Shown: positions 1-64,000 of the stretch, one piece after another
Layout: every line of letters begins with the position of its first letter
How positions within the stretch are numbered: position 1 is the stretch's first letter
NCBI RefSeq assembly: GCF_045679555.1
Contig: NC_092091.1
Location: 17,135,072 to 17,199,071 of the forward strand
Direction: 5' to 3'
Source: Salvelinus alpinus
Lineage: Eukaryota > Chordata > Actinopteri > Salmoniformes > Salmonidae
DNA length: 64,000 nt
Notes under the pieces: model-generated
The model's database searches: none
What the model was told of the DNA's origin: nothing
What the model saw: the letters and a program-made list of their open reading frames with translations, nothing else
Position numbers and translations under genes: made by a program

Positions 1-21
1 GATTACTGATTTATCACTTAC

Positions 22-3000
22 CTTGTCCCTTATGTGGATGTTGGTTAAGTACTCAGAGGGGACGTGGAAGTCTGAAAGATAGGAGGCACCAGGGTCACCA
101 ACAGGCTTAGTGTGGGGTATGTGTGTGTGGTCAGCGTAATATCTTACCAATGTCTTGAGGTCGACACGGTGCTGATGCCCAGGGGGAAGCAAACTTGGGG
201 TACAGGTTTCTGTCAGAAGAGGAGGGGACATGTTACTATCAACAGATTTAAGATGAATAAAAACATCTAACAAAACATTGATTTTGACTTCTGTAACCAT
301 TGAACCTAATGTTCAGACAGAGCAACCATCTTACTCTGGAGAGTTGAGGTTGAGTCCAAGCGTTGTGAGGTCACTCCCCAGTGCCAAGTGCACCATGCCC
401 GGGTCCGTCTCCGCTGCTCGGATAAACGTCAGCAAGCCAATCATCCCAAACTGGTCCGTCACCATTCCCCCGGGAATGTTCGTCACCCGCCCTACAGATG
501 TGGGAAAATCCACAGTGAGGGAAAATAATAACCAAGTAGAGCTTTCCCTACAGCTAATGCAAATGTGGACCATACCAACGGTCATGCAGGAACCATGTCA
601 AAACCCACTGAGGTACCCAGGTTGAGACCGAGAGGTGTGATTGGTTTAGCGGGCTCACCGTCAGGTAACACCTGGATCCCTTTCTTCTGGCTGTTGTTCT
701 GTGCTGAGCTCGTCTTGTCTCCGGGGAACTTAGGACCGTCTGCACTGGACGTGCTCTTGCCTGTAGAGTTTAGGTTCTGAACAAAGCAAAAAAACAATGA
801 GTGAATAATTCTCTTTTTTATTACATCTATAAGCCACATGACATCATGGAACATTGCTTTGAATATAGGATGTCCACTCTACTAATTCTATGGTGAAAGA
901 CTTGAATATGCAGTAGTTGTTGTTGCTCAACATAAGGAGGCCTTGTATGGTTGCCTGTCCATGTATGGCATGACAACGACCAATGAAAACAGACTGACAA
1001 CCAGACTAAAGGCAGCCTGTCTGTCTGTCTGACTGTCTGACTCACTGTTTTGCTGTCATCGTTGCTCAACGTGGAGTCCTTGTAGTTGGGACCAGGCAGT
1101 GCAGGGAAGTCCTCGTTGTGGATGGAGAAATCCTGCGTCGGCTCGTTCGATGGCTTCGTCACCATGCCAACTGATGAGGTCATGAGATGAAGAGAAGAGG
1201 CTTCTTAAATAAATCACCACAATGAGAAAGAAGTTTAGCCTTGGGTTATATATACACACACCATTGGAGAAGGCCTTCTCCCTTTCTTCATCACAATTTG
1301 CCACAGTTTATATTTGAAGAGAGACTGAAGTGGGTTGAGTATTTACACTGAGAATGTGTCTAGCAGTGTTGACTGGCCCACAGTAATATGACGAGGCAGT
1401 GATGCTTTGACATGTGCACTGCCAAGTTCCCTTTGCATCCAAGCCAAGTGCATTACAATGAGCCCTTCTTACAGGGAGCCCTTCTTTCTAGTGCACTACA
1501 CTGAGCCCTTACAATGGGTAGCCCTCCTAGTCTAGTCCACTATTATACACCCTTACTAGCGCACCATACAGAGTTCTTACCATAGGGGGCCCTTCCAGCT
1601 AGTGGGTTAAGTAGTGGCGTTGGGTTTGCGCTTCCTTCCCTCCGACTCCTGTCTGCTAACGCAGGGAAGTCAGACAGGTCTAGCCCCGTCACGTTTTCAC
1701 TGCCGTCTGTGAGGGGCAGGTTAAAGACTTGTAAGAAAGTAAAATGGTGTTACTCTTCATGCTGACAGCATCTTATAGAGTGTGTGAATTTATAGGTAAA
1801 GTGGATGTTGTAAAAACTTGATGACATAAAGCCTACAGGTAAACTGCGCTGAATGTGATGTATCATTGGATGGCCAGACTGAGCATCAGATAGCTGGTTA
1901 TTTTGAAGAGACACACTACTAACCTGTGCCATTGAAGATGTTGCTTGATAACGAGTTGTTCATTCCAAACGCCTGGTTCCGGTTCATCCCGAATCCCGAC
2001 ATGCTACAAAAATACAGAGGAGAACTTTAGCCTCCAACTGGATCACCCTCATATTCAATCATCACAAAAAACTATTGATGATTTAGACATTTAAACAGAG
2101 AGTTGAGAACAGCAGAGCTTTCAGTTGTATTGCCAGCCAGACCGAGACTGTACCTGTTGATGGTGAATGGCTGCCGTGCAGGCTGCTGTTTGGGCATACA
2201 GATAATGCTGGGGGGGCTGCGGTTGGGGCTGCCCAACCCTGAGCTGCCCATGCTGTTGGTCCTGCCGCCGCCCATCCCGATGCCCTGGCCCACCTGGGAG
2301 TGGTTCAGCATGTTCCTCGAGTTCATCGGCAGGATCCCCCTGTGGAGGAGACATGACGGGTTAGAGTTAGACTAATGGGTGAACAGAATGGCTTGATATG
2401 AAGCCAGGTGATTAGTTTACTAATAATGTCCTGTCCTGCTCTGGAACTACTGAACTGAACAGCTAACTAACTAACAGCAGAATAATGATTCCATAACATT
2501 TAAAACATTGGCTTATGTGGTCTCTCGGTCTCAAGAATCTCTTTCTCCAGCATCTCCATCTTACACACACCTGCTTGGCGAGGGTGGAGTATGGAGGGAC
2601 ATGGTGGGTACCCCAGTGGTGGGGGTGATATGGCTCGGTAGCGGAGTGCCTTGCGTTAAGCTGCGGTTTAACTGAGGCGTGTTGTTACCCATGCCCCTTA
2701 TCGAGAAGCCTAGTGCACCTGCAACAGGAGAAATAGAAACAGTCAACATGGGACTCTCATCAAATTCCAAAGTGACCAAAATATTGGATATTTCTCATAG
2801 CGATATTTTGAGATCAACAAGAAGTGTTGAAGTCTGTTTTGAATTGGGTATATTTAATCGGGTACATTTACAGGGTAATTATTCTAAATTTATCAAATAG
2901 CTCCAGGTATGACTTGACTACAAAATTGTTACAGACCAAAATTTATTACAGCCTTAGTAGAAAAGACACTGAAAACCACAGACAGAAATGTAAGTGAACA

Positions 3001-3592
3001 GATGCAGCCAGCTTACTCTGTGGGCCATATAAACTGGCCCCAAGCTGGGATAGTTGACCTGATGACGACGGTGAGGGAGACGAGAGCATCTAGGAGGACA
3101 AGGAGAGAGATAAACCACAAAGTGAGAGGGAAGGACTGGAAACAAGAATACCAACAGATGACAATACCCTTATCAATAACACATAATTGCACATTAGGGC
3201 AGTTCGTATATCATTATTTACAAATCACATTACATTGGAATTACACTGTAATTGGGGTATTCAATTTAAAGGATAATAATAATAACAACAACATCAATGC
3301 TAAGGCAAGTTATAGTCATATAGGATGATGGAGTAGCCTAAATCTCCCTAAATATGAAAAATAACCATAAACAGATTTACATTATAGAAGGACGTGAAAA
3401 CAATTTACTTACTTCAAGATCAAAGGGAGCTGTAGTAGGGATGTGCGATCGAGCAGACAGAGCACTTACGTCTTTGTCCGACCGATGTGGGTACATGGAC
3501 GGCTGGCTGTAGTACATGTTCTCATCAGGGTAGTCACTTTCCACCCCCTCTACAAACTTCTTTCTCGTAGCACTGAACATGCCGTTTGTCAC
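22..3592 (-). CDS. cnot2: CCR4-NOT transcription complex subunit 2, eleven coding exons, 3' end cut by window edge
   Basis: CNOT2 is a core scaffold subunit of the CCR4-NOT deadenylase complex. Exons in transcript order (minus strand): 3592-3470, 3089-3017, 2718-2571, 2339-2154, 2003-1924, 1706-1581, 1170-1046, 776-659, 491-335, 209-148, 71-22. All have AG acceptors and GT donors, phases join without a break, and together they hold 1248 nt. Diagnostic peptides, matched from recall of the vertebrate protein, are RKKFVEGVESDYPDENMYYS, NNTPQLNRSL, SIICMPKQQP, GLDLSDFPALADR, DFSIHNEDFPALPG and GMVTDQFGMIGLLTFIRAAE. The last exon in the window ends at IHIRDK, the start of the C-terminal NOT box, so that domain lies beyond base 1. 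Vertebrate CNOT2 normally begins with a ~16-residue exon upstream of VTNGMFSATRKK; I could not find it between 3.6 and 13 kb. Confidence 0.94.
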
Positions 3593-3861
3593 CTACAGAG
3601 AGTGGGAAGAAGGAACAGGTTTAAATATCTCAATTCCTCAACAGTCCATAGAAATTGAGACTGTCGACCAGCATGTCTGGATCCACTGTCCACACTGTTT
3701 ATATCAGATTTAAAAAACGATAATGGACAGGACAGGAGAGAAACACACAAGCCACGCAGTAGTGTACAATGACTATGGTCTACTACACATTCAGTTTCAA
3801 CTGGTCCGACATCACAGCTCACTACCAGACAACACGCCCACACCTTGCGCAATGTGTGCAT

Positions 3862-4060
3862 ACCAATGCTTGACTTGGAATTAAATAGGTTCCAGTACTC
3901 ATTTTGGGTGCCGGTACTGTTTATATTTAGGTGCAGGAGCTCCACAATAGTTGAGAGGTAATATACTACCGTATAAGACGAACAGGAGCTCAAGCAGTAG
4001 ACAATCTGACGTGCTGGTTACTCAGCTCCACTGAGCTCCTGCCCAAGTCAAGTACTGGTG
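3862..4060. mobile_element. Small TIR element (MITE-like) upstream of the first located cnot2 coding exon
   Basis: The left end (accaatgcttgacttgg) and right end (ccaagtcaagtactggt) are inverted copies with about 15 of 17 matches. The inside contains a second inverted pair around GGAGCTC-type words (caggagctcc near 3931, gagctcctgc near 4033). No coding capacity. The class (hAT-like?) is a guess. Confidence 0.5.
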
Positions 4061-4675
4061 CATACAGTGTGCCTTACAAAACTCATTTACAATCGCGTAT
4101 ATAGTGTTGTTGATTTTCCACTCACTGTTATCATGCTGGTGTGTGAAAATGCATTGGTCAACATACAAAAACTGTGTCCATCCCTGCAGCGTTGCCTCAG
4201 AACAATTCAACAAGCTTCTGCTCAGGTGACACTATAAGGTTCAGTTATTATTCTCTACACCAAACTTTCCGTAAAGCATTTTGTGGCTAACGTTAACTAA
4301 CAATACAGCGCGAGTCTGATTAGTTATAATAACAGTTAGTTCAACAACAAGCATCACTAGACTAACGTTAGCTAGCTAAATCCCTCCAATTCAACAACCC
4401 TTGTCAGGCAGTCTGCTTGCCTATAGGTAGCGATGTGCAGGTTGGGCCTGTTGTGTCTCCTATCCAGTTCCCAGTACCTTTCGGTCTCAATTTACGCTAG
4501 GAGCCACAGACAAAAACAGAGCGCAGAAGACTTTTCGAATTCAAATCTGCCAACCCGGTCCAAAACACACCAATCCGAATGACAAGGACAAAAAAGATGA
4601 ATGTGTTGTGATGTGACGATTCGAGTCGGACCAAACGGGGTTATATTTGAGGGAAAAATACTGTAAAAACCTCAC

Positions 4676-4850
4676 CGCATTAATTTCCCTTCTCCTCGTA
4701 GCTAGATCCAAGATGGCTGTGTATTCAGTATTCCACAATCGAGAATCCTGGGTGAATAGCCTTTGCCCTCTGACCTCTCTACAACCTCCTAACCATTTCC
4801 GCACACAAATTTTGAACGTTCTACTTCTGTGGGTACAAAGTGGCTAATAC
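4676..4850 (-). promoter_or_regulatory. Candidate non-coding first exon and promoter of cnot2
   Basis: On the minus strand a GTGAGG donor follows base 4676. About 30 bases upstream of it is GCCATCTTGG, a YY1-like element often found at transcription starts of housekeeping genes. No open frame continues into the donor. The link to cnot2 is inferred from orientation and distance only; transcript ends are not visible in sequence. Confidence 0.3.
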
Positions 4851-5617
4851 ACTACAGGATGTATTTGAATGGTCTGCAGTATTATTTTTCTAGTTACATA
4901 TATTGTTGGGTGAACTCACTATCGGTAGAAAATGATCAGTGTATCAACAAACTCAGTAGGTAAATAAATCCAAAAATGATAATAAGCCACTCTCATTTAT
5001 ATTATTTTCAAAACATAGAGGCAATGAACCCAGGCATAAGTGATATGACATCACGGTAGTAGCCTATACATCAGGGATCATCAACTAGATTCAGCCGTGG
5101 GCCGATTTTTTCTTGAGTGGATGATCAGAGCTAGTGGTGCACGACTCCAAGATTTTTGGAATCGACTTCGACTCCTGTGGATGGAGTTGAAAGGAGTCGA
5201 CTCTTGCTCAAAACGCGCTGAAACGGATGCGAACACACGTACATACAACCTCATTATTGCGGAGTCCTACTAGGAAGACTACATTTGCGTTCTAGAGGAC
5301 TGACATAAGCATGATGCTGCCCATTTGCTAATCAATTTAGTCTATAAAAAGACTGTTTTGTTTGAATATAGAAGGTGATGTGTAGGAACTAGACAATTTC
5401 ATTGATATTTCTGCTGTGTGCAGCCTTGACCATCCCATGGGTTGATGTGTCACACTCTACGATCATAATCGTTTTCTTTGCCATATTATAGCCCTATTCC
5501 GACGGGTATTACTAAAGAGGTTGGTTTTGTCATTATTACCCAAGTATGTGCATTATTTATTCCAGAGGACGATTCACACAGGATTCGTTTTTTTCAAAAC
5601 TAATTCATATGTATATT

Positions 5618-7213
5618 CACTACCGTTCAAAAGTTTGGGGTCACTTAGAAATGTCCTTGTTTTCCATGAAAACATACATAAAATGAATAGGAAATATGGT
5701 CAAGACGTTGACAAGGTTATAAATAATGATGTTTAATTGAAATAATAATTGTGTCCTTCAAACTTTGCTTTCATCAAAGAATCCTCCATTTGCATTAATT
5801 ACAGCCTTGCAGACCTTTGGCATTCTAGTTGTCAGTTTGTTGTGGTAATCTGAAGAGATTTCACCCCATGCTTCCTGAAGCACCTCCCACAAATTGGATT
5901 GGCTTGGCTTGATGGTCACTTCTTATGTACCATATGGTCAAGCTGCTCCCACAACAGCTAAATAGGGTTGAGATCCGGTGACTGTGCTGGCCACTCCATT
6001 ATAGACAGAATGCCAGCTGACTGCTTCTTCCCTAAATAGTTATTGCATAGTTTGGAGCTGTGCTTTGTGTTATTGTCCTGTTGTAGGAGGAAATTGGCTC
6101 CAATTATGCACCGTCCACAGGGTATGGCATGGCGTTGCAAAATGGAGTGATAGCGTTCCGTCTTCAAGATCCCTTCTACCCTGTACAAATCTCCCACTTA
6201 ACCACAACCAAAGATCCCCAAACAATCACATTGCCTACACCATGCTTGACAGATGGCGTAAAACCCTCTTCCAGCATCTTTTCATTTTTCTGCGTCTCAC
6301 GAATGTTCTTCTTTGTGATCCGAACAACTCAAACATAGATTTGTCTGTCCATAACACTTTTTTCCAATCTTCCTCTGTCCGGTGTCTGTGTTGTTTTGCC
6401 CATCTTAAACTGTTATTTTTATTGGCCAGTCTGAGATATGGCTTTTTCTTTGCAACTCTGCCTAGGCCAGCATCCCGGAGTCGCCTCTTCACTGTTGATG
6501 TTGAGGCTGGTGTTTGCGGGTACTATTTCATGAAGCTGCCAGTTGAGGACTTGTGAGGCTTCTGTTTCTCAAACTAGACACTCTAATGTACTTGCCCTCT
6601 TGCTCAGTTGTGCATCGGGGCCTCCCACTCCTCTTTCTATTCTGGTTAGAGCCAGTTGGCGCTGTTCTGTGGAGGGAGTAGTACACACCGTTGTACAAGC
6701 TCTTCAGTGTCTTGTCAATTTCTCACATGTAATAGCCTTGATTTCTCAGAACAAGAACAGACTGACGAGTTTCAGAAGAAAGTGCTTTGTTTCTGGCCAT
6801 TTTGAGCCTGTAATCTAACCCACAAATGCTGATGCGCCAGATACTCAACTAGTCTAAAGAAGGCCAGTTTTATTGCTTCCTTAAATCAGCACAACAGTTT
6901 TCAGCTGCGCTAACATAATTGCAAAAGGGTTTTCTAATGATTAATAAGCCTTTTAAAATTATAAACCTGGATTAGCTAACACAACGTGCCTTTGGAACAC
7001 AGGAGTGATGGTAGCTGATTATGGGCCTCTGTTCGCCTATGTAAATATTCCATTAAAAACCAGCTGTTTCCAGCTACAATAGTCATTTACAACATTAACA
7101 ATGTCTACACTGTATTTCTGATCAATTTGATGTTATTTTAATGGACCAAACATTTACTTTTCTTTCAAAAACAAGGACATTTCTAAGTGACCTCAAACGT
7201 TTGAAAGGTAGTG
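5618..7213 (-). mobile_element. Tc1-like transposon, full length, inactive transposase
   Basis: Terminal inverted repeats begin cactaccgttcaaaagttt and end (minus strand) cactacctttcaaacgtt; TA follows the right end. Transposase pieces lie on the minus strand in different frames. Around 6235-6492 is the part with VLWTDKSMFELFG, holding the first catalytic Asp. Around 5958-6197 is QQDNNTKH with the second Asp, followed by PAQSPDLNPI before the usual Glu. The frame breaks between them show a dead copy. Related fragments lie at 53696-54785 and 61336-61662. Confidence 0.9.
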
Positions 7214-7856
7214 TATGTCTAGACGATAATAGGCTACACTAATAACTCGTGCTTGGCTGCCAAATGTATAGGTCTCCCAATAATATTTAAATTGATGAAG
7301 TGTGATCCTAATCATTATTTTAATGATCTATGGTAGACTTCCTTTCTAATTACAATGCCCCCCCCCCCAAGATACCAAGATGCCTATGCCCACGGTTCTG
7401 ACTATCTGTCTGCCTGCTCCGATCCTCTCTCTCCCTCGTGGTTGCCCTTGCTGGCTCGCCTGCTCCTCTTTCTCATTGCTATGAAAAACACTAGTGTGTG
7501 TTTGGTCATCGGTCTGTTGTGTGTAGAATAGCTCAGCCTACTCGTTAATAGCCCCTATGTTAGAGCCGATTTGGACATATTTGTATAAAAGACAGAACAT
7601 ACAGAGCTCCATGTACGTTTGTGTAAATATATTAAATATGAATGTATATGATGAAATATTAGGTACGTACCTTTATGATTTATATTTACCTGATTGAGAT
7701 ATATTCATTTGTTATTAGTGTAACTTAGTTTTTGGCCCCCCCTCTTGCCCATTCATTGCACTGTGGTAAATGTGTTAGGATAAAGGCAGGAAGTTGGGCC
7801 TTCGGTGGGAGGAGTCCTAGCTAGACGCGGGAGCATTATAGTCTTCTGACCATACA

Positions 7857-8632
7857 AATCAAATCAAATCAAATTTTATTAGTCACATACACATGGTTAG
7901 CAGATGTTAATGCGAGTGTAGCGAAATGCTTGTGCTTCTAGTTCCGACAATGCAGTAATAACCAACAAGTAATCTAACCTAACAATTCCACAACTACTAC
8001 CTTATACACACAAGTGTAAAGGGATAAAGAATATGTACATAAAGATATATGAGTGAGTGATGGTACAGAACGGCATAGGCAAGATGCAGTAGATGGTATA
8101 GAGTACAGTATATACATATGAGATGAGTAATGTAGGGTATGTAAACATAAAGTGGCATAGTTTAAAGTGGCTAGTGATACATGTATTACATAAAGATGGC
8201 AAGATGCAGTAGATGATATAGAGTACAGTATATACATATACATATGAGATGAGTAATGTAGGGTATGTAAACATTATATTAAGTGGCATTGTTTAAAGTG
8301 GCTAGTGGTACATTTTTACATAATTTCCATCAATTCCCATTATTAAAGTGGCTGGAGTTGAGTCAGTATGTTGGCAGCGGCCGCTAAATGTTAGTGGTGG
8401 CTGTTTAACAGTCTGATGGCCTTGAGATAGAAGCTGTTTTTCAGTCTCTCGGTCCCTGCTTTGATGCACCTGTACTGACCTCGCCTTCTGGATGATAGCG
8501 GGGTGAACAGGCAGTGGCTTGGGTGGTTGTTGTCCTTGATGATCTTTATGGCCTTCCTGTGACATCGGGTGGTGTAGGTGTCCTGGAGGGCAGGTAGTTT
8601 GCCCCCGGTGATGCGTTGTGCAGACAGGTCAT
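7857..8632 (-). mobile_element. L2/CR1-type LINE, 5'-truncated 3' end
   Basis: Read on the minus strand it starts inside the reverse-transcriptase C-terminal region (frame gives HPSHCLFTPLSSRR and LKNSFYLKAIRLLNS, paralleling the L2 copies at 36 and 40 kb). It continues through a 3' UTR and ends in a (TTTGA)n-type tail, seen on the plus strand as repeated CAAAT at 7857-7880. A shorter copy of the same tail lies at 55793-55917. The ORFs in the 3' UTR are not genes. Confidence 0.85.
8081..8320. repeat. 120-bp tandem duplication inside the LINE 3' UTR
   Basis: aagatgcagtagatgg at 8081 recurs as aagatgcagtagatga at 8201. The two units stay alignable to about 8320, the second carrying small insertions (extra tatacata and atattaag). 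Confidence 0.85.
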
Positions 8633-9539
8633 ATTATGTATTTTCCATGTCAAGTAATCTTTGCTTTAAGTTGATTGGAGAATCAATTTTTTTGTTAGAT
8701 ATAAGAAGAATAAACCTTTTTGTTGCACCATGCGTACGAAACACTCCACTTTCAGGCTAGGGCAGTGGCTATGGTAAAGAGGAAAGGAAGCCACTACACC
8801 ATACTTTACTGAACTTGCATAAGACATTGCAAATCAATAAATTGCTAAATACAGGATTGTGAAAGCCTACAGCCTACATCTTTGTCATAAAAATTATATG
8901 AGAAACCTATCATTAGCATCACCATATCCTGTTCCTTAATTGTTTGAAACCTGGACGTTTTACTTCATATTATGAGGCATGTTTTACCTTGTCAAAATCC
9001 TACCATAAAAACCTGGTGGCAATTATTTTTTTATTAAGACTTACTAATATGTGTTTCCTGCTCTTTTCTTTAAACATTTTTTAATTGTCTAGCTGCCAAA
9101 TGCATTATCCGAATCTTATGTGCGTTGCATGTGCGTTTTAGGACCGTGTTTTCTGGAAATTGCATTTTGGAACGTTCACGTGTAACCTACTGCCATGCTG
9201 TACATTGCTGCCCCTACAATGTGAATAAATAATATTTTATCAACATTTGAAGCTAAACATTCCGATCTGTTCCATCAGCCGTATTAATTGATGTGGCGTA
9301 TGCCTTGACTAAACTAATTTGATACGTATCAGTCTGGATTAAGAAGTGAGTATTTGCAATGCCCACTGAAAAGTAAGTGGGTATACGGCGTATACCCTCC
9401 ACTAAACCACTGGCAAATAGTTTCCTCCGTTACAAAAATAATGAATCTTAGGAGTCAAGCTTGACACCCAGAAATGCGAGTCGACGGGCAAGGAGTCAGG
9501 GAATCGATTATTTTGGAGTCAACTCCCCACCATACATGG

Positions 9540-10345
9540 GACCAGAACATAATTACCAATCATTTGTAGATTGCAAATTGACTGCAAGAAGCCCAAACAG
9601 ATAATACTTTACTAAACACAGTCATTTCAAACCTTGCTTACATTTGGGGAACCCTGCTATACATGATATCATATTGTATCACCATATCATATTGATACAG
9701 TATGTCACTCACTAGCTACGAATCACCTTCACTAATGAATGTCAATAAGGATTCAAAAAGTATTACCTTATATCTATTCTATTTCTAACATTTGAAAGCA
9801 TCTGCAAGGATTCTCATTGTTCTCCATCATTCCATTGTTCTATGTGTTATGCATAACACATTGTATAATTTAATTTATGCCATAGGCCTATCGGTTAACA
9901 GAGCATGTTGGATAAAATAAGTTGTCCTCTCCAATCTCTCTACAGTATTACATCCTATGGAGGGACCACCATATTGCCCACATTTTCTCCCTCATCAGTC
10001 GGTACCGTATTTCTAAGCCACCAGATGAAGAGTAATGTGCTGCCTAGAGAGGAGGGCTGGAGCTAAAAACAGTCTATCAGAGCACAGTCTGCCCCCCCAG
10101 GCCTGATAAGGGAAATTAAATTCCTGCCCTTTATCTGGAAAATAGCCCCTAATGAAGGTACAGGAGATAACGTAGGAAATTCACACTTCAGAGTGTACTA
10201 ACGAGACAACAGATGATACCACCTTCCAGATTGCAGAGAATTACGTAACAGGGTTATGTAATTGAAAATGGTTCCCATGCACATGGTAGAGTAAGAACAG
10301 ATTAAGTCACATAATGTGGCCAAAAACAAGCTCAAACTCACTCTA
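9540..10345. other. Intergenic, no feature seen
   Basis: No ORF with recognisable content and no clear repeat ends. A-T rich spacer between the composite transposon and the next TIR element. Confidence 0.5.
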
Positions 10346-10348
10346 CAG

Positions 10349-11874
10349 TAGGGGAGAGTGGGGTAAGTTGAGACAAAGGGGTAAGTTGAGGGTTCTTTGT
10401 TTCTATTTATTTGTCATCTTCTTTTTCTTCTTCTATGGTATTATGGCGGTCAGCAAAGAAATGTTAGAGGTGCATGCCACCACCTACTGGATGGGTGAAA
10501 ACTGATCAACTTTAATGCATAAATAACAGGGGAAGAGGAAGGGTGAACAAAAACTTCACTCCTTCAATCTCATTCAAATGTCGTCTCAGATCCCTACACA
10601 GGTTCAGGAGCCTGAGAGGGGTTGAACCTCTTCATTCAGTATTCCCTGTCATGTTTTGGCCGTGAAGTCCTGATGATCCCAAAATATTTTTGCCGCCTTC
10701 GCAATGATTTCTAGTTTCTTTGATTTTTTTATTTGTTTGTCCAGTGCAATTTATCACTTGTGCGATAAACACAATAAAGTCTACCTTCTTCACTGTTAGT
10801 ATCCCAGGATCCCTCTGATGAATGACATTCACTGAGTGGCATCCACTCTCATCTTATATCCACTTGCTCCTTCCGCTACTTGCACTGCCTCCACATAGGA
10901 GACCTGCGGGATAGCCCTGATCCTAGCAAGCTAATATAACAGCTTTTACCCTATCAGGGCAATCTGGAGCGTGATTCCCATTACAATTACAGGACCATGC
11001 TTCCTCAGACTCTTCAACAACAACAAATACTTGCCACATGTCCAAACGTTTTACAATTATAACACTGAAGCAGATTTTGTACATACTGTCTTCACTGAAT
11101 ATCTCACATTCCCAAATGTTATATGAGTCAGTAGAAAAACTTAATCAAACGACAGCAAAACTGATAGGCTTTCCAACTTCTTTCCGTCAATCATTGAGAT
11201 TTAACGACGTGCGTCTACCACTCCAGGTATGTTCTCCCTAATCCACAAAGCCTCAATGTCCTACAAGACGTCAGAGATGACACCTTTATTCGATGCCCTA
11301 CTCTGAAAATCATAGCTTTCCACATCATACATTAATAGTTTGTAGAGCTTGACACACAGGAAATCAACATACCGCTTCTGGTCACCCTGACCGAATCCAC
11401 TTTTCCCAATGTGTCCTTTACCATCTTTGAGACCACGAACAAACAGGTCACCCAAAAAAGCATCCTTGCTGGTGAAACGCACTCCAACAATATATTCATC
11501 TTAATTTCCAACTTTAGACCTTTTATTTCCATTCTTCTTTCTCACCATTGTCCACTTATCATTCTCATCAACTCCACTCGCACCAACAAAATCAGACATT
11601 GTATCTGTTTCCACCATTACATGCATTTGTAGGCGGTTTAACTTACCCTGTCATGCGGTTACCCCATACCCGGGGTAAGTTGTGGCAGGAGACCACTTTT
11701 TTTGGACAAGCTATGTTTTCAAAACTGTAATGTTTACATGAATTCTGATTATGTCCAGGGAAATACAACATCCGGAAATATATGTAGATAGCTTTGATAG
11801 AAAGAATACTATATTTCCCTTGACAGAGTGATGCTGATTGTAAAAAATGGCTCAACTTATCCCACTCTCCCCTA
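10349..11874. mobile_element. TIR element with GGGGAGAGTGGG ends
   Basis: The left end taggggagagtggggtaagt is matched by an inverted right end at 11851-11874 (minus strand taggggagagtgggataagt); the TIRs agree at 23 of 24 positions. The motif ggggtaagttg also recurs internally at about 10379 and 11682. No transposase is recognised. Superfamily not assigned. Confidence 0.65.
10632..11640 (-). pseudogene. Possible LINE ORF1-like remnant inside the TIR element
   Basis: Minus-strand translation near 10632-10832 gives VKKVDFIVFIAQVINCTGQT, which resembles the C-terminal part of ORF1 (gag-like) proteins of fish LINEs as I remember them. Flanking frames are broken. The direction is the same through about 11.6 kb, but most of it is not recognisable. 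A weak call based on one short stretch. Confidence 0.35.
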
Positions 11875-13094
11875 TGCAGTCTGGCTCTGGACTGATTGCA
11901 TCCCACTTTAATCTTCTTTAAAAGCAATTGAAACAGAAAGACTACATACAGTACACTTCCCAGAAGCTCAGTAACCCCAGCCACCAGCTGTGGCTAGGTG
12001 TCCATAGCCCTCACACACTCACAGCTCACACCAAGTCAACGTGTGAGCAAAGCAGACAGGACTCCTTAACTTGGGGTTGACAAAGCCCAGGCCACTCTGG
12101 CATTTACATCCCCCTGATATGCCTCTTTAATTTTTTGGAGGCTGTTACTTAATTTTCCACTCCATGCAGCAAACATTTCAAACCACCCGATGATTTAAAG
12201 CTTTTCCAGCTTGACCAAAACACTCTCTGGCTCTCTCACACGGCTGCTTGCAACACTGTGCCATAGTTCAGAAACATGACAGCCTCTGCTAACAGTCACA
12301 AATTCTGCACATTATTTAAGAGTGAAAGGCCACTTGTGTGGCGATGATAAAGACTTGGCTCCCAGGCTGTGTGAGGGCTTGTAGACGGACAGAATGTAGA
12401 TGACCTCCCGTGCTCTTTGATCACTTAACACCTCATACGCTTATCAACTGACTACATTCTGTTCTGCAGAACATAGACCACCCCCACCCCTTGCTCTCTC
12501 ACGTTATGCAGAGGGGGAAAGTCATTAAGCACAAATGGGGAGGAGTGAGCAGCTCGTCATTTGCTACTGCTTAAGAGCCTAGGCAAAGCTCAGAGCCACA
12601 GACAGAAAGAGAGCGAGCCAACAGAGGTCTGTGCAAGGGTCTGGGAATATCGGCAACACTTTCACTAGGTGGGATACAACACTGACATACCACTATTTGG
12701 GGGAAAGCTGGCAAACATAATTTGGAAGTCTTATTGTGAGAAGGATCCCCTCAATCCGCACGACTCTCTAAAGTAGGTGTTTTTATAGAGACCGTCAAGT
12801 ATAATCTCCAGCTTTGTGGGGGTCACAACATGCATGGACTGGTAGTTTGACATTGGAATTGCCTTTCTGGGTTTCAGTCAAGTTGTAAGGGATTCAGTCA
12901 TCTAGTCATATTTCCAGTGTTATTCTTGTTGTTTTTTGTAAAATGGCATCAGACTTGACAGCTTCTACTGCTAATCATGACAGTTAGAGAATGGACTTTC
13001 CTGGACATTCTTCCATGAGCTGCTCACTCCCCCCTCAGCTCTGCGGCTGAACCAGAGTGGGTGTAGGGCAGCATCAGGGACACTCAGGCTTCTC
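11875..13094. other. Upstream region of lrrc10, no gene
   Basis: No repeat ends or ORFs of note. It should hold the lrrc10 promoter. A polypyrimidine stretch with CAG at 13031-13038 (ctcccccctcag) could be a splice acceptor for an untranslated first exon; this is not testable from sequence alone. Confidence 0.4.
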
Positions 13095-13097
13095 ATG

Positions 13098-13949
13098 ATG
13101 GGGAACGTCATACGTGGCGCTGTGGCCTTCATCCCCTCCGAGCGCTGCCAGCGTTTCCTGGTGGGCGACCTGAAGGAGATGCCTCTCGATCGGACACTAG
13201 ACCTGAGCAAACTGCAGCTGCGTCGTCTTCCTGTGGCTGCCTGCCTGTTCAATGAGCTGGTCAAGCTCTACCTAAGTGGCAACAACCTGAGCACCCTACC
13301 TGCAGACTTGCAGGGCCTGAGGAAGTTGCAGCTCTTAGCTCTTGACTTCAACTGTTTCGAGGAGCTGCCTGCGGCTGTGTGTCAGCTACCTCAGCTTAAC
13401 ATCCTGTATCTGGGCAACAACCAGCTCTGGTGCCTCCCCCGGGAGCTGGGCGAGCTGAAAGAACTTAATACCCTGTGGTTGGAGACTAACTGTTTCACTG
13501 AGTTCCCCAGTGTGGTCTGCGACCTCCCCAACCTCAAGACGCTCCATCTGGGGTACAACCAGATAAGCAAACTGCCCATGGAGCTCGGTGGGTTAGAGGA
13601 GCTTAGGAGTATCTGGCTAGCCGGGAACCAGCTGTGTGAGTTCCCGCCAGTGTTGCTCGCCATGCACCTTCTGGCCGTGATCGATGTGGACCGCAACAAA
13701 ATCCGCCGCTTTCCTGGTCTGTCCCACTTGCAGGGGTTGAAACTGGTAATCTACGACCACAACCCCTGTGTGAACGCACCTGTGGTCGGGGAGGGGGTCA
13801 GAAGGGTTGGACGCTGGGCAGACAGCTCGGATGATGAAGAGGATGGTGAGGATGGGTCGAAAGTGTGTGAGACTCCGACTGAGGTGAAGGAACTTGCCTC
13901 GGAGGGACAACTGGACTCACTACTTGAAAAGGGTTGTGGAAGCATCTGA
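13098..13949 (+). CDS. lrrc10: Leucine-rich repeat-containing protein 10, single coding exon, 283 residues
   Basis: LRRC10 is a small cytoplasmic and sarcomere-associated LRR protein, known in mammals and zebrafish as heart-restricted. The N-terminus MGNVIRGAVAFIPSERCQ parallels mammalian MGN-IRA-VAFIP. The second of two adjacent ATGs (13098) is chosen because the family starts MGN. Seven to eight LRRs of about 23 residues cover roughly residues 33-215, with LxLxxNxLxxLP cores (LYLSGNNLSTLP, LYLGNNQLWCLP, LHLGYNQISKLP, IWLAGNQLCEFP). After the LRRs comes the family signature LVIYDHNPC, then GVRRVGRWAD, then an acidic SSDDEEDGEDG tail. Length is close to the mammalian protein (about 277). The frame is open with no lesion. 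The identification is from recall of the family and is strong. Confidence 0.96.
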   Translation: MGNVIRGAVAFIPSERCQRFLVGDLKEMPLDRTLDLSKLQLRRLPVAACLFNELVKLYLSGNNLSTLPADLQGLRKLQLLALDFNCFEELPAAVCQLPQLNILYLGNNQLWCLPRELGELKELNTLWLETNCFTEFPSVVCDLPNLKTLHLGYNQISKLPMELGGLEELRSIWLAGNQLCEFPPVLLAMHLLAVIDVDRNKIRRFPGLSHLQGLKLVIYDHNPCVNAPVVGEGVRRVGRWADSSDDEEDGEDGSKVCETPTEVKELASEGQLDSLLEKGCGSI

Positions 13950-14294
13950 CCTTCAACCGTGGATAAACTGGAGAACAGGATGCCAGTCAAGTGGAGCACT
14001 TACTAGAGAACGGCCACTTACTGGAGAATGGCCAGCAGCCAGGCCTGATGGTGTTTTGTTCCAAATATGGTCAGGCCAATGATATGGACCTAAACACGGA
14101 TGACAAATAATAAGCTGTTACGATTGGTTTTCCATCATGATGAAACATGGACCTCACGAAGAGCGCCAGGAGGAATCTGATATGAAGTTCTCTACTTTTA
14201 CATCACTGTCTGCAGACTTGAATGATTTTATTTTGCTCGTATTCAGTTAATTTTACAGGTGATTTTCCAATTCAATTCATTTCTGGAGACATGA

Positions 14295-16006
14295 CCCCCT
14301 GGGCACACCACGTCATTTCAACATGGAAATTGGGGTAATATTGTTGAGACGTTGATCAATGAGATTTCAACCTTTAATCACCCACTCAAAAATACAGACA
14401 GAAGTTTGTTGTATTCCCAATGTGTTATCACTATGGTTTCAACCATCTGAAAGCACAACCAAATTCCAATGGAAAAACAATGTCTGATTTTTTTGTTTTG
14501 TTGTCATCTAAAACGTGTTATCACAGCACTTGAAACCATTTAAAAGCACAACAAAGTTAGAATGGTAATACAATGTCAGATCTTTTGTATTTATACAACA
14601 ACTTAATGTGTTATCACTGTAATTCATCTAATAGCAGAACCAAATGACTTGGATTGCAGTTGAGATTACATTAAAAGTACATATTGCAAGTGATCAATGC
14701 TGTTAGAGATTCTGCACAGATTATTTAAGCATTTGTGAAGATTTCCACATACCTGCAACCTTTGCATCTTGAACAAACATGCTTTCTATGATTACATAGG
14801 AAGACATTTATAGTTACATTACGCTAACCTCAACATGTGGCCATGGATGTGTTACTCATTTTAAGGTTGAATAAATAATATTACATTAGTTTGTAAAATA
14901 GCCTTAACTTTAGGCTATTTACTGTCTTACAAAAGTAATATTGGATTGTGTTTGGTTGACAACGCAACCAAATATCAACATTTAAGGGATATCTAATGCT
15001 TGCATAGTTTCATCTGAGCCACTGGCTAAATCATATGCTTTACATTTTATTTTTGGTTTAGTTGGAGATGTGAATCCAACATAATTTGTTAATTTGTCGA
15101 CAAGTTAATAGGATATTTACTGTATTGCAAAAGTGATATTGAATTGTGTTTGGTTGTCAACGCAACCAAATATCAACATTTGAATGAGATTTATGTATCT
15201 TTTGTGCCACTGACTTGGTCTGACTTTAATTCCAGTCTGTCTACAAATTATTAATTGATATGTTGGATTAAAGTCTCAACCAATAATCAAGTTAAATAAT
15301 AGGAATACATAAAAAAAAAACTTTAAATGCACTTCAAATAAAGATTGATTTATTCCCATTCATTAATTTCGATTTTTGGTTAAGATGGAAACATGAATCC
15401 AACATATCAATGATTAACTTGTAGATTAAATTTGAAATCAACCAAAGCTTGAAACTCTAGGCCTTTATGTATTGTCTATTTTTAGTTGAACCCTGGGTTG
15501 AATTGAAACAATAGCGGTTGATTACTTAGCAAATGTTATAGGTCTGAATAGTATCATTGATAATATATGACAAATAGAGTATGGTTACCCTTTAGAATGC
15601 CTTTGAGAGTAACAGTGAATATATTTAATTATTAAGAGATCTATCAATAATCATTATCATGATAGCACATTGGTAGTCGTCAGTGTCAAATATCAAAGCT
15701 AAGCAGGACTGGGCCTGCTTAAAAAAAACCTGGATGGGATATCAAATGAATAGCTGTTGTAGATAGGTCAAGTAAGAGGTGCTGCCCGGCCTATAGTTTT
15801 TTTCTGATAGTGGATATACAATTGAAGATCTGACATTGTTTCAATGGTACAAACTCAACATGTGTTACACAAGGTTTGCCTATGTTGAAAATTACATTGA
15901 TAAATTATTTCAAATCCTATGTATTTTCCATGTAGATTCCACATCAAAATAAGTTGACAAATTACATTGACACAATGTTGATTCAACCAGTTTGTGCCAA
16001 GTGGGA
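14295..16006. repeat. Old dispersed repeat with internal direct repeats
   Basis: The left end (ctgggcacacc...catttcaac) and the inverted right end (minus strand cccacttggcacaaactggt, then tgaatcaacattg) resemble each other loosely. Inside, 14931-14985 and 15121-15181 are direct copies sharing tggattgtgtttggttg / tgaattgtgtttggttg and caacgcaaccaaatatcaac. The recurring words aaccatctgaaagcacaac and aaccatttaaaagcacaac near 14441 and 14533 also show ancient internal duplication. No coding capacity. Confidence 0.55.
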
Positions 16007-16067
16007 AGGAAATTCTGCCAGGTGACTCTATTCATGAACCTTTGCTGGGGACAGCATACTTACTGTA

Positions 16068-17136
16068 CAGTGCATTTGGAAAGTATTCAGACCCCTTGAC
16101 TTTTTCCACATGTTATGTTACAACCTTATTTTAATATGGATTACATAGTTTTCATTCAGGATGTCTCTGTGCTTTGCTCCTTTCATCTTTCCCTCTGTCC
16201 TGACTAGTCTCCCAGTCTCTGCCGCTGAAAAACATCCCCACAGCATGATGCTGCCACCACCATGCTTCACCGTAGGGATGGTGTCAGGTTTCCTCCAGAC
16301 GTGACACTTGGCATTCAGGCCAAAGTGTTCAATCTTGGTTTCATCAGACCAGAGAATCTTGTTTCTTATGGTCTGAGTCCTTTAGGTGCCTGTTGGCAAA
16401 CTCCAAGCGGGCTGTCATGTGCTTTTTACTAAGGAGTGGCTTCCGTCTGGCCACTCTACCATAAAGGCCGGATTGGAGTGCTGTAGAGATGTTTGTCCTT
16501 CTGGAAGGTTCTCCCATCTCCACAGAGGAACTCTGGAGCCCGGGTTCTTGGTCACGTCCCTGACCAAGACCCTTCTCCCCCAATTGCTCAGTTTGGCCGG
16601 GCGGCCAGATCTAGGAAGAATCTTGGTGGTTCCAAACTTCTCCCATTTAAGAATGATGGAAGCCACTGTGTTCTTGGGGACCTTCAATGTTGCAGACATG
16701 TTTTAGTACCCTTTCCCAGATCTGTGCCTCGACACAATCCTGTCTTGGAGCTCTATGGACAATTCCTTCGACCTCATGGCTTGGTTTTTGATCTGACTTG
16801 CACTGTCAACTGTGGGACCTTATATAGACAGGTGTGTGCCTTTCCAAATCATGTCCAATCAATTGAATTTACCACATGTGGACTCCAATCAAGATGTAGA
16901 AACATCTCAAGGATGATCAATGGAAACAAGATGCACATGAGCTCAATTTCGAGTCTCTTAGCAAAGGGTCTGAATACTTATGTATATAAGGAATTTCTGT
17001 TTTTTATCATTTGTCATTATGGGGTATTGTGTGTAGATTGATGAGGAGGAAAAAATATTGAATAAATTTTAGAATAAGGCTGTAATGTAACAAAATGTGG
17101 AAAAAGTCAAGGGGTCTGAATACTTTCCGAATGCTT
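16068..17136 (-). mobile_element. Tc1-like transposon, family with aagtattcagacccctt termini, inactive
   Basis: Left terminus cagtgcatttggaaagtatt, right terminus (inverted) aagtcaaggggtctgaatac at about 17105-17124. Minus-strand transposase pieces include KVPKNTVASIILKWEKFGTT (helix-turn-helix part) and SGRPAKLSNWGRRVLVRDVT near 16415-16699. The product is frameshifted and lacks a continuous catalytic domain. Confidence 0.9.
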
Positions 17137-18076
17137 AGTATGTACTGTATAGTATTGTGAGTAGGTATTATTTTCATAAAAAGATTGAATACAGATAATG
17201 TCGTCATAGGCTATTATAATTCACAGAGGCAGTGTTGAGTCACTTTTTGGTTATCAGTTGACTAATGACTTTACATAGACCTACCTAATTTTCCACATTT
17301 CTCCAGCATATGAAAAACTGTCCCTACCTGCCAAGGCTTATTTCTGTGAGGTGATTAATATCTATGATGGATGGTTAAAGTCAAGCTATGCACCTTTCAT
17401 CCAGAGTTATGCATAATTTAGGTTATCTGACAGATAGGGTCGTATATTTGATTCAAATACTTTTAATGGGTTTTAATATTATCACAGGAGCTTCTTATCT
17501 ATAATAAAATAAAATAAAAACAGCTGTATGAGACTAGCTCTAGATATGACACACACGTGGAATATTGTGCTATCTGAGATTGAGTAGTAGGCTACAAGAA
17601 CAACAAATGTTGCCTAATCAAATCATGCTGAATATTTTTTAGTTATCACACTGTTGGCAGTGCACTATTGTAAGAAAAGCTTGTGATGAAGTTATGATTA
17701 TGATGATGGTGATTTTGGTCTTGAAATATAGCAAACATATGAATGTACTTCATTTAGACTCTACTACTTTAATCCAATCAAATGTTCACAAATTAAATGT
17801 ATATAATCTACTACTAACGCCTACAGGACTTCCGTATGTCATCTTCCCTCAATGATGTTCCCTATACACATGTAATATAAATATAAGAAATACACAAAAA
17901 CAGGTCTTATAAAACAGCATTAGAACTTTAGTACAAATACCCTCCCTTTGACACCGGATGTGTTGTGGATAGTTTCTATTTTTTATTTCCAATGGTACAA
18001 ACAGCAACGCCTTTGGCTCTGTGGGCTAGTGCATAGACGCTGCAACCATATACCTCAGTGGGACCAGAGACCAGCG
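17137..18076. other. Intergenic and fnbp4 5' flank
   Basis: No repeats or ORFs recognised to 17.9 kb. The last ~100 bases before 18077 should be fnbp4 5' UTR and promoter. The frame of the fnbp4 start stays open upstream to an ATG at 17948, but that stretch has no match to the family and is read as untranslated. Confidence 0.45.
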
Positions 18077-21000
18077 ATGGGAAAGAAAACTCGCACAGGA
18101 ACAGGAGGACGCAGAACAATACTGCAGCTTTTCCCACCTCGAAGCGGGGCCGTTTGTGGAAGAGAAGACTCTTTAGGTTCAGCATCCGAAGGTAAAAACA
18201 CGATGACCATATCATATTTTATGTTTTGGTTTTCGTTCCGTGGATGATTCGTTCAAAATCGGGCCCATTTTTCGCTGATCACACATTGTAGAAGCTAGCT
18301 AACTGGCCTAGCCGGTGACGTAGCCTAGCTAGGTTGTCTAGTCAGTCGTTCAGAATGTAACGTTATGTTCCGGAAATGAATGCATTGTTTTACTTGTTCA
18401 CTATATTTAAATAACTAGAAGAATACAGAAGAAATAAAGGCAACACTATAGATTGTGGGGTGTTTCTAAAGTGTTAAGTAGCTAGGTAGCCTAGCCAGCT
18501 AACGTGAATATGTTAAGCTAACATATTGCGCAAATAGCGATTTGTTGTCGCGTGCGGCCTGTTGTGTGATTTGGTGACAAAACACTTAACACAAACTAGC
18601 ACGATGACAATTTATACAATTAGCTATGCCTATCAATGGTAGCTGGACTTGCTCTACTGAGCCCTCTGCTCAATCCAGACCACATCTAGCTAGCTAAATA
18701 ATCCATTATTCAGCCATTTTAACAATTGCAATTATGTGTGTTTTGCAGACGAGCAGGAGGGTAACTCGGATGAATACAGTTTTCCAAGAGAAGTAACCAC
18801 AGAAATGAGGATGCCCGTTAAGGCCACAGGTAAGATACAGTGCCTAAAGAAAGTATTCCCATCCCTTGACTTGTTCCACGTTTTGTTACAGCCAGAATGT
18901 AAAATGGATAAAATTGAGATTTTGTCACTGGCCTACACACAATACCCCATAATGTCAACGTTTGTTTAACAAGTAACAGCATAAGTTGCATGGAATCACT
19001 GTGTGCAATAAGTGTTTATCATGGTTTTTGAATGACTACCTCATCTCTGTACCCCACATATACAATTATCTGTAAGTTCCCTCAGTCGAGCAATGAATTT
19101 CAAACAGATTCAACCACCAAGACCATGGAGGTTTTCCAATGCCTCGTGATGATCACCTTTTGGTAGATGGGTTAAAATAAAAAATCTGACATTGAATATC
19201 CTTTTGAGCATGGTGACATTTATTAATTACACTTTGGTTGGTGTATCTATACACCCAGTCACTACAAAGATACAGGCGTCCTTCCTAACTCAGTTTACCG
19301 GAGAGGAAGGAAATGGCTCATGGATTTCACAATGAATTAAATGGTGACTGACTATAAAATATTTAGTTTAATGGATGTGATAGAACTGAGGATGGGTCAA
19401 CATTGTAGTTAATCCACAATACTAACCTAAAAGGAAGCATGTACAGAATACAAATATTTCAAAACATGCATCCTATTTGCAATAAGGCACTAAAGTTATA
19501 CTGCAAAAAATGTTGCAAATAAACTTTATATCCTGAATACAATGTTTGGGTCAAATCCACCACATCACGGGTACCACTCTTCATATTTTCAAGCATGGTG
19601 TCAATGTCATGTTATGGGTATGCTTGTCATCGGCAAGGACTAGAGTTTTTAGGATTTAAAAAAAAAAACGTAATAGAGCTAAGCACAGGAAAAAATCATA
19701 GAGAACCTGGTTGTCTGCTTTCCAATTCACCTTTCAGCAGGACAATAACCTGAAACACAAGAAATCTACACTGCAGTTCCTTACCAAGATGACATTGAAT
19801 TTTCCTGCTGTGCCTAACTACAGTTTTGACTTAAATCTGATTGAAAATCTGTCAAGACTTTGAATGGCTGTCTAGCAAAGATCAACAATCAACTTGACAG
19901 AGCTTGAAGATTTTTATAAAGAATGGGTGAACTTTATACAATCCAGGTGTGCAAAGCTCTTAGACTAACTCCCAAAAGACTCACAGCAATAATTGCTGCC
20001 AAAGGTGATTCTACAAGGTATTGACTCAGGGGTGTGAATGCTTACATAGATTTATGTATTTCATTTCCCCAAAATTCGCCAAAATGATTACATTTCACTG
20101 TCGTGTGGGGGGGGGGGGGGGTTTTATTTAATCGATTTTGAATTCGGGTTGTAACACAATATATAATAAGTCAGGGGGTATGAATTCTTTCTGAAGGCAC
20201 TCTATGCCATATTGGTGTGTGTGTCCTGGCACATCTATCTCTGCTTGTGTGAATTTGGTTCAAACCCAGGTCTCCTGCCAGACAACTGTTGTCCTGCTGA
20301 GCTCAAGCCTATGCATTAGCTGGGGGAGGTAACACAAGATGTCTTCAGGGCTGTTTACTAATCGTGTGCACAAGCATAGTTGTCTATGTACATTACCTGA
20401 CCAGTGACTGCGTTTCTCCTCAGAGGGTCTTTCCCTCTTGGGGGCCTATGAGGACAGTGATGAAGAAGAGGATGCCGACCCACAGCCTCCCACTGTCAAG
20501 ACCCAACACCAGTCTGCAGATATACTCGCCAACTTCATGGCCGTGAGTATATCAATACTCTATTTCTGTTAGGGCTGTCCCCGACCCCACATTTGTTTTG
20601 GGTCGACCGTAGTCTGTTCTTTCAACCAAACGCAATTGTTTAAAAACATTTGTCTCCATATAGAGACACAGCCTATGTTTTAATAAATCAACTAAACGAA
20701 TCAAAAAAATAAACGTCCCTTTTTCAGGACTGTCTTTCAAGGATAATTTGTAAAAATCCAAATAACTTCACAGATCTTCATTGTAAAGGGTTTAAACAAT
20801 GTTTCCCATGCTTGTTCTATGAACCATAAACAATTAACGGTCGTTAATACACTAACAGCTTACAGACGGAGGCAATTAAGGTCACAGTTATGAAAACTTA
20901 GGACACTAAAGAGACCTTTCTACTGACTCTGAAAAACACCAAAAGAAAGATGTCCAGGGTCCCTGCTCATCTGTGTGAACGTCCCTTAGGCATGCTGCAA

Positions 21001-24000
21001 GGAGGCATGAGGACTGCAGATGTGGCCAGGGCAATAAATTGCAATGTCTGTACTGTGAGATGCTTAAGACAGCGAGACAGGACGGACAGCTGATCGTCCT
21101 CGCAGTGGCAGACCACATGTAACAACACCTGCACAGGATCGGTACATCCGAACATCAGACCTGCGGGACAGGTATAGGATGGCAAAAACTGCCCGAGTTA
21201 CACCAGGAACGCACAATCCCTCCAGTGCTCCGACTGTCCGCAATAGGCTGAGAGTGGTTGGACTCAGGGCTTGTAGGCCTGTTGTAAGGCAGGTCCTCAC
21301 CAGACATCACCGGCAACAATGTTGCCTATGGGCACAAACACACCGTCGCTGGACCAGACAGGACTGGCAAAAAGTGCTTTTCACTGACTAGTCGTGGTTT
21401 TGTCTCACCAGGGGTGATGGTCGCGTTTGCATTTATAGTCGAAGGAATGAGCGTTACACCGAGGCCTGTACTCTGGAGCGGGATAGATTTGGAGGTAGAG
21501 AGTCCGTCATGGTCTGGGGCAGTGTGTCACAGCATCGGACTGAGCTTGTTGTCATTGCAGGCAATCTAAATGCTGTGTGTTATCCTGATCCTGATCCTAT
21601 CCTCATCCTGACATGACCTCCAGCATGACAATGCCACCAGCCATACAGCTCGTTCTGTGCTTGATTTCCTGCAAGGCAGGAATGTCAGTGTTCGGCCATG
21701 GCCAGCGAAGAGCCCGGGTCTCAATCCCATTGAGCACGTCTGGGACCTGTTGTATCGGAGGGCTAGGGGAATTACTATCTTGTCTCATCGCTACAACTCC
21801 CGTACGGGCTCGGGAGAGACGAAGGTCGAAAGCCATGCGTCCTCCGAAACACAACCCAACCAAGCCGCACTGCTTCTTAACACAGCGCGCCTCCAACCCG
21901 GAAGCCAGCCGCACCAATGTGTCGCACCAACCGTGCACCTGGCTACCTTGGTTAGCGCGCACTGCGCCCGGCCCGCCGCAGGAGTCGCTAGTGCGCGATG
22001 AGACATATGGGTTCGCGCCCAGGCTCTGTCGCAACCGGGAGGTCCGTGGGGCGACGCACAATTGGCCTAGCATCGTCCGGGGTAGGGAGGGTCTGGCCGG
22101 TAGGGATATCCCTATCCGCCGGGCCCTCCCTAACCCGGACGATGCTAGGCCAATTGTGCGTCGCCCCACGGACCTCCCGGTTGCGACAGAGCCTGGGCGC
22201 GAACCCAGAGTCTCTGGTGGCACAGCTAGCGCTGCGATGCAGTGCCCTAGACCACTGCGCCACCCGGGAGGCCACTCTCAGTTAAGTTTGCTGAAAATAA
22301 CTGCTGTTGACAGTCAGAGGACGTTTCTTTATTTGCTGAGTTTATATGCACCAAGCTTGTCTGTTTTTAAGGGCACTGTTTGAAATAATTAATACACACA
22401 TGACTCAAGGTAGACAGATAAAGATGGACCAGAACCTGTTCCTTACCCTCCTCCTGCTGGCCTTTGCTGAATCTGCCATTACGCTCCTGAAGTTGCCTGT
22501 AATATGCTACACCAGGGGTTTGCAACCTTTCTCATGTAGAGTGCCAATTTACAATTTCTACCAATCTAGCTGCCACTTCTGATTTTTCATTTACACACTT
22601 TTGTTAACATGTTTTTTTTTGTATTTTTTTTTTTTGTATTGCCATCTAGGTAAAAATAGCCTCCATAAAGCCAACACAAACATTGCAGGTAGAAAATATT
22701 CTGATTTTAAAATATATATATATATAATTCCTATGAATCATATTGGAGGTTTGTTAATTTTCGTTCAATCACATTCTCCCTCTACTCTGCCTGTCTGCAT
22801 AACACTTGAAAGATTGTATCAACTGGGACTGGCGACAGCTCATGCTTAAACATTGTATTAACTATTCTGGGACCTCAGTTTCCTTGTCAGTGAGCTCCAG
22901 ACACTGCTGTATTTGCGCAAGGGATACAAATTAATCAGATATACAGTAACAGTCAAAAGTTTAGACACCTACTCATCTTAATTTTTTTACTGTTTTCTAC
23001 ATTTGTAGAATAATACTGAAGACATCAAAACTATGAAGTAACACATGGAATCATATAGTAACTAAAAAAGTGTTAAACAAATCAAAATAGTTTTGAGATT
23101 CTTCAAAGTAGCCACCCTTTGCCTTGACAGCTTTGCACACTCATGGTATTCTCTCAACCAGCTTCATGAGGAATGCACCTTTTGGCTGCTTTTCCTTCAC
23201 TCTGTGGTCCAACTCATCCCAAACCTTCTCAATTGAGTTGAGGTCAGGTGATTGTGGAGGCCAGGTTCTGATGCAGCACTCGTCACTCTCCTTGGTCAAA
23301 TAGCCATTGTCCTGTTGGAAAAACAAATCATAGTCCCACTAAGCGCAAACCAGATGGGATGGCGTATCAATGCAGAATGCTGTGGTAGCCATGCTGGTTA
23401 AGTGTTCTAAATAAATCACTGACAGTGCCACCAGCAAAGCACCATCACACCACCACCTCCATGCTTCATGGTGGGAACCACACATGCGGCTACTCTGCGT
23501 CTCACAAAGACACAGCATTTGGAACCTAAAATGTCATTTGGACTCATCAGACCAAAGGACACATTTCCACCGGTCTAATGTCCATTGCTTGTGTTTCTTG
23601 GCCCAAGCAAGTCTCTTCTTATTGGTGTCCTTTAGTAGTGGTTTCTTTGCAGCAATTTTAAGACAAAGACCTGATTTCATGCAGTTTCCTCTGAGCAGTT
23701 GATGTTTGTTACTTGAACTCTGAAGCATTTATTTGGGGGCTGGTAACTCTAATGAACTTATCCTCTGCAGCAGACGTAACTCTGGGTCTTCTTTTCCTGT
23801 TGCGGTCCTCATGACATCCAGTTTCATCATAACGCTTGATGGTTTTTGCGACTGCACTTGAAGAAACTTTCAAGTTCTTGACTTTTTCGTGTTGACTGAC
23901 CATGTCAAAGTAATGATGGACTGTCGTTTCTCTTTGCTTATTTGAGCTGTTCTTGCCATAATATGGACTTGGTCTTTTACCAAATAGGGCGATCATCTAT

Positions 24001-27000
24001 ATACCCCCCTACCTTGTCACAACTGATTGGCTCAAACGCATTAAGGAAAGAAATTCCACAAATTGGCATTTAACAAGGCACACCTGTTAATTGAAATGCA
24101 TTCCAGGTGACAACCCCACGAAGCTGTTTGAGAGAATGCCAAGAGTATGCAAAGCTGTCAAGGCAAAGGGTGGCTACTTTGAAGAATCTCATAAAATATA
24201 TTTTGATTTAACACTTGGTTTCTACATAATTCCATATGTGTAATTTCATAGTTTTGATGTCTACGCTGTTATTCTACAATGTAGTAAAAATAAAGAAAAA
24301 CCCTGAAATGAGTAGGTATGTTCAAACTTTTGACTGGTACTCTATATCAAAAATATAAACGCAACATGTTAAGTATTGGTTTCATGAGCTGAAATGAAAT
24401 GTTCTATACGCTCAAAGCTTATTTCTCTCAAATTTTGTGCGCACATCTTTTTACATCTCTGTTAATGAGAATATCTCCTTTGCCAAGATAATTAATCCAC
24501 ATGACAGGTATGGCATATCAAGAAGTTGATTAAACAGCGTGATCATTAAACAGTTGCACCTTGTACTGGGGACAATAATCTGTTTTGCCACAGATGTTTT
24601 GACGGAGTGTGCAATTGGCATGCTGACTGCAGGAATGTCTACTGCAGCTGTTGGCAAATTTTACGTTAATATCTCTTAGCCAGCAGTATACCACCCTGCA
24701 TCCCACTGCTGGCTTGCTTCTGAAGCTAAGTAGGGTTGGTCCTGGTCTGTCTAGATGGGAGACCAGATGCTGCTGGAAATGGTTTTGGAGGGCCAGTAGG
24801 TGGTGCTCTTTCCTCTGGTCTAAAAGAATATCCCAAAGCCCCAGGGCAGTGATTGGGGACATTGCCCTGTGTAGGGTGCTGCCTTTCGGATGGGATGTTA
24901 AATGGGTGTCCTAACTCTCTGTGGTCATTGAAGATCCCATGGCACTTATCGTAGGGGTGTTAACCCCGGTGTCCTGGCTAAATTCCCAATCTGGCCCTCA
25001 TACCATTACATTTGGCTCATTCATCGCTGTAACTATTCCCCCCCCCCCCCCCCCAACTTATCAGGTCAAATATGAAATGAATAAAAAATACCATAACCAC
25101 GCTAGCCCAGGACATCCGTATCCGGCTTCTTCACCTGCGGGATCGTCTGCGACCCGGACAGCTGATGAAACTGAGTATTTCTGTCTGTAATAAAGCCCTT
25201 TTTGTCAGGGGAAAAACTCATTATTATTGACTGTGCCTAGCTCCACAGTGGGTGGACCTGGCTCCCAAGTGGATGGGCCCATGTCCGCCCATGCCCAGTG
25301 ACGGGAAATCCATAGATCAGGGCCTAATTAATTTATTTCCTTATGAACTGCAACTCAGTGAAATTGTTGTATATTGCATTTTATATTTTTGTTCAGTAAT
25401 AATTACGTTTCCACGTGATCAGAGCATGATATTTTTCCATTTCACACCGAGGTTCAGTGGCTATCGAAAGGGAGAGCGCTGGAAAGACTATTATTCTCAA
25501 TGGATGTAAAAACACTTAGTTTGCTTGCTGTTTTGAGGTGAAGAGATTACTTTGAGAAGTTCCACGGGTCATTAGTGGTTGTGAGTTAAGGCAATCAGAA
25601 ATACTGTCAGACATCCCCAAATGGGCACATTTATACATTTGTCCACAGGCCGTGTAGCCTAGGCCTACTGTTCCTTACTCAACATTGACAGGAGTGCTCC
25701 AAACAATACAATAACTACATTGACCACTTAAATTATACTGAAACTTGTTTCTCACAAGTGTAGTGTAGGTTGTGAGCTCTGCACACAACTTGTCCACTCC
25801 GACAATGAGAGTGGTAAAGGACGATAATGTATTAAATTGATTAACATAATTTCTAATCTGTTTACACTAATTTATGGGAATTAACTGTAAATGTACTACT
25901 GGTGATATAGGTAACAGTGAATGATACAATTCACACAATGAAGTTATGAAACAATTTAATGCGCATGAGTTGGCGAGAGTGCGTTCTGGAGAGAGACGCG
26001 CCTTGTGCAAGCCACGCTTCCCTTCTTGACTCAACATTTAAAAATTATACCTAAGACACGTTATCTTCACACATACTGTAGGCCTAAGGAATATTCTCTC
26101 AAACGGTGTCTGGTTCAAGGCAGTAGCCATTTATGGAAAACAATGCAATTTCACTTTTTGTCCTTTTTTATCAACTTGCTTGGCATGCCAAGGCTAATTC
26201 CCTCGCGGCACGCGTGCCTTACGTTGCTGATGCCTGTCTAGAGTGATGTGCCATCCCCGCAGCCTCCGCAATGGATTAGTCTACTGATTCAGGTGCGAAT
26301 CAGACGCTATACAAGTGATTGCCACGTGTTGGCCTTTATTTCCCTGATTTGTTAATGTCATTAGGCAAGTTTTATTCTTTTAACAAACTAATTTAACTGT
26401 GCCCCCCCAATAGGAAATTGACGCAATCACTACACAGCCGGGCTCAGAGGAGCCCACAGGGGATCTGTCGGCCCCAGCCCCCACCCCACCACGTCCAGAA
26501 CCCAAAGCCCAGCAACATGCCTCTGAGATGGGGACAGAGCCGGAGAGTACTGGGGCGGACTTCCAGTATGATACCCATACTTCACTCGCTGGAGGTGACC
26601 GGTTTTATTGTATTTCATACATTTGTGCAGAACTTACCTGAAGTTCAGTTGGCCAGTTGGACACATTGTTTATGACAAGTGTGCGGTTCTGCTGATCTAG
26701 AGTTCCTTCCTTATTTGTTTCCTGTCCACCAGTGGGAGGATTGGAGATGGGGGACTGGCAGGAGGTGTGGGATGACAACACAGGTTGTTACTACTACTGG
26801 AACACTCAGACCAACGAAGTGGCCTGGCAGCTGCCTTATTACCTGGCCCACCAGGTGCAGGCCCTGCAGCAGTACACAGACAGGTGAGATGTTAATTACT
26901 ACCTGGTAGAGGTCGACCGATTTTTATGATTTTTCAACGCCGATACCGATTTTATTGGACGACCAAAAAAGCCGATACCAATTATTCGGCCTATTATTTT

Positions 27001-30000
27001 TTTGTAATAAATGACGTTTACAACAATACTGAATGAACAAGGAACACTTAATATAATACATAAGTAACATCTATTTAGTCTCAAATAAATAATGAAATGT
27101 GTTCAATTTGGTTTAAATAATGCAAAAACACAGTGTTGGAGAAGTAAAAGTGCAATATGTGCCATGTAAAAAAGCTAACATTTAAGTTCCTTGCTCAGAA
27201 TATGAGAACATATGACAGCTGGTGGTTCCTTTTAACATGAGTCTGCAATATTCCCAGTTAAGTTTTAGGTTGTATTTATTATAGGACTATTTCTCTACCA
27301 TTTGTATTTCATATGCCTTTGACTATTGGATGTTCTTATAGGCACTTTAGTATTGCCAGCCAAATCTCGGGAGTTGATAGGCTTGAAGTCATTAACAGCG
27401 CTGTGCATCTCAGCATTGCTAAGAGCTGCTGTTTGAATGAATGCTTACGAGCTTGCTGCTGCCTACCACCGCTCAGTCAGACTGCCCTATCAAATCATAT
27501 ACTTAATTATAATATAATAAACGCACAGAAATATGATCAAATCATTAATATGGTCAAATCCGGAAACTATAATTTTCTTTCAGTGAAATACGGAATAGTT
27601 CCGTATTTTATTGAACGGGTGGCAACCCTAAGTCTAAATATTACTGTTACATTGCACAACCTTCAATGTTGTAAAGTAATTATGTAAAATTCAGGCAAAT
27701 TAATTACGGTCTTTTGTTAGGAATAAATGGCCTTTCAACAGTTCACAACGATCCAGGCGGCCCAAACTGCTGCATATACCCTGACTCTGCTTGCACTGAA
27801 CGCAAGAGAAGTGACACAATTTACCTAGTTAATATTGTCTGCTATCATGAATTTCTTAACTTCATATGCAGTTTTTTTTTTAAATATACTTGTGTATTGA
27901 TTTTAAGAAAGGCTTTGATGTTTATGGTTAGGTACTTTATTGAAACTATTGTGCTTTTTTTCACAAATGTGCTTTTGTTAAATCGTCAAGTTGAAGTAGG
28001 ATGTGATTCGATGATAAATGAACAGGCACCGCATTGATTACATGCAAGCTAGTTAACCTAGTAATATCATCAACCATGTGTAGTTGACTAGTGATTATGT
28101 TTAGATAGGTTTAATGCTAGTTAGCAACTTACCTTGGCTCCTTGCAGCCACAAGGTCCTTTTGATGCTGCACTCGCGTAACAGGTGGTCAGCCTGCCACG
28201 CAGTCTCCTCGTGGATTGCAATGTAATCGGTCATAATTGGCATCCAACAAGGCAGATTTACCGATTTGTTATGAAACTTGAAATCGGCCCTAATTAATCG
28301 GCCATGCCGATTTATTTTTAATTGGTCGACCTCTACTACTTAGCCCACCAGGTGCAGGGCCTGCAGCAGTACGCAGACAGGTGAGGTGATAGTGGATGGT
28401 ACAACATAATATAGAAATGTTAGTCATACAAGTGGATTTGTATGCTACAGCATGACTCTGAAATGTGTTTTTGTTCTTAGAAAACAAGTTAAATCTAAAA
28501 CTGTTTCATCCCCTGTAGCTCAACAGTCAATGGCAATGGAGCTACACAGAGTGCAGGTTGCTATGCTGAACAACACTCCACTGTTAGTGCCCTAACATCC
28601 AAGACAAAAGTGGTGAGTTATTTGACTGCTTTTGTGCTCAGTGATTCAGTGTGAATCCCCAAAAAGTACTTGACTGCCCATTTGTTGGCAAAAGTGTGTC
28701 CGTGTATGTCTAACTTTGACTGTCTCTTTGACAGGAGGTGATGGAGAGTGTGGTGGCCCTTACCAGTGAGGAAGAGGAGCGTCATGGTGTGGCCGCCTCC
28801 CTCCTCGGCCCCCTCATCCCTGCAGAGGTGAAAGAAGCGGAGGAGAAGTGGAGGAAAAGGCTGGTGGGAGGGCTGGAGGAGAGGGAGAACAGCTTGGAGG
28901 ATAGCCTCCCAGGGTCCCCCGCTCCTCCACTGAATGAGCCAGACACCCCCACACACCCCCTGAGGGACCAACGCAGCAGGAACCAGTCTGAGGAGGACTC
29001 TGATGCAGAGGAGACAGAAGAGGACACCATGGAGCTGGAGCTGGCTCTGGACAGGAAAAAGGTCAGCTTATGTTTTATTCATCCTTTATTTAACCAGGGA
29101 TGTTGCATGTACATCTCTTTCAAGGGAGTTTATATATTGTAACTCTTTTGAAAAGGTCACAAATGTTGACAATTTAACACGTGCAGAACTAGTGTGTACG
29201 GTTGGGAGTTATCCTTTACAACGAATCCAACATGAGTATCTTTCCTCTTTTTGTCCCTCTGCCCCCTAGGCTGAGCTGCGGGCGTTGGAAGAGGGCGATT
29301 GCAGTGTGGGGGGCTCCAGCCCCTGTTCTGAGGCCAGTCAGGAGGCCGCCGCCGGGCCTCATAGCCTGCTTCCGAAAAAGGCCATGTGGAAGACGGCCTT
29401 CCTGAGAGCAGCCAGCCCCGATTCAAACAGCAGGGACTCAGATACACGGGAAGATCCAGACACAGGTGAGTGTCTGGAGAACTGTTAGGATGCGATCCAG
29501 TCCAGATACACAAACTCTGGGCAGATTACATTATTATATTGTTCTGATGTGGTTCATCCTGGGATGTAAACTCTTCTCTAGGACCAGGGCTAGACATCCA
29601 CTTTTTTACCCACTAGTCTTTTGAACAAGTAGGACTTAAGCTCAAGTCACTTGGTCTGTAACACCATAGTCCAAAAAGGTATTTGAAAATTGTTGTATGT
29701 TGCAAGGAACCACTTCACAAAATAACATTATTACTGGTATTGACAATGGAAGGCTGCTGGTCTGATCTCATGTATTACATCTCCTGCCTTTGTGGCCTTG
29801 AGCAAGGCACTTAACCCCCCCCCCAACAAAGTAAAATACTGCACTGATGGGCTACTGTATAAAACACATGTGGTCCGTCAACCCTCCATCTGGAGAGCTA
29901 CTGGGTGTGCAGGCTTTTCATCCAACCCTGCTCAAACACCAGCGGCGGCTTATCTAGGTCCTGTTGAGCAGCTGATTTTATTTCTACTCTTTTTACAATG

Positions 30001-33000
30001 TGGTATGTTCAAGCAAGACTGGCCCAAAAGCCTGACACATTACAATTACATCCAACTACTTACAGTTTGTCTTCATAAAATAATTCCCTCATTCAGTGAA
30101 CCTGGAATAAAATGGCTAAGATGGGTGAGGTAGCTAATTCAGTGTTCAGAGGAGTTCTTGACAGCATAGGAGTTAATTTCTCAGAATTACATATGCCAAT
30201 ATTGAGACTGTTTTACAACTGGAGTATGCAGCATTGGTTTTATTGCTGAACCAAAATGGATTAAAACTGGGCAAATAACTCACTAGCAATTATCAACAAA
30301 TGTGCAAACGCGACTCGCTTTGATCTCAAAAGAAAGACTGCTCATGCCTGTCAATGCAGGCCTACAATTATTATAGTCCAACACGCTCTGCAGAGATTGG
30401 TAGGGCAGAGAGCAGAACATCGCATCCGGAGGACACTTTGGTCTAAATCTGATCCAATGTTGATCGGAGTAGCCTAATTGTTTTTGATATCATTACTTTT
30501 TTATATGATCTTTTTTACTTGTCCATTCAGACAACGGATCTGTAATCTGCTTGTTTGTAAAAAATAAAAATAAAGTGTTATAAATTTAAAAAAATACTTG
30601 CCCCTTGCAAGCGGACAGCGTTAATGTTGAGCCCTGAGGACTTAAGATCTGATATGCTGCCCAGACCAACTCTGTCATACACATGTAGGGTTAGCCTTAA
30701 TACTAGTCCTCTTATGCATGTTTTGCAGCACATTCCAAAGTCCCAGAGAAGGACGGGGAAGAGGAGGACAAGGAAACTGGGGACAAAATGGTTACTAATG
30801 TGCCACCAAAGGAGGAAGTCGAAACTCCAGAGCTCAAGGTACTGAAGCTTTATCAACTCTCGCACCAATTTAACTCTTTGTAGTAGGGCCTCGGCATGAG
30901 AACCGTGTGCCTAGTCATGAGTGATTTTAAAAATAACTGGTGGCTAACTAATTAATAAAATGTTTTGAATGTTCAGTTTCAGATCGGTGAACTTGCCAAC
31001 ACCTTAACCAGCAAGATGGAGTTTTTGGGGATCAACAAGAAAACTATCTCCAACTTCCAGCTTCTTCTGTTACAGACTGAGGTAGGAGGACCATAGTCTG
31101 TCATAGTTTACCTACAATGACAGCCTATATCTTCAGGTCCAGATTATATTCTCTTGGCCTTTAAACTGCATTAGTTGGCTAGCTGCATGACTCAATGATG
31201 GGAACTTTTACAGACCTGTACTGAATGACTGATTGCAAGTTATTGTTCTGATGGGAGGTGTTTTTTATTTTTTTTATTAATTTGATCACCATCCTCATTT
31301 TAGAAAACAAGGTGCATCTCTAACAGTCATTCCCCCCCCCCCCCCCCCTCTTTTCCCTTCCTTTCTGTCAGACGCGGATCGCTGACTGGCGGGAGGGGGC
31401 TCTGAACGGGATCTATCTCCGCCGCAGGCTGCAGGAAGCCGCCGAGCACATAAAACATTACGAACTTAACGCCGCCCCTAAAGGCTGGTCGTGCCACTGG
31501 GACAGGTACGCGCTCCTTACCTTTTAACATCTTTAATCACCCCCCCCCCCCAACCCCTGTGACAACGACCCCCTCAGAGCTGGGGTCGCCACCTTTTTAA
31601 CCTGATATGGGGGAGATCCTAACCAATCTGTGGATTACATGAAATGGAGACACTGTGATGCAATGCTGGCACTCTGCACTGCCAGTTAAGGGAGCAGCCT
31701 GATCCCCCAACACTACCACCAGAGACGGGACAACCTGTCCTGTCCAACCATAGCCCAGACTCTGGCTCTTGTATTTTGGGGGGGAGCTCTGTAGACTGCT
31801 TTGGGGGTCCACTTAGTGGAACAGGGGTACGGTAGCTAGGAAGGTGGTTGTGCGCGAGAGCTTTGCACTTTACAGGACTACAGCCCCAGAATGCATTGCT
31901 GGGCGACAGTGACCCCCCCCGGAAACGAGGAGTGTCACAAACCGTTTCAGTTAAAGCGAAGACGGAGCGTTGACGAGGACCCAGCAGGTCAGACCAACTC
32001 TATTTCATATGTTTCCTGTTTTTATTCCTTGATTGACTGAAAATTGATAGATATTTCTGATGTAAAAAAAAAAAAAAACATGTATAAAGTGTTTAGTTTC
32101 TTTGCATTTGTTTGTTGAGTTGATGATGAAGATGCCTATATCTCTGGCATATATGTTTGGGGGGCAAAAGGTTGTTTGTGTATGTTGTCATGACAAACAT
32201 TATGTGAACATCTGAACCCTGCTTTGATCGACTTTACAGGACCCAAGCTGTTTGTTTTGGTTTGTTAATTTGGTTTTGAGAGCGTTAAGGTGGGTTCCCC
32301 ATCAATCCAATCCGGCCCTTCTCCTGGATGGCTAACCTGGCTGTCCAGCCCAACATTCCCCCTCTGTGGCAGTCCCATCTCCCTACACCCCCCCCCCCCC
32401 CTGCCCAAAGTATACAGAGACTCAGCCAGTTATGAGGCCAGCTGTTGAGACTGTCTTGTATCTCTGTTCTCCCTCCTTCTAGAGAGCAGAGGAGGTATTT
32501 CTATACCAATGACTGCACCAGTGCCTCCCAGTGGGACTTCCCAGCAGAGGAAGATGTGGAAGAAGTAGAAAATACCAAGACATCCATAGATGGGGACCCC
32601 AAACCCCCGCCCGTACCCACTGGTGGGCTTGCAGTCGCAGGTCAGTCCCTAAGACCCTTCACTGTCCTCTTACAGGCCCATAACAGCCACCGTATCTACA
32701 GGTCCAGATGAATCTCTTAGCCTTGAACCACACTAGTTGGCTAGTTGCATGACTCTCAATGAACTTTCACGGACCTGTACTGAATGACTGTGATTGCAAA
32801 ACAAATCTGAAGGGAGATGGACAGCTTAGCACATTTGGCTTTCAGCAGCTAACTAGCAAGTCTTGAGCTATGGAACCTGCCACGGTCATATGTTACTAAC
32901 TAGTCAATATTTGGTTAACCTTACTCCTCCCCTCTGACAAAGAAAGGGTACACAACTAACCCCAGCTTTTATACATTTTCTATCATATTGCAGGAACTTC

Positions 33001-36000
33001 AGACTTCACACCCATCGTCCCCCCTCAGCCTGGCCTTCCCTCCTATTGGTCTGTGCCTCAGCCCCCACTTCCCCCTGACCAGCCCCCTCCCCCTGCCGAC
33101 TCTCCCCCGCCTCCCCCTCCACCCCCAGAGTCACCTCCCCCTCTCCCCCCTCCTCCTCTGGAGGATGATGGAGAGATAGAGGAGGTAGAGATGGAGGATG
33201 ATGATAGTGAGCCTCCAGCACCTGGAACAGAGCCGCCACTCCCCCCAGGGGTTGTTGGCATGAAGGTATGTGACCATTCTACTAATCCAGACCTCAAATG
33301 TCATCTAGTAGTCTTGTGAATAGACTAAGAACACTTTTTAGATGACAGCTTAGTCCAGCAGTTGCCAAGTGCCAGTCAGTGGGCCTGCTGTTTTTTGTTA
33401 ACTTAACTCTAAATGATAACTTTCACAGACCAGTACTGAATGAATGTGATTGCAACCCCCAAAACATCTGATCGGAGATGTGCATAACAAGCATTTCGTT
33501 GTACATTAGCATAAGATGGGCTTTTACTGTAAGCTTATCTTTTTCAGTATTTTCTCTCCTCAGGTTGTGGAGTCTACAGCCTCGCTGGGTAAGAGTCAGA
33601 AACGCAAGGCTTCAGGATCAGGTCAGCTGACCAAGGCTGTAACCATTGGCAGCAGCGCCATCCTCTACACACAGACCATCGCCACAGCAGGTAAAAAGCA
33701 ATGATGTCGTCAGCCTGCTGGTTTTCATGTTAACATTACTCTTGAAGTAGCAGGACTCTCAATGATGAGAACTTTCACAGACCTCTACTGAATTACTGTG
33801 ATTAAGTATTTTTCTGGTGGGAGATGTAAGACACTAGTGTCTCACAGTATAGGTGTTTGGTGTTTAGAGATCACATGGTTTGCAATTAAACTGTAGGGCT
33901 TGTATCAAATAGTTGACTTTTGTGTTCTGTCCTGTGATGTCAGGAGCTGCCTACTGGGGTGTGTCTGCGGTAGCTACACCTCCACTGCCTTCTGAAACCG
34001 TGGCCCCACCTCTCCCACCTCCCCCTACCCGCCCCCCGCTACCCCCCACTCAGGCCCCCTCTGCCCTGGACCCCACAGGGTTTAAAACACTGCTAACAGA
34101 CAAGACCAAGAAACTAAAGAAGGATAAGGTGGGTGTCTTTGATTTTCATATCCAATTAGTGATATGACAAAAAATGCTTGACGTTTTAAACATTAAATTT
34201 TTTTTTTTTTATCATGATGCGAATTCACAATCCAGATATGGTTCTGCGTCTAACCGCTAGGTGACAATGCAGTTCAATCTACCGCAGTCCTGGCTACCTA
34301 CCTACCGGTCGTCACGAGTAACCACAGCCACAGTCATAAAGCCCACCTACTTCTACAATTTCCTGTTTTCATAAATTCTTACAATCTAGGCAATTTTGAC
34401 TTTATGGCTGTGGTAACTTGTGGAAACCCTACCTTATGGCGCTCACCTTACTGCTGTTTTCCACCCACTCAGCAACAATGGTATTAATGCCATTTTAGAT
34501 TCTCAAGTGCCTCTCTTCCATTTTCTTTTAGTACGTACTTCATGTCCCACTTCTCATCAATGTGATGGCTCATTTCAATAACATGACAGCATGTTAATGG
34601 ATGGCCAACAATCTGTCAGCGCCACGTATGGTCTTTGAGAGCTTGCAGAGAACAGTCAAGCTCTCAAAGACCATACGTGGCGTTGTATTTTTATGATGCT
34701 CAGGACCTATTAATTGTGGTTGTGATAACTTCACTGCGACGTTGTACAAAGAAGGGGGTGGTTTCAGTTAGGATTTTTATTTTAGACGTTATTGATCCCA
34801 AATTAGTTTAAATGTCACACCCCTATATACAATAAAGCCCAGCCGTGAGCTGCCCAGTAACGTGAGCCTACCAGAAGAGCTAAATGCCTTTTTATGCTCG
34901 CATCGAGGCAAGCAACACTGAAGCATGCATGAGAGCACCAGCTGTTTCGGACGACTGTGTGATCATGCTCTCCGTAGCCGATGTGAGCAAGACCTCCTTT
35001 TTAAGCAGGTCAGCATTCACAAGGCTGCAGGGCCAGATGGATTACCAGGACATGTTCTCGGAGCATGCGCAGACCAAATGGCAAGTGTCTTCACTTACAT
35101 TGTCAACCTCTCGCTGTCTGAGTCTGTAATACCTACATGTTTCAAGCAGACCACCATAGTCCCTGTGCCCAATAAAGTGACAGTAACCTGCCTAAATGAC
35201 TACTGCCCCGTAGCACTCATGTCGGTAGCCATGAAGTGCTTTGAAAGGCTGGTCATGGCTCACATCAACACCATCATCCCGGAAACCCTAGACCCACTCC
35301 AATTCGCATACCGCCGCAACAGATCCACAGATGATGCAATCTCAATCGCACTCCAGACTGCCATTTCCCACTTGGACAAAAGGAACACCTATATGAGAAT
35401 GCTATTCATTGACTACAGCTCAGCATTCAACACCATAGTGCCCACAAAGCTCATCACTAAGCGAAGGACAATACCACTCCCTCTGCAACTGGGTCCTGGA
35501 CTTCCTGATGGGCCACCCCCAGGTGGTTAGAGTAGGCAACAACACATCTGCCACGCTGATCCTCAACACAGGGGCCCCTCAGGGGTGCGTGTACAGTCCC
35601 CTCCTGTACTCCCTGTCCACCCACATGCGTGGCCAAGCAGGAACTCCAACACCATCATTACGTTTGCTGACGACACCGGTGGTAGGCCTGATCACCGAGT
35701 ATGATGAGACAGCCTATGGAGGATGTCAGAGACCTGGCAGTGTGGTGCCAGGACCACAACCTCTCCTTCAACATGAGCAAGACAAAGGAGATGATCGTGG
35801 ACTACAGGAAAAGGGGGGCCGAACACACCCCCATTCTCATCGATGGGGCTGTAGTGGCGCAGGTTGAGAGCTTCAAGTTCCCTGGTGTCCACCAACAAAC
35901 TATCATGATCCAAACACACCAAGAAAGTTGTGACGAGGGCACAACAATGCCTTTTCCCCCTCAGGAGACTGAAAAGATTTGGCATGGGTCCCCAGATCCT

Positions 36001-37404
36001 CAAAGTTCTACAGCTGCACCATCGAGAGCATCCTGAACGGTTACATTACCGCTTGGTTTGGCAACTGCTCAGCATCCGATCGTAGGGCGCTACAGAGGGT
36101 AGTGTGTACGGCCCAGTACATTACTGGGGCCAAGCTTCTTGCCATCCAGGACCTATATACTAGGGCAGGTCAGAGGAAGGCCCAAAAAGTTGTCAGACTT
36201 CTCTCTTTGCTATTGCATGGAAAGCGTTACCGGAGCGCCAAGTCTAGGTCCAAAAGGCTCCTTAACAGCTTCTTAACCCCCCCCTTTTGTTTTTACACTG
36301 CTGCTACTCGCTGTTTATTGTCACTTTAACCCCTACCTACATGTACAAATTACCTCGACTAACATGTACCCCACACATTGACTTGGTACCGGTACCCCCT
36401 GTCTTTTTATTTTTTACTTAAGAAAATATTTACTAAATAAACTTAACTGCATTGTTGGTTAAGGGCTTGTAAGTAAGAATTTCACTAAGGTCTACACCTG
36501 ATGTATTTGGCGCATGTGACTAACAATTGATCTGTTCTATGCATTGAGGAGAAAGGATTGTAAAAGATCAGCAGTCTAATTTGATGTATATAAAAAAATA
36601 TATATATATATATATTTTGAAGCATCTCCTAGTAGAATCAAATCACTGATGGCATTAAATGACAATCCCTCACTCTCTCCGTTATTCCCCTGGTTGCTGT
36701 GTCTAGTCGAAGAAGAGCAAGACGAAGATGCCGTCCCTGGTAAAGAAGTGGCAGAGCATCCAGAAAGAGCTGGACGAGGAGGAGCAGGCTAGTTCTAGCG
36801 ACGAGGACAGGGACCAGCTCAACAAGAGGAGTATTGAGGAGTGGAAACAGCAGCAGTTACTCACGTAAGAGCCCCCCCCCCCCCAATATTTTTTTTTATA
36901 CGTTGTACATTTCTTGGGCCTTATTAAGAATCGCACAGTAGGCTTGCTGATCTGGGATCAGGTCACTGTCCATGTATCTTATTCATAACGATCTAAAAGG
37001 CTGATCCTACATCAGCACTCCTACTCTGAGACACTTGATGCATACAGCCTCTGATTTAAAAATGTTTTTCTTTTTTTATGTAGAAGTCTGTTTGATCTAG
37101 TCCAGCAGTGGTTACTGTTCCTTAGTGTACCTGCAGTTTTTGTTGACATGCCTCTCAACGATGAGGACTTTCACAAACCTGAGCTGAATTACTGTGATTG
37201 CACACTATTTTTGTGTTGGGAGACATGCATTAGGTTTTTATATTTTAACTTGTAATGCACACGTTTTTGGTGAAAGGCAGTAAGAAATAGATTTATCTGT
37301 TGGATTGCAGGGGTAAAGCTGGAAAGAACGCAAACTTTGAGGCTTTACCTGATGATTGGCGAGAGAGGATGTTGAAGAAGAGGAAGATGATGAAGAGCAC
37401 GTAA
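18077..37404 (+). CDS. fnbp4: Formin-binding protein 4, 17 exons, 868 residues
   Basis: Nuclear WW-domain protein that binds proline-rich formin segments. Exons: 18077-18191, 18749-18829, 20424-20542, 26414-26594, 26733-26883, 28519-28612, 28735-29061, 29270-29465, 30729-30838, 30977-31081, 31372-31505, 32483-32640, 32994-33265, 33564-33690, 33944-34128, 36707-36864, 37311-37404. Every junction is GT-AG, phases match, and the total is 2607 nt. The start [56 protein letters not shown] and the C-terminus [11 protein letters not shown] match mammalian FNBP4 as recalled. WW1 is about residues 172-200, WW2 about 529-558 (split between exons 11 and 12), proline runs about 605-640 and 735-765, lysine-rich ends of exons 15-16. 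It is shorter than human (about 1017), mainly before exon 16. Five introns carry snoRNA-like units. Confidence 0.96.
18838..20202. mobile_element. Tc1-like transposon at the start of fnbp4 intron 2
   Basis: TA target copies sit at 18836-18837 and 20203-20204. The left end cagtgcctaaagaaagtatt is matched by an inverted right end (minus strand gagtgccttcagaaagaatt). The inside is too decayed to give a transposase frame; a few words of the family remain. It starts directly after the GTAAGA donor of exon 2. Confidence 0.85.
21788..22285 (-). mobile_element. tRNA-derived SINE with an internal inverted duplication
   Basis: Read on the minus strand from 22285 it has a tRNA-like head: ggtggcgcagtggtctaggg (A-box region) and gggttcgcgccc (B-box like). 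The body is GC-rich (ggggcgacgcacaattggcc). The tail passes through gtctcatcgcgcactagcga and cttcgtctctcccgagcccg to about 21788. This is a common salmonid SINE type as recalled. The middle is abnormal: 22009-22107 is an inverted copy of 22108-22206. The long ORFs on both strands here are SINE sequence, not genes. Confidence 0.85.
22009..22206. repeat. 198-bp palindrome (99-bp arms, no spacer)
   Basis: Centre lies between 22107 and 22108 in TAGGGATATCCCTA. The outer 72 bases of each arm (22009-22080 and 22135-22206) are exact inverted copies. The next 20 bases inward contain five mismatches, and the central 14 bases are perfectly palindromic. Confidence 0.97.
22944..24342 (-). mobile_element. 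Tc1-like transposon in fnbp4 intron 3, antisense to the gene
   Basis: Ends cagtaacagtcaaaagttta and (minus strand) gagtaccagtcaaaagttt, flanked by TA. Three minus-strand transposase pieces in separate frames remain: HTH part with [20 protein letters not shown] (about 23709-23996), [13 protein letters not shown] with the first Asp (23534-23728), and [11 protein letters not shown]...[19 protein letters not shown] (23141-23326). Frameshifts and an internal deletion make it inactive. Confidence 0.92.
24346..25396 (+). mobile_element. Tc1-like element in fnbp4 intron 3, interrupted by a 5S-derived SINE
   Basis: The left part contains aaaaatataaacgcaacatg and the right end tatatttttgttcagtaat, the two termini of a family ending in TATAAACGCAAC. 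Family sequence resumes at about 25092 (ccaggacatccgtatccggc) after the inserted SINE. A second, truncated copy of the left half lies at 38744-39180. No transposase frame survives. Confidence 0.82.
24672..25085 (+). mobile_element. 5S rRNA-derived SINE (SINE3 type)
   Basis: The head resembles 5S rRNA: gaagctaagtagggttgg (5S A-box region, about 24722) and agatgggagacc (5S C-box region, about 24753-24764), spaced as in 5S genes. The body follows with ggcagtgattggggacattg and gatcccatggcacttatcg. The tail is degenerate with a poly-C run near 25040. It is inserted in a Tc1-like element. It is not a functional 5S gene because the sequence beyond the promoter-like part is unrelated. Confidence 0.8.
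25397..26413. other. Rest of fnbp4 intron 3, no feature seen
   Basis: No recognisable repeat ends or coding stretch up to the exon 4 acceptor. Confidence 0.5.
26756..26836 (+). other. First WW domain of Fnbp4 (exon 5)
   Basis: Residues 174-200 hold the two signature Trp (174 in DWQEVW and 197 in VAWQLP), the aromatic CYYYWN strand and the final Pro200. All fold-defining residues of the family are present. The domain is complete within one exon, upstream of the duplicated exon end. Confidence 0.93.
26839..28380 (+). repeat. 60-bp tandem duplication of the exon 5 end, split by a hAT element
   Basis: Unit 1 begins ttacctggcccaccagg at 26839 and includes the last codons of exon 5 and the GTGAGA donor. 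Unit 2 begins ctacctgg at 26899, is cut after 26906, and resumes at 28336 with ctacttag, cccaccaggtgcagggcctg and cagcagtacgcagacag before a second GTGAGG. Reading through the first donor gives AGG TGA, a stop, so unit 2 cannot extend the protein in frame. Confidence 0.9.
26907..28335. mobile_element. Non-autonomous hAT-type transposon in fnbp4 intron 5
   Basis: Terminal inverted repeats tagaggtcgaccgatt and (minus strand) tagaggtcgaccaatt match at 15 of 16 bases. The sub-terminal sequence is rich in CCGATA words (gccgataccgattttattgg). The flanking 8-bp copies ctacctgg and ctacttag fit an 8-bp target duplication with two later substitutions. The interior has no transposase. I recall this as an abundant salmonid family. 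Confidence 0.87.
29466..30728. other. fnbp4 intron 8, little recognisable content
   Basis: A short SINE-like piece near 29795-29830 (ccttgagcaaggcacttaac) precedes a poly-C run. No other repeat ends or RNA motifs seen. Confidence 0.4.
31188..31258 (+). ncRNA. Box C/D snoRNA-like unit A, fnbp4 intron 10
   Basis: C-box-like ATGATGG at 31195-31201, D' box CTGA at 31221-31224, D box CTGA at 31248-31251. Guide ttacagacctgt ends just before the D' box and would pair with 18S acaggtctgtga with one G-U pair. D box to the exon 11 acceptor is about 120 nt. Both D and D' are intact; the C box differs from RTGATGA at its last base. About 60 nt upstream (ctcttggcct, ttagttggctagctgcatga) also match unit B. 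Confidence 0.6.
32751..32818 (+). ncRNA. Box C/D snoRNA-like unit B, fnbp4 intron 12, C box damaged
   Basis: Guide tcacggacctgt, D' box CTGA at 32780-32783 and D box CTGA at 32807-32810 are kept. The C box region reads ctcaatgaac: compared with unit D, about five bases including the middle of ATGATGA are missing. The guide has one change (A to G). Probably a decaying copy. Confidence 0.45.
33405..33478 (+). ncRNA. Box C/D snoRNA-like unit C, fnbp4 intron 13
   Basis: C-box-like ATGATAA at 33413-33419, D' box CTGA at 33436-33439, D box CTGA at 33468-33471. Guide tcacagaccagt has one mismatch to the 18S segment near its D' end. Flanking actct and cggaga could form a short terminal stem. About 93 nt from D box to the exon 14 acceptor, a usual distance for intronic C/D snoRNAs. 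Confidence 0.55.
33754..33825 (+). ncRNA. Box C/D snoRNA-like unit D, fnbp4 intron 14, best C box
   Basis: Perfect C box ATGATGA at 33762-33768 and D' box CTGA at 33788-33791. The D box position reads CTGG (33814-33817), one base from consensus. Guide tcacagacctct has one mismatch to 18S. Terminal stem: ctctc before the C box pairs with gggag after the D box. D box to the exon 15 acceptor is about 126 nt. Confidence 0.62.
34617..34685. repeat. Hairpin, 29-nt arms with an 11-nt loop, in fnbp4 intron 15
   Basis: Left arm 34617-34645 (cagcgccacgtatggtcttt then gagagcttg), loop cagagaacagt, right arm 34657-34685. Only one mismatch, three bases from the open end. No similarity to the repeats around it is obvious. 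Confidence 0.95.
34850..36530 (+). mobile_element. L2-type LINE copy 1 in fnbp4 intron 15, 5'-truncated
   Basis: Reverse-transcriptase blocks in order: [16 protein letters not shown] [80 protein letters not shown], then FADD (35662-35673) in another frame. Frameshifts occur near 35460 and 35620. The C-terminal region ([33 protein letters not shown]) and a 3' tail ending tggcgcatgtgactaacaat follow. Confidence 0.88.
37150..37224 (+). ncRNA. Box C/D snoRNA-like unit E, fnbp4 intron 16, D box lost
   Basis: C-box-like ACGATGA at 37158-37164 and D' box CTGA at 37184-37187; the D position reads TGTGTT. Guide tcacaaacctga has three changes against the 18S match, so pairing is poor. The terminal stem cctctc/gggaga is retained. 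Its upstream flank (agtccagcagt) matches the flank of unit C. Most diverged copy, probably a pseudogene. Confidence 0.4.
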
Positions 37405-37800
37405 CACACACTCCCCTCCCCGCCTACACACTCCTCCTAAACCTGACTCCAAACGTTGGATAAGAATGAGAGGACTGACTGTGCACTTGACTCTCACTGT
37501 CATTTTGAAACAGGTTTTGAAAAGCCCCTCATATCTTCGTCTGTGAATACATTGGATGGGCTTGAATGTTTTTTTTATTTTCTTGGCTGTAAAACCCACT
37601 AGTGTTTTTATATGGTAACCTGGACTCTCCTACCAAACTTCCCCCTCTACCTGTTTAAAGCATAAATGCCGTTTTCTGTGAAACGTTTGGCACTAAGAAT
37701 GCTGGAGTTTCTAAATCTTTGTTTGTAATGGAGATCAACTCTTTGTTTTGACCTCCCCATGTTCCTCTTGCCCATTTTAATAAAATATCAATTAATAACA
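37405..37800 (+). other. fnbp4 3' UTR with polyadenylation signal
   Basis: After the TAA at 37402-37404 there are about 375 bases of non-coding sequence and a canonical AATAAA at 37779-37784, where the transcript probably ends shortly after. Confidence 0.75.
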
Positions 37801-38743
37801 TATTCCTAATAACTGCTGTTTCTCTGAGTAATCCACTGTTCCATTTTATTAGAGGGTGGATGGAAATGCAATGCGCTGTCTTTTCTAATGCTTCAACTAT
37901 AGTAATTGACAGTACTTTTAGTTTATTCATGGTATGTCCTGAACATACCCTTTCAGGTTTTCTTATCTGACTTCAGATGGGAGTTTTAAGTGATGGGAGT
38001 TCAGATGGGAGTTTTAAGTGATGTATAAAAGTGAATTATCACATGGCCCTATAGTGGAACCTCTAAATTGCAACACTTCCCTGCAGTTTTTCAATTTAAG
38101 CCAGTAGGTGAGTATGAGTATGCAACCAGTACCCATCCCACTCTCTTTTCTCCTTGTCAAAAGCTAACAAATTCATGATGACACTCTAATAATACAAAAT
38201 GTGCCAATTTATTATATATCCTAATTGCAAAAATATATTTTATAATTCAGAGGTCTTTTCTTGTGCTGAAAACCATCAAGACTAGTTTGGTGGCAAGGGG
38301 AATGTCTTTTTTTGGTGGGGGCTGCAGTTTTTCAGCTGTGTGAATTGCTTAGGCCAATGTCCTAGTAAAACACTGGCAACAATTTTGTATTCAAGTTATT
38401 AAACTTTTTTTGGGAAACTTTAATTGTCAGCTCATTATTAATTTGACAGTGCCATCATGGGTGTCTTCATTGACTGTTCACCTTTTTTTGAGGACTGAAT
38501 TATGAGTAACCACAGGGTCAGTTGGGGGTGATGGATCATGGCTAGAAGGGATGCAGCAAATGTCAGTGACATCAAATGTTGCATGTTTGAGTCTCGCCTG
38601 AGAATCTTTGCTAACCCTTAACCTGATTCTCCTAACCTGCGTAAGTTCTAACCTCTTCTGACATTGGGCTTGTTTGACGCAGCTGACAGTGCAGGGGACT
38701 GCCGACTGACTGATCAACAAATCACCTTGCATCATAAATAACG
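37801..38743. other. Intergenic, one short tandem repeat
   Basis: A 28-bp unit (ttcagatgggagttttaagt then gatgggag) is repeated twice from 37972 to about 38027. Nothing else recognised. Confidence 0.5.
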
Positions 38744-39180
38744 ACACTGAACAAAAATCTAAACGCAGCGTGTAGTGTTGGTCCCATGTTAAATGAGCTG
38801 AAATAATGTCCCATATGCACAAAATGCTTATTTCTCAAATTTTGTGTAAAGAAAAATGTTTTGCATCCCTGTTAGCGAGCATTTCTCCTTTGCCAAGGAA
38901 TGTCCACCAAAGCTATTGCCAGATAATTCATTGTTAATTTCTCTACTATAAGCCGCCTCCAATGTCATTTTAGAGAATTTGGCAGTATGTCCAACTGGCC
39001 TCAACTGCAGACTACGTGTATGGCATCATTGTGGGCGAGCAGTTTGCTGACAACGAACACAAATGCACAGAGATACCGTGACAAGTTCCTGAGGCCCATT
39101 TGTTGTGCCATTTATCTGCCGACATCACCATGTTTCAGCAACGATGGCGACGTGGTTGTGCACAAGATTACAGTGGAGGA
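38744..39180 (+). mobile_element. Truncated Tc1-like element, same family as 24346-25396
   Basis: Starts actgaacaaaaatctaaacg and continues with catttctcctttgccaagga. Later words (caactgcagactacgtgtat, acagagataccgtgacaagt) belong to the transposase region of the family. Broken by deletions; the right end is absent. Confidence 0.7.
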
Positions 39181-39371
39181 GTTAGCTGTTTAGGGTTGTA
39201 TTGCATAAATTGAGTTAATTCATAGCCACAATAAGCAAGAGAGACCCTCCAGAGGCAGAGGGAATGAGATCCCAAGCCCTACTAATTGCCTACAGGAGGG
39301 GGTAGTGGGTAAACTGGCTCGGAAGATGCTATTTCAGGGCCTTAACATCCCTGATGTTCCCATGAAACTCT

Positions 39372-41195
39372 AAAATGGCGCCGGAGCAGAAGGCAGATGT
39401 TTTACATGCCCCTAACCAATACGAGGCAAATAACACTGAAACATGCATGAGAGCACCAGCTGTCCGGGAAGACTGTGTGATCACGCTCTCCGCAGCCAAT
39501 GTGAGTAAGACCTTTAGACAGGTCAACATTCACAAGGCCACAGGGCCAGACGGATTACCAGGACGTGTACTGCGAGCATATGCTGACCAACTAGCAAGTG
39601 TCTTCACTGACATTTTCAACTTCTCCCTGTCTGAGTCTGTAATACCAACATGTTTTAAGCAGACCACTATAGTCCCTGTGCCCAAGAACACTAAGGTAAC
39701 CTGCCTAAATGACTACCGACCCGTAGCACTCACGTCTGTGGCCATGAAGTGCTTTGAAAGGCTGGTCATGGCTCACATCAACACCATCATCCCAGAAACC
39801 CTAGACCCACTCCAATTTGCATACCGCCCCAACAGATCCACAGATGATGCAGTCTCTACTGCACACCACACTGCCCTTTCCCACTTGGACCAAAGGAACA
39901 CCTATGTGAGAATGCTATTAATTGACTACAGCTCAGCATTCAACACCATAGTGCCCTCAAAGCTCATCACTAAGCTAAGGACCCTGGGACTAAACACCTC
40001 CCTCTGCAACTGGATCCTGGACTTCCTGACGGGCTGCCCCCAGGTGGTAAGGGTAGGTAACAACACATCCGCCACACTGATCCTCAATACAGGGGCCCCT
40101 CACGGGTGCGTGCTCAGCCCCCTCCTGTACTCCCTGTTCACTCATGACTGCATGGCCATGCACGACTCCAACACTGTCATTACATTTTTCGATGACACAA
40201 CAGTGGTGGGCCTGATCACCGACAACAACGAGACAGCCTACAGGGAGGAGGTCAGAGACCTGGCCGTGTGATGCCAGTACAACAACTTCTCCCTCAACGT
40301 GATCAAGACAAAGGAGATGATTATTGACTACAGGAAAAAGAGGACTGAGCACGCCCCCATTCTCATTGACGGGGCTGCAGTGGAGCAGGTTGAGAGCTTC
40401 AAGTTCCTTGGTGTCCACATCACCAACAAGCTAACATGGTCCAAATACACCAAGACAGTCGTGAAGAGGGCACGACAAAACCTATTCCCCCTCAGGAGAC
40501 AGAAAATATTTGGCATGGGTCCTCAGGTTCTCAAAAGGATCTACAGCTGCACCATCAAGAGCATCCTGACTGGTTGCATCACTGCCTGGTTTGGCAACTG
40601 CTCGGCCTCCGACCGCAAGGCCGAGGGTAGTGCGAATGGCCCAGTACATCATTGGGGCCAAGCTTCCTGCCATCCAGGACCTCTATAACAGGCGGTGTCA
40701 GAGGAAGGCCCTAAAAATTGTCAAAGACTCCAGCCACCCAAGTCATAGACTGTTCTCTCTGCTACCACACGGCACCGAAGTGCCAAGTCTAGGTCCAAGA
40801 GGTTTCTACCCCCAAGCCATAAGACTCCTGAACATCTAGTCAAATGGCTACCCAGACTATTCACACCCCCCCCCCTCTCCACATCACTGCCACTCTCTGT
40901 TGTCATCTATGCATAAGTCACTTTACTTCCTCTTTAGTCACTCTACCTACATGTACATACTACCTCAACTAACCGGTGCCCCCGCACATTGACTCTGTAC
41001 CGGCACCCCCTTGTATATATATATTTTTTTACTGCTCCTCTTTAATTACTTGTTACTTATCTTTATTCTTACTTATTCTTATCCATATTTTTTTAAACTG
41101 CACTGTCGGTTAGGGGCTCGTAAGTAAGCATTTCACTGTAAGGTCTACACCTGTCGTATTTGGTGCATGTGACTAATAACATTTGATTTGATTTT
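39372..41195 (+). mobile_element. L2-type LINE copy 2, internally deleted
   Basis: The first ~50 bases (aatggcgccggagcagaagg...cccctaaccaat) look like the element's 5' UTR, followed directly by the mid reverse transcriptase. One long frame (to 40271) holds [56 protein letters not shown] and [20 protein letters not shown]. The catalytic box reads FFDD instead of F/YADD. A stop follows, then the C-terminal region in other frames and a complete-looking 3' tail (aaggtctacacctgtcgtat, ttgatttgatttt). Confidence 0.9.
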
Positions 41196-41199
41196 GAAT

Positions 41200-42640
41200 G
41201 ACCTTTAATATACATTATGAACTGGTGGCGAAGCTTTGACCTCTGATGGTAAGCACAATCATGCGGACTCTTCCCCTGGCTACAACTATAAGCAATCAAT
41301 CACCTATTCAAGAAGCAATGTTGTCTTCCAAGAAATTCCATGTGGAACAGCTGTGTGAGACAAACCCCTCAAAGGGAACACCGTACCCAATGTCTGAGAC
41401 AAACGTCCTGGTCAGAAGGGACAATCTTTGAGTAAGATTGAATCCGGCATGCTTTCCCAGTCTACATTCCACACTGGAGATTGTTGTATACCTGGTCCCA
41501 GATTCACATTCAATTAAAAACAAATCCAATAACTTTATTTTCAAGAACCAAATTTCTTAACTTTTTGCTTAAGGAGAAACCTAAACGGTGCAAGAACATG
41601 GAATTGTTTTAAGATGGTCATACCATGGATCCTTTAGCTATTTGATTTGGAATTGTAGGACCCCTTTAGGTATATATTTTTATTTTTATTTGATAAAATA
41701 TAGAATTTTCCCTTTACCACTATAGCCCATAGAAACGCATTGAATAGCATGTTTATAAATGGCAAAATATACAGTAAAAAAGGTAATCATAAGGAATAAG
41801 GTTTTGAAGTGTCTTTCGTCTAGGAGATATAATAAAGATCAGGAAATATATATTTTTTTACACATTTAAACAAGGCTGTCAATTCAAGGCTGTTTTCATT
41901 GCCGTGTGCTGTTTGGGTACCTTTATAGCATAGTATCTTTTGTAGTGCTTCATTTGTGCCATAGCATTGCATCAACTTTCTATGCACAGACAACACCATC
42001 TGAAAGAGGTCTGTTGCCTTCAGGCAGACATTGGCTACGCTCCACCCGTTCTTCACTCACACTCACAGAGCACTAGTCAACTTGTTAGTCACGTCCTCAA
42101 CTAGGATCCAGCCAGTTAATCCTTAAGAGTTGCACATGTGCGTCAATCTAAGAAATATAATTTAAAAATCCGCATCAGAATCTGTCAGTTTAAGCTAGAG
42201 ATATCAATTTTTTTGCATGGACTTTGTCCCCCTTCCGCATCTGCGGTGGAAGGTGACCGAGCTACACCGGTGTTTGCCAGACCATGAGACATCCCAAAAA
42301 TCTGTATTCTCACGAAAACGTCTGTAGCGTCCGACCAGTTTGGCCTACAAACTATTCTAACTCTATGAAAAGGGGAGAATCTCCATTTTGTTGTACAAGT
42401 GTCACGGGACTCTTATGAAGTCGGTAACAATGATGTGCCAGCTTCTGTCTGTAGTGTCTAAACCGTTTGAGATACAAACTAATATAAGGAGTTAAAGAAA
42501 TGACGACCTGTCAATCTTTGAATAAGAAAGCTGAACAGATCAGCATCAAAGCTGAGATTGAACAGCAGTTGAACAAGTGACATGCGGTTTCTTCAGCAGG
42601 GAGCTTCCACTAGAAGTCCTGATGAAGCTTGTCTAGAAAA
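41200..42640. other. Gene-poor spacer, probably old repeats
   Basis: No TIR, RT or splice-supported coding found. The composition and stretches such as 41660-41830 and 42240-42500 remind me of dispersed salmonid repeats, but no boundaries are visible. Confidence 0.3.
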
Positions 42641-42882
42641 TATGCCGCATGCCAAAAATGACCAAGAAGCGTCAGTGCATTCAAATAAGTGATCTGGTCA
42701 CAGAGCTGACGAGATTGGTTGACGGTGAAGTGGGCAAAATATCTGATTTAGGACATGAGACAAGTTTGGATTCCAAGATGGCATCGAAGCTGCACAGACC
42801 TTGGGAGGGTCAAGTGTTTGAAACACTACTTGAAAATGTAGGATTTGTTTGAGGATCAGGCGATGCTCTCCATTGTGCTCAG

Positions 42883-43208
42883 TGCCTACCCCATATGACA
42901 GCGAGGCCTCAGACCTTGAGGACTCATGCAGTACGTCCTGCAGCAGGGATGATGTGGAGGAGGACGAATCTGAGGGGGTGAATTATGCCACTGGTAGAAA
43001 GGTAAGACAAGCCCCAGATTACTCTTGAATGGTCATTGGTTGTGCTTTTTGATATCGGTACCAGTAAGTATAATTGTATAAGTAAAGGAAGTGAGATTGA
43101 AGTTGAATTGTGCATCCTTGAATTCTGATCACAGTCCAGAGTGAGCATCGCCCTTGAAGACACTACAGACCAGCCAGAGGTGGACATTACTGTGAATTCT
43201 CCCCATGT
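42883..43208 (+). other. Unrecognised exon-like pair with matching splice signals
   Basis: An acceptor (ctctccattgtgctcag) precedes 42883. The frame then gives PYDSEASDLEDSCSTSC and RDDVEEDESEGVNYATGRK up to a GTAAGA donor at 43002. A second acceptor (tgatcacag) precedes 43135, and the frame continues in phase as SRVSIALEDTTDQPEVDITV to a GTGAGT donor at 43209. An ORF upstream (42649-42852, starting MPKMTKKRQCIQISDLVTEL) may be an earlier piece but is not in a proven exon. I do not recognise the family. It could be a decayed gene, a transposon-derived protein or chance. Confidence 0.3.
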
Positions 43209-43771
43209 GTGAGTATTCCTGGGGGAAATGTTCTCAGACTGGTTAGCTGACAACGTCACAGAAATGATGCTCACCCATCGCAGAGGCAGAAGGATGGGTG
43301 TTATGATTCTGAAGGGTGAGATAGCTAGCAACAAGCTTGTTGTATTTTGTTATTGATACCATGTCTTGTTTTGAGGTGTTTTGAGTCATGTCTTTTTTTA
43401 TATATATATAACTCAGGTGTCCCTAAAGATACTCCATTTGAACCAGACTGGTAATCGACTAGCCAACTATTCGTTTCTACTATAAGTATGCTACTCAACA
43501 CCAAAATTCCCTCTAGGTTTTGATCCCTTATCAGCTCCTACTCAGGTAACTAGGAAGGTGGTGCTTTTCAACAGGGATTGATACTGCCATACCCTCGATT
43601 TTACATCTACACCAATTTTTTAGATGTATTTTCATTTAAACTTTTGGGGCTTTGGGGTGGGGGTAATAATGTAATTTTTCAATCACTTCCATATTTTTTG
43701 CATAGCAGATTTTGATTGTATTTTTAATTTGAATTTTAGTGTGTAGGTATTCATTTGAAGACATTGGACTA

Positions 43772-44062
43772 ACGCTTCGATCACACCAACAGTGCTTAGC
43801 AATTTGGTACACCAGAAGTACATGGCAATTTGGTACACCAGAAGTACATTCATTTCCAATGGAATGCTGCGTTTCAGAGGCAGTTTCAGAGCGTTCTGTG
43901 TGGTTCATATGTTTAATTTATCGAACGTATGCTTCAAATTGTATGGGTAGACGGCTTGACAGAAATGGTAGCAGAAGGTGAATGTTGAACTTTTGTTGCA
44001 CACATATCCAGATGATGCTGCGTACAAATTGAGCAATAATACTATCGGTGTGATCAAGGCGC
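43772..44062. mobile_element. MITE-like element, ends with GATCACACC
   Basis: The left end cgcttcgatcacaccaacag and the inverted right end (minus strand cgccttgatcacaccgatag) agree well. Sub-terminal words agree too (ttagcaatttggtacacc versus ttgctcaatttgtacgc). A 26-bp tandem duplication lies near the left end. Confidence 0.55.
43799..43850. repeat. 26-bp tandem duplication
   Basis: gcaatttggtacaccagaag followed by tacatg/tacatt occurs twice head to tail; the copies differ only in the last base. Confidence 0.95.
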
Positions 44063-44064
44063 AA

Positions 44065-44232
44065 AGCCTAGTTTATACCCTACGTACTTATGCATGAAAT
44101 AACTACAAGTAGTTACGTAAACTGGCGTTGCGTAGCAAAAGTACGCAGACGTGCAGCTCCACAATTCACTCGACGCAGGTCGCCATTTTGCGAAGCGTTC
44201 TTGCGTTGGTTACGTCGGGTATAAACTAGGCT
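44065..44232. mobile_element. 168-bp MITE with 22-bp terminal inverted repeats
   Basis: Left agcctagtttataccctacg(ta) and right (minus strand) agcctagtttatacccgacg(ta) differ at one position. The interior is GC-richer than its surroundings and non-coding. It lies two bases beyond the preceding TIR element. Confidence 0.75.
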
Positions 44233-44894
44233 AAAGTCATTTAATGACTTATTTTATTGTATATAGTGGTATACATAGTATAGTATAGAGATATTTACGT
44301 ACTCAACAAAATCTATATTGGTGTGAGACGGTCTCAAGTTGCATAACATTCATGTTTTTCATGAGTGTAAAAACTGTATAATTGGCACTTCCCTGTAAGA
44401 GGTCGAGAAAGCCTCAAGATGGCGACAAATGTGTATCTATCATCTTCTTATTCTGCCATGGCAGAAGAGGGCTTGATGAATTGTATACAGTATATTGAAT
44501 TCGGAGAGGTTATAATGTGAAATACAACATTATTGTCTGCCAAATTAATTAGCAGTATTAAAACAGTGTCATATATATTTATTTATTTCAGTTTGTATAT
44601 ATTGCAAGTTACAGTATCTTGTTAGTCTCACGCAGCCAGCAGCAACCATTTTCATGTGTGTGTTCTGCATCCGGAACCGTGAAGCCTGGCACTCGAGGCT
44701 AGTAGGATGTATAGGATATTTATGCGCCACATGTTTATGTGACCACTCTGTTTTCCTAACTTGAGTAATACTTACAACAATACTTTCAAAAGGGGACTAC
44801 ATATAGCTCAAAAGAAGACTTACACATATCATCTATTATTGCCCATTCACACTAGCAGGGAAGCCCCTCTCTTAGGGACTGAGGAGACTGAGGC

Positions 44895-44928
44895 TTACGG
44901 TGAAGCCATATGAGTGGCTTCACCGTAA
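44895..44928. repeat. Perfect 14-bp hairpin
   Basis: ttacggtgaagcca, loop tatgag, tggcttcaccgtaa. No T run follows, so it is not a terminator-like signal. Origin unknown. Confidence 0.9.
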
Positions 44929-45154
44929 TCTCAGGCACAGTAGAGTGAGAAAAGTGTCTCATCTGTATAGTTGTGCTGAGGAGATCCAGACTGCATCCAA
45001 AGTGGCACCCTAGTATTCACTATACAATGCACAACTTCTTACCAGCCCCCCCTATAAATTGTGCCTTCCTGTATTATACTTATGCAGAAATGATATTTTA
45101 TTCTACTGTGCCATTTACTTTATGTTAATTTTTGTATCTTGTATAATTTCTTAT

Positions 45155-45255
45155 TGTTACATTGTCAACAAGGAACCTGCAAGTAAGCATTTCGTTGGAC
45201 GATGTATACCATGTGAATCCCATACATACAGCTAATTAAACGTGAAACTTGAAAG
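45155..45255 (+). mobile_element. Possible LINE/SINE 3' tail fragment
   Basis: gcaagtaagcatttcgttgg and the following tail resemble the 3' ends of the L2 copies (gtaagtaagcatttcactgt at 41.1 kb). Too short for a family call. Confidence 0.4.
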
Positions 45256-45423
45256 TATTTCGTGCAACACCCCTGCCTGTTAGTAGACTCGTAATACTTT
45301 ACCTGAAGGTTACCTACATTAAGACTTCATAACACATTTATAACCCATATATACCACCCTCATATGCATTACAGGAGCCAACCAAAATATATTCTAACTT
45401 GGGGTAGTAATGCTTCATTTTAA

Positions 45424-47358
45424 GGGGTCCTTATTACAGTGTAATATAAAATTGCACTACAACAGGTATTGTAATTAATTTTAATAATATATAGTTAAAC
45501 TGTAATAAAAACATGTAACTGGTGGTAATTTCAGTCTGTAACTACAGAGGTGTAAAAATAAATATTTGTTACCATGGTTGTTACAAATGTTTAAATTTCA
45601 TAGAGCATGAAAACCATATAATGCATCCCAATGCCTACACATTTCAGCCTGCACATTTCATCCTGCACAAACCATGTGATAAGTGTTAGCCAATTGAAAA
45701 CCAACCACCTCATTGACAGCATTCTGCAATAAAGTGCTCTGGAGTCTGATGTCCAGGCCCATTGTCAAAAACGATTTTGCAACATCGCAAGACTTCCTGG
45801 AAAGCTTGCCAAAAAGACCAGGCCTGGGTTTGGGAAGTCAATGAGAGAAGTGAAAGATTGCTTCCTTAGTAAATTTTCAAAATCTAAAGGCACAACCTAG
45901 ATTCAAGCCAGTGTCTTAAGTAGTTGAACATGTTATTACTCCACTCTCATGAAACTGACAAACTGACACATTCATTTTTGTCAAAAACATATTTATATCT
46001 AAGGAGTGCATTTAACGGACTGCACATGCGCAGTTCGGCGCAAGGCGACCGTTAGACCCGATGATGTGTTTCTACATATGAGCTTAGCTAGCCAACGTCG
46101 CCATGACATCACCTGCAAGAGTGATCGAGGATCAATTTCTGCTTATCTTCATACTGTACTGTCTTTGGTATTACATGAGACATACCCAGCATGTTAACGT
46201 TAGCTAGCCAGCTAGCCACTTATGTCAACACACTATGCGTAACGTTAGTCCTTTTCAATCTAGCTAAACTTTAGCTAACTTATTAATGTTAGCAAGCACT
46301 ATTATTGCTAGCTGGATAACACAACTACTAGCTAGGTAGCAGGCCTAAACTAATAATGATGATGATAACTACTTTAGGTTAATGTAAATTGTCATAGCTA
46401 AATTCTTCTTCTGTACCACAGATTCTTCTTCTACTACTAAGGTCTCAGACTCCAGGATGGGAAAATGCTTACAACAAAGAAACAGATGAAGGAGACAGAG
46501 CTGTCAATTTCTATTGTTTCCTCTCTAATGTTAAAAAGGGAAGAAAGAAAATCCTGTTCTAAATTAGTTATCTAGACTACTACTTCACCACTACTAGAAT
46601 AGTTATTTTTATGTTATTGAGTAGGTCTATATCTTTGTTTAATCTAATTAATAAAATTATGAATCTAACAATAAAAATGATTGTAATTCTATCAGAAATG
46701 TAAGGTCTTTTTACAATAAAGTTTGCAATAATGTTGACCGAAGGATAAGCTAATCTTTTCTTTGTCAGGATTGGGTAACATAATTTGTAGGTACACAATA
46801 ATTACAAGTAAGTACACCTTAAGATATACTTAATTTTAATGAGCTAAATCCTGTGTAACACCTAGTAATTACATTGTACTGATGCAGATTTTACATGTAC
46901 TCTGTGGTGTACTTGTGTATTTATCCTCCCACTTTTGGATGACACCCATATGGTAGACCCCAGTTATTGAGGTTGACCTACATCTTATCTGTTTTTGTGA
47001 ACTCAACCAAGTTAACCCAGATGGTATACTTTTTGGGGGCAACAACATTGAGTGGACATTTTGACGGGGAGGTAATTAAAGCCTATGTAATCTCAGGACA
47101 CCCAGCGCATCTGACCACAAGAGATTACAACTTTGTGATAGTTATTACTGAATCGGTCGCAGCTGAGAAGAAGCCAAACACTAAATTGGTGAATTTAGCA
47201 GAAACTTCCCCATTTGTAACAAGCATGGTAACAATCATTTGTTGTTACACCTTACAGACTGCAATTACCACCAGTTACATGTTATTACAATGTAACTATA
47301 AGTTACTACAATTAACTACAATGTTTGACATATGTAATCACACTGTAATAAGGACCCC
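45424..47358. mobile_element. Long TIR element with TTAA target duplication, non-autonomous
   Basis: TTAA flanks both ends (45420-45423, 47359-47362). Termini ggggtccttattacagtgta and (minus strand) ggggtccttattacagtgtg are inverted. Similarity continues inward: atgtaactggtggtaatttc near 45514 and its inverse gcaattaccaccagttacat near 47262. So the TIRs are about 150-180 bp. The ~1.6 kb interior has no transposase. TTAA fits piggyBac- or Kolobok-type elements; which one is not determined. Confidence 0.75.
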
Positions 47359-47625
47359 TTAAAATTAAGTGTTATCCTTGGAGTTGTTGTTATAAGTTGA
47401 CAAGCATTTATGGAATGCTTTTTTCTATCATGGAGGCCAGGTTTAGGATTCCATTGGAAACATTTGGGATCTTTTGTGTGGTGTTGACGGCCATTTGTAT
47501 ATGTATTTATTAGGGATCCCCACATATAAAACAAAAGATAAAACAGTACATCATATAACATTATTACACCACTACATATCTACAATACAACAATGTATAA
47601 TAGAACCATATTACAACGTACATAT

Positions 47626-47842
47626 TATTATTTAACTAGGCACGTCAGTTAAGAACAAATCCTTATTTACAATGACGGCCTACCCCGGCCAAACCCGCAC
47701 GACACTGGGCTAATTGTGCGCCGCCCTATGGGACTCCCAATCACGGCAGGATGTGATTCAGCCTGGATTCGAACCAGGGACTGTAGTGACGCCTCTTGCA
47801 CTGAGATGCAGTGCCTTAGACAGTTGCGCCGCTCGGGAGCAT
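47626..47842 (-). mobile_element. tRNA-derived SINE
   Basis: On the minus strand it starts with a tRNA-like head (gagcggcgcaactgtctaag, A-box region). A B box ggttcgaatcc corresponds to plus-strand 47765-47775. It ends with a tail ttaactgacgtgcctagtta. The body cggcgcacaattagcccagt is typical of salmonid SINEs as recalled. Confidence 0.85.
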
Positions 47843-49714
47843 ATGCCTGTCCCTGTGTGTGTGTGTATCTCTTCAAAGTCTCTGCTGTTCCATAAGGTGT
47901 ATTTGATCTGTTTTTTAAATCGGCTTCTACTGCTTGCATCAGTTACCTGATCTGGAATAGAGTTCCATGTAGTTGTGGCTCTATGTAGTATTGTGCACCT
48001 CCTATAGTCTGTTCTTGACTTTGGGATTGTGAAGAGACCTCTGGTGTCATGTCTTGTGGGATATGCACATTAAAGGACAACAATGCCATTTCCCCAAGCT
48101 TCACTGTTTCCCCACTGGTGCCTACTTTATTTAAGAAATGTGATATTTCTTTCTACAGCTGAATTAAAAGCCACTTCTTTGTAATGTGTTCCTTTTGACA
48201 TTCTAGACTGTGAGTTTCTCAATGTTGAAACAAGTTTATCTTCCTGAGATTCCTTAGATAAGTATCCTTGGCAGATAAATGCATGTGTTGAATGCAGTAT
48301 TCTTAGAGATGTGACCGACCTTAGTGTACACGTCCTTATTTGTACAGTATGGGTCAGAGTTACACATACATGTATTCCCTGAGAACGGGTGGCTTTTCTC
48401 TCTCCCTCACAGCTCTTAATGAGAGATAGAGGATATTTAGTTGTAGTCTGACACACAGTCCAAAGCCCAACTATGAGATAAATTAACATTTGAACCTTAA
48501 GCCTCTGTTTCTTCCACTAGGCTTGAGTACAGTGGCTCTAAATTACTTTCTGCTAAGTAAGGATACATCGTACCGCATTGTCTCCTTCAGCCTTATGTCT
48601 GTGAAGGAAATTAATATTATGTAATATAACTCTAATGACCAGAAGGAATGTATTGAATTAAGCTGCCTACCTTTTATAAGCAAACAAAATTATATTAGGG
48701 CATTATTAATGCTCGGTGAATGTTAGTGATATGATACTCATATGTTTATTGAGGCAGAAAAGGTGACAGTTGTGCATCAGACAAAAGTTATTGTGCACGT
48801 TCCTATGCTTAGACGTTGCTGATGCCTGACATCTTACAACATCTGGATAGGTATTTTAAGTATCAGCTAACCACATATGTTAAAGCAATTTGTCAGTCAA
48901 TGACACAGTCAATGGCGTGGCACGCGACCATTGGTTGTTGCGTTGCCTCACCTTAGCTGTGGAACGCGCCCAATCCTGTGGACAGACGCAAGTAACATCT
49001 GACTCAATTACGCAATATTTTGGTTCAGTTCTGTGATTCCAAGATTAGACTGAAGTGCATCACCTAAAAAAGACTTTCAGGTAAAAAGCCCACTCCTGAT
49101 TGACCCTTAAAGTCATTTTATTTTGAAGTTTGTTAAAAAAATTATAGCATCATTGTTGACCGGACCTGTGGAGGATGGTGAAGAGAAATATTGTCCTACT
49201 CTATGTGAAAATGACTTGTGCCTTGGGCGGACTATCTTAAAAATAAATCACCATGCAACCTTTCTTTATATATTCTTCTCAGTGCTGAGACCAAATTAAC
49301 TTAGACCATATGGCTGTTAATCCATCCTCTCTGGATCCTGGCCAGGGACAGCTCTGTGGTCAGCAGGTCATTATGACATTGTCTGTGGACTCATCCCAAA
49401 CCAAACAGATTAAATAACCAGTGCTGTAGGGGGATCAACCAGTGCTGTAAGGGGATCACACAAATCATTTGAGGCCCTCACACAGAAATTAGACATAAAA
49501 ATAAACCATGGAAAATATCTGGGTACTTCGGAATGAATTATCACTTGCCCTCTGATTTGATGTTCCATTTAATGGGCACATTCTCTGACAAGCTCTCACA
49601 GCAGTGGGCTCCAGATGGTATTACAGTGTTACTGACTTGGTTAGGTTTAGGATAGTGAAGCACACCATCGAAATTACTCTTAAATCCTACTAAACCATTG
49701 TTTTTTCCCTTTAT
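47843..49714. other. Intergenic, no gene seen
   Basis: Only a 21-bp imperfect tandem pair (aaccagtgctgtaggggga) near 49417-49458. No transposon ends recognised. Confidence 0.45.
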
Positions 49715-50248
49715 ACACAGTGTACAAAACATTAGGAACACCTTCCTAATATTGAGTTGCACCCCTTTTGCCCACAGAACAGCCTCAATTCATTGGGGCA
49801 TGGACTCTACAAGGTATCAAGTGTTACACAGGGAAGCTGGCCCATGTTGACTTCAATGCATCCCACAGTTGTGTCAAGTTGGCTAGATGTCCTTTGGGTG
49901 GTGGACTATTCTTCAGACACATGGGAAACTGTTGAACGTGAAAAACCCAGCAGCATTGCAGTACTTGACACACTCAAACCGGTGCGCCTGGCACCTACTT
50001 CCATATCCCGTTCAAAGACACTTAAATCTTTTGTCTTGCCCATTCACCCTCTGAATGGCACACATACACAATCCATGTCTCAATTGTCTCAAGGTTTAAA
50101 AATCCTTCTTTAATCTGTATCTTCCCCTTCATCTACACTGATTGAAATGGATTTAACAAGAGACATCAATAAGGAATCATAGCTTTCACCTGGTCAGTCT
50201 TTGTCATGAAAAGAGCAGGTGTTCCTAATGTTTTGTACACTCAGTGTA
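49715..50248. mobile_element. Tc1-related non-autonomous element (about 530 bp)
   Basis: Left acacagtgtacaaaacatta and inverted right end (minus strand acactgagtgtacaaaacat) with TA at the borders. The interior ORFs have no transposase motifs. Confidence 0.82.
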
Positions 50249-50538
50249 TATTCAATGATGATGTCATTATGTCAAATAATACCATATGTATCACAGAAAA
50301 TTACTCCTGATGATATCACACTAATGGAAAATCTGCTGCCGATTCTGTGTCCAAATTGTGATAGATAGTTTACCCAAATTTTTCCGAAAACCTTTTCCGC
50401 CAGCCAGCAAAAACCATAAAGCCCTCTCAATCACAGATTTCTAATAGGGCTGTGATTTCATTTTAGGTGGAGATGAAAATGGGAAGGTTTGGCATTAACG
50501 TTCCAATGAGGCTATACTCACGGCCATTCTCACATCCC

Positions 50539-50620
50539 AAATGGCACCCTATTCCCTATATAGTGCAGTACTTTTGACCAGGTCAGTGTACTGTACTATA
50601 TAGGGAATAGGGTGCCATTT
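50539..50620. repeat. Palindromic MITE, 33-nt arms with a 16-nt loop
   Basis: aaatggcaccctattcccta starts the left arm and its inverse tagggaatagggtgccattt ends the right arm; one mismatch. The same family is found at 62823-62933. Confidence 0.93.
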
Positions 50621-52512
50621 GTGACTTTACAACAGATAATACACAAAGTAAGCAAAATAATGAAATAATTCCAACATTGCCTAAAATTATGAATAAGATA
50701 CTAATGAGATAGACATATATAAGCAATATAACAATTGAGATGTACAAACTATGGCATAAGGGAACGATGAGCATATAAGAGACACGCCGTAATTTCGATT
50801 AAGACATTAATGAGAGAGTAGTCGATATAACTATTTGTTCAGCAATTTTGAACAGCGCCAGAACAGCGCCAGAATGTACAGTGCCAGAATTCAGAACATG
50901 GGCCGTTCTTACAGTATTCTTCCTGTACACCAAGTCAGAACCATAGGATAAATAACAGGGGCATATAAGTAGACAATGAATACAATATTTGATGATGACG
51001 TTTCACTAAAGCAGGCTATACGCTACATGTGCACCACCAAGTCAGAACAGTAGGTTAAGTTCTGAAGGGGAGAGGGACCAAATTCTTAGGGTGAGTGAGA
51101 CACATGGGCTACTAACAGCTTACTACACAACATACACTTAGTATTACTTTCTTAGCTACTGTATACATATCTCCCTGGCATATTTCATCATTTATGCAGG
51201 AGTATACAAGACATATGTTTGGACTCACTGTTGTTGTGCTTTGCTCATTTGAACCTGGTGCGGCGGTCCTTCTTGTGGACAAACTTTGTCATCAAAGTCT
51301 GGCATTCTCTGGATTTATGGTCCTTTCAAAACAGCTGGAAACTCGGAAAAAACAAGGTTTTATCATGACGTCAGTGATCTTCAGGTTCGAGCTCTAGATA
51401 GAGGTCAGAATTCCTGTCTTGGAATTCCGAGTTGGATGATCATTTAAAAAGTATTTTCCCAGTCCGAGCTCGTTGTTTTGAATGCGACAGAAGTAATGCT
51501 GGATTGACAGCATGGCCAATGTATTCAACCTTTTCTGGCCCATGGTGTTGCTTGTGAATGTTTATCCTTTTAAGCTTGGAAAAGAGAACCTTTCAGACAG
51601 ATGTTTTAAATCCTTAAAACCAGATTTGGACCGCTCACCCTCTCCACCGAATTGCAGGCAGGGGAAGCAAAATAGTGCTTCACATGCCCTGAATGACAGG
51701 TCACCACTGTCACCGCATCATTCTTGATAGCCAAAGTCACTGGCAGAATCGGGGTGAATCTCTGGTAGGTAGAATGGTGAAAGATATCTCATTTTCGCAC
51801 TTGTATGTAATTAGCACAGACAGGACACCATAACAGGCATGATTAAAAAAAATTGAAAAACAAACGTCTTCAAAAAATCTTGCCTAGATAAATTCTGAGT
51901 TTACTGTGTGTTGGTCGTTCAAAGTTAACAATGGCATAATTCAAGTTTGCTGGCACGCCCACTCTACCTAGCGAGTGGTATCAGCATTCGCTATGAATGC
52001 CGGACTTTATGGTTCACTATGAGCAGACGAATACACAGGGAGTCAAAACTTCCCGATTGTAATAGTGAAATGAAAATGTGCTAGTTCTAGTTTACGGTTT
52101 GGATTATTGTGATGTTTATGATAAAAACGTAATGTTGTTAGTATAGTAATTGCTATATGCCTTGGCAGAGCCAAGGTGAAATTCCCCTTTAACACACATC
52201 TTACTTATTAACAATGTAAAAATAGAGGAAGGGATATTGTTCCAGACTATTGGATTTAAGAGTTAGACACAAGTAAACGGATATGAGTCCAGTAAACAGT
52301 ATAACAATATTAAATAGTGATATAGTATGGTCAAAATCATACTGGTCTCTCCGGAAGACCTTAAAAAATCCCTGTCAGTGATAATCTCTGTATCTCAAAC
52401 TGTAACACTAGAGCTCTTTTATTCCTATCCATATCCAATATTGTAAATATAATTCTTAAATCCCCACAGATTCACAAACTAGAAGTCTTTTCCTGTCATT
52501 GTGACCATTTAC
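50621..52512. other. Intergenic, possible dispersed repeat at 51335-51490
   Basis: The stretch with aaactcggaaaaaacaaggt and ttggaattccgagttggatg looks like a dispersed repeat containing self-complementary words (ccaagacaggaat inverse). cagcgccagaa is repeated near 50861. No coding sequence recognised. Confidence 0.35.
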
Positions 52513-53526
52513 TACTTTGGACGGTTCTGACTTAGAATATGTGGACATCTACAAATACCTAGGTGTCTGGTTAGACTGTAAACTCTCCTTCCAGACTTCC
52601 AATCCAAAAGTTAAATCTAGAATTGGCTTCCTATTTCGCAACAAAGCATCCTTCACTCATGCTGCCAAACATACCCTCGTAAAACTGACCCTCCTACCGA
52701 TCCTCGACTTCGGCGATGTCATTTACAAAATAGCCTCCAATACCCTACTCAATAAATTGGATGCAGTCTATCACAGTGCCATCCGTTTTGTCACCAAAGC
52801 CCCATATACTACCCACCACTGCGACCTGTACTCTCTCGTTGGCTGGCACTCGCTTCATACTCGTCGCCAAACCCACTGGCTCCAGGTCATCTACAAGACC
52901 CTGCTAGGTAAAGTCCCCCCTTATCTCAGCTCGCTGGTCACCATAGCAGCACCCACCCGTAGCACGCGCTCCAGCAGGTATATCTCTCTGGTCACCCCCA
53001 AAACCAATTATTCCTTTGGCCACCTCTCCTTCCAGTTCTCTGCTGCCAATGATTGGAACGAACTTCAAAAATCTCTGAAACTGGAAACACTTATCTCCCT
53101 CACTAGCTTTAAGCATCAGCTGTCAGAGCAGCTCACAGATTACTGCACCTGTACATAGCCCATCTATAATTTAGCCCAAACAACTACCTCTTCCCCTACT
53201 GTATTTATTTATTTTGCTCCTTTGCACCCCATTATTTCTATTTCTACTTTGCACATTCTTCCACTGCAAATCTACCATTCCAGTGTTTTACTTGCTATAT
53301 TGTATTTACTTCGCCACCATGGCCTTTTTTTGCCTTTACCTCCCTTATCTCACCTCATTTGCTCACATTGTATATAGACTTATTTTTCTACTGTATTATT
53401 GACTGTATGTTTGTTTTACTCCATGTGTAACTCTGTGTTGTTGTATGTGTCGAACTGCTTTGCTTTATCTTGGCCAGGTCGCAATTGTAAATGAGAACTT
53501 GTTCTCAACTTGCCTACCTGGTTAAA
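52513..53526 (+). mobile_element. Non-LTR retrotransposon 3' end, reverse-transcriptase C-terminus
   Basis: A 213-residue frame (52517-53158) begins DGSDLEYVDIYKYLGVWLDC and contains LPILDFGDVIYK, YHSAIRFVTKAPYTTHHCDL and WNELQKSLKLETLISLTSFK, the C-terminal part of a LINE ORF2. A 3' UTR ends gtaaatgagaacttgttctc, aacttgcctacctggttaaa. The opposite-strand copy at 58180-59800 includes the YADD region. Clade not assigned. Confidence 0.88.
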
Positions 53527-53695
53527 CGGTATCTAGTGTTGATTGTAAGGTGCAGAAAGAGCAGGTCTTACTATTCACCAGATCCTCTGATTTTATCACA
53601 CAAGAATTTCGATTCACTCATCAATGAAGCCACTTCAGGCATGGCCACATTTTCTGAATGGTTCCAGATAAACAAATTATCTTTAAATGTATCAA

Positions 53696-54785
53696 ATTGA
53701 TCAGAAATACTGTGTAGACATTGTTAATGTGGTAAATGACTATTGCAGCTGGAAATGGCTGATTTTTAATGGAATATCTACATAGGCATACAGAGGCCCA
53801 TTATCAGCAACCGTCACTCCTGTGTTCCAATGGCACGTTGTGTTAGCTAATCCAAGTTTATCATTTTAAAAGGCTAATTGATCATTAGAAAACCCTTTTG
53901 CAATTATGTTAGCGCAGCTGAAAACTGTTGTTCTGATTAAAGAAGCAATAAACTGGCCTTCTTTAGACTAGTTGAGTATCTGGAGCATCAGCATTGGTGG
54001 GTTCGATTATAGGCTTAAAATGGCCAGAAACAATTAACTTTCTTCTGAAACTCGTCAGTCTAGCCGCGTCCTCAGAGCATGCACAGACCAGCTGGCTGGT
54101 GTGTTTATGGACATATTCAATCAATCCTTATCCCAGTCTGCTGTTCCCCCATGCTTCAAGAGGGCCACCATTGTTCCTGTTCCCAAGAAAGCTAAGGTAA
54201 CTGAGCTAAATGACTATCACTCACTTCCGTCATCATGGAGTGCTTTGAGAGACTAGTCAAGGACCATATCACCTCCACCCTACCTGACACCCTAGACCCA
54301 CTCCAATTTGCTTACCGTCCCAATAGGTCCACAGACGACACAATCGCAATCACACTGCACACTGCCCTAACCTATCTGGACAAGAGGAATACCTATGTAA
54401 GAATGCTGTTCATCGACTACAGCTCAGCATTTAACACCATAGTAACCTCCAAACTCATCATTAAGCTCGAGACCCTGGGTCTCGACCCTGCCCTGTGCAA
54501 CTGGGTCCTGGACTTCCTGACGGGCCGCCCCCAGGTGGTGAGGGTAGGAAACAACATCTCCACCCCGCTGATCCTCAACACTGGGGCCCCACAAGGGTGC
54601 GTTCTCAGCCCTCTCCTATACTCCCTGTTCACCCATGACTGCGTGGCCATGCACGCCTCCAACTCAATCATCAAGTTTGCAGACGACTTTCACTTTCACT
54701 TTTTACTTCTGAACAATTTTATGTTATTGGCTTTTCTTTCAAAAACAAGGACATTTCCAAGTGACCCCAAACTATTGAATGGTAG
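53696..54785. mobile_element. Tc1-like element, same family as 5618-7213, nested in a LINE
   Basis: The left part attgatcagaaatactgtgt to about 54060 matches the sub-terminal 400 bp of the family (cccattatcagcaaccgtca, ctgaaactcgtcagtct). The right terminus at 54730-54785 reads caaaaacaaggacatttcca and cccaaactattgaatggtag. The outer left TIR is missing. The middle is replaced by L2 sequence. Confidence 0.72.
54062..54690 (+). mobile_element. L2-type LINE copy 3, fragment inside the Tc1
   Basis: Begins in the RT domain (gtcctcagagcatgcacaga) and runs through [56 protein letters not shown] and [20 protein letters not shown] to an intact FADD box. It stops there, joined to Tc1 sequence, so both ends are truncated. 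Confidence 0.87.
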
Positions 54786-55495
54786 TGTATATATATATAA
54801 GATAAACATTTAAATAAAAAAAGAGCCAGAATCTCAATTGGTGGGAATGAAATGGACCTGGTTTCATCTACTAGATTTCTCTGTGTTCTAGTTGATGAAA
54901 AGTTGTCCTGGAAAGATCGTATTCACTTTGTCTGCAGTAAGGTAGTGAAGTCTGTTGGTTTTATTAGAAAGATTAGTAGTTTCAGCCTTGCTTCCTAACA
55001 CAATACTGCAGCTTAAATGTACCTATATGTAATTTACTGCAATATTGTCTGGGGCAGTATATATGCCTCCTAAGTACACAAATTACTAATCACACAGAAG
55101 AAATTTGCAGGACTAGCCACCTCCTCTAACTACTTGGCTCCATCTGCCCCCCTGTTTAAGAAACTCAATATATTGTCTATCTACAACATTAATATACTCC
55201 ATGAACCTTCATCTACAAATACAAATACCTCCCAGACAGCCTATCTAAACCTTCAATGGATTCTTCCACGTTAATTCCCAAAACCATGCATTCAACACGA
55301 CACTGCAATAACCTTCACCCTTCCCTCTGCCGCACCTCACATTGCTCTAGCTAGCAGATACAGAGGTTCCATACACTGGAATTCCTATCTTCACATTGAC
55401 AAAACGTCATCATCACTCAATAACTTCAATTGAAGACTAGGGGTCAGCCTGATGATCCACACTACCCAGTAGTCTCCTCCATGTAGCCTAGCACT

Positions 55496-55518
55496 CACAC
55501 ACACACACACACACACAT
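55496..55518. repeat. (CA)n microsatellite
   Basis: About 11 uninterrupted CA units at the LINE 3' region. Confidence 0.95.
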
Positions 55519-55792
55519 ACATAATAAACCATGTTTTTTAAAAATTGTTTACTGTGTATATCATGTACAATGTTTAATTAGTGTGCTTGTTTAACAAATT
55601 TAACAAACTTTTTTTCGGTGCTTATATTTTAATATAGTTATGTGGTTTGGTTTCTATATAATTTTTGTGCTTCCAACCTCACCCGCAACTGTCTGTATGT
55701 TTTTTTTTATCTGTAGTGTTTTATCTTTCACTTGTTTTCTTTGGTGCAAATAAATTAAACCTAAAACATCTGTACAGATGTAAGATCTTAAT

Positions 55793-55917
55793 CAAATCAA
55801 ATCAAGTCAAATTTTATTTGTCACATACACAATGATAGCAGATGGTAATGCGAGTGTAGTGAAATGCTTGTGCTTCTAGTTCCGACCATGCAGTAATATC
55901 TAACAAGTAATTTGAGC
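55793..55917 (-). mobile_element. LINE 3'-tail fragment, same family as 7857-8632
   Basis: caaatcaaatcaagtcaaat, then gtgtagtgaaatgcttgtgc and ttctagttccgaccatgcag, parallel 7861-7960. Heavily 5'-truncated. Confidence 0.85.
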
Positions 55918-58170
55918 CAGTCTCCTACAGAAGGAAAATAATCCTGCAGCAACAGGAAATATGAATTATTATGTTGATTATAATTCATGTACATTTTTGT
56001 AGCGGTTGATACATTTTTCACAAGGTAAAATCAAGTCTGAAATTTCAAAGTGGAAATTACAAACTTTAGAAGCCTTTTTAAACCTCACATACAGTACATG
56101 TAAAAAATATCCTGCGCTGCAGGTAAATTATCCCACAACAGGGTGATCAACTTAAGATCCTACATCTGTAAATCCATATGTAAATAACAGATCAGTAAAT
56201 CCATCTATTCATTTATTTATCCTACATAAAAATAGCATGATTTGGTCTATAGAACTTTATATGAATTTCATTAGAAGTAGAAGACAGCCTTTATCAGAAT
56301 AGTTCATCTTCACTATCTAGCCTCCACTTGACAACAGGTTATCTGACCGTGACAGTTGAACACTCAGAGGAATATAAGACTGGCCATTCATCCAAGACAG
56401 GATCAGAAAGTGGGTCCTTGCACACTGAGGACCCAGTCACAGTCGGCATTTATCTGATAACATTCTTTGTTTATATCAGTGAGTATCAGAGACAAGGTGA
56501 GCTGTTCACTCTGACCATCACATCATTGAGAGTCCATTGTCTCCCCTGCTATGAAGGAAACAGGCCAGATAATGGAAGACATATCTCAAACCGATTGAAT
56601 CTGGGTCTTCCACAGCGTGTGTCTTTAAAGACCTTCCTTTCCCAGTCCTTTGCCACAAGCTGAGCCCCGAAATTGTAATAAAAGAGGGCATGTTTCAAAG
56701 CCACCCTGCCTCCACTTTGCCTGATGGTGAAATAGTTTTCTGTGGTCTTAGAAGTCTGCTCACACACACAGTGTCTGTTCCCCTCCATTGAAATGCAATG
56801 TGACTCTGAAGAAAGCAGCGGCTGGCTGTCGGCTCCTCCTCTCCCGGGATAAAACTTTCCAAAACTGAAATCATGCCTCTGCTTTTAAAGCCCTGGCCAT
56901 ACGCACATTTCTCCTGTGTGAGGATGGAGTGGACCAAAAAAGCCTTCAAAACCCATCTGGACTTTGAGAGTGCCCCTGAGTTTAGACTGCGGGTCACAAC
57001 ATGCACTCTCCAGCAGCAGTAAACTGTAGAGTATAAAAGCAAAGTGTATTCAGTATTGACTCTCTTCATACACAGAGGAAGCACAGTTAAAAATGCAGTC
57101 CAGGATCTTAAGCACAACAAATTTGTAACATATTGTACGAAATGAATTTGTAACATATCATAATAATTGCACAAAATAAATCATCATAATTATTTGCAGG
57201 ATGTAACATATTATACGAACTGGATGATGTCGTACACAATTGGATGACTTAGTACACAAAAAAAGGTCCCGTTTTGGCTCGTGAGCACCAATTTCAAAAC
57301 TACTGTCACTTTAAGGGATCTGACCCCAGCGATGGATTGTAAAAGTATTTTTCCCGACCACGTCCCCTGACCAGGAAAATCTCTTGGCTCTAAATGAGGT
57401 CTGGAGAACAGGAGTCAACTAACAACATGTTTGCTAACCCTCCCTTTTTACCCTGGTGTTGATCGCTCCTGCTTTTCGTCTTTCACTGCTAACTAAGAGT
57501 GTAGCTAAGCACAGCTAGGGGTTGCACAATTAGATAACACATTCTTACACAACAAGGTCACGTTTCTATGTATTTTGAGTTTCACATGCAGGAAGTCCTG
57601 GGTAAATTAATGAAAAGTAGCAGAAGAGCCTCCTGAAACATTTCACATTTGGCAAGAATGGTGTGACAGGGTGTGAACATGACAATGTTCTTGCAGAGTT
57701 CTGTGTAAACACACACCCACACTGACGGATCAGAGCTCTCTCACCTCACATGCCTCAGAACAGCAGTAGTTTCACTTGAGGAGTTAATCAACACCTCATC
57801 AAGATGGCTGACATACCAAGCTATTGTCCACATCGTCTGTTCTCGTCTGACTCACTGTGTGTTCCATAGAGTGGCAAGAACACATGGATGGTAAGGTAAG
57901 TAGAGGCCAGGTCGAGTACAGGTGGATAGATTACTTTCTGTAGCTAGTCCAACACCATTTAAGCATTGGCCAATAAGAAAACATATATTAAGTTACCAGC
58001 TAAAGAATAAGTTAAACACAAGTATTCCTTTAAACACAGATTCACCACATATAATGCAATGTGTAAATGCCATAGGAAACAGGTTATTTCAGTTTAACAA
58101 AAATATAACTGCTCAGAAAATAATCTTACAGTAACGATACATCTGCACTGACAACAAATTCAAACACACT
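55918..58170. other. Intergenic, no gene recognised
   Basis: 57118-57270 holds short reiterated words (taacatattgtacgaa, taacatattatacgaa, gatgatgtcgtacac) suggesting a dispersed repeat. The ORFs at 56328-57174 show no family features. Confidence 0.4.
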
Positions 58171-58179
58171 GTAAGATTT

Positions 58180-59800
58180 TTTTATTTTTTTTATTTAACC
58201 AGGTAGGCAAGTTGAGGACAAGTTCTCATTTACAACTGCGACCTGGCCAAGATAAAGCAAAGTAGTGTGACACAAACAACAACACAGAGTTACACATGGA
58301 ATAAACAAGCGTACAGTCAATAACACAATAGAAAAAAAAAAAGTCTATATACAGTGTGTGCAAATGGCGTGAGGAGGTAAGGCAATAAATAGGCCATAGT
58401 AGCGAAGTAATTACAATTTAGAAAATTAACACGAGTGATAGATGAGCAGATGATGATGTGCAAGTAGAAATACTGATGTGCAAAAGAGCAGAAAAGTAAA
58501 TAAAAACAATATTGGGATGAGGTAGGTAGATTGGTTGGGCTATTTACAGATGGGCTATGTACAGCTGCAGTGATCGGTTAGCTGCTCAGATAGCTGATGT
58601 TTAAAGTTAGTGAGGGAAATATAAGTCTCCAGCTTCAGCGATTTTTGCAATTCGTTCCAGTCACTGGCAGCAGAGAACTGGAAGGAAAGGCGGCCAAAGG
58701 GATGGCTTTGGGGATGACCAGTGAGATATACCTGCTGGAGCGCGTGCTACGGGTGGGTGTTGTTATCGTGACCAGTGAGCTGAGATAAGGCGGAGCTTTA
58801 CCTAGCATAGACTTATAGATGACCTGGAAACAGTAGGTCTGGCGACGAATATGTAGCGAGGGCCAGCCAACTAGAGGATACAGGTCGCAGTGGTGGGTGG
58901 TATAAGGGACTTTGGTAACAAAACGGATGGCACTGTGATGGACTGCATCCAGTTTGCTGAGTAGAGTATTGGAAGCTATTTTGTAGATGACATCGCTGAA
59001 GTCGAGGATCGGTAGAATAGTCAGTTTTACTAGGGTAAGTTTGTTGGGATGAGTGAAGGAGGCTTTGTTGCGAAATAGAAAGCAGATTCTAGATTTGATT
59101 TTGGATTGGAGATGTTTTAATATGAGTCTGGAAGGAGAGTTTACAGTCTAGCCAGACACCTAGGTATTTGTAGTTGTCCACATATTCCAGGTCAGAACCG
59201 TTCAGAGTAGTGATGCTTGTCGGGCGGGCGGGTGCGGGCAGCGAACGGTTGAAGAGCATGCATTTGGTTTTACTAGCGTTTAAGAGCAGTTGGAGGCCAC
59301 GGAAGGAGAGTTGTATGGCATTGAAGCTCGTTTGGAGGTTAGTTAACACAGTGTCCAAAGAAGGGCCAGATGTATACAGAATGGTGTCGTCTGCGTAGAG
59401 GTGGATCAGGGAATCACCCGCAGCAAGAGCGACATTGTTGATATATACAGAGAAAAGAGTCGGCCTGAGAATTGAACACTGTGGTACCCCCATAGAGACT
59501 GCAAGAGGTCCGGACAACAGGCCCTCCGATTTGACACACTGAACTCTGCCTGCGAAGTAGTTGGTGAACCAGGCGAGGCAGTCATTTGAGAAACCAAGGC
59601 TATTGAGTCTGCCGATGAGAATACAGTGATTGACAGAGTCGAAAGCCTTGGCCAGGTCGATGAAGACGGCTGCACAGTACTGTCTTTTATTGATGGCGGT
59701 TATGATATCGTTTAGTACCTTGAGCGTGGCCGAGGTGCACCTGTGACCAGCTCAGAAACTGGATTGCACAGCGGAGCATGTACGGTGGGAATATGTACAG
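58180..59800 (-). mobile_element. LINE copy in reverse orientation, same family as 52513-53526
   Basis: The 3' tail (plus strand ttaaccaggtaggcaagttg) starts at about 58195. Reading on the minus strand from 59675: QPSSSTWPRLSTLSI is a shifted frame, then SMGVPQCSILRPTLFSVYIN, HLYADDTILYTSG (catalytic YADD box), SFRGLQLLLNASKTKCMLFN and DGSDLEYVDNYKYLGVWLDC. Frameshifts occur near 59420 and 59110. Confidence 0.88.
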
Positions 59801-60132
59801 TGATTAGTAAATAGAGTAGTATGTCTTGTCTACTGTGTATCCAAGACCATTTCCCCCTTGAGGACAATAAAGATTACTTTATATTTTATCTTATGTTATG
59901 ACAGAGTGTTGACAGTGATGGATGCAGATGGAAGTGGAAGTGAAGGCTGGTCTGGCAAGGGAAAGCAAAATATTTGTTGACGAGCACCTTGCACTCAGTG
60001 CCACAGAGACTCAGAGAGATTCATTCCACGAGCCATCAACCGACTTTGCATGGCGACTTTGCAGACTGTTTGAGTCTGTAAGATACAGACTCATACAGTG
60101 GAATGGAAGTAAGTAGCTTATGTCTGTATCCC

Positions 60133-60335
60133 TGGGGTGGCACGGTAGCCTAGTGGTTAGAGAGTTGGACTAGTAACTGAAAGGTGACAACATCAAATCC
60201 CTGAGCTGACAAGGTAAAAAACTGTTGTTTTGCCTCTGAACAAGGCAGTTAACACACTGTTCCTAGGCTGTCATTGAAAATAATAATTTTTCTTAACAGA
60301 CTTACCTAGTTAAATAAAGGTATAAAAAATATCCA
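60133..60335 (+). mobile_element. tRNA-derived SINE
   Basis: ggcacggtagcctagtggtt matches an RNA polymerase III A-box context. The B box is degenerate (tgacaacatcaaatccc). The body ctgacaaggtaaaaaactgt leads to the tail ttacctagttaaataaaggt, shared with other salmonid SINEs. Confidence 0.82.
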
Positions 60336-60339
60336 GGTT

Positions 60340-61330
60340 TAATTTTGGTCCAATATTCATCTCTTAGATTCAAATTCTTTATAATTCACCGATGGCAGTA
60401 GTTAAAACCAACACCCAATACTGAGCCCACTTCCTATTGTCTCGAGGGACAAGACAAGGCTGTCCGGACTGTACAGGACTTTTTGCTTTGGTCATAGAAC
60501 ACCTTGCTACCATGATTAGATCACATGACCAAATTTAAGGAATTACAATTGGAAAATAATTCCATATTATATCGTTGTATGCGGATGATGTCTTGGTCTA
60601 TTTCCAAGACCCATCATACTAAATTCCAGTCCTCCTGTCATTGCTTGAAGAGTTTGGTAAACCATCTGGTTATAAAGTCAATTGGTCCAAGACCGAGATT
60701 ATGCACATATCTACCTTCAACCCCAAACCGTTTCAAATTGAAATGGTCCTTGACGAATATTAAGTACTAATCAATTTTCATACCCAGTAATGTACATGAT
60801 TTGTATAAGTTAAACTACATTCCAGTTATGGAAAAGGTTATCAATGACTTGAAAATAATGGACTTCCTTCTGTTTCTCTTCTGGTCGAAATGACAGTATT
60901 ACCAACATTGATTTATTTATAAATCTTCCAATTTCACCCCCTCTACAACTTTTCTAAAACATTCAGAGCCTCTTCTCATTTATTTGGACTAATGAATCAC
61001 CCAGAATTAGTCTGCAGGTCCTGTATCTTCCATATAAGGCGGGTGGTCTGAATTCACCTAACCTAAAACTTTACTATTGGGCAGCCCAGGTTGCCCAAGT
61101 TAAGGAATGGTTTTCTCCCTCATTAAATTCTTGGGCAAGGCTAGAATCCTTTGACATTTTACCATAAGAGTGGAAATACCTGCCATATTTTGGCCTGCAA
61201 GAGATAAAGAAGATTAAGAATAACCCAGTCATTTTTAATAATATGCAAGTATGGAAAGCAACTCATAAATTACTGGGTTACAATGCATCTCTCTCTCCAA
61301 TATGACAGATATTCTTTCAAAATAATATTT
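60340..61330 (+). mobile_element. L1-clade LINE fragment, reverse-transcriptase region
   Basis: Conceptual pieces SRGTRQGCP, ALVIEHLATMIRSHD, then YADDVLVYFQD in a shifted frame, and LEEFGKPSGYKVNWSKTEIM are typical L1-type RT blocks, distinct from the L2 copies. Many stops and frameshifts; 3' cut by a Tc1 fragment at 61336. Confidence 0.72.
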
Positions 61331-61335
61331 ATTTA

Positions 61336-61662
61336 CACTACCGTTTAAAAGTTTGGGGGTCACTTAAAATGTCCTTGTTTTGAAAAGAAAAGCAAATTTT
61401 TTGTCCATTAAAATAACATCAAATTGATCAGAAATACAGTGTAGACATTGTTAATGTTGTAAATGTCTATTGTAGCTAGAAATGGCAGAATTTTTATGGA
61501 ATATCTACACAGGCGTGCAGAGGCCCATTATCAGCAACCATCACTCCTGTGTTCCAATGGCACGTTGTGTTAGCTAATCCAAGTTTATCATTTTAAAAGG
61601 CTAATTGATCATTAGAAAACTTTTTGCAATTATGATAGCACAGCTGAAAACTGTCAATGATT
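61336..61662 (+). mobile_element. Tc1-like terminal fragment
   Basis: Starts cactaccgtttaaaagtttg and carries the first ~330 bp of the same family as 5618-7213, ending at cacagctgaaaactgtc. No other end found. Confidence 0.85.
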
Positions 61663-62822
61663 TTAGTCAAAATCACCTGTCAATGATTTTAGTGGTCAGG
61701 ATAATGATGATTTAAATGGTTTCACTGTCCAGATCTGTCTACACTTGTAAGATATCCAGACACAATGCGTGTCTGACTACCTCCGGAGGTGGGCAAGAAT
61801 ATCTGTTCACAATCAAATCACAATGCGTCTTTTAATCGTCTACACCTGTCTAAAGATTTGGGCACAATTAGAATGTGGACAAGATCAGGACAAAGGACGC
61901 ATGTTAACCAGATAATAACAGGGCTAGGGTCAACAGTGAGACAGTGAAGGATGAAGGGATACCAGGGCTGAGGATGAGACTGCACTTGTAAGGAAGTTTG
62001 CGCAGAAATATCCCCTTCCTTGAACTGTCCCTGATTGCACTCACTCTAACCCTAAAAATGGATGGACGGATATACTATCAATACCTATGGGGCTACTGCT
62101 GCATAGTGCACCATAGGAGAAGGTCTGGTGAGCACACCATAGTTAGTCTACCAAATAGAAGACCAGCTGACTGAGAGATGTTGAAAGGGAAATGGAAGAT
62201 CAATACAGGTCCTGGGAGGTGTGAAAACAAGCTGTTGTTCATCCTTATTCAGCCTGAGGGTGAAAACATGATAAGAGGATGTGGTCTCTCTCTGACAGAC
62301 ACATGATCCATCACAAACATGATTTGTTGTTATGTACCCTAGCCAGCCTGAGGATGATCAAGCCATAAAATGAAATAGAACAATAATGTAATAATGACAA
62401 TAATAATTGATTTAATGATTTAATAATGAAATGTATCTCTGTGAGTCAAACTAAAGGTAGACTCTCTAATAGACTCCTGAGAACAAATGGAGAAGAGTCA
62501 GTTTAGATAGTTCAGTTCAGAATTTACATATCTATAGAACTCTGAGCATCTGCCATTCTGACACATCCATAGCAAACATATTTGATATATCTCCTCTCTG
62601 AGGGGAGTCTGATTTGTTTGCTAGCTGTAGTCCATCCCTGATATATCGACTGTTCTATCCCTGATATATCGACTGAATTAAGTGTATGTTAAGGCGCCCA
62701 GCTTACATCTGACCTATCTGGTATGTGGTCAATGATGTCACATTCTTTCCCTGATGGCAAACAGAGCAGTACTGAAGAGCTATCTCATAGCTCACTGTCT
62801 CTCTGACTAGAAACGTGGGTCT
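61663..62822. other. Intergenic, no feature seen
   Basis: Only a short duplication at 61660-61691 (tgtcaatgattttagt twice) and another at 62633-62672 (tccctgatatatcgactg twice). Confidence 0.45.
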
Positions 62823-62933
62823 GCATCCCAAATGGCACCTTATTCCCTATATAGTGCACTACTTTTAATCAGGGCCCATAGGGATCTAGTCAAAAGTAAT
62901 GCACTATTTAGGAATAGGGTGCCATTTGGGAAG
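62823..62933. repeat. Palindromic MITE, same family as 50539-50620
   Basis: gcatcccaaatggcacctta at the left, inverse gggtgccatttgggaagc at the right, with imperfect pairing in between (tagtgcactacttttaatca against tagtcaaaagtaatgcacta). Confidence 0.88.
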
Positions 62934-63639
62934 CACATTGTCTCTCCGACTAGAAATACTGGAACTTGATTTATGGCTAACTGCAATCAGCAAATCTGGC
63001 TTGATGAACATCTCTGACTGTGTAGTAATTTACTTCTCTGAAAGCACTGAGAATGCCAAGCAGCATTACTTGATGTCTTCACAGGTGCCAAACCAAATGC
63101 TGGGGGAGTTAAACACAAATGCCTTTCAACCTGTTAAAAGTTTTCCATTGGCAGCATGTTGGGCGGATTCTGATAAACCACGCATATGGTTATTCATCTT
63201 TTTTTCATGAAAAGTGAAATGTCAAAAATAGTTTATGTCTCAGAGTAACCCAAAGTAATTTTTTCGACTTCTATTAGCATCGACTTAATATATTCCTCTG
63301 AGATTAATGTTCTAAATGGTTTTCATGTTTAAAGGTTTATTAGAGAAGACTTGTAAGGACTATGTTAAAGCTTTTTAATGAAAGAATGCTTGAGTCAATG
63401 GAACTTTCTCAACGCTCTCCCCCACATGTCTGAACTGAAATGCCAGAGGACGTAACAGAAGAGGCATAAGTTCAACACAGTGCAATGGATTTTCTCTCAG
63501 CTCTTAAATTCCAACTCGATCCAACTGGGGTTTTAGGATGAATCCCTGGCGAGGAAAGCGATTATTTCCAACATTGGTAGCAGCTCAGTCACAGGTGTAT
63601 CATGAAATAGTGTACTTTTTTATTTATTTAGATTTTTTA
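62934..63639. other. Intergenic, no gene recognised
   Basis: An ORF at 62899-63210 overlaps the MITE and has no family features. Confidence 0.45.
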
Positions 63640-64000
63640 AATATATTTTTTATTAACAACAGTTTTACAATACAACAATAACAATCAGCGATTTTACGGG
63701 CTCCTGACCAATTCTTCTCTTTTGTGTGTTTTTTGCGCCGATCTGAACTTTTTTTGTATATAATGTTTCCACCATCGTTTCCTATGACTGGAAAGAGCTT
63801 CTAAACATCAGAACAGCGATCACTAACATCGATTTGGATGAATATTTCTACTTCAATAAGACACGAAAAAGAAAAAGGAGGCATAATAGAGGCCGACGTG
63901 TGGGCATCCCGCCCAAACTATGTCGGCAAGTACATAAACGGCCTCTACCCTCTGTTCTATTGGCGAAAGTACAATCACCGGAGAACAAACAATATTTTTT
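63640..64000 (+). mobile_element. LINE 5' region (probably L2 type) running off the window
   Basis: gattttacgggctcctgacc, aattcttctcttttgtgtgt resembles the 5' piece of L2 copy 2 at 39.4 kb. It is followed by ctatgactggaaagagcttc and a basic stretch RGRRVGIPPKLC, then SVLLAKVQSPENK, which resembles the linker leading into a LINE endonuclease. Cut at base 64000. Confidence 0.6.

Follow-up and report, generated by a model that had tools for sequence, protein, structure and literature searches.

The introns of the fnbp4 gene of Salvelinus alpinus contain five short units that resemble box C/D snoRNAs aimed at 18S rRNA, and the question raised by this locus is whether fnbp4 is a working host of such a guide, as the first-pass annotation proposed, or carries copies of the guide in decay. 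We analyzed the window, that is, the whole stretch of 64,000 nucleotides in which the gene lies, together with related loci of the same genome. The units are probably paralogous copies of SNORD25 (U25; snR56) that spread intragenically before the locus was duplicated and that are now drifting. Judged from the sequences, the earlier reading of fnbp4 as a working host of the guide appears weakly supported and doubtful.

The gene was traced on the forward strand as 14 coding exons between positions 26414 and 37405, its 5' part being untraced. Joined at GT/AG splice sites, the exons give an open frame of 763 amino acids whose product contains WW domains and shares 97% identity with the formin-binding protein 4 of both Salmo salar and Oncorhynchus kisutch. 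Introns 10, 12, 13, 14 and 16 each harbour one C/D snoRNA-like unit of ~70 nt (hereafter i10, i12, i13, i14 and i16), as had been described from the first inspection, and all five lie on the coding strand. Unit i10 (31190-31258) consists of a C box ATGATGG (31195-31201), the guide TACAGACCTGTA, a D' box (31221-31224) and a D box CTGA (31248-31251). Unit i12 (32752-32817) has a damaged C box, ATGAACT, a guide with one G:U, a D' box at 32780-32783 and a D box CTGA at 32807-32810. In i13 (33406-33478) the C box reads ATGATAA, guide position 4 is mismatched, and the D' and D (CTGA) boxes are located at 33436-33439 and 33468-33471. The C box of i14 (33755-33824) is perfect, ATGATGA (33762-33768), its guide is mismatched at position 3, and its D box is CTGG (33814-33817). 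Finally, i16 (37151-37223) displays a C box ACGATGA (37158-37164), mismatches at guide positions 2 and 8, and GTGT (37213-37216) in place of a lost D box. The spacing between snoRNA and splice acceptor, initially put at 60-120 nt, covers a wider range, with 92-183 nt from D box to acceptor.

A covariance model built from the five units recovers them at 78-90 bits; elsewhere in the 64 kb its highest score is 12.0 bits. When the same model was run over 25-38 kb with the filters switched off, the highest score outside the units was 9.6 bits, and introns 11 and 15 are therefore without an additional unit in this search. In the literature searched for FNBP4 with snoRNAs, there is no sign of a report of FNBP4 as a host gene. 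Copies of vertebrate C/D snoRNAs in differing hosts and the sparse annotation in fish are discussed in part of PMC3349704; SNORD25 or U25 is without mention in its main text, and an earlier report of fish SNORD25 in fnbp4 is possible.

Other features were seen inside the gene. Two copies of the end of the WW-domain exon are present (26837-26894 and 28334-28391, 88% over 58 nt), and the ~1.4 kb between them has ends that look by eye like inverted AGAGGTCGACC-like termini. This 1.4-kb segment may be a mobile element by which exon sequence was carried or trapped. Intron 15 (34129-36706) contains an open reading frame (34925-35530) resembling a reverse transcriptase by eye and, around 34625-34690, an inverted repeat with sub-threshold Rfam miRNA matches.

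The box C/D architecture, the guide at D', the 18S target sequence with its pairing and the +5 rule are right as they were first described. The reference was a complete eukaryotic 18S of 1796 nt (L024) from a contig that is binned as bacterial; an 18S motif matched 25 contigs, three of the four scanned with Rfam contained eukaryotic 18S, and a search for 18S in viral contigs gave none. The guides of i10 and i12, which are of the SNORD25/snR56 type ACAGACCUGU, pair with 18S over positions 2-13 with one G:U each; i13 and i14 have a single mismatch and i16 has two. Guide nucleotide five faces the first G of AACAGG, at position 1431 of the 1796-nt 18S. In the 18S of one fish, a primer that carries the motif of the AACAGG site begins at position 1487 (PMC12483254). 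The D guide of i10 is without a good 18S partner (16.5).

The identity of this site follows from the guide. The Rfam models snR56, snoU25, SNORD25 and Dictyostelium DdR1 all align on the guide of the fnbp4 units, all under their gathering thresholds, and the guide and D' box of i10 are identical to the snR56 model across ACAGACCUGUACUGA. According to passages of PMC8307265, snR56 is listed for yeast 18S Gm1428, and its site is equated in part of PMC8817022 with human Gm1490/U25 and Arabidopsis Gm1431/snoR19. The same equivalence appears in a portion of PMC3511168, where the yeast site is printed as Gm1427, and that of snR56 and U25 is further supported by passages of PMC2780460. Since the guide matches both snR56 and U25/SNORD25, the site corresponds to human 18S Gm1490 (yeast Gm1428). 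The first-pass annotation had named it human Gm1447, which is the wrong name for the register of G1431 in the 1796-nt 18S; in passages of PMC5597630 and PMC11084827, Gm1447 is assigned to SNORD127. An identity with SNORD127/Gm1447 was dropped once snR56 had been established as U25/Gm1490, the pairing register being different. When such a site is named by rRNA numbering, an error of 43 nt can arise.

At the G1431 register the five fnbp4 units are the top five of the 624 CTGA sites in the window. Pairing anywhere in 18S is not significant: five of the 624 sites pair better elsewhere in 18S than i10 and i12 do, and only the fixed-register test is therefore informative. The 16-mer CACAGACCTGTACTGA occurs four times in the window with up to one mismatch, each time inside an fnbp4 unit. 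In i16 it has three mismatches, a match equalled by one unrelated place in the window, at 62760.

A perfect C box (RUGAUGA) and a perfect D box (CUGA) occur together in none of the five units, and their combination with a fully paired guide is likewise found in 0/5. One change in C is present in i10 and in i13, one in D in i14, three in C in i12, and one in C plus two in D in i16. The D' box CTGA is invariant (5/5), the D box reads CTGA in three units, as had been claimed (i10, i12 and i13), and the tgtgatt word first noted as C'-like recurs as a C' box GTGATT in four of the five. The terminal stem that was part of the same description exists as six pairs, with 89.7% of 29 cells paired in the best of seven slides, but this pairing is equalled by 103 of 500 shuffles. 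Covariation was sought in the terminal stem of the five units and none was found; in i10 the stem is reduced to 4 pairs. Folding energies of the units are not better than those of shuffles (z -1.29 to 0.34). Variation across the five copies in the window is lower in guide, D' and C' taken jointly than in the spacers (p=0.04), although in the guide by itself (0.23) it exceeds that in the preceding spacer (0.11). The constancy of the core columns, with D' identical in all units and C' nearly so, suggests that they may be, or may once have been, under some constraint.

A snoRNA covariance search with the Rfam models gave zero matches at gathering in the window. The best scores amount to 27.7 of 54 bits for snR56 (i10) and 21.2 of 39 bits for SNORD25 (i14). 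Unit i10 also matches SNORD28 (24.9 bits) and snoU25 (17.5), and i14 matches SNORD38 (23.7), SNORD100 (20.2), snoU25 (19.2) and three weaker models, all of them under gathering. The sole match of i16 is snoU54 at 15.3 bits, and i12 and i13 have none at E<=1. Matches to unrelated families that are driven by the boxes score similarly or higher, as SNORD38 does relative to SNORD25 in i14; SNORD28 in i10 and SNORD100 are further examples.

A second FNBP4-like protein of Salvelinus alpinus, 89% identical, is encoded on contig C9. In its locus a unit is present in each of introns 10, 12, 13 and 14, and near the start of intron 16 lies a remnant of 33 nt that retains D', C' and D. The array is therefore older than the split of the two fnbp4 loci, which presumably goes back to the salmonid whole-genome duplication. 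On C9, guide pairing across 12 positions persists in i12 (with one G:U) and in i14, both of which have a damaged C or D box as read by eye; the C9 copy of i10 is split by a 157-nt insertion (L064, reverse-strand positions 2053-2209). The units had been expected to be better conserved than the neighbouring intron, and between these two loci of one genome this is not so for i12 to i14: 23 of 195 aligned sites differ in the units against 68 of 604 in the remaining intron (p=0.90), in a count that leaves out i10 (split on C9) and i16 (misaligned in the global alignment) and that was made on an alignment equally gap-friendly for units and flanks. For i10, 55 of 62 sites are identical between the loci against 168 of 205 in its intron, the C9 copy being split; because this duplicate is interrupted, the neutrality of i10 lies outside the comparison.

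These data bear on how much of the array could still function. It is possible, if not the reading that we favour, that i10 alone, perhaps with i12, might be a working SNORD25 gene and the remaining units pseudogenes. CTGA is present at both D and D' of i10, a single change affects its C box, its guide spans 12 positions with one G:U, and its Rfam score is the highest among the units (27.7 bits, snR56); on the other side stand the stem cut to 4 pairs, the deviating C box, and the interruption of the C9 duplicate, so that i10 is dispensable there. At most i10 would thus be plausible as a working copy, the sole one in fnbp4.

An active multi-copy host, in which at least two of the five units would be processed and guide 18S methylation at Gm1490, appears unlikely. 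Each unit is defective in C, D or the guide, i12 to i14 diverge at the intron rate, and on C9 i10 is split and i16 cut to 33 nt. The stem, although paired in 89.7% of cells, lacks covariation and is matched by 103/500 shuffles; folding (z -1.29 to 0.34) and the count of zero at Rfam gathering point the same way. These defects weigh against what the proposal can draw on, namely the correct strand, one unit per intron, the invariant D', the 12-position guide with one G:U retained in i10 and i12, and the partial conservation of the core columns. Some intronic snoRNAs are described in PMC10324135 and PMC11028025 as affecting their own hosts, and by the same token the units could influence, in cis, the splicing or transcript level of fnbp4 and not rRNA; the divergence of the units at the intron rate speaks against such a role, which we consider very improbable. 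We conclude that the fnbp4 array appears mostly relaxed from selection.

The guide word was also followed through the genome. The guide consensus quoted in the first-pass annotation, TCACAGACCTGT, has no occurrence in the window on either strand; across the genome this 12-mer has 18,653 hits and its reversed control 598. Eight of these loci were viewed (L026-L033), and they represent one common transposon-like repeat with neither TGATGA nor CTGA within 100 nt around the word. By itself the 12-mer is not diagnostic of a unit, and a guide word taken alone can mislead. The 16-mer of guide and D' is found with up to one mismatch at 96 genome places, against 64 for the reversed control; the window, L064 and 75 loci that were fetched together cover all 96. 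When scored with the five-unit model, 15 of them are units and the other 81 reach at most 19.5 bits. The 15 are distributed as four in fnbp4 on contig C6, three in fnbp4 on C9, two in stk40 and six on contig C31, within a search of places at most one mismatch from the 16-mer, which units with at least two changes would escape, as i16 would. That the units are pieces of a dispersed repeat containing the guide word by chance, an idea favoured by the 18,653 occurrences of TCACAGACCTGT, is extremely improbable given the lack of TGATGA and CTGA near the word at the eight viewed loci and the confinement of the 15 units, among 96 places, to the fnbp4, stk40 and C31 loci.

The units outside fnbp4 are found by the five-unit model at 55-74 bits. 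One of them resides in an intron of stk40 on contigs C4 and C35, the exon before this intron matching human STK40 (PDB 5l2q_C, E 4.7e-21). Its C, D' and D boxes are all perfect, and its guide is paired across positions 2-13. Between C4 and C35 the unit proper differs at 1 of 71 sites against 38 of 472 downstream (p=0.025); a count over 73 sites gives 3 differences, two of which lie at the edge of an insertion on C4. The divergence of the stk40 unit is lower than that of the fnbp4 units (p=0.004). The insertion, of ~0.3 kb, lies directly 5' of the snoRNA in the C4 intron (L065, G000:C4:51007000-51015000) and is missing from C35. TTTCAAT is present at either end of it, and the terminal stem is therefore retained.

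Contig C31 contains six units within ~90 kb, on both strands. All six share the guide ACACAGACCTGTT and have ATGATGA as their C box; the D box is CTGA in five and TTGA in one. At the two loci examined further (L119, G000:C31:29281600-29291500, and L120) the 12-nt guide is fully paired (positions 1-12), the stem has 8 pairs, and a U27-like unit, with a guide word that matches U27, is accompanied by another C/D-like unit. The U27-like unit of L119 pairs with 18S position 28 in the numbering of L024. In human, the host of SNORD25 is SNHG1/UHG, which carries its snoRNAs in the order U25-U26-U27. The C31 locus thus appears SNHG1-like, L119 being one copy of it, and the six copies may represent a genuine amplification or an assembly artefact. 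We infer from these comparisons which SNORD25 copies are active in the genome: methylation at Gm1490 is more likely guided by the C31 SNHG1-like and stk40 copies than by those in fnbp4.

The sequences around the units indicate how the array was formed. A block of ~73 nt of upstream intron plus i10 (31117-31260, forward strand) matches 32680-32819 of intron 12 at 76% by blastn. In intron-to-intron comparisons, i10 and i12 align over 148 columns at 76% and i13 and i16 over 139 at 69%, and the matches extend into common flank, pointing to duplication of intron segments within fnbp4 rather than retroposition. Recombination in cis inside one host gene is described in part of PMC8178906 as the main route by which C/D families grow. 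A tree of 11 rows gave no resolution among the fnbp4 copies. An unrooted tree of 16 rows places the eight fnbp4 rows on one side and the stk40 and C31 rows on the other, with support of 96/97. Within fnbp4 only i14 pairs across the two loci (92/86), and the tree gives no order for the copies inside the gene.

Our preferred reading, SNORD25 copies in decay, would then proceed as follows. Copies of SNORD25 would have multiplied in the fnbp4 introns by within-gene duplication of intron segments, the fnbp4 locus would subsequently have been duplicated, and its copies would now drift. A functional unit would be freed by splicing and debranching and would then associate with the C/D proteins. Its guide 5' of D' would direct 2'-O-methylation of the G that faces guide nucleotide five, human 18S Gm1490; for the fnbp4 units this mechanism is anticipated by analogy with the family. 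The locus would provide an example, within a single genome, of a guide RNA that multiplies in one host, is carried along when the locus is duplicated and then decays, with intact copies persisting elsewhere. A more far-reaching scenario, to which we give little credence, is that SNORD25 of salmonids colonised two protein-coding hosts, stk40 and fnbp4, in addition to an SNHG1-like locus that is amplified, that the fnbp4 array has been caught in the middle of its loss, and that copies with an altered guide may be expressed and free for other targets.

Among known systems, the fnbp4 units resemble SNORD25/U25 (Rfam RF00054, clan CL00049) in the D' guide, the predicted 18S site Gm1490 and the box layout, and differ from it in scoring below the Rfam threshold, in their damaged boxes and in their host, fnbp4. 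With yeast snR56 (RF01188), which targets yeast Gm1428, i10 shares an identical guide and D' over ACAGACCUGUACUGA, but the match is under gathering and leaves 21 of the 84 model positions unfilled. SNORD127 (18S Gm1447) is likewise a C/D guide to 18S; the target G of the fnbp4 units lies 43 nt downstream of its site in human numbering. The C31 SNHG1-like units have the same guide and layout and match the eight fnbp4 units at 52-60 sites over 68-75 aligned, and they are distinguished by ATGATGA in 6/6, a D box CTGA in 5/6 and an 8-pair stem in the two copies examined. The stk40 unit of C4 and C35 is a close relative as well, with 55-67 sites matching the eight fnbp4 units over 67-77 aligned. 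By contrast with the damaged boxes of the fnbp4 units, those of the stk40 unit are all intact.
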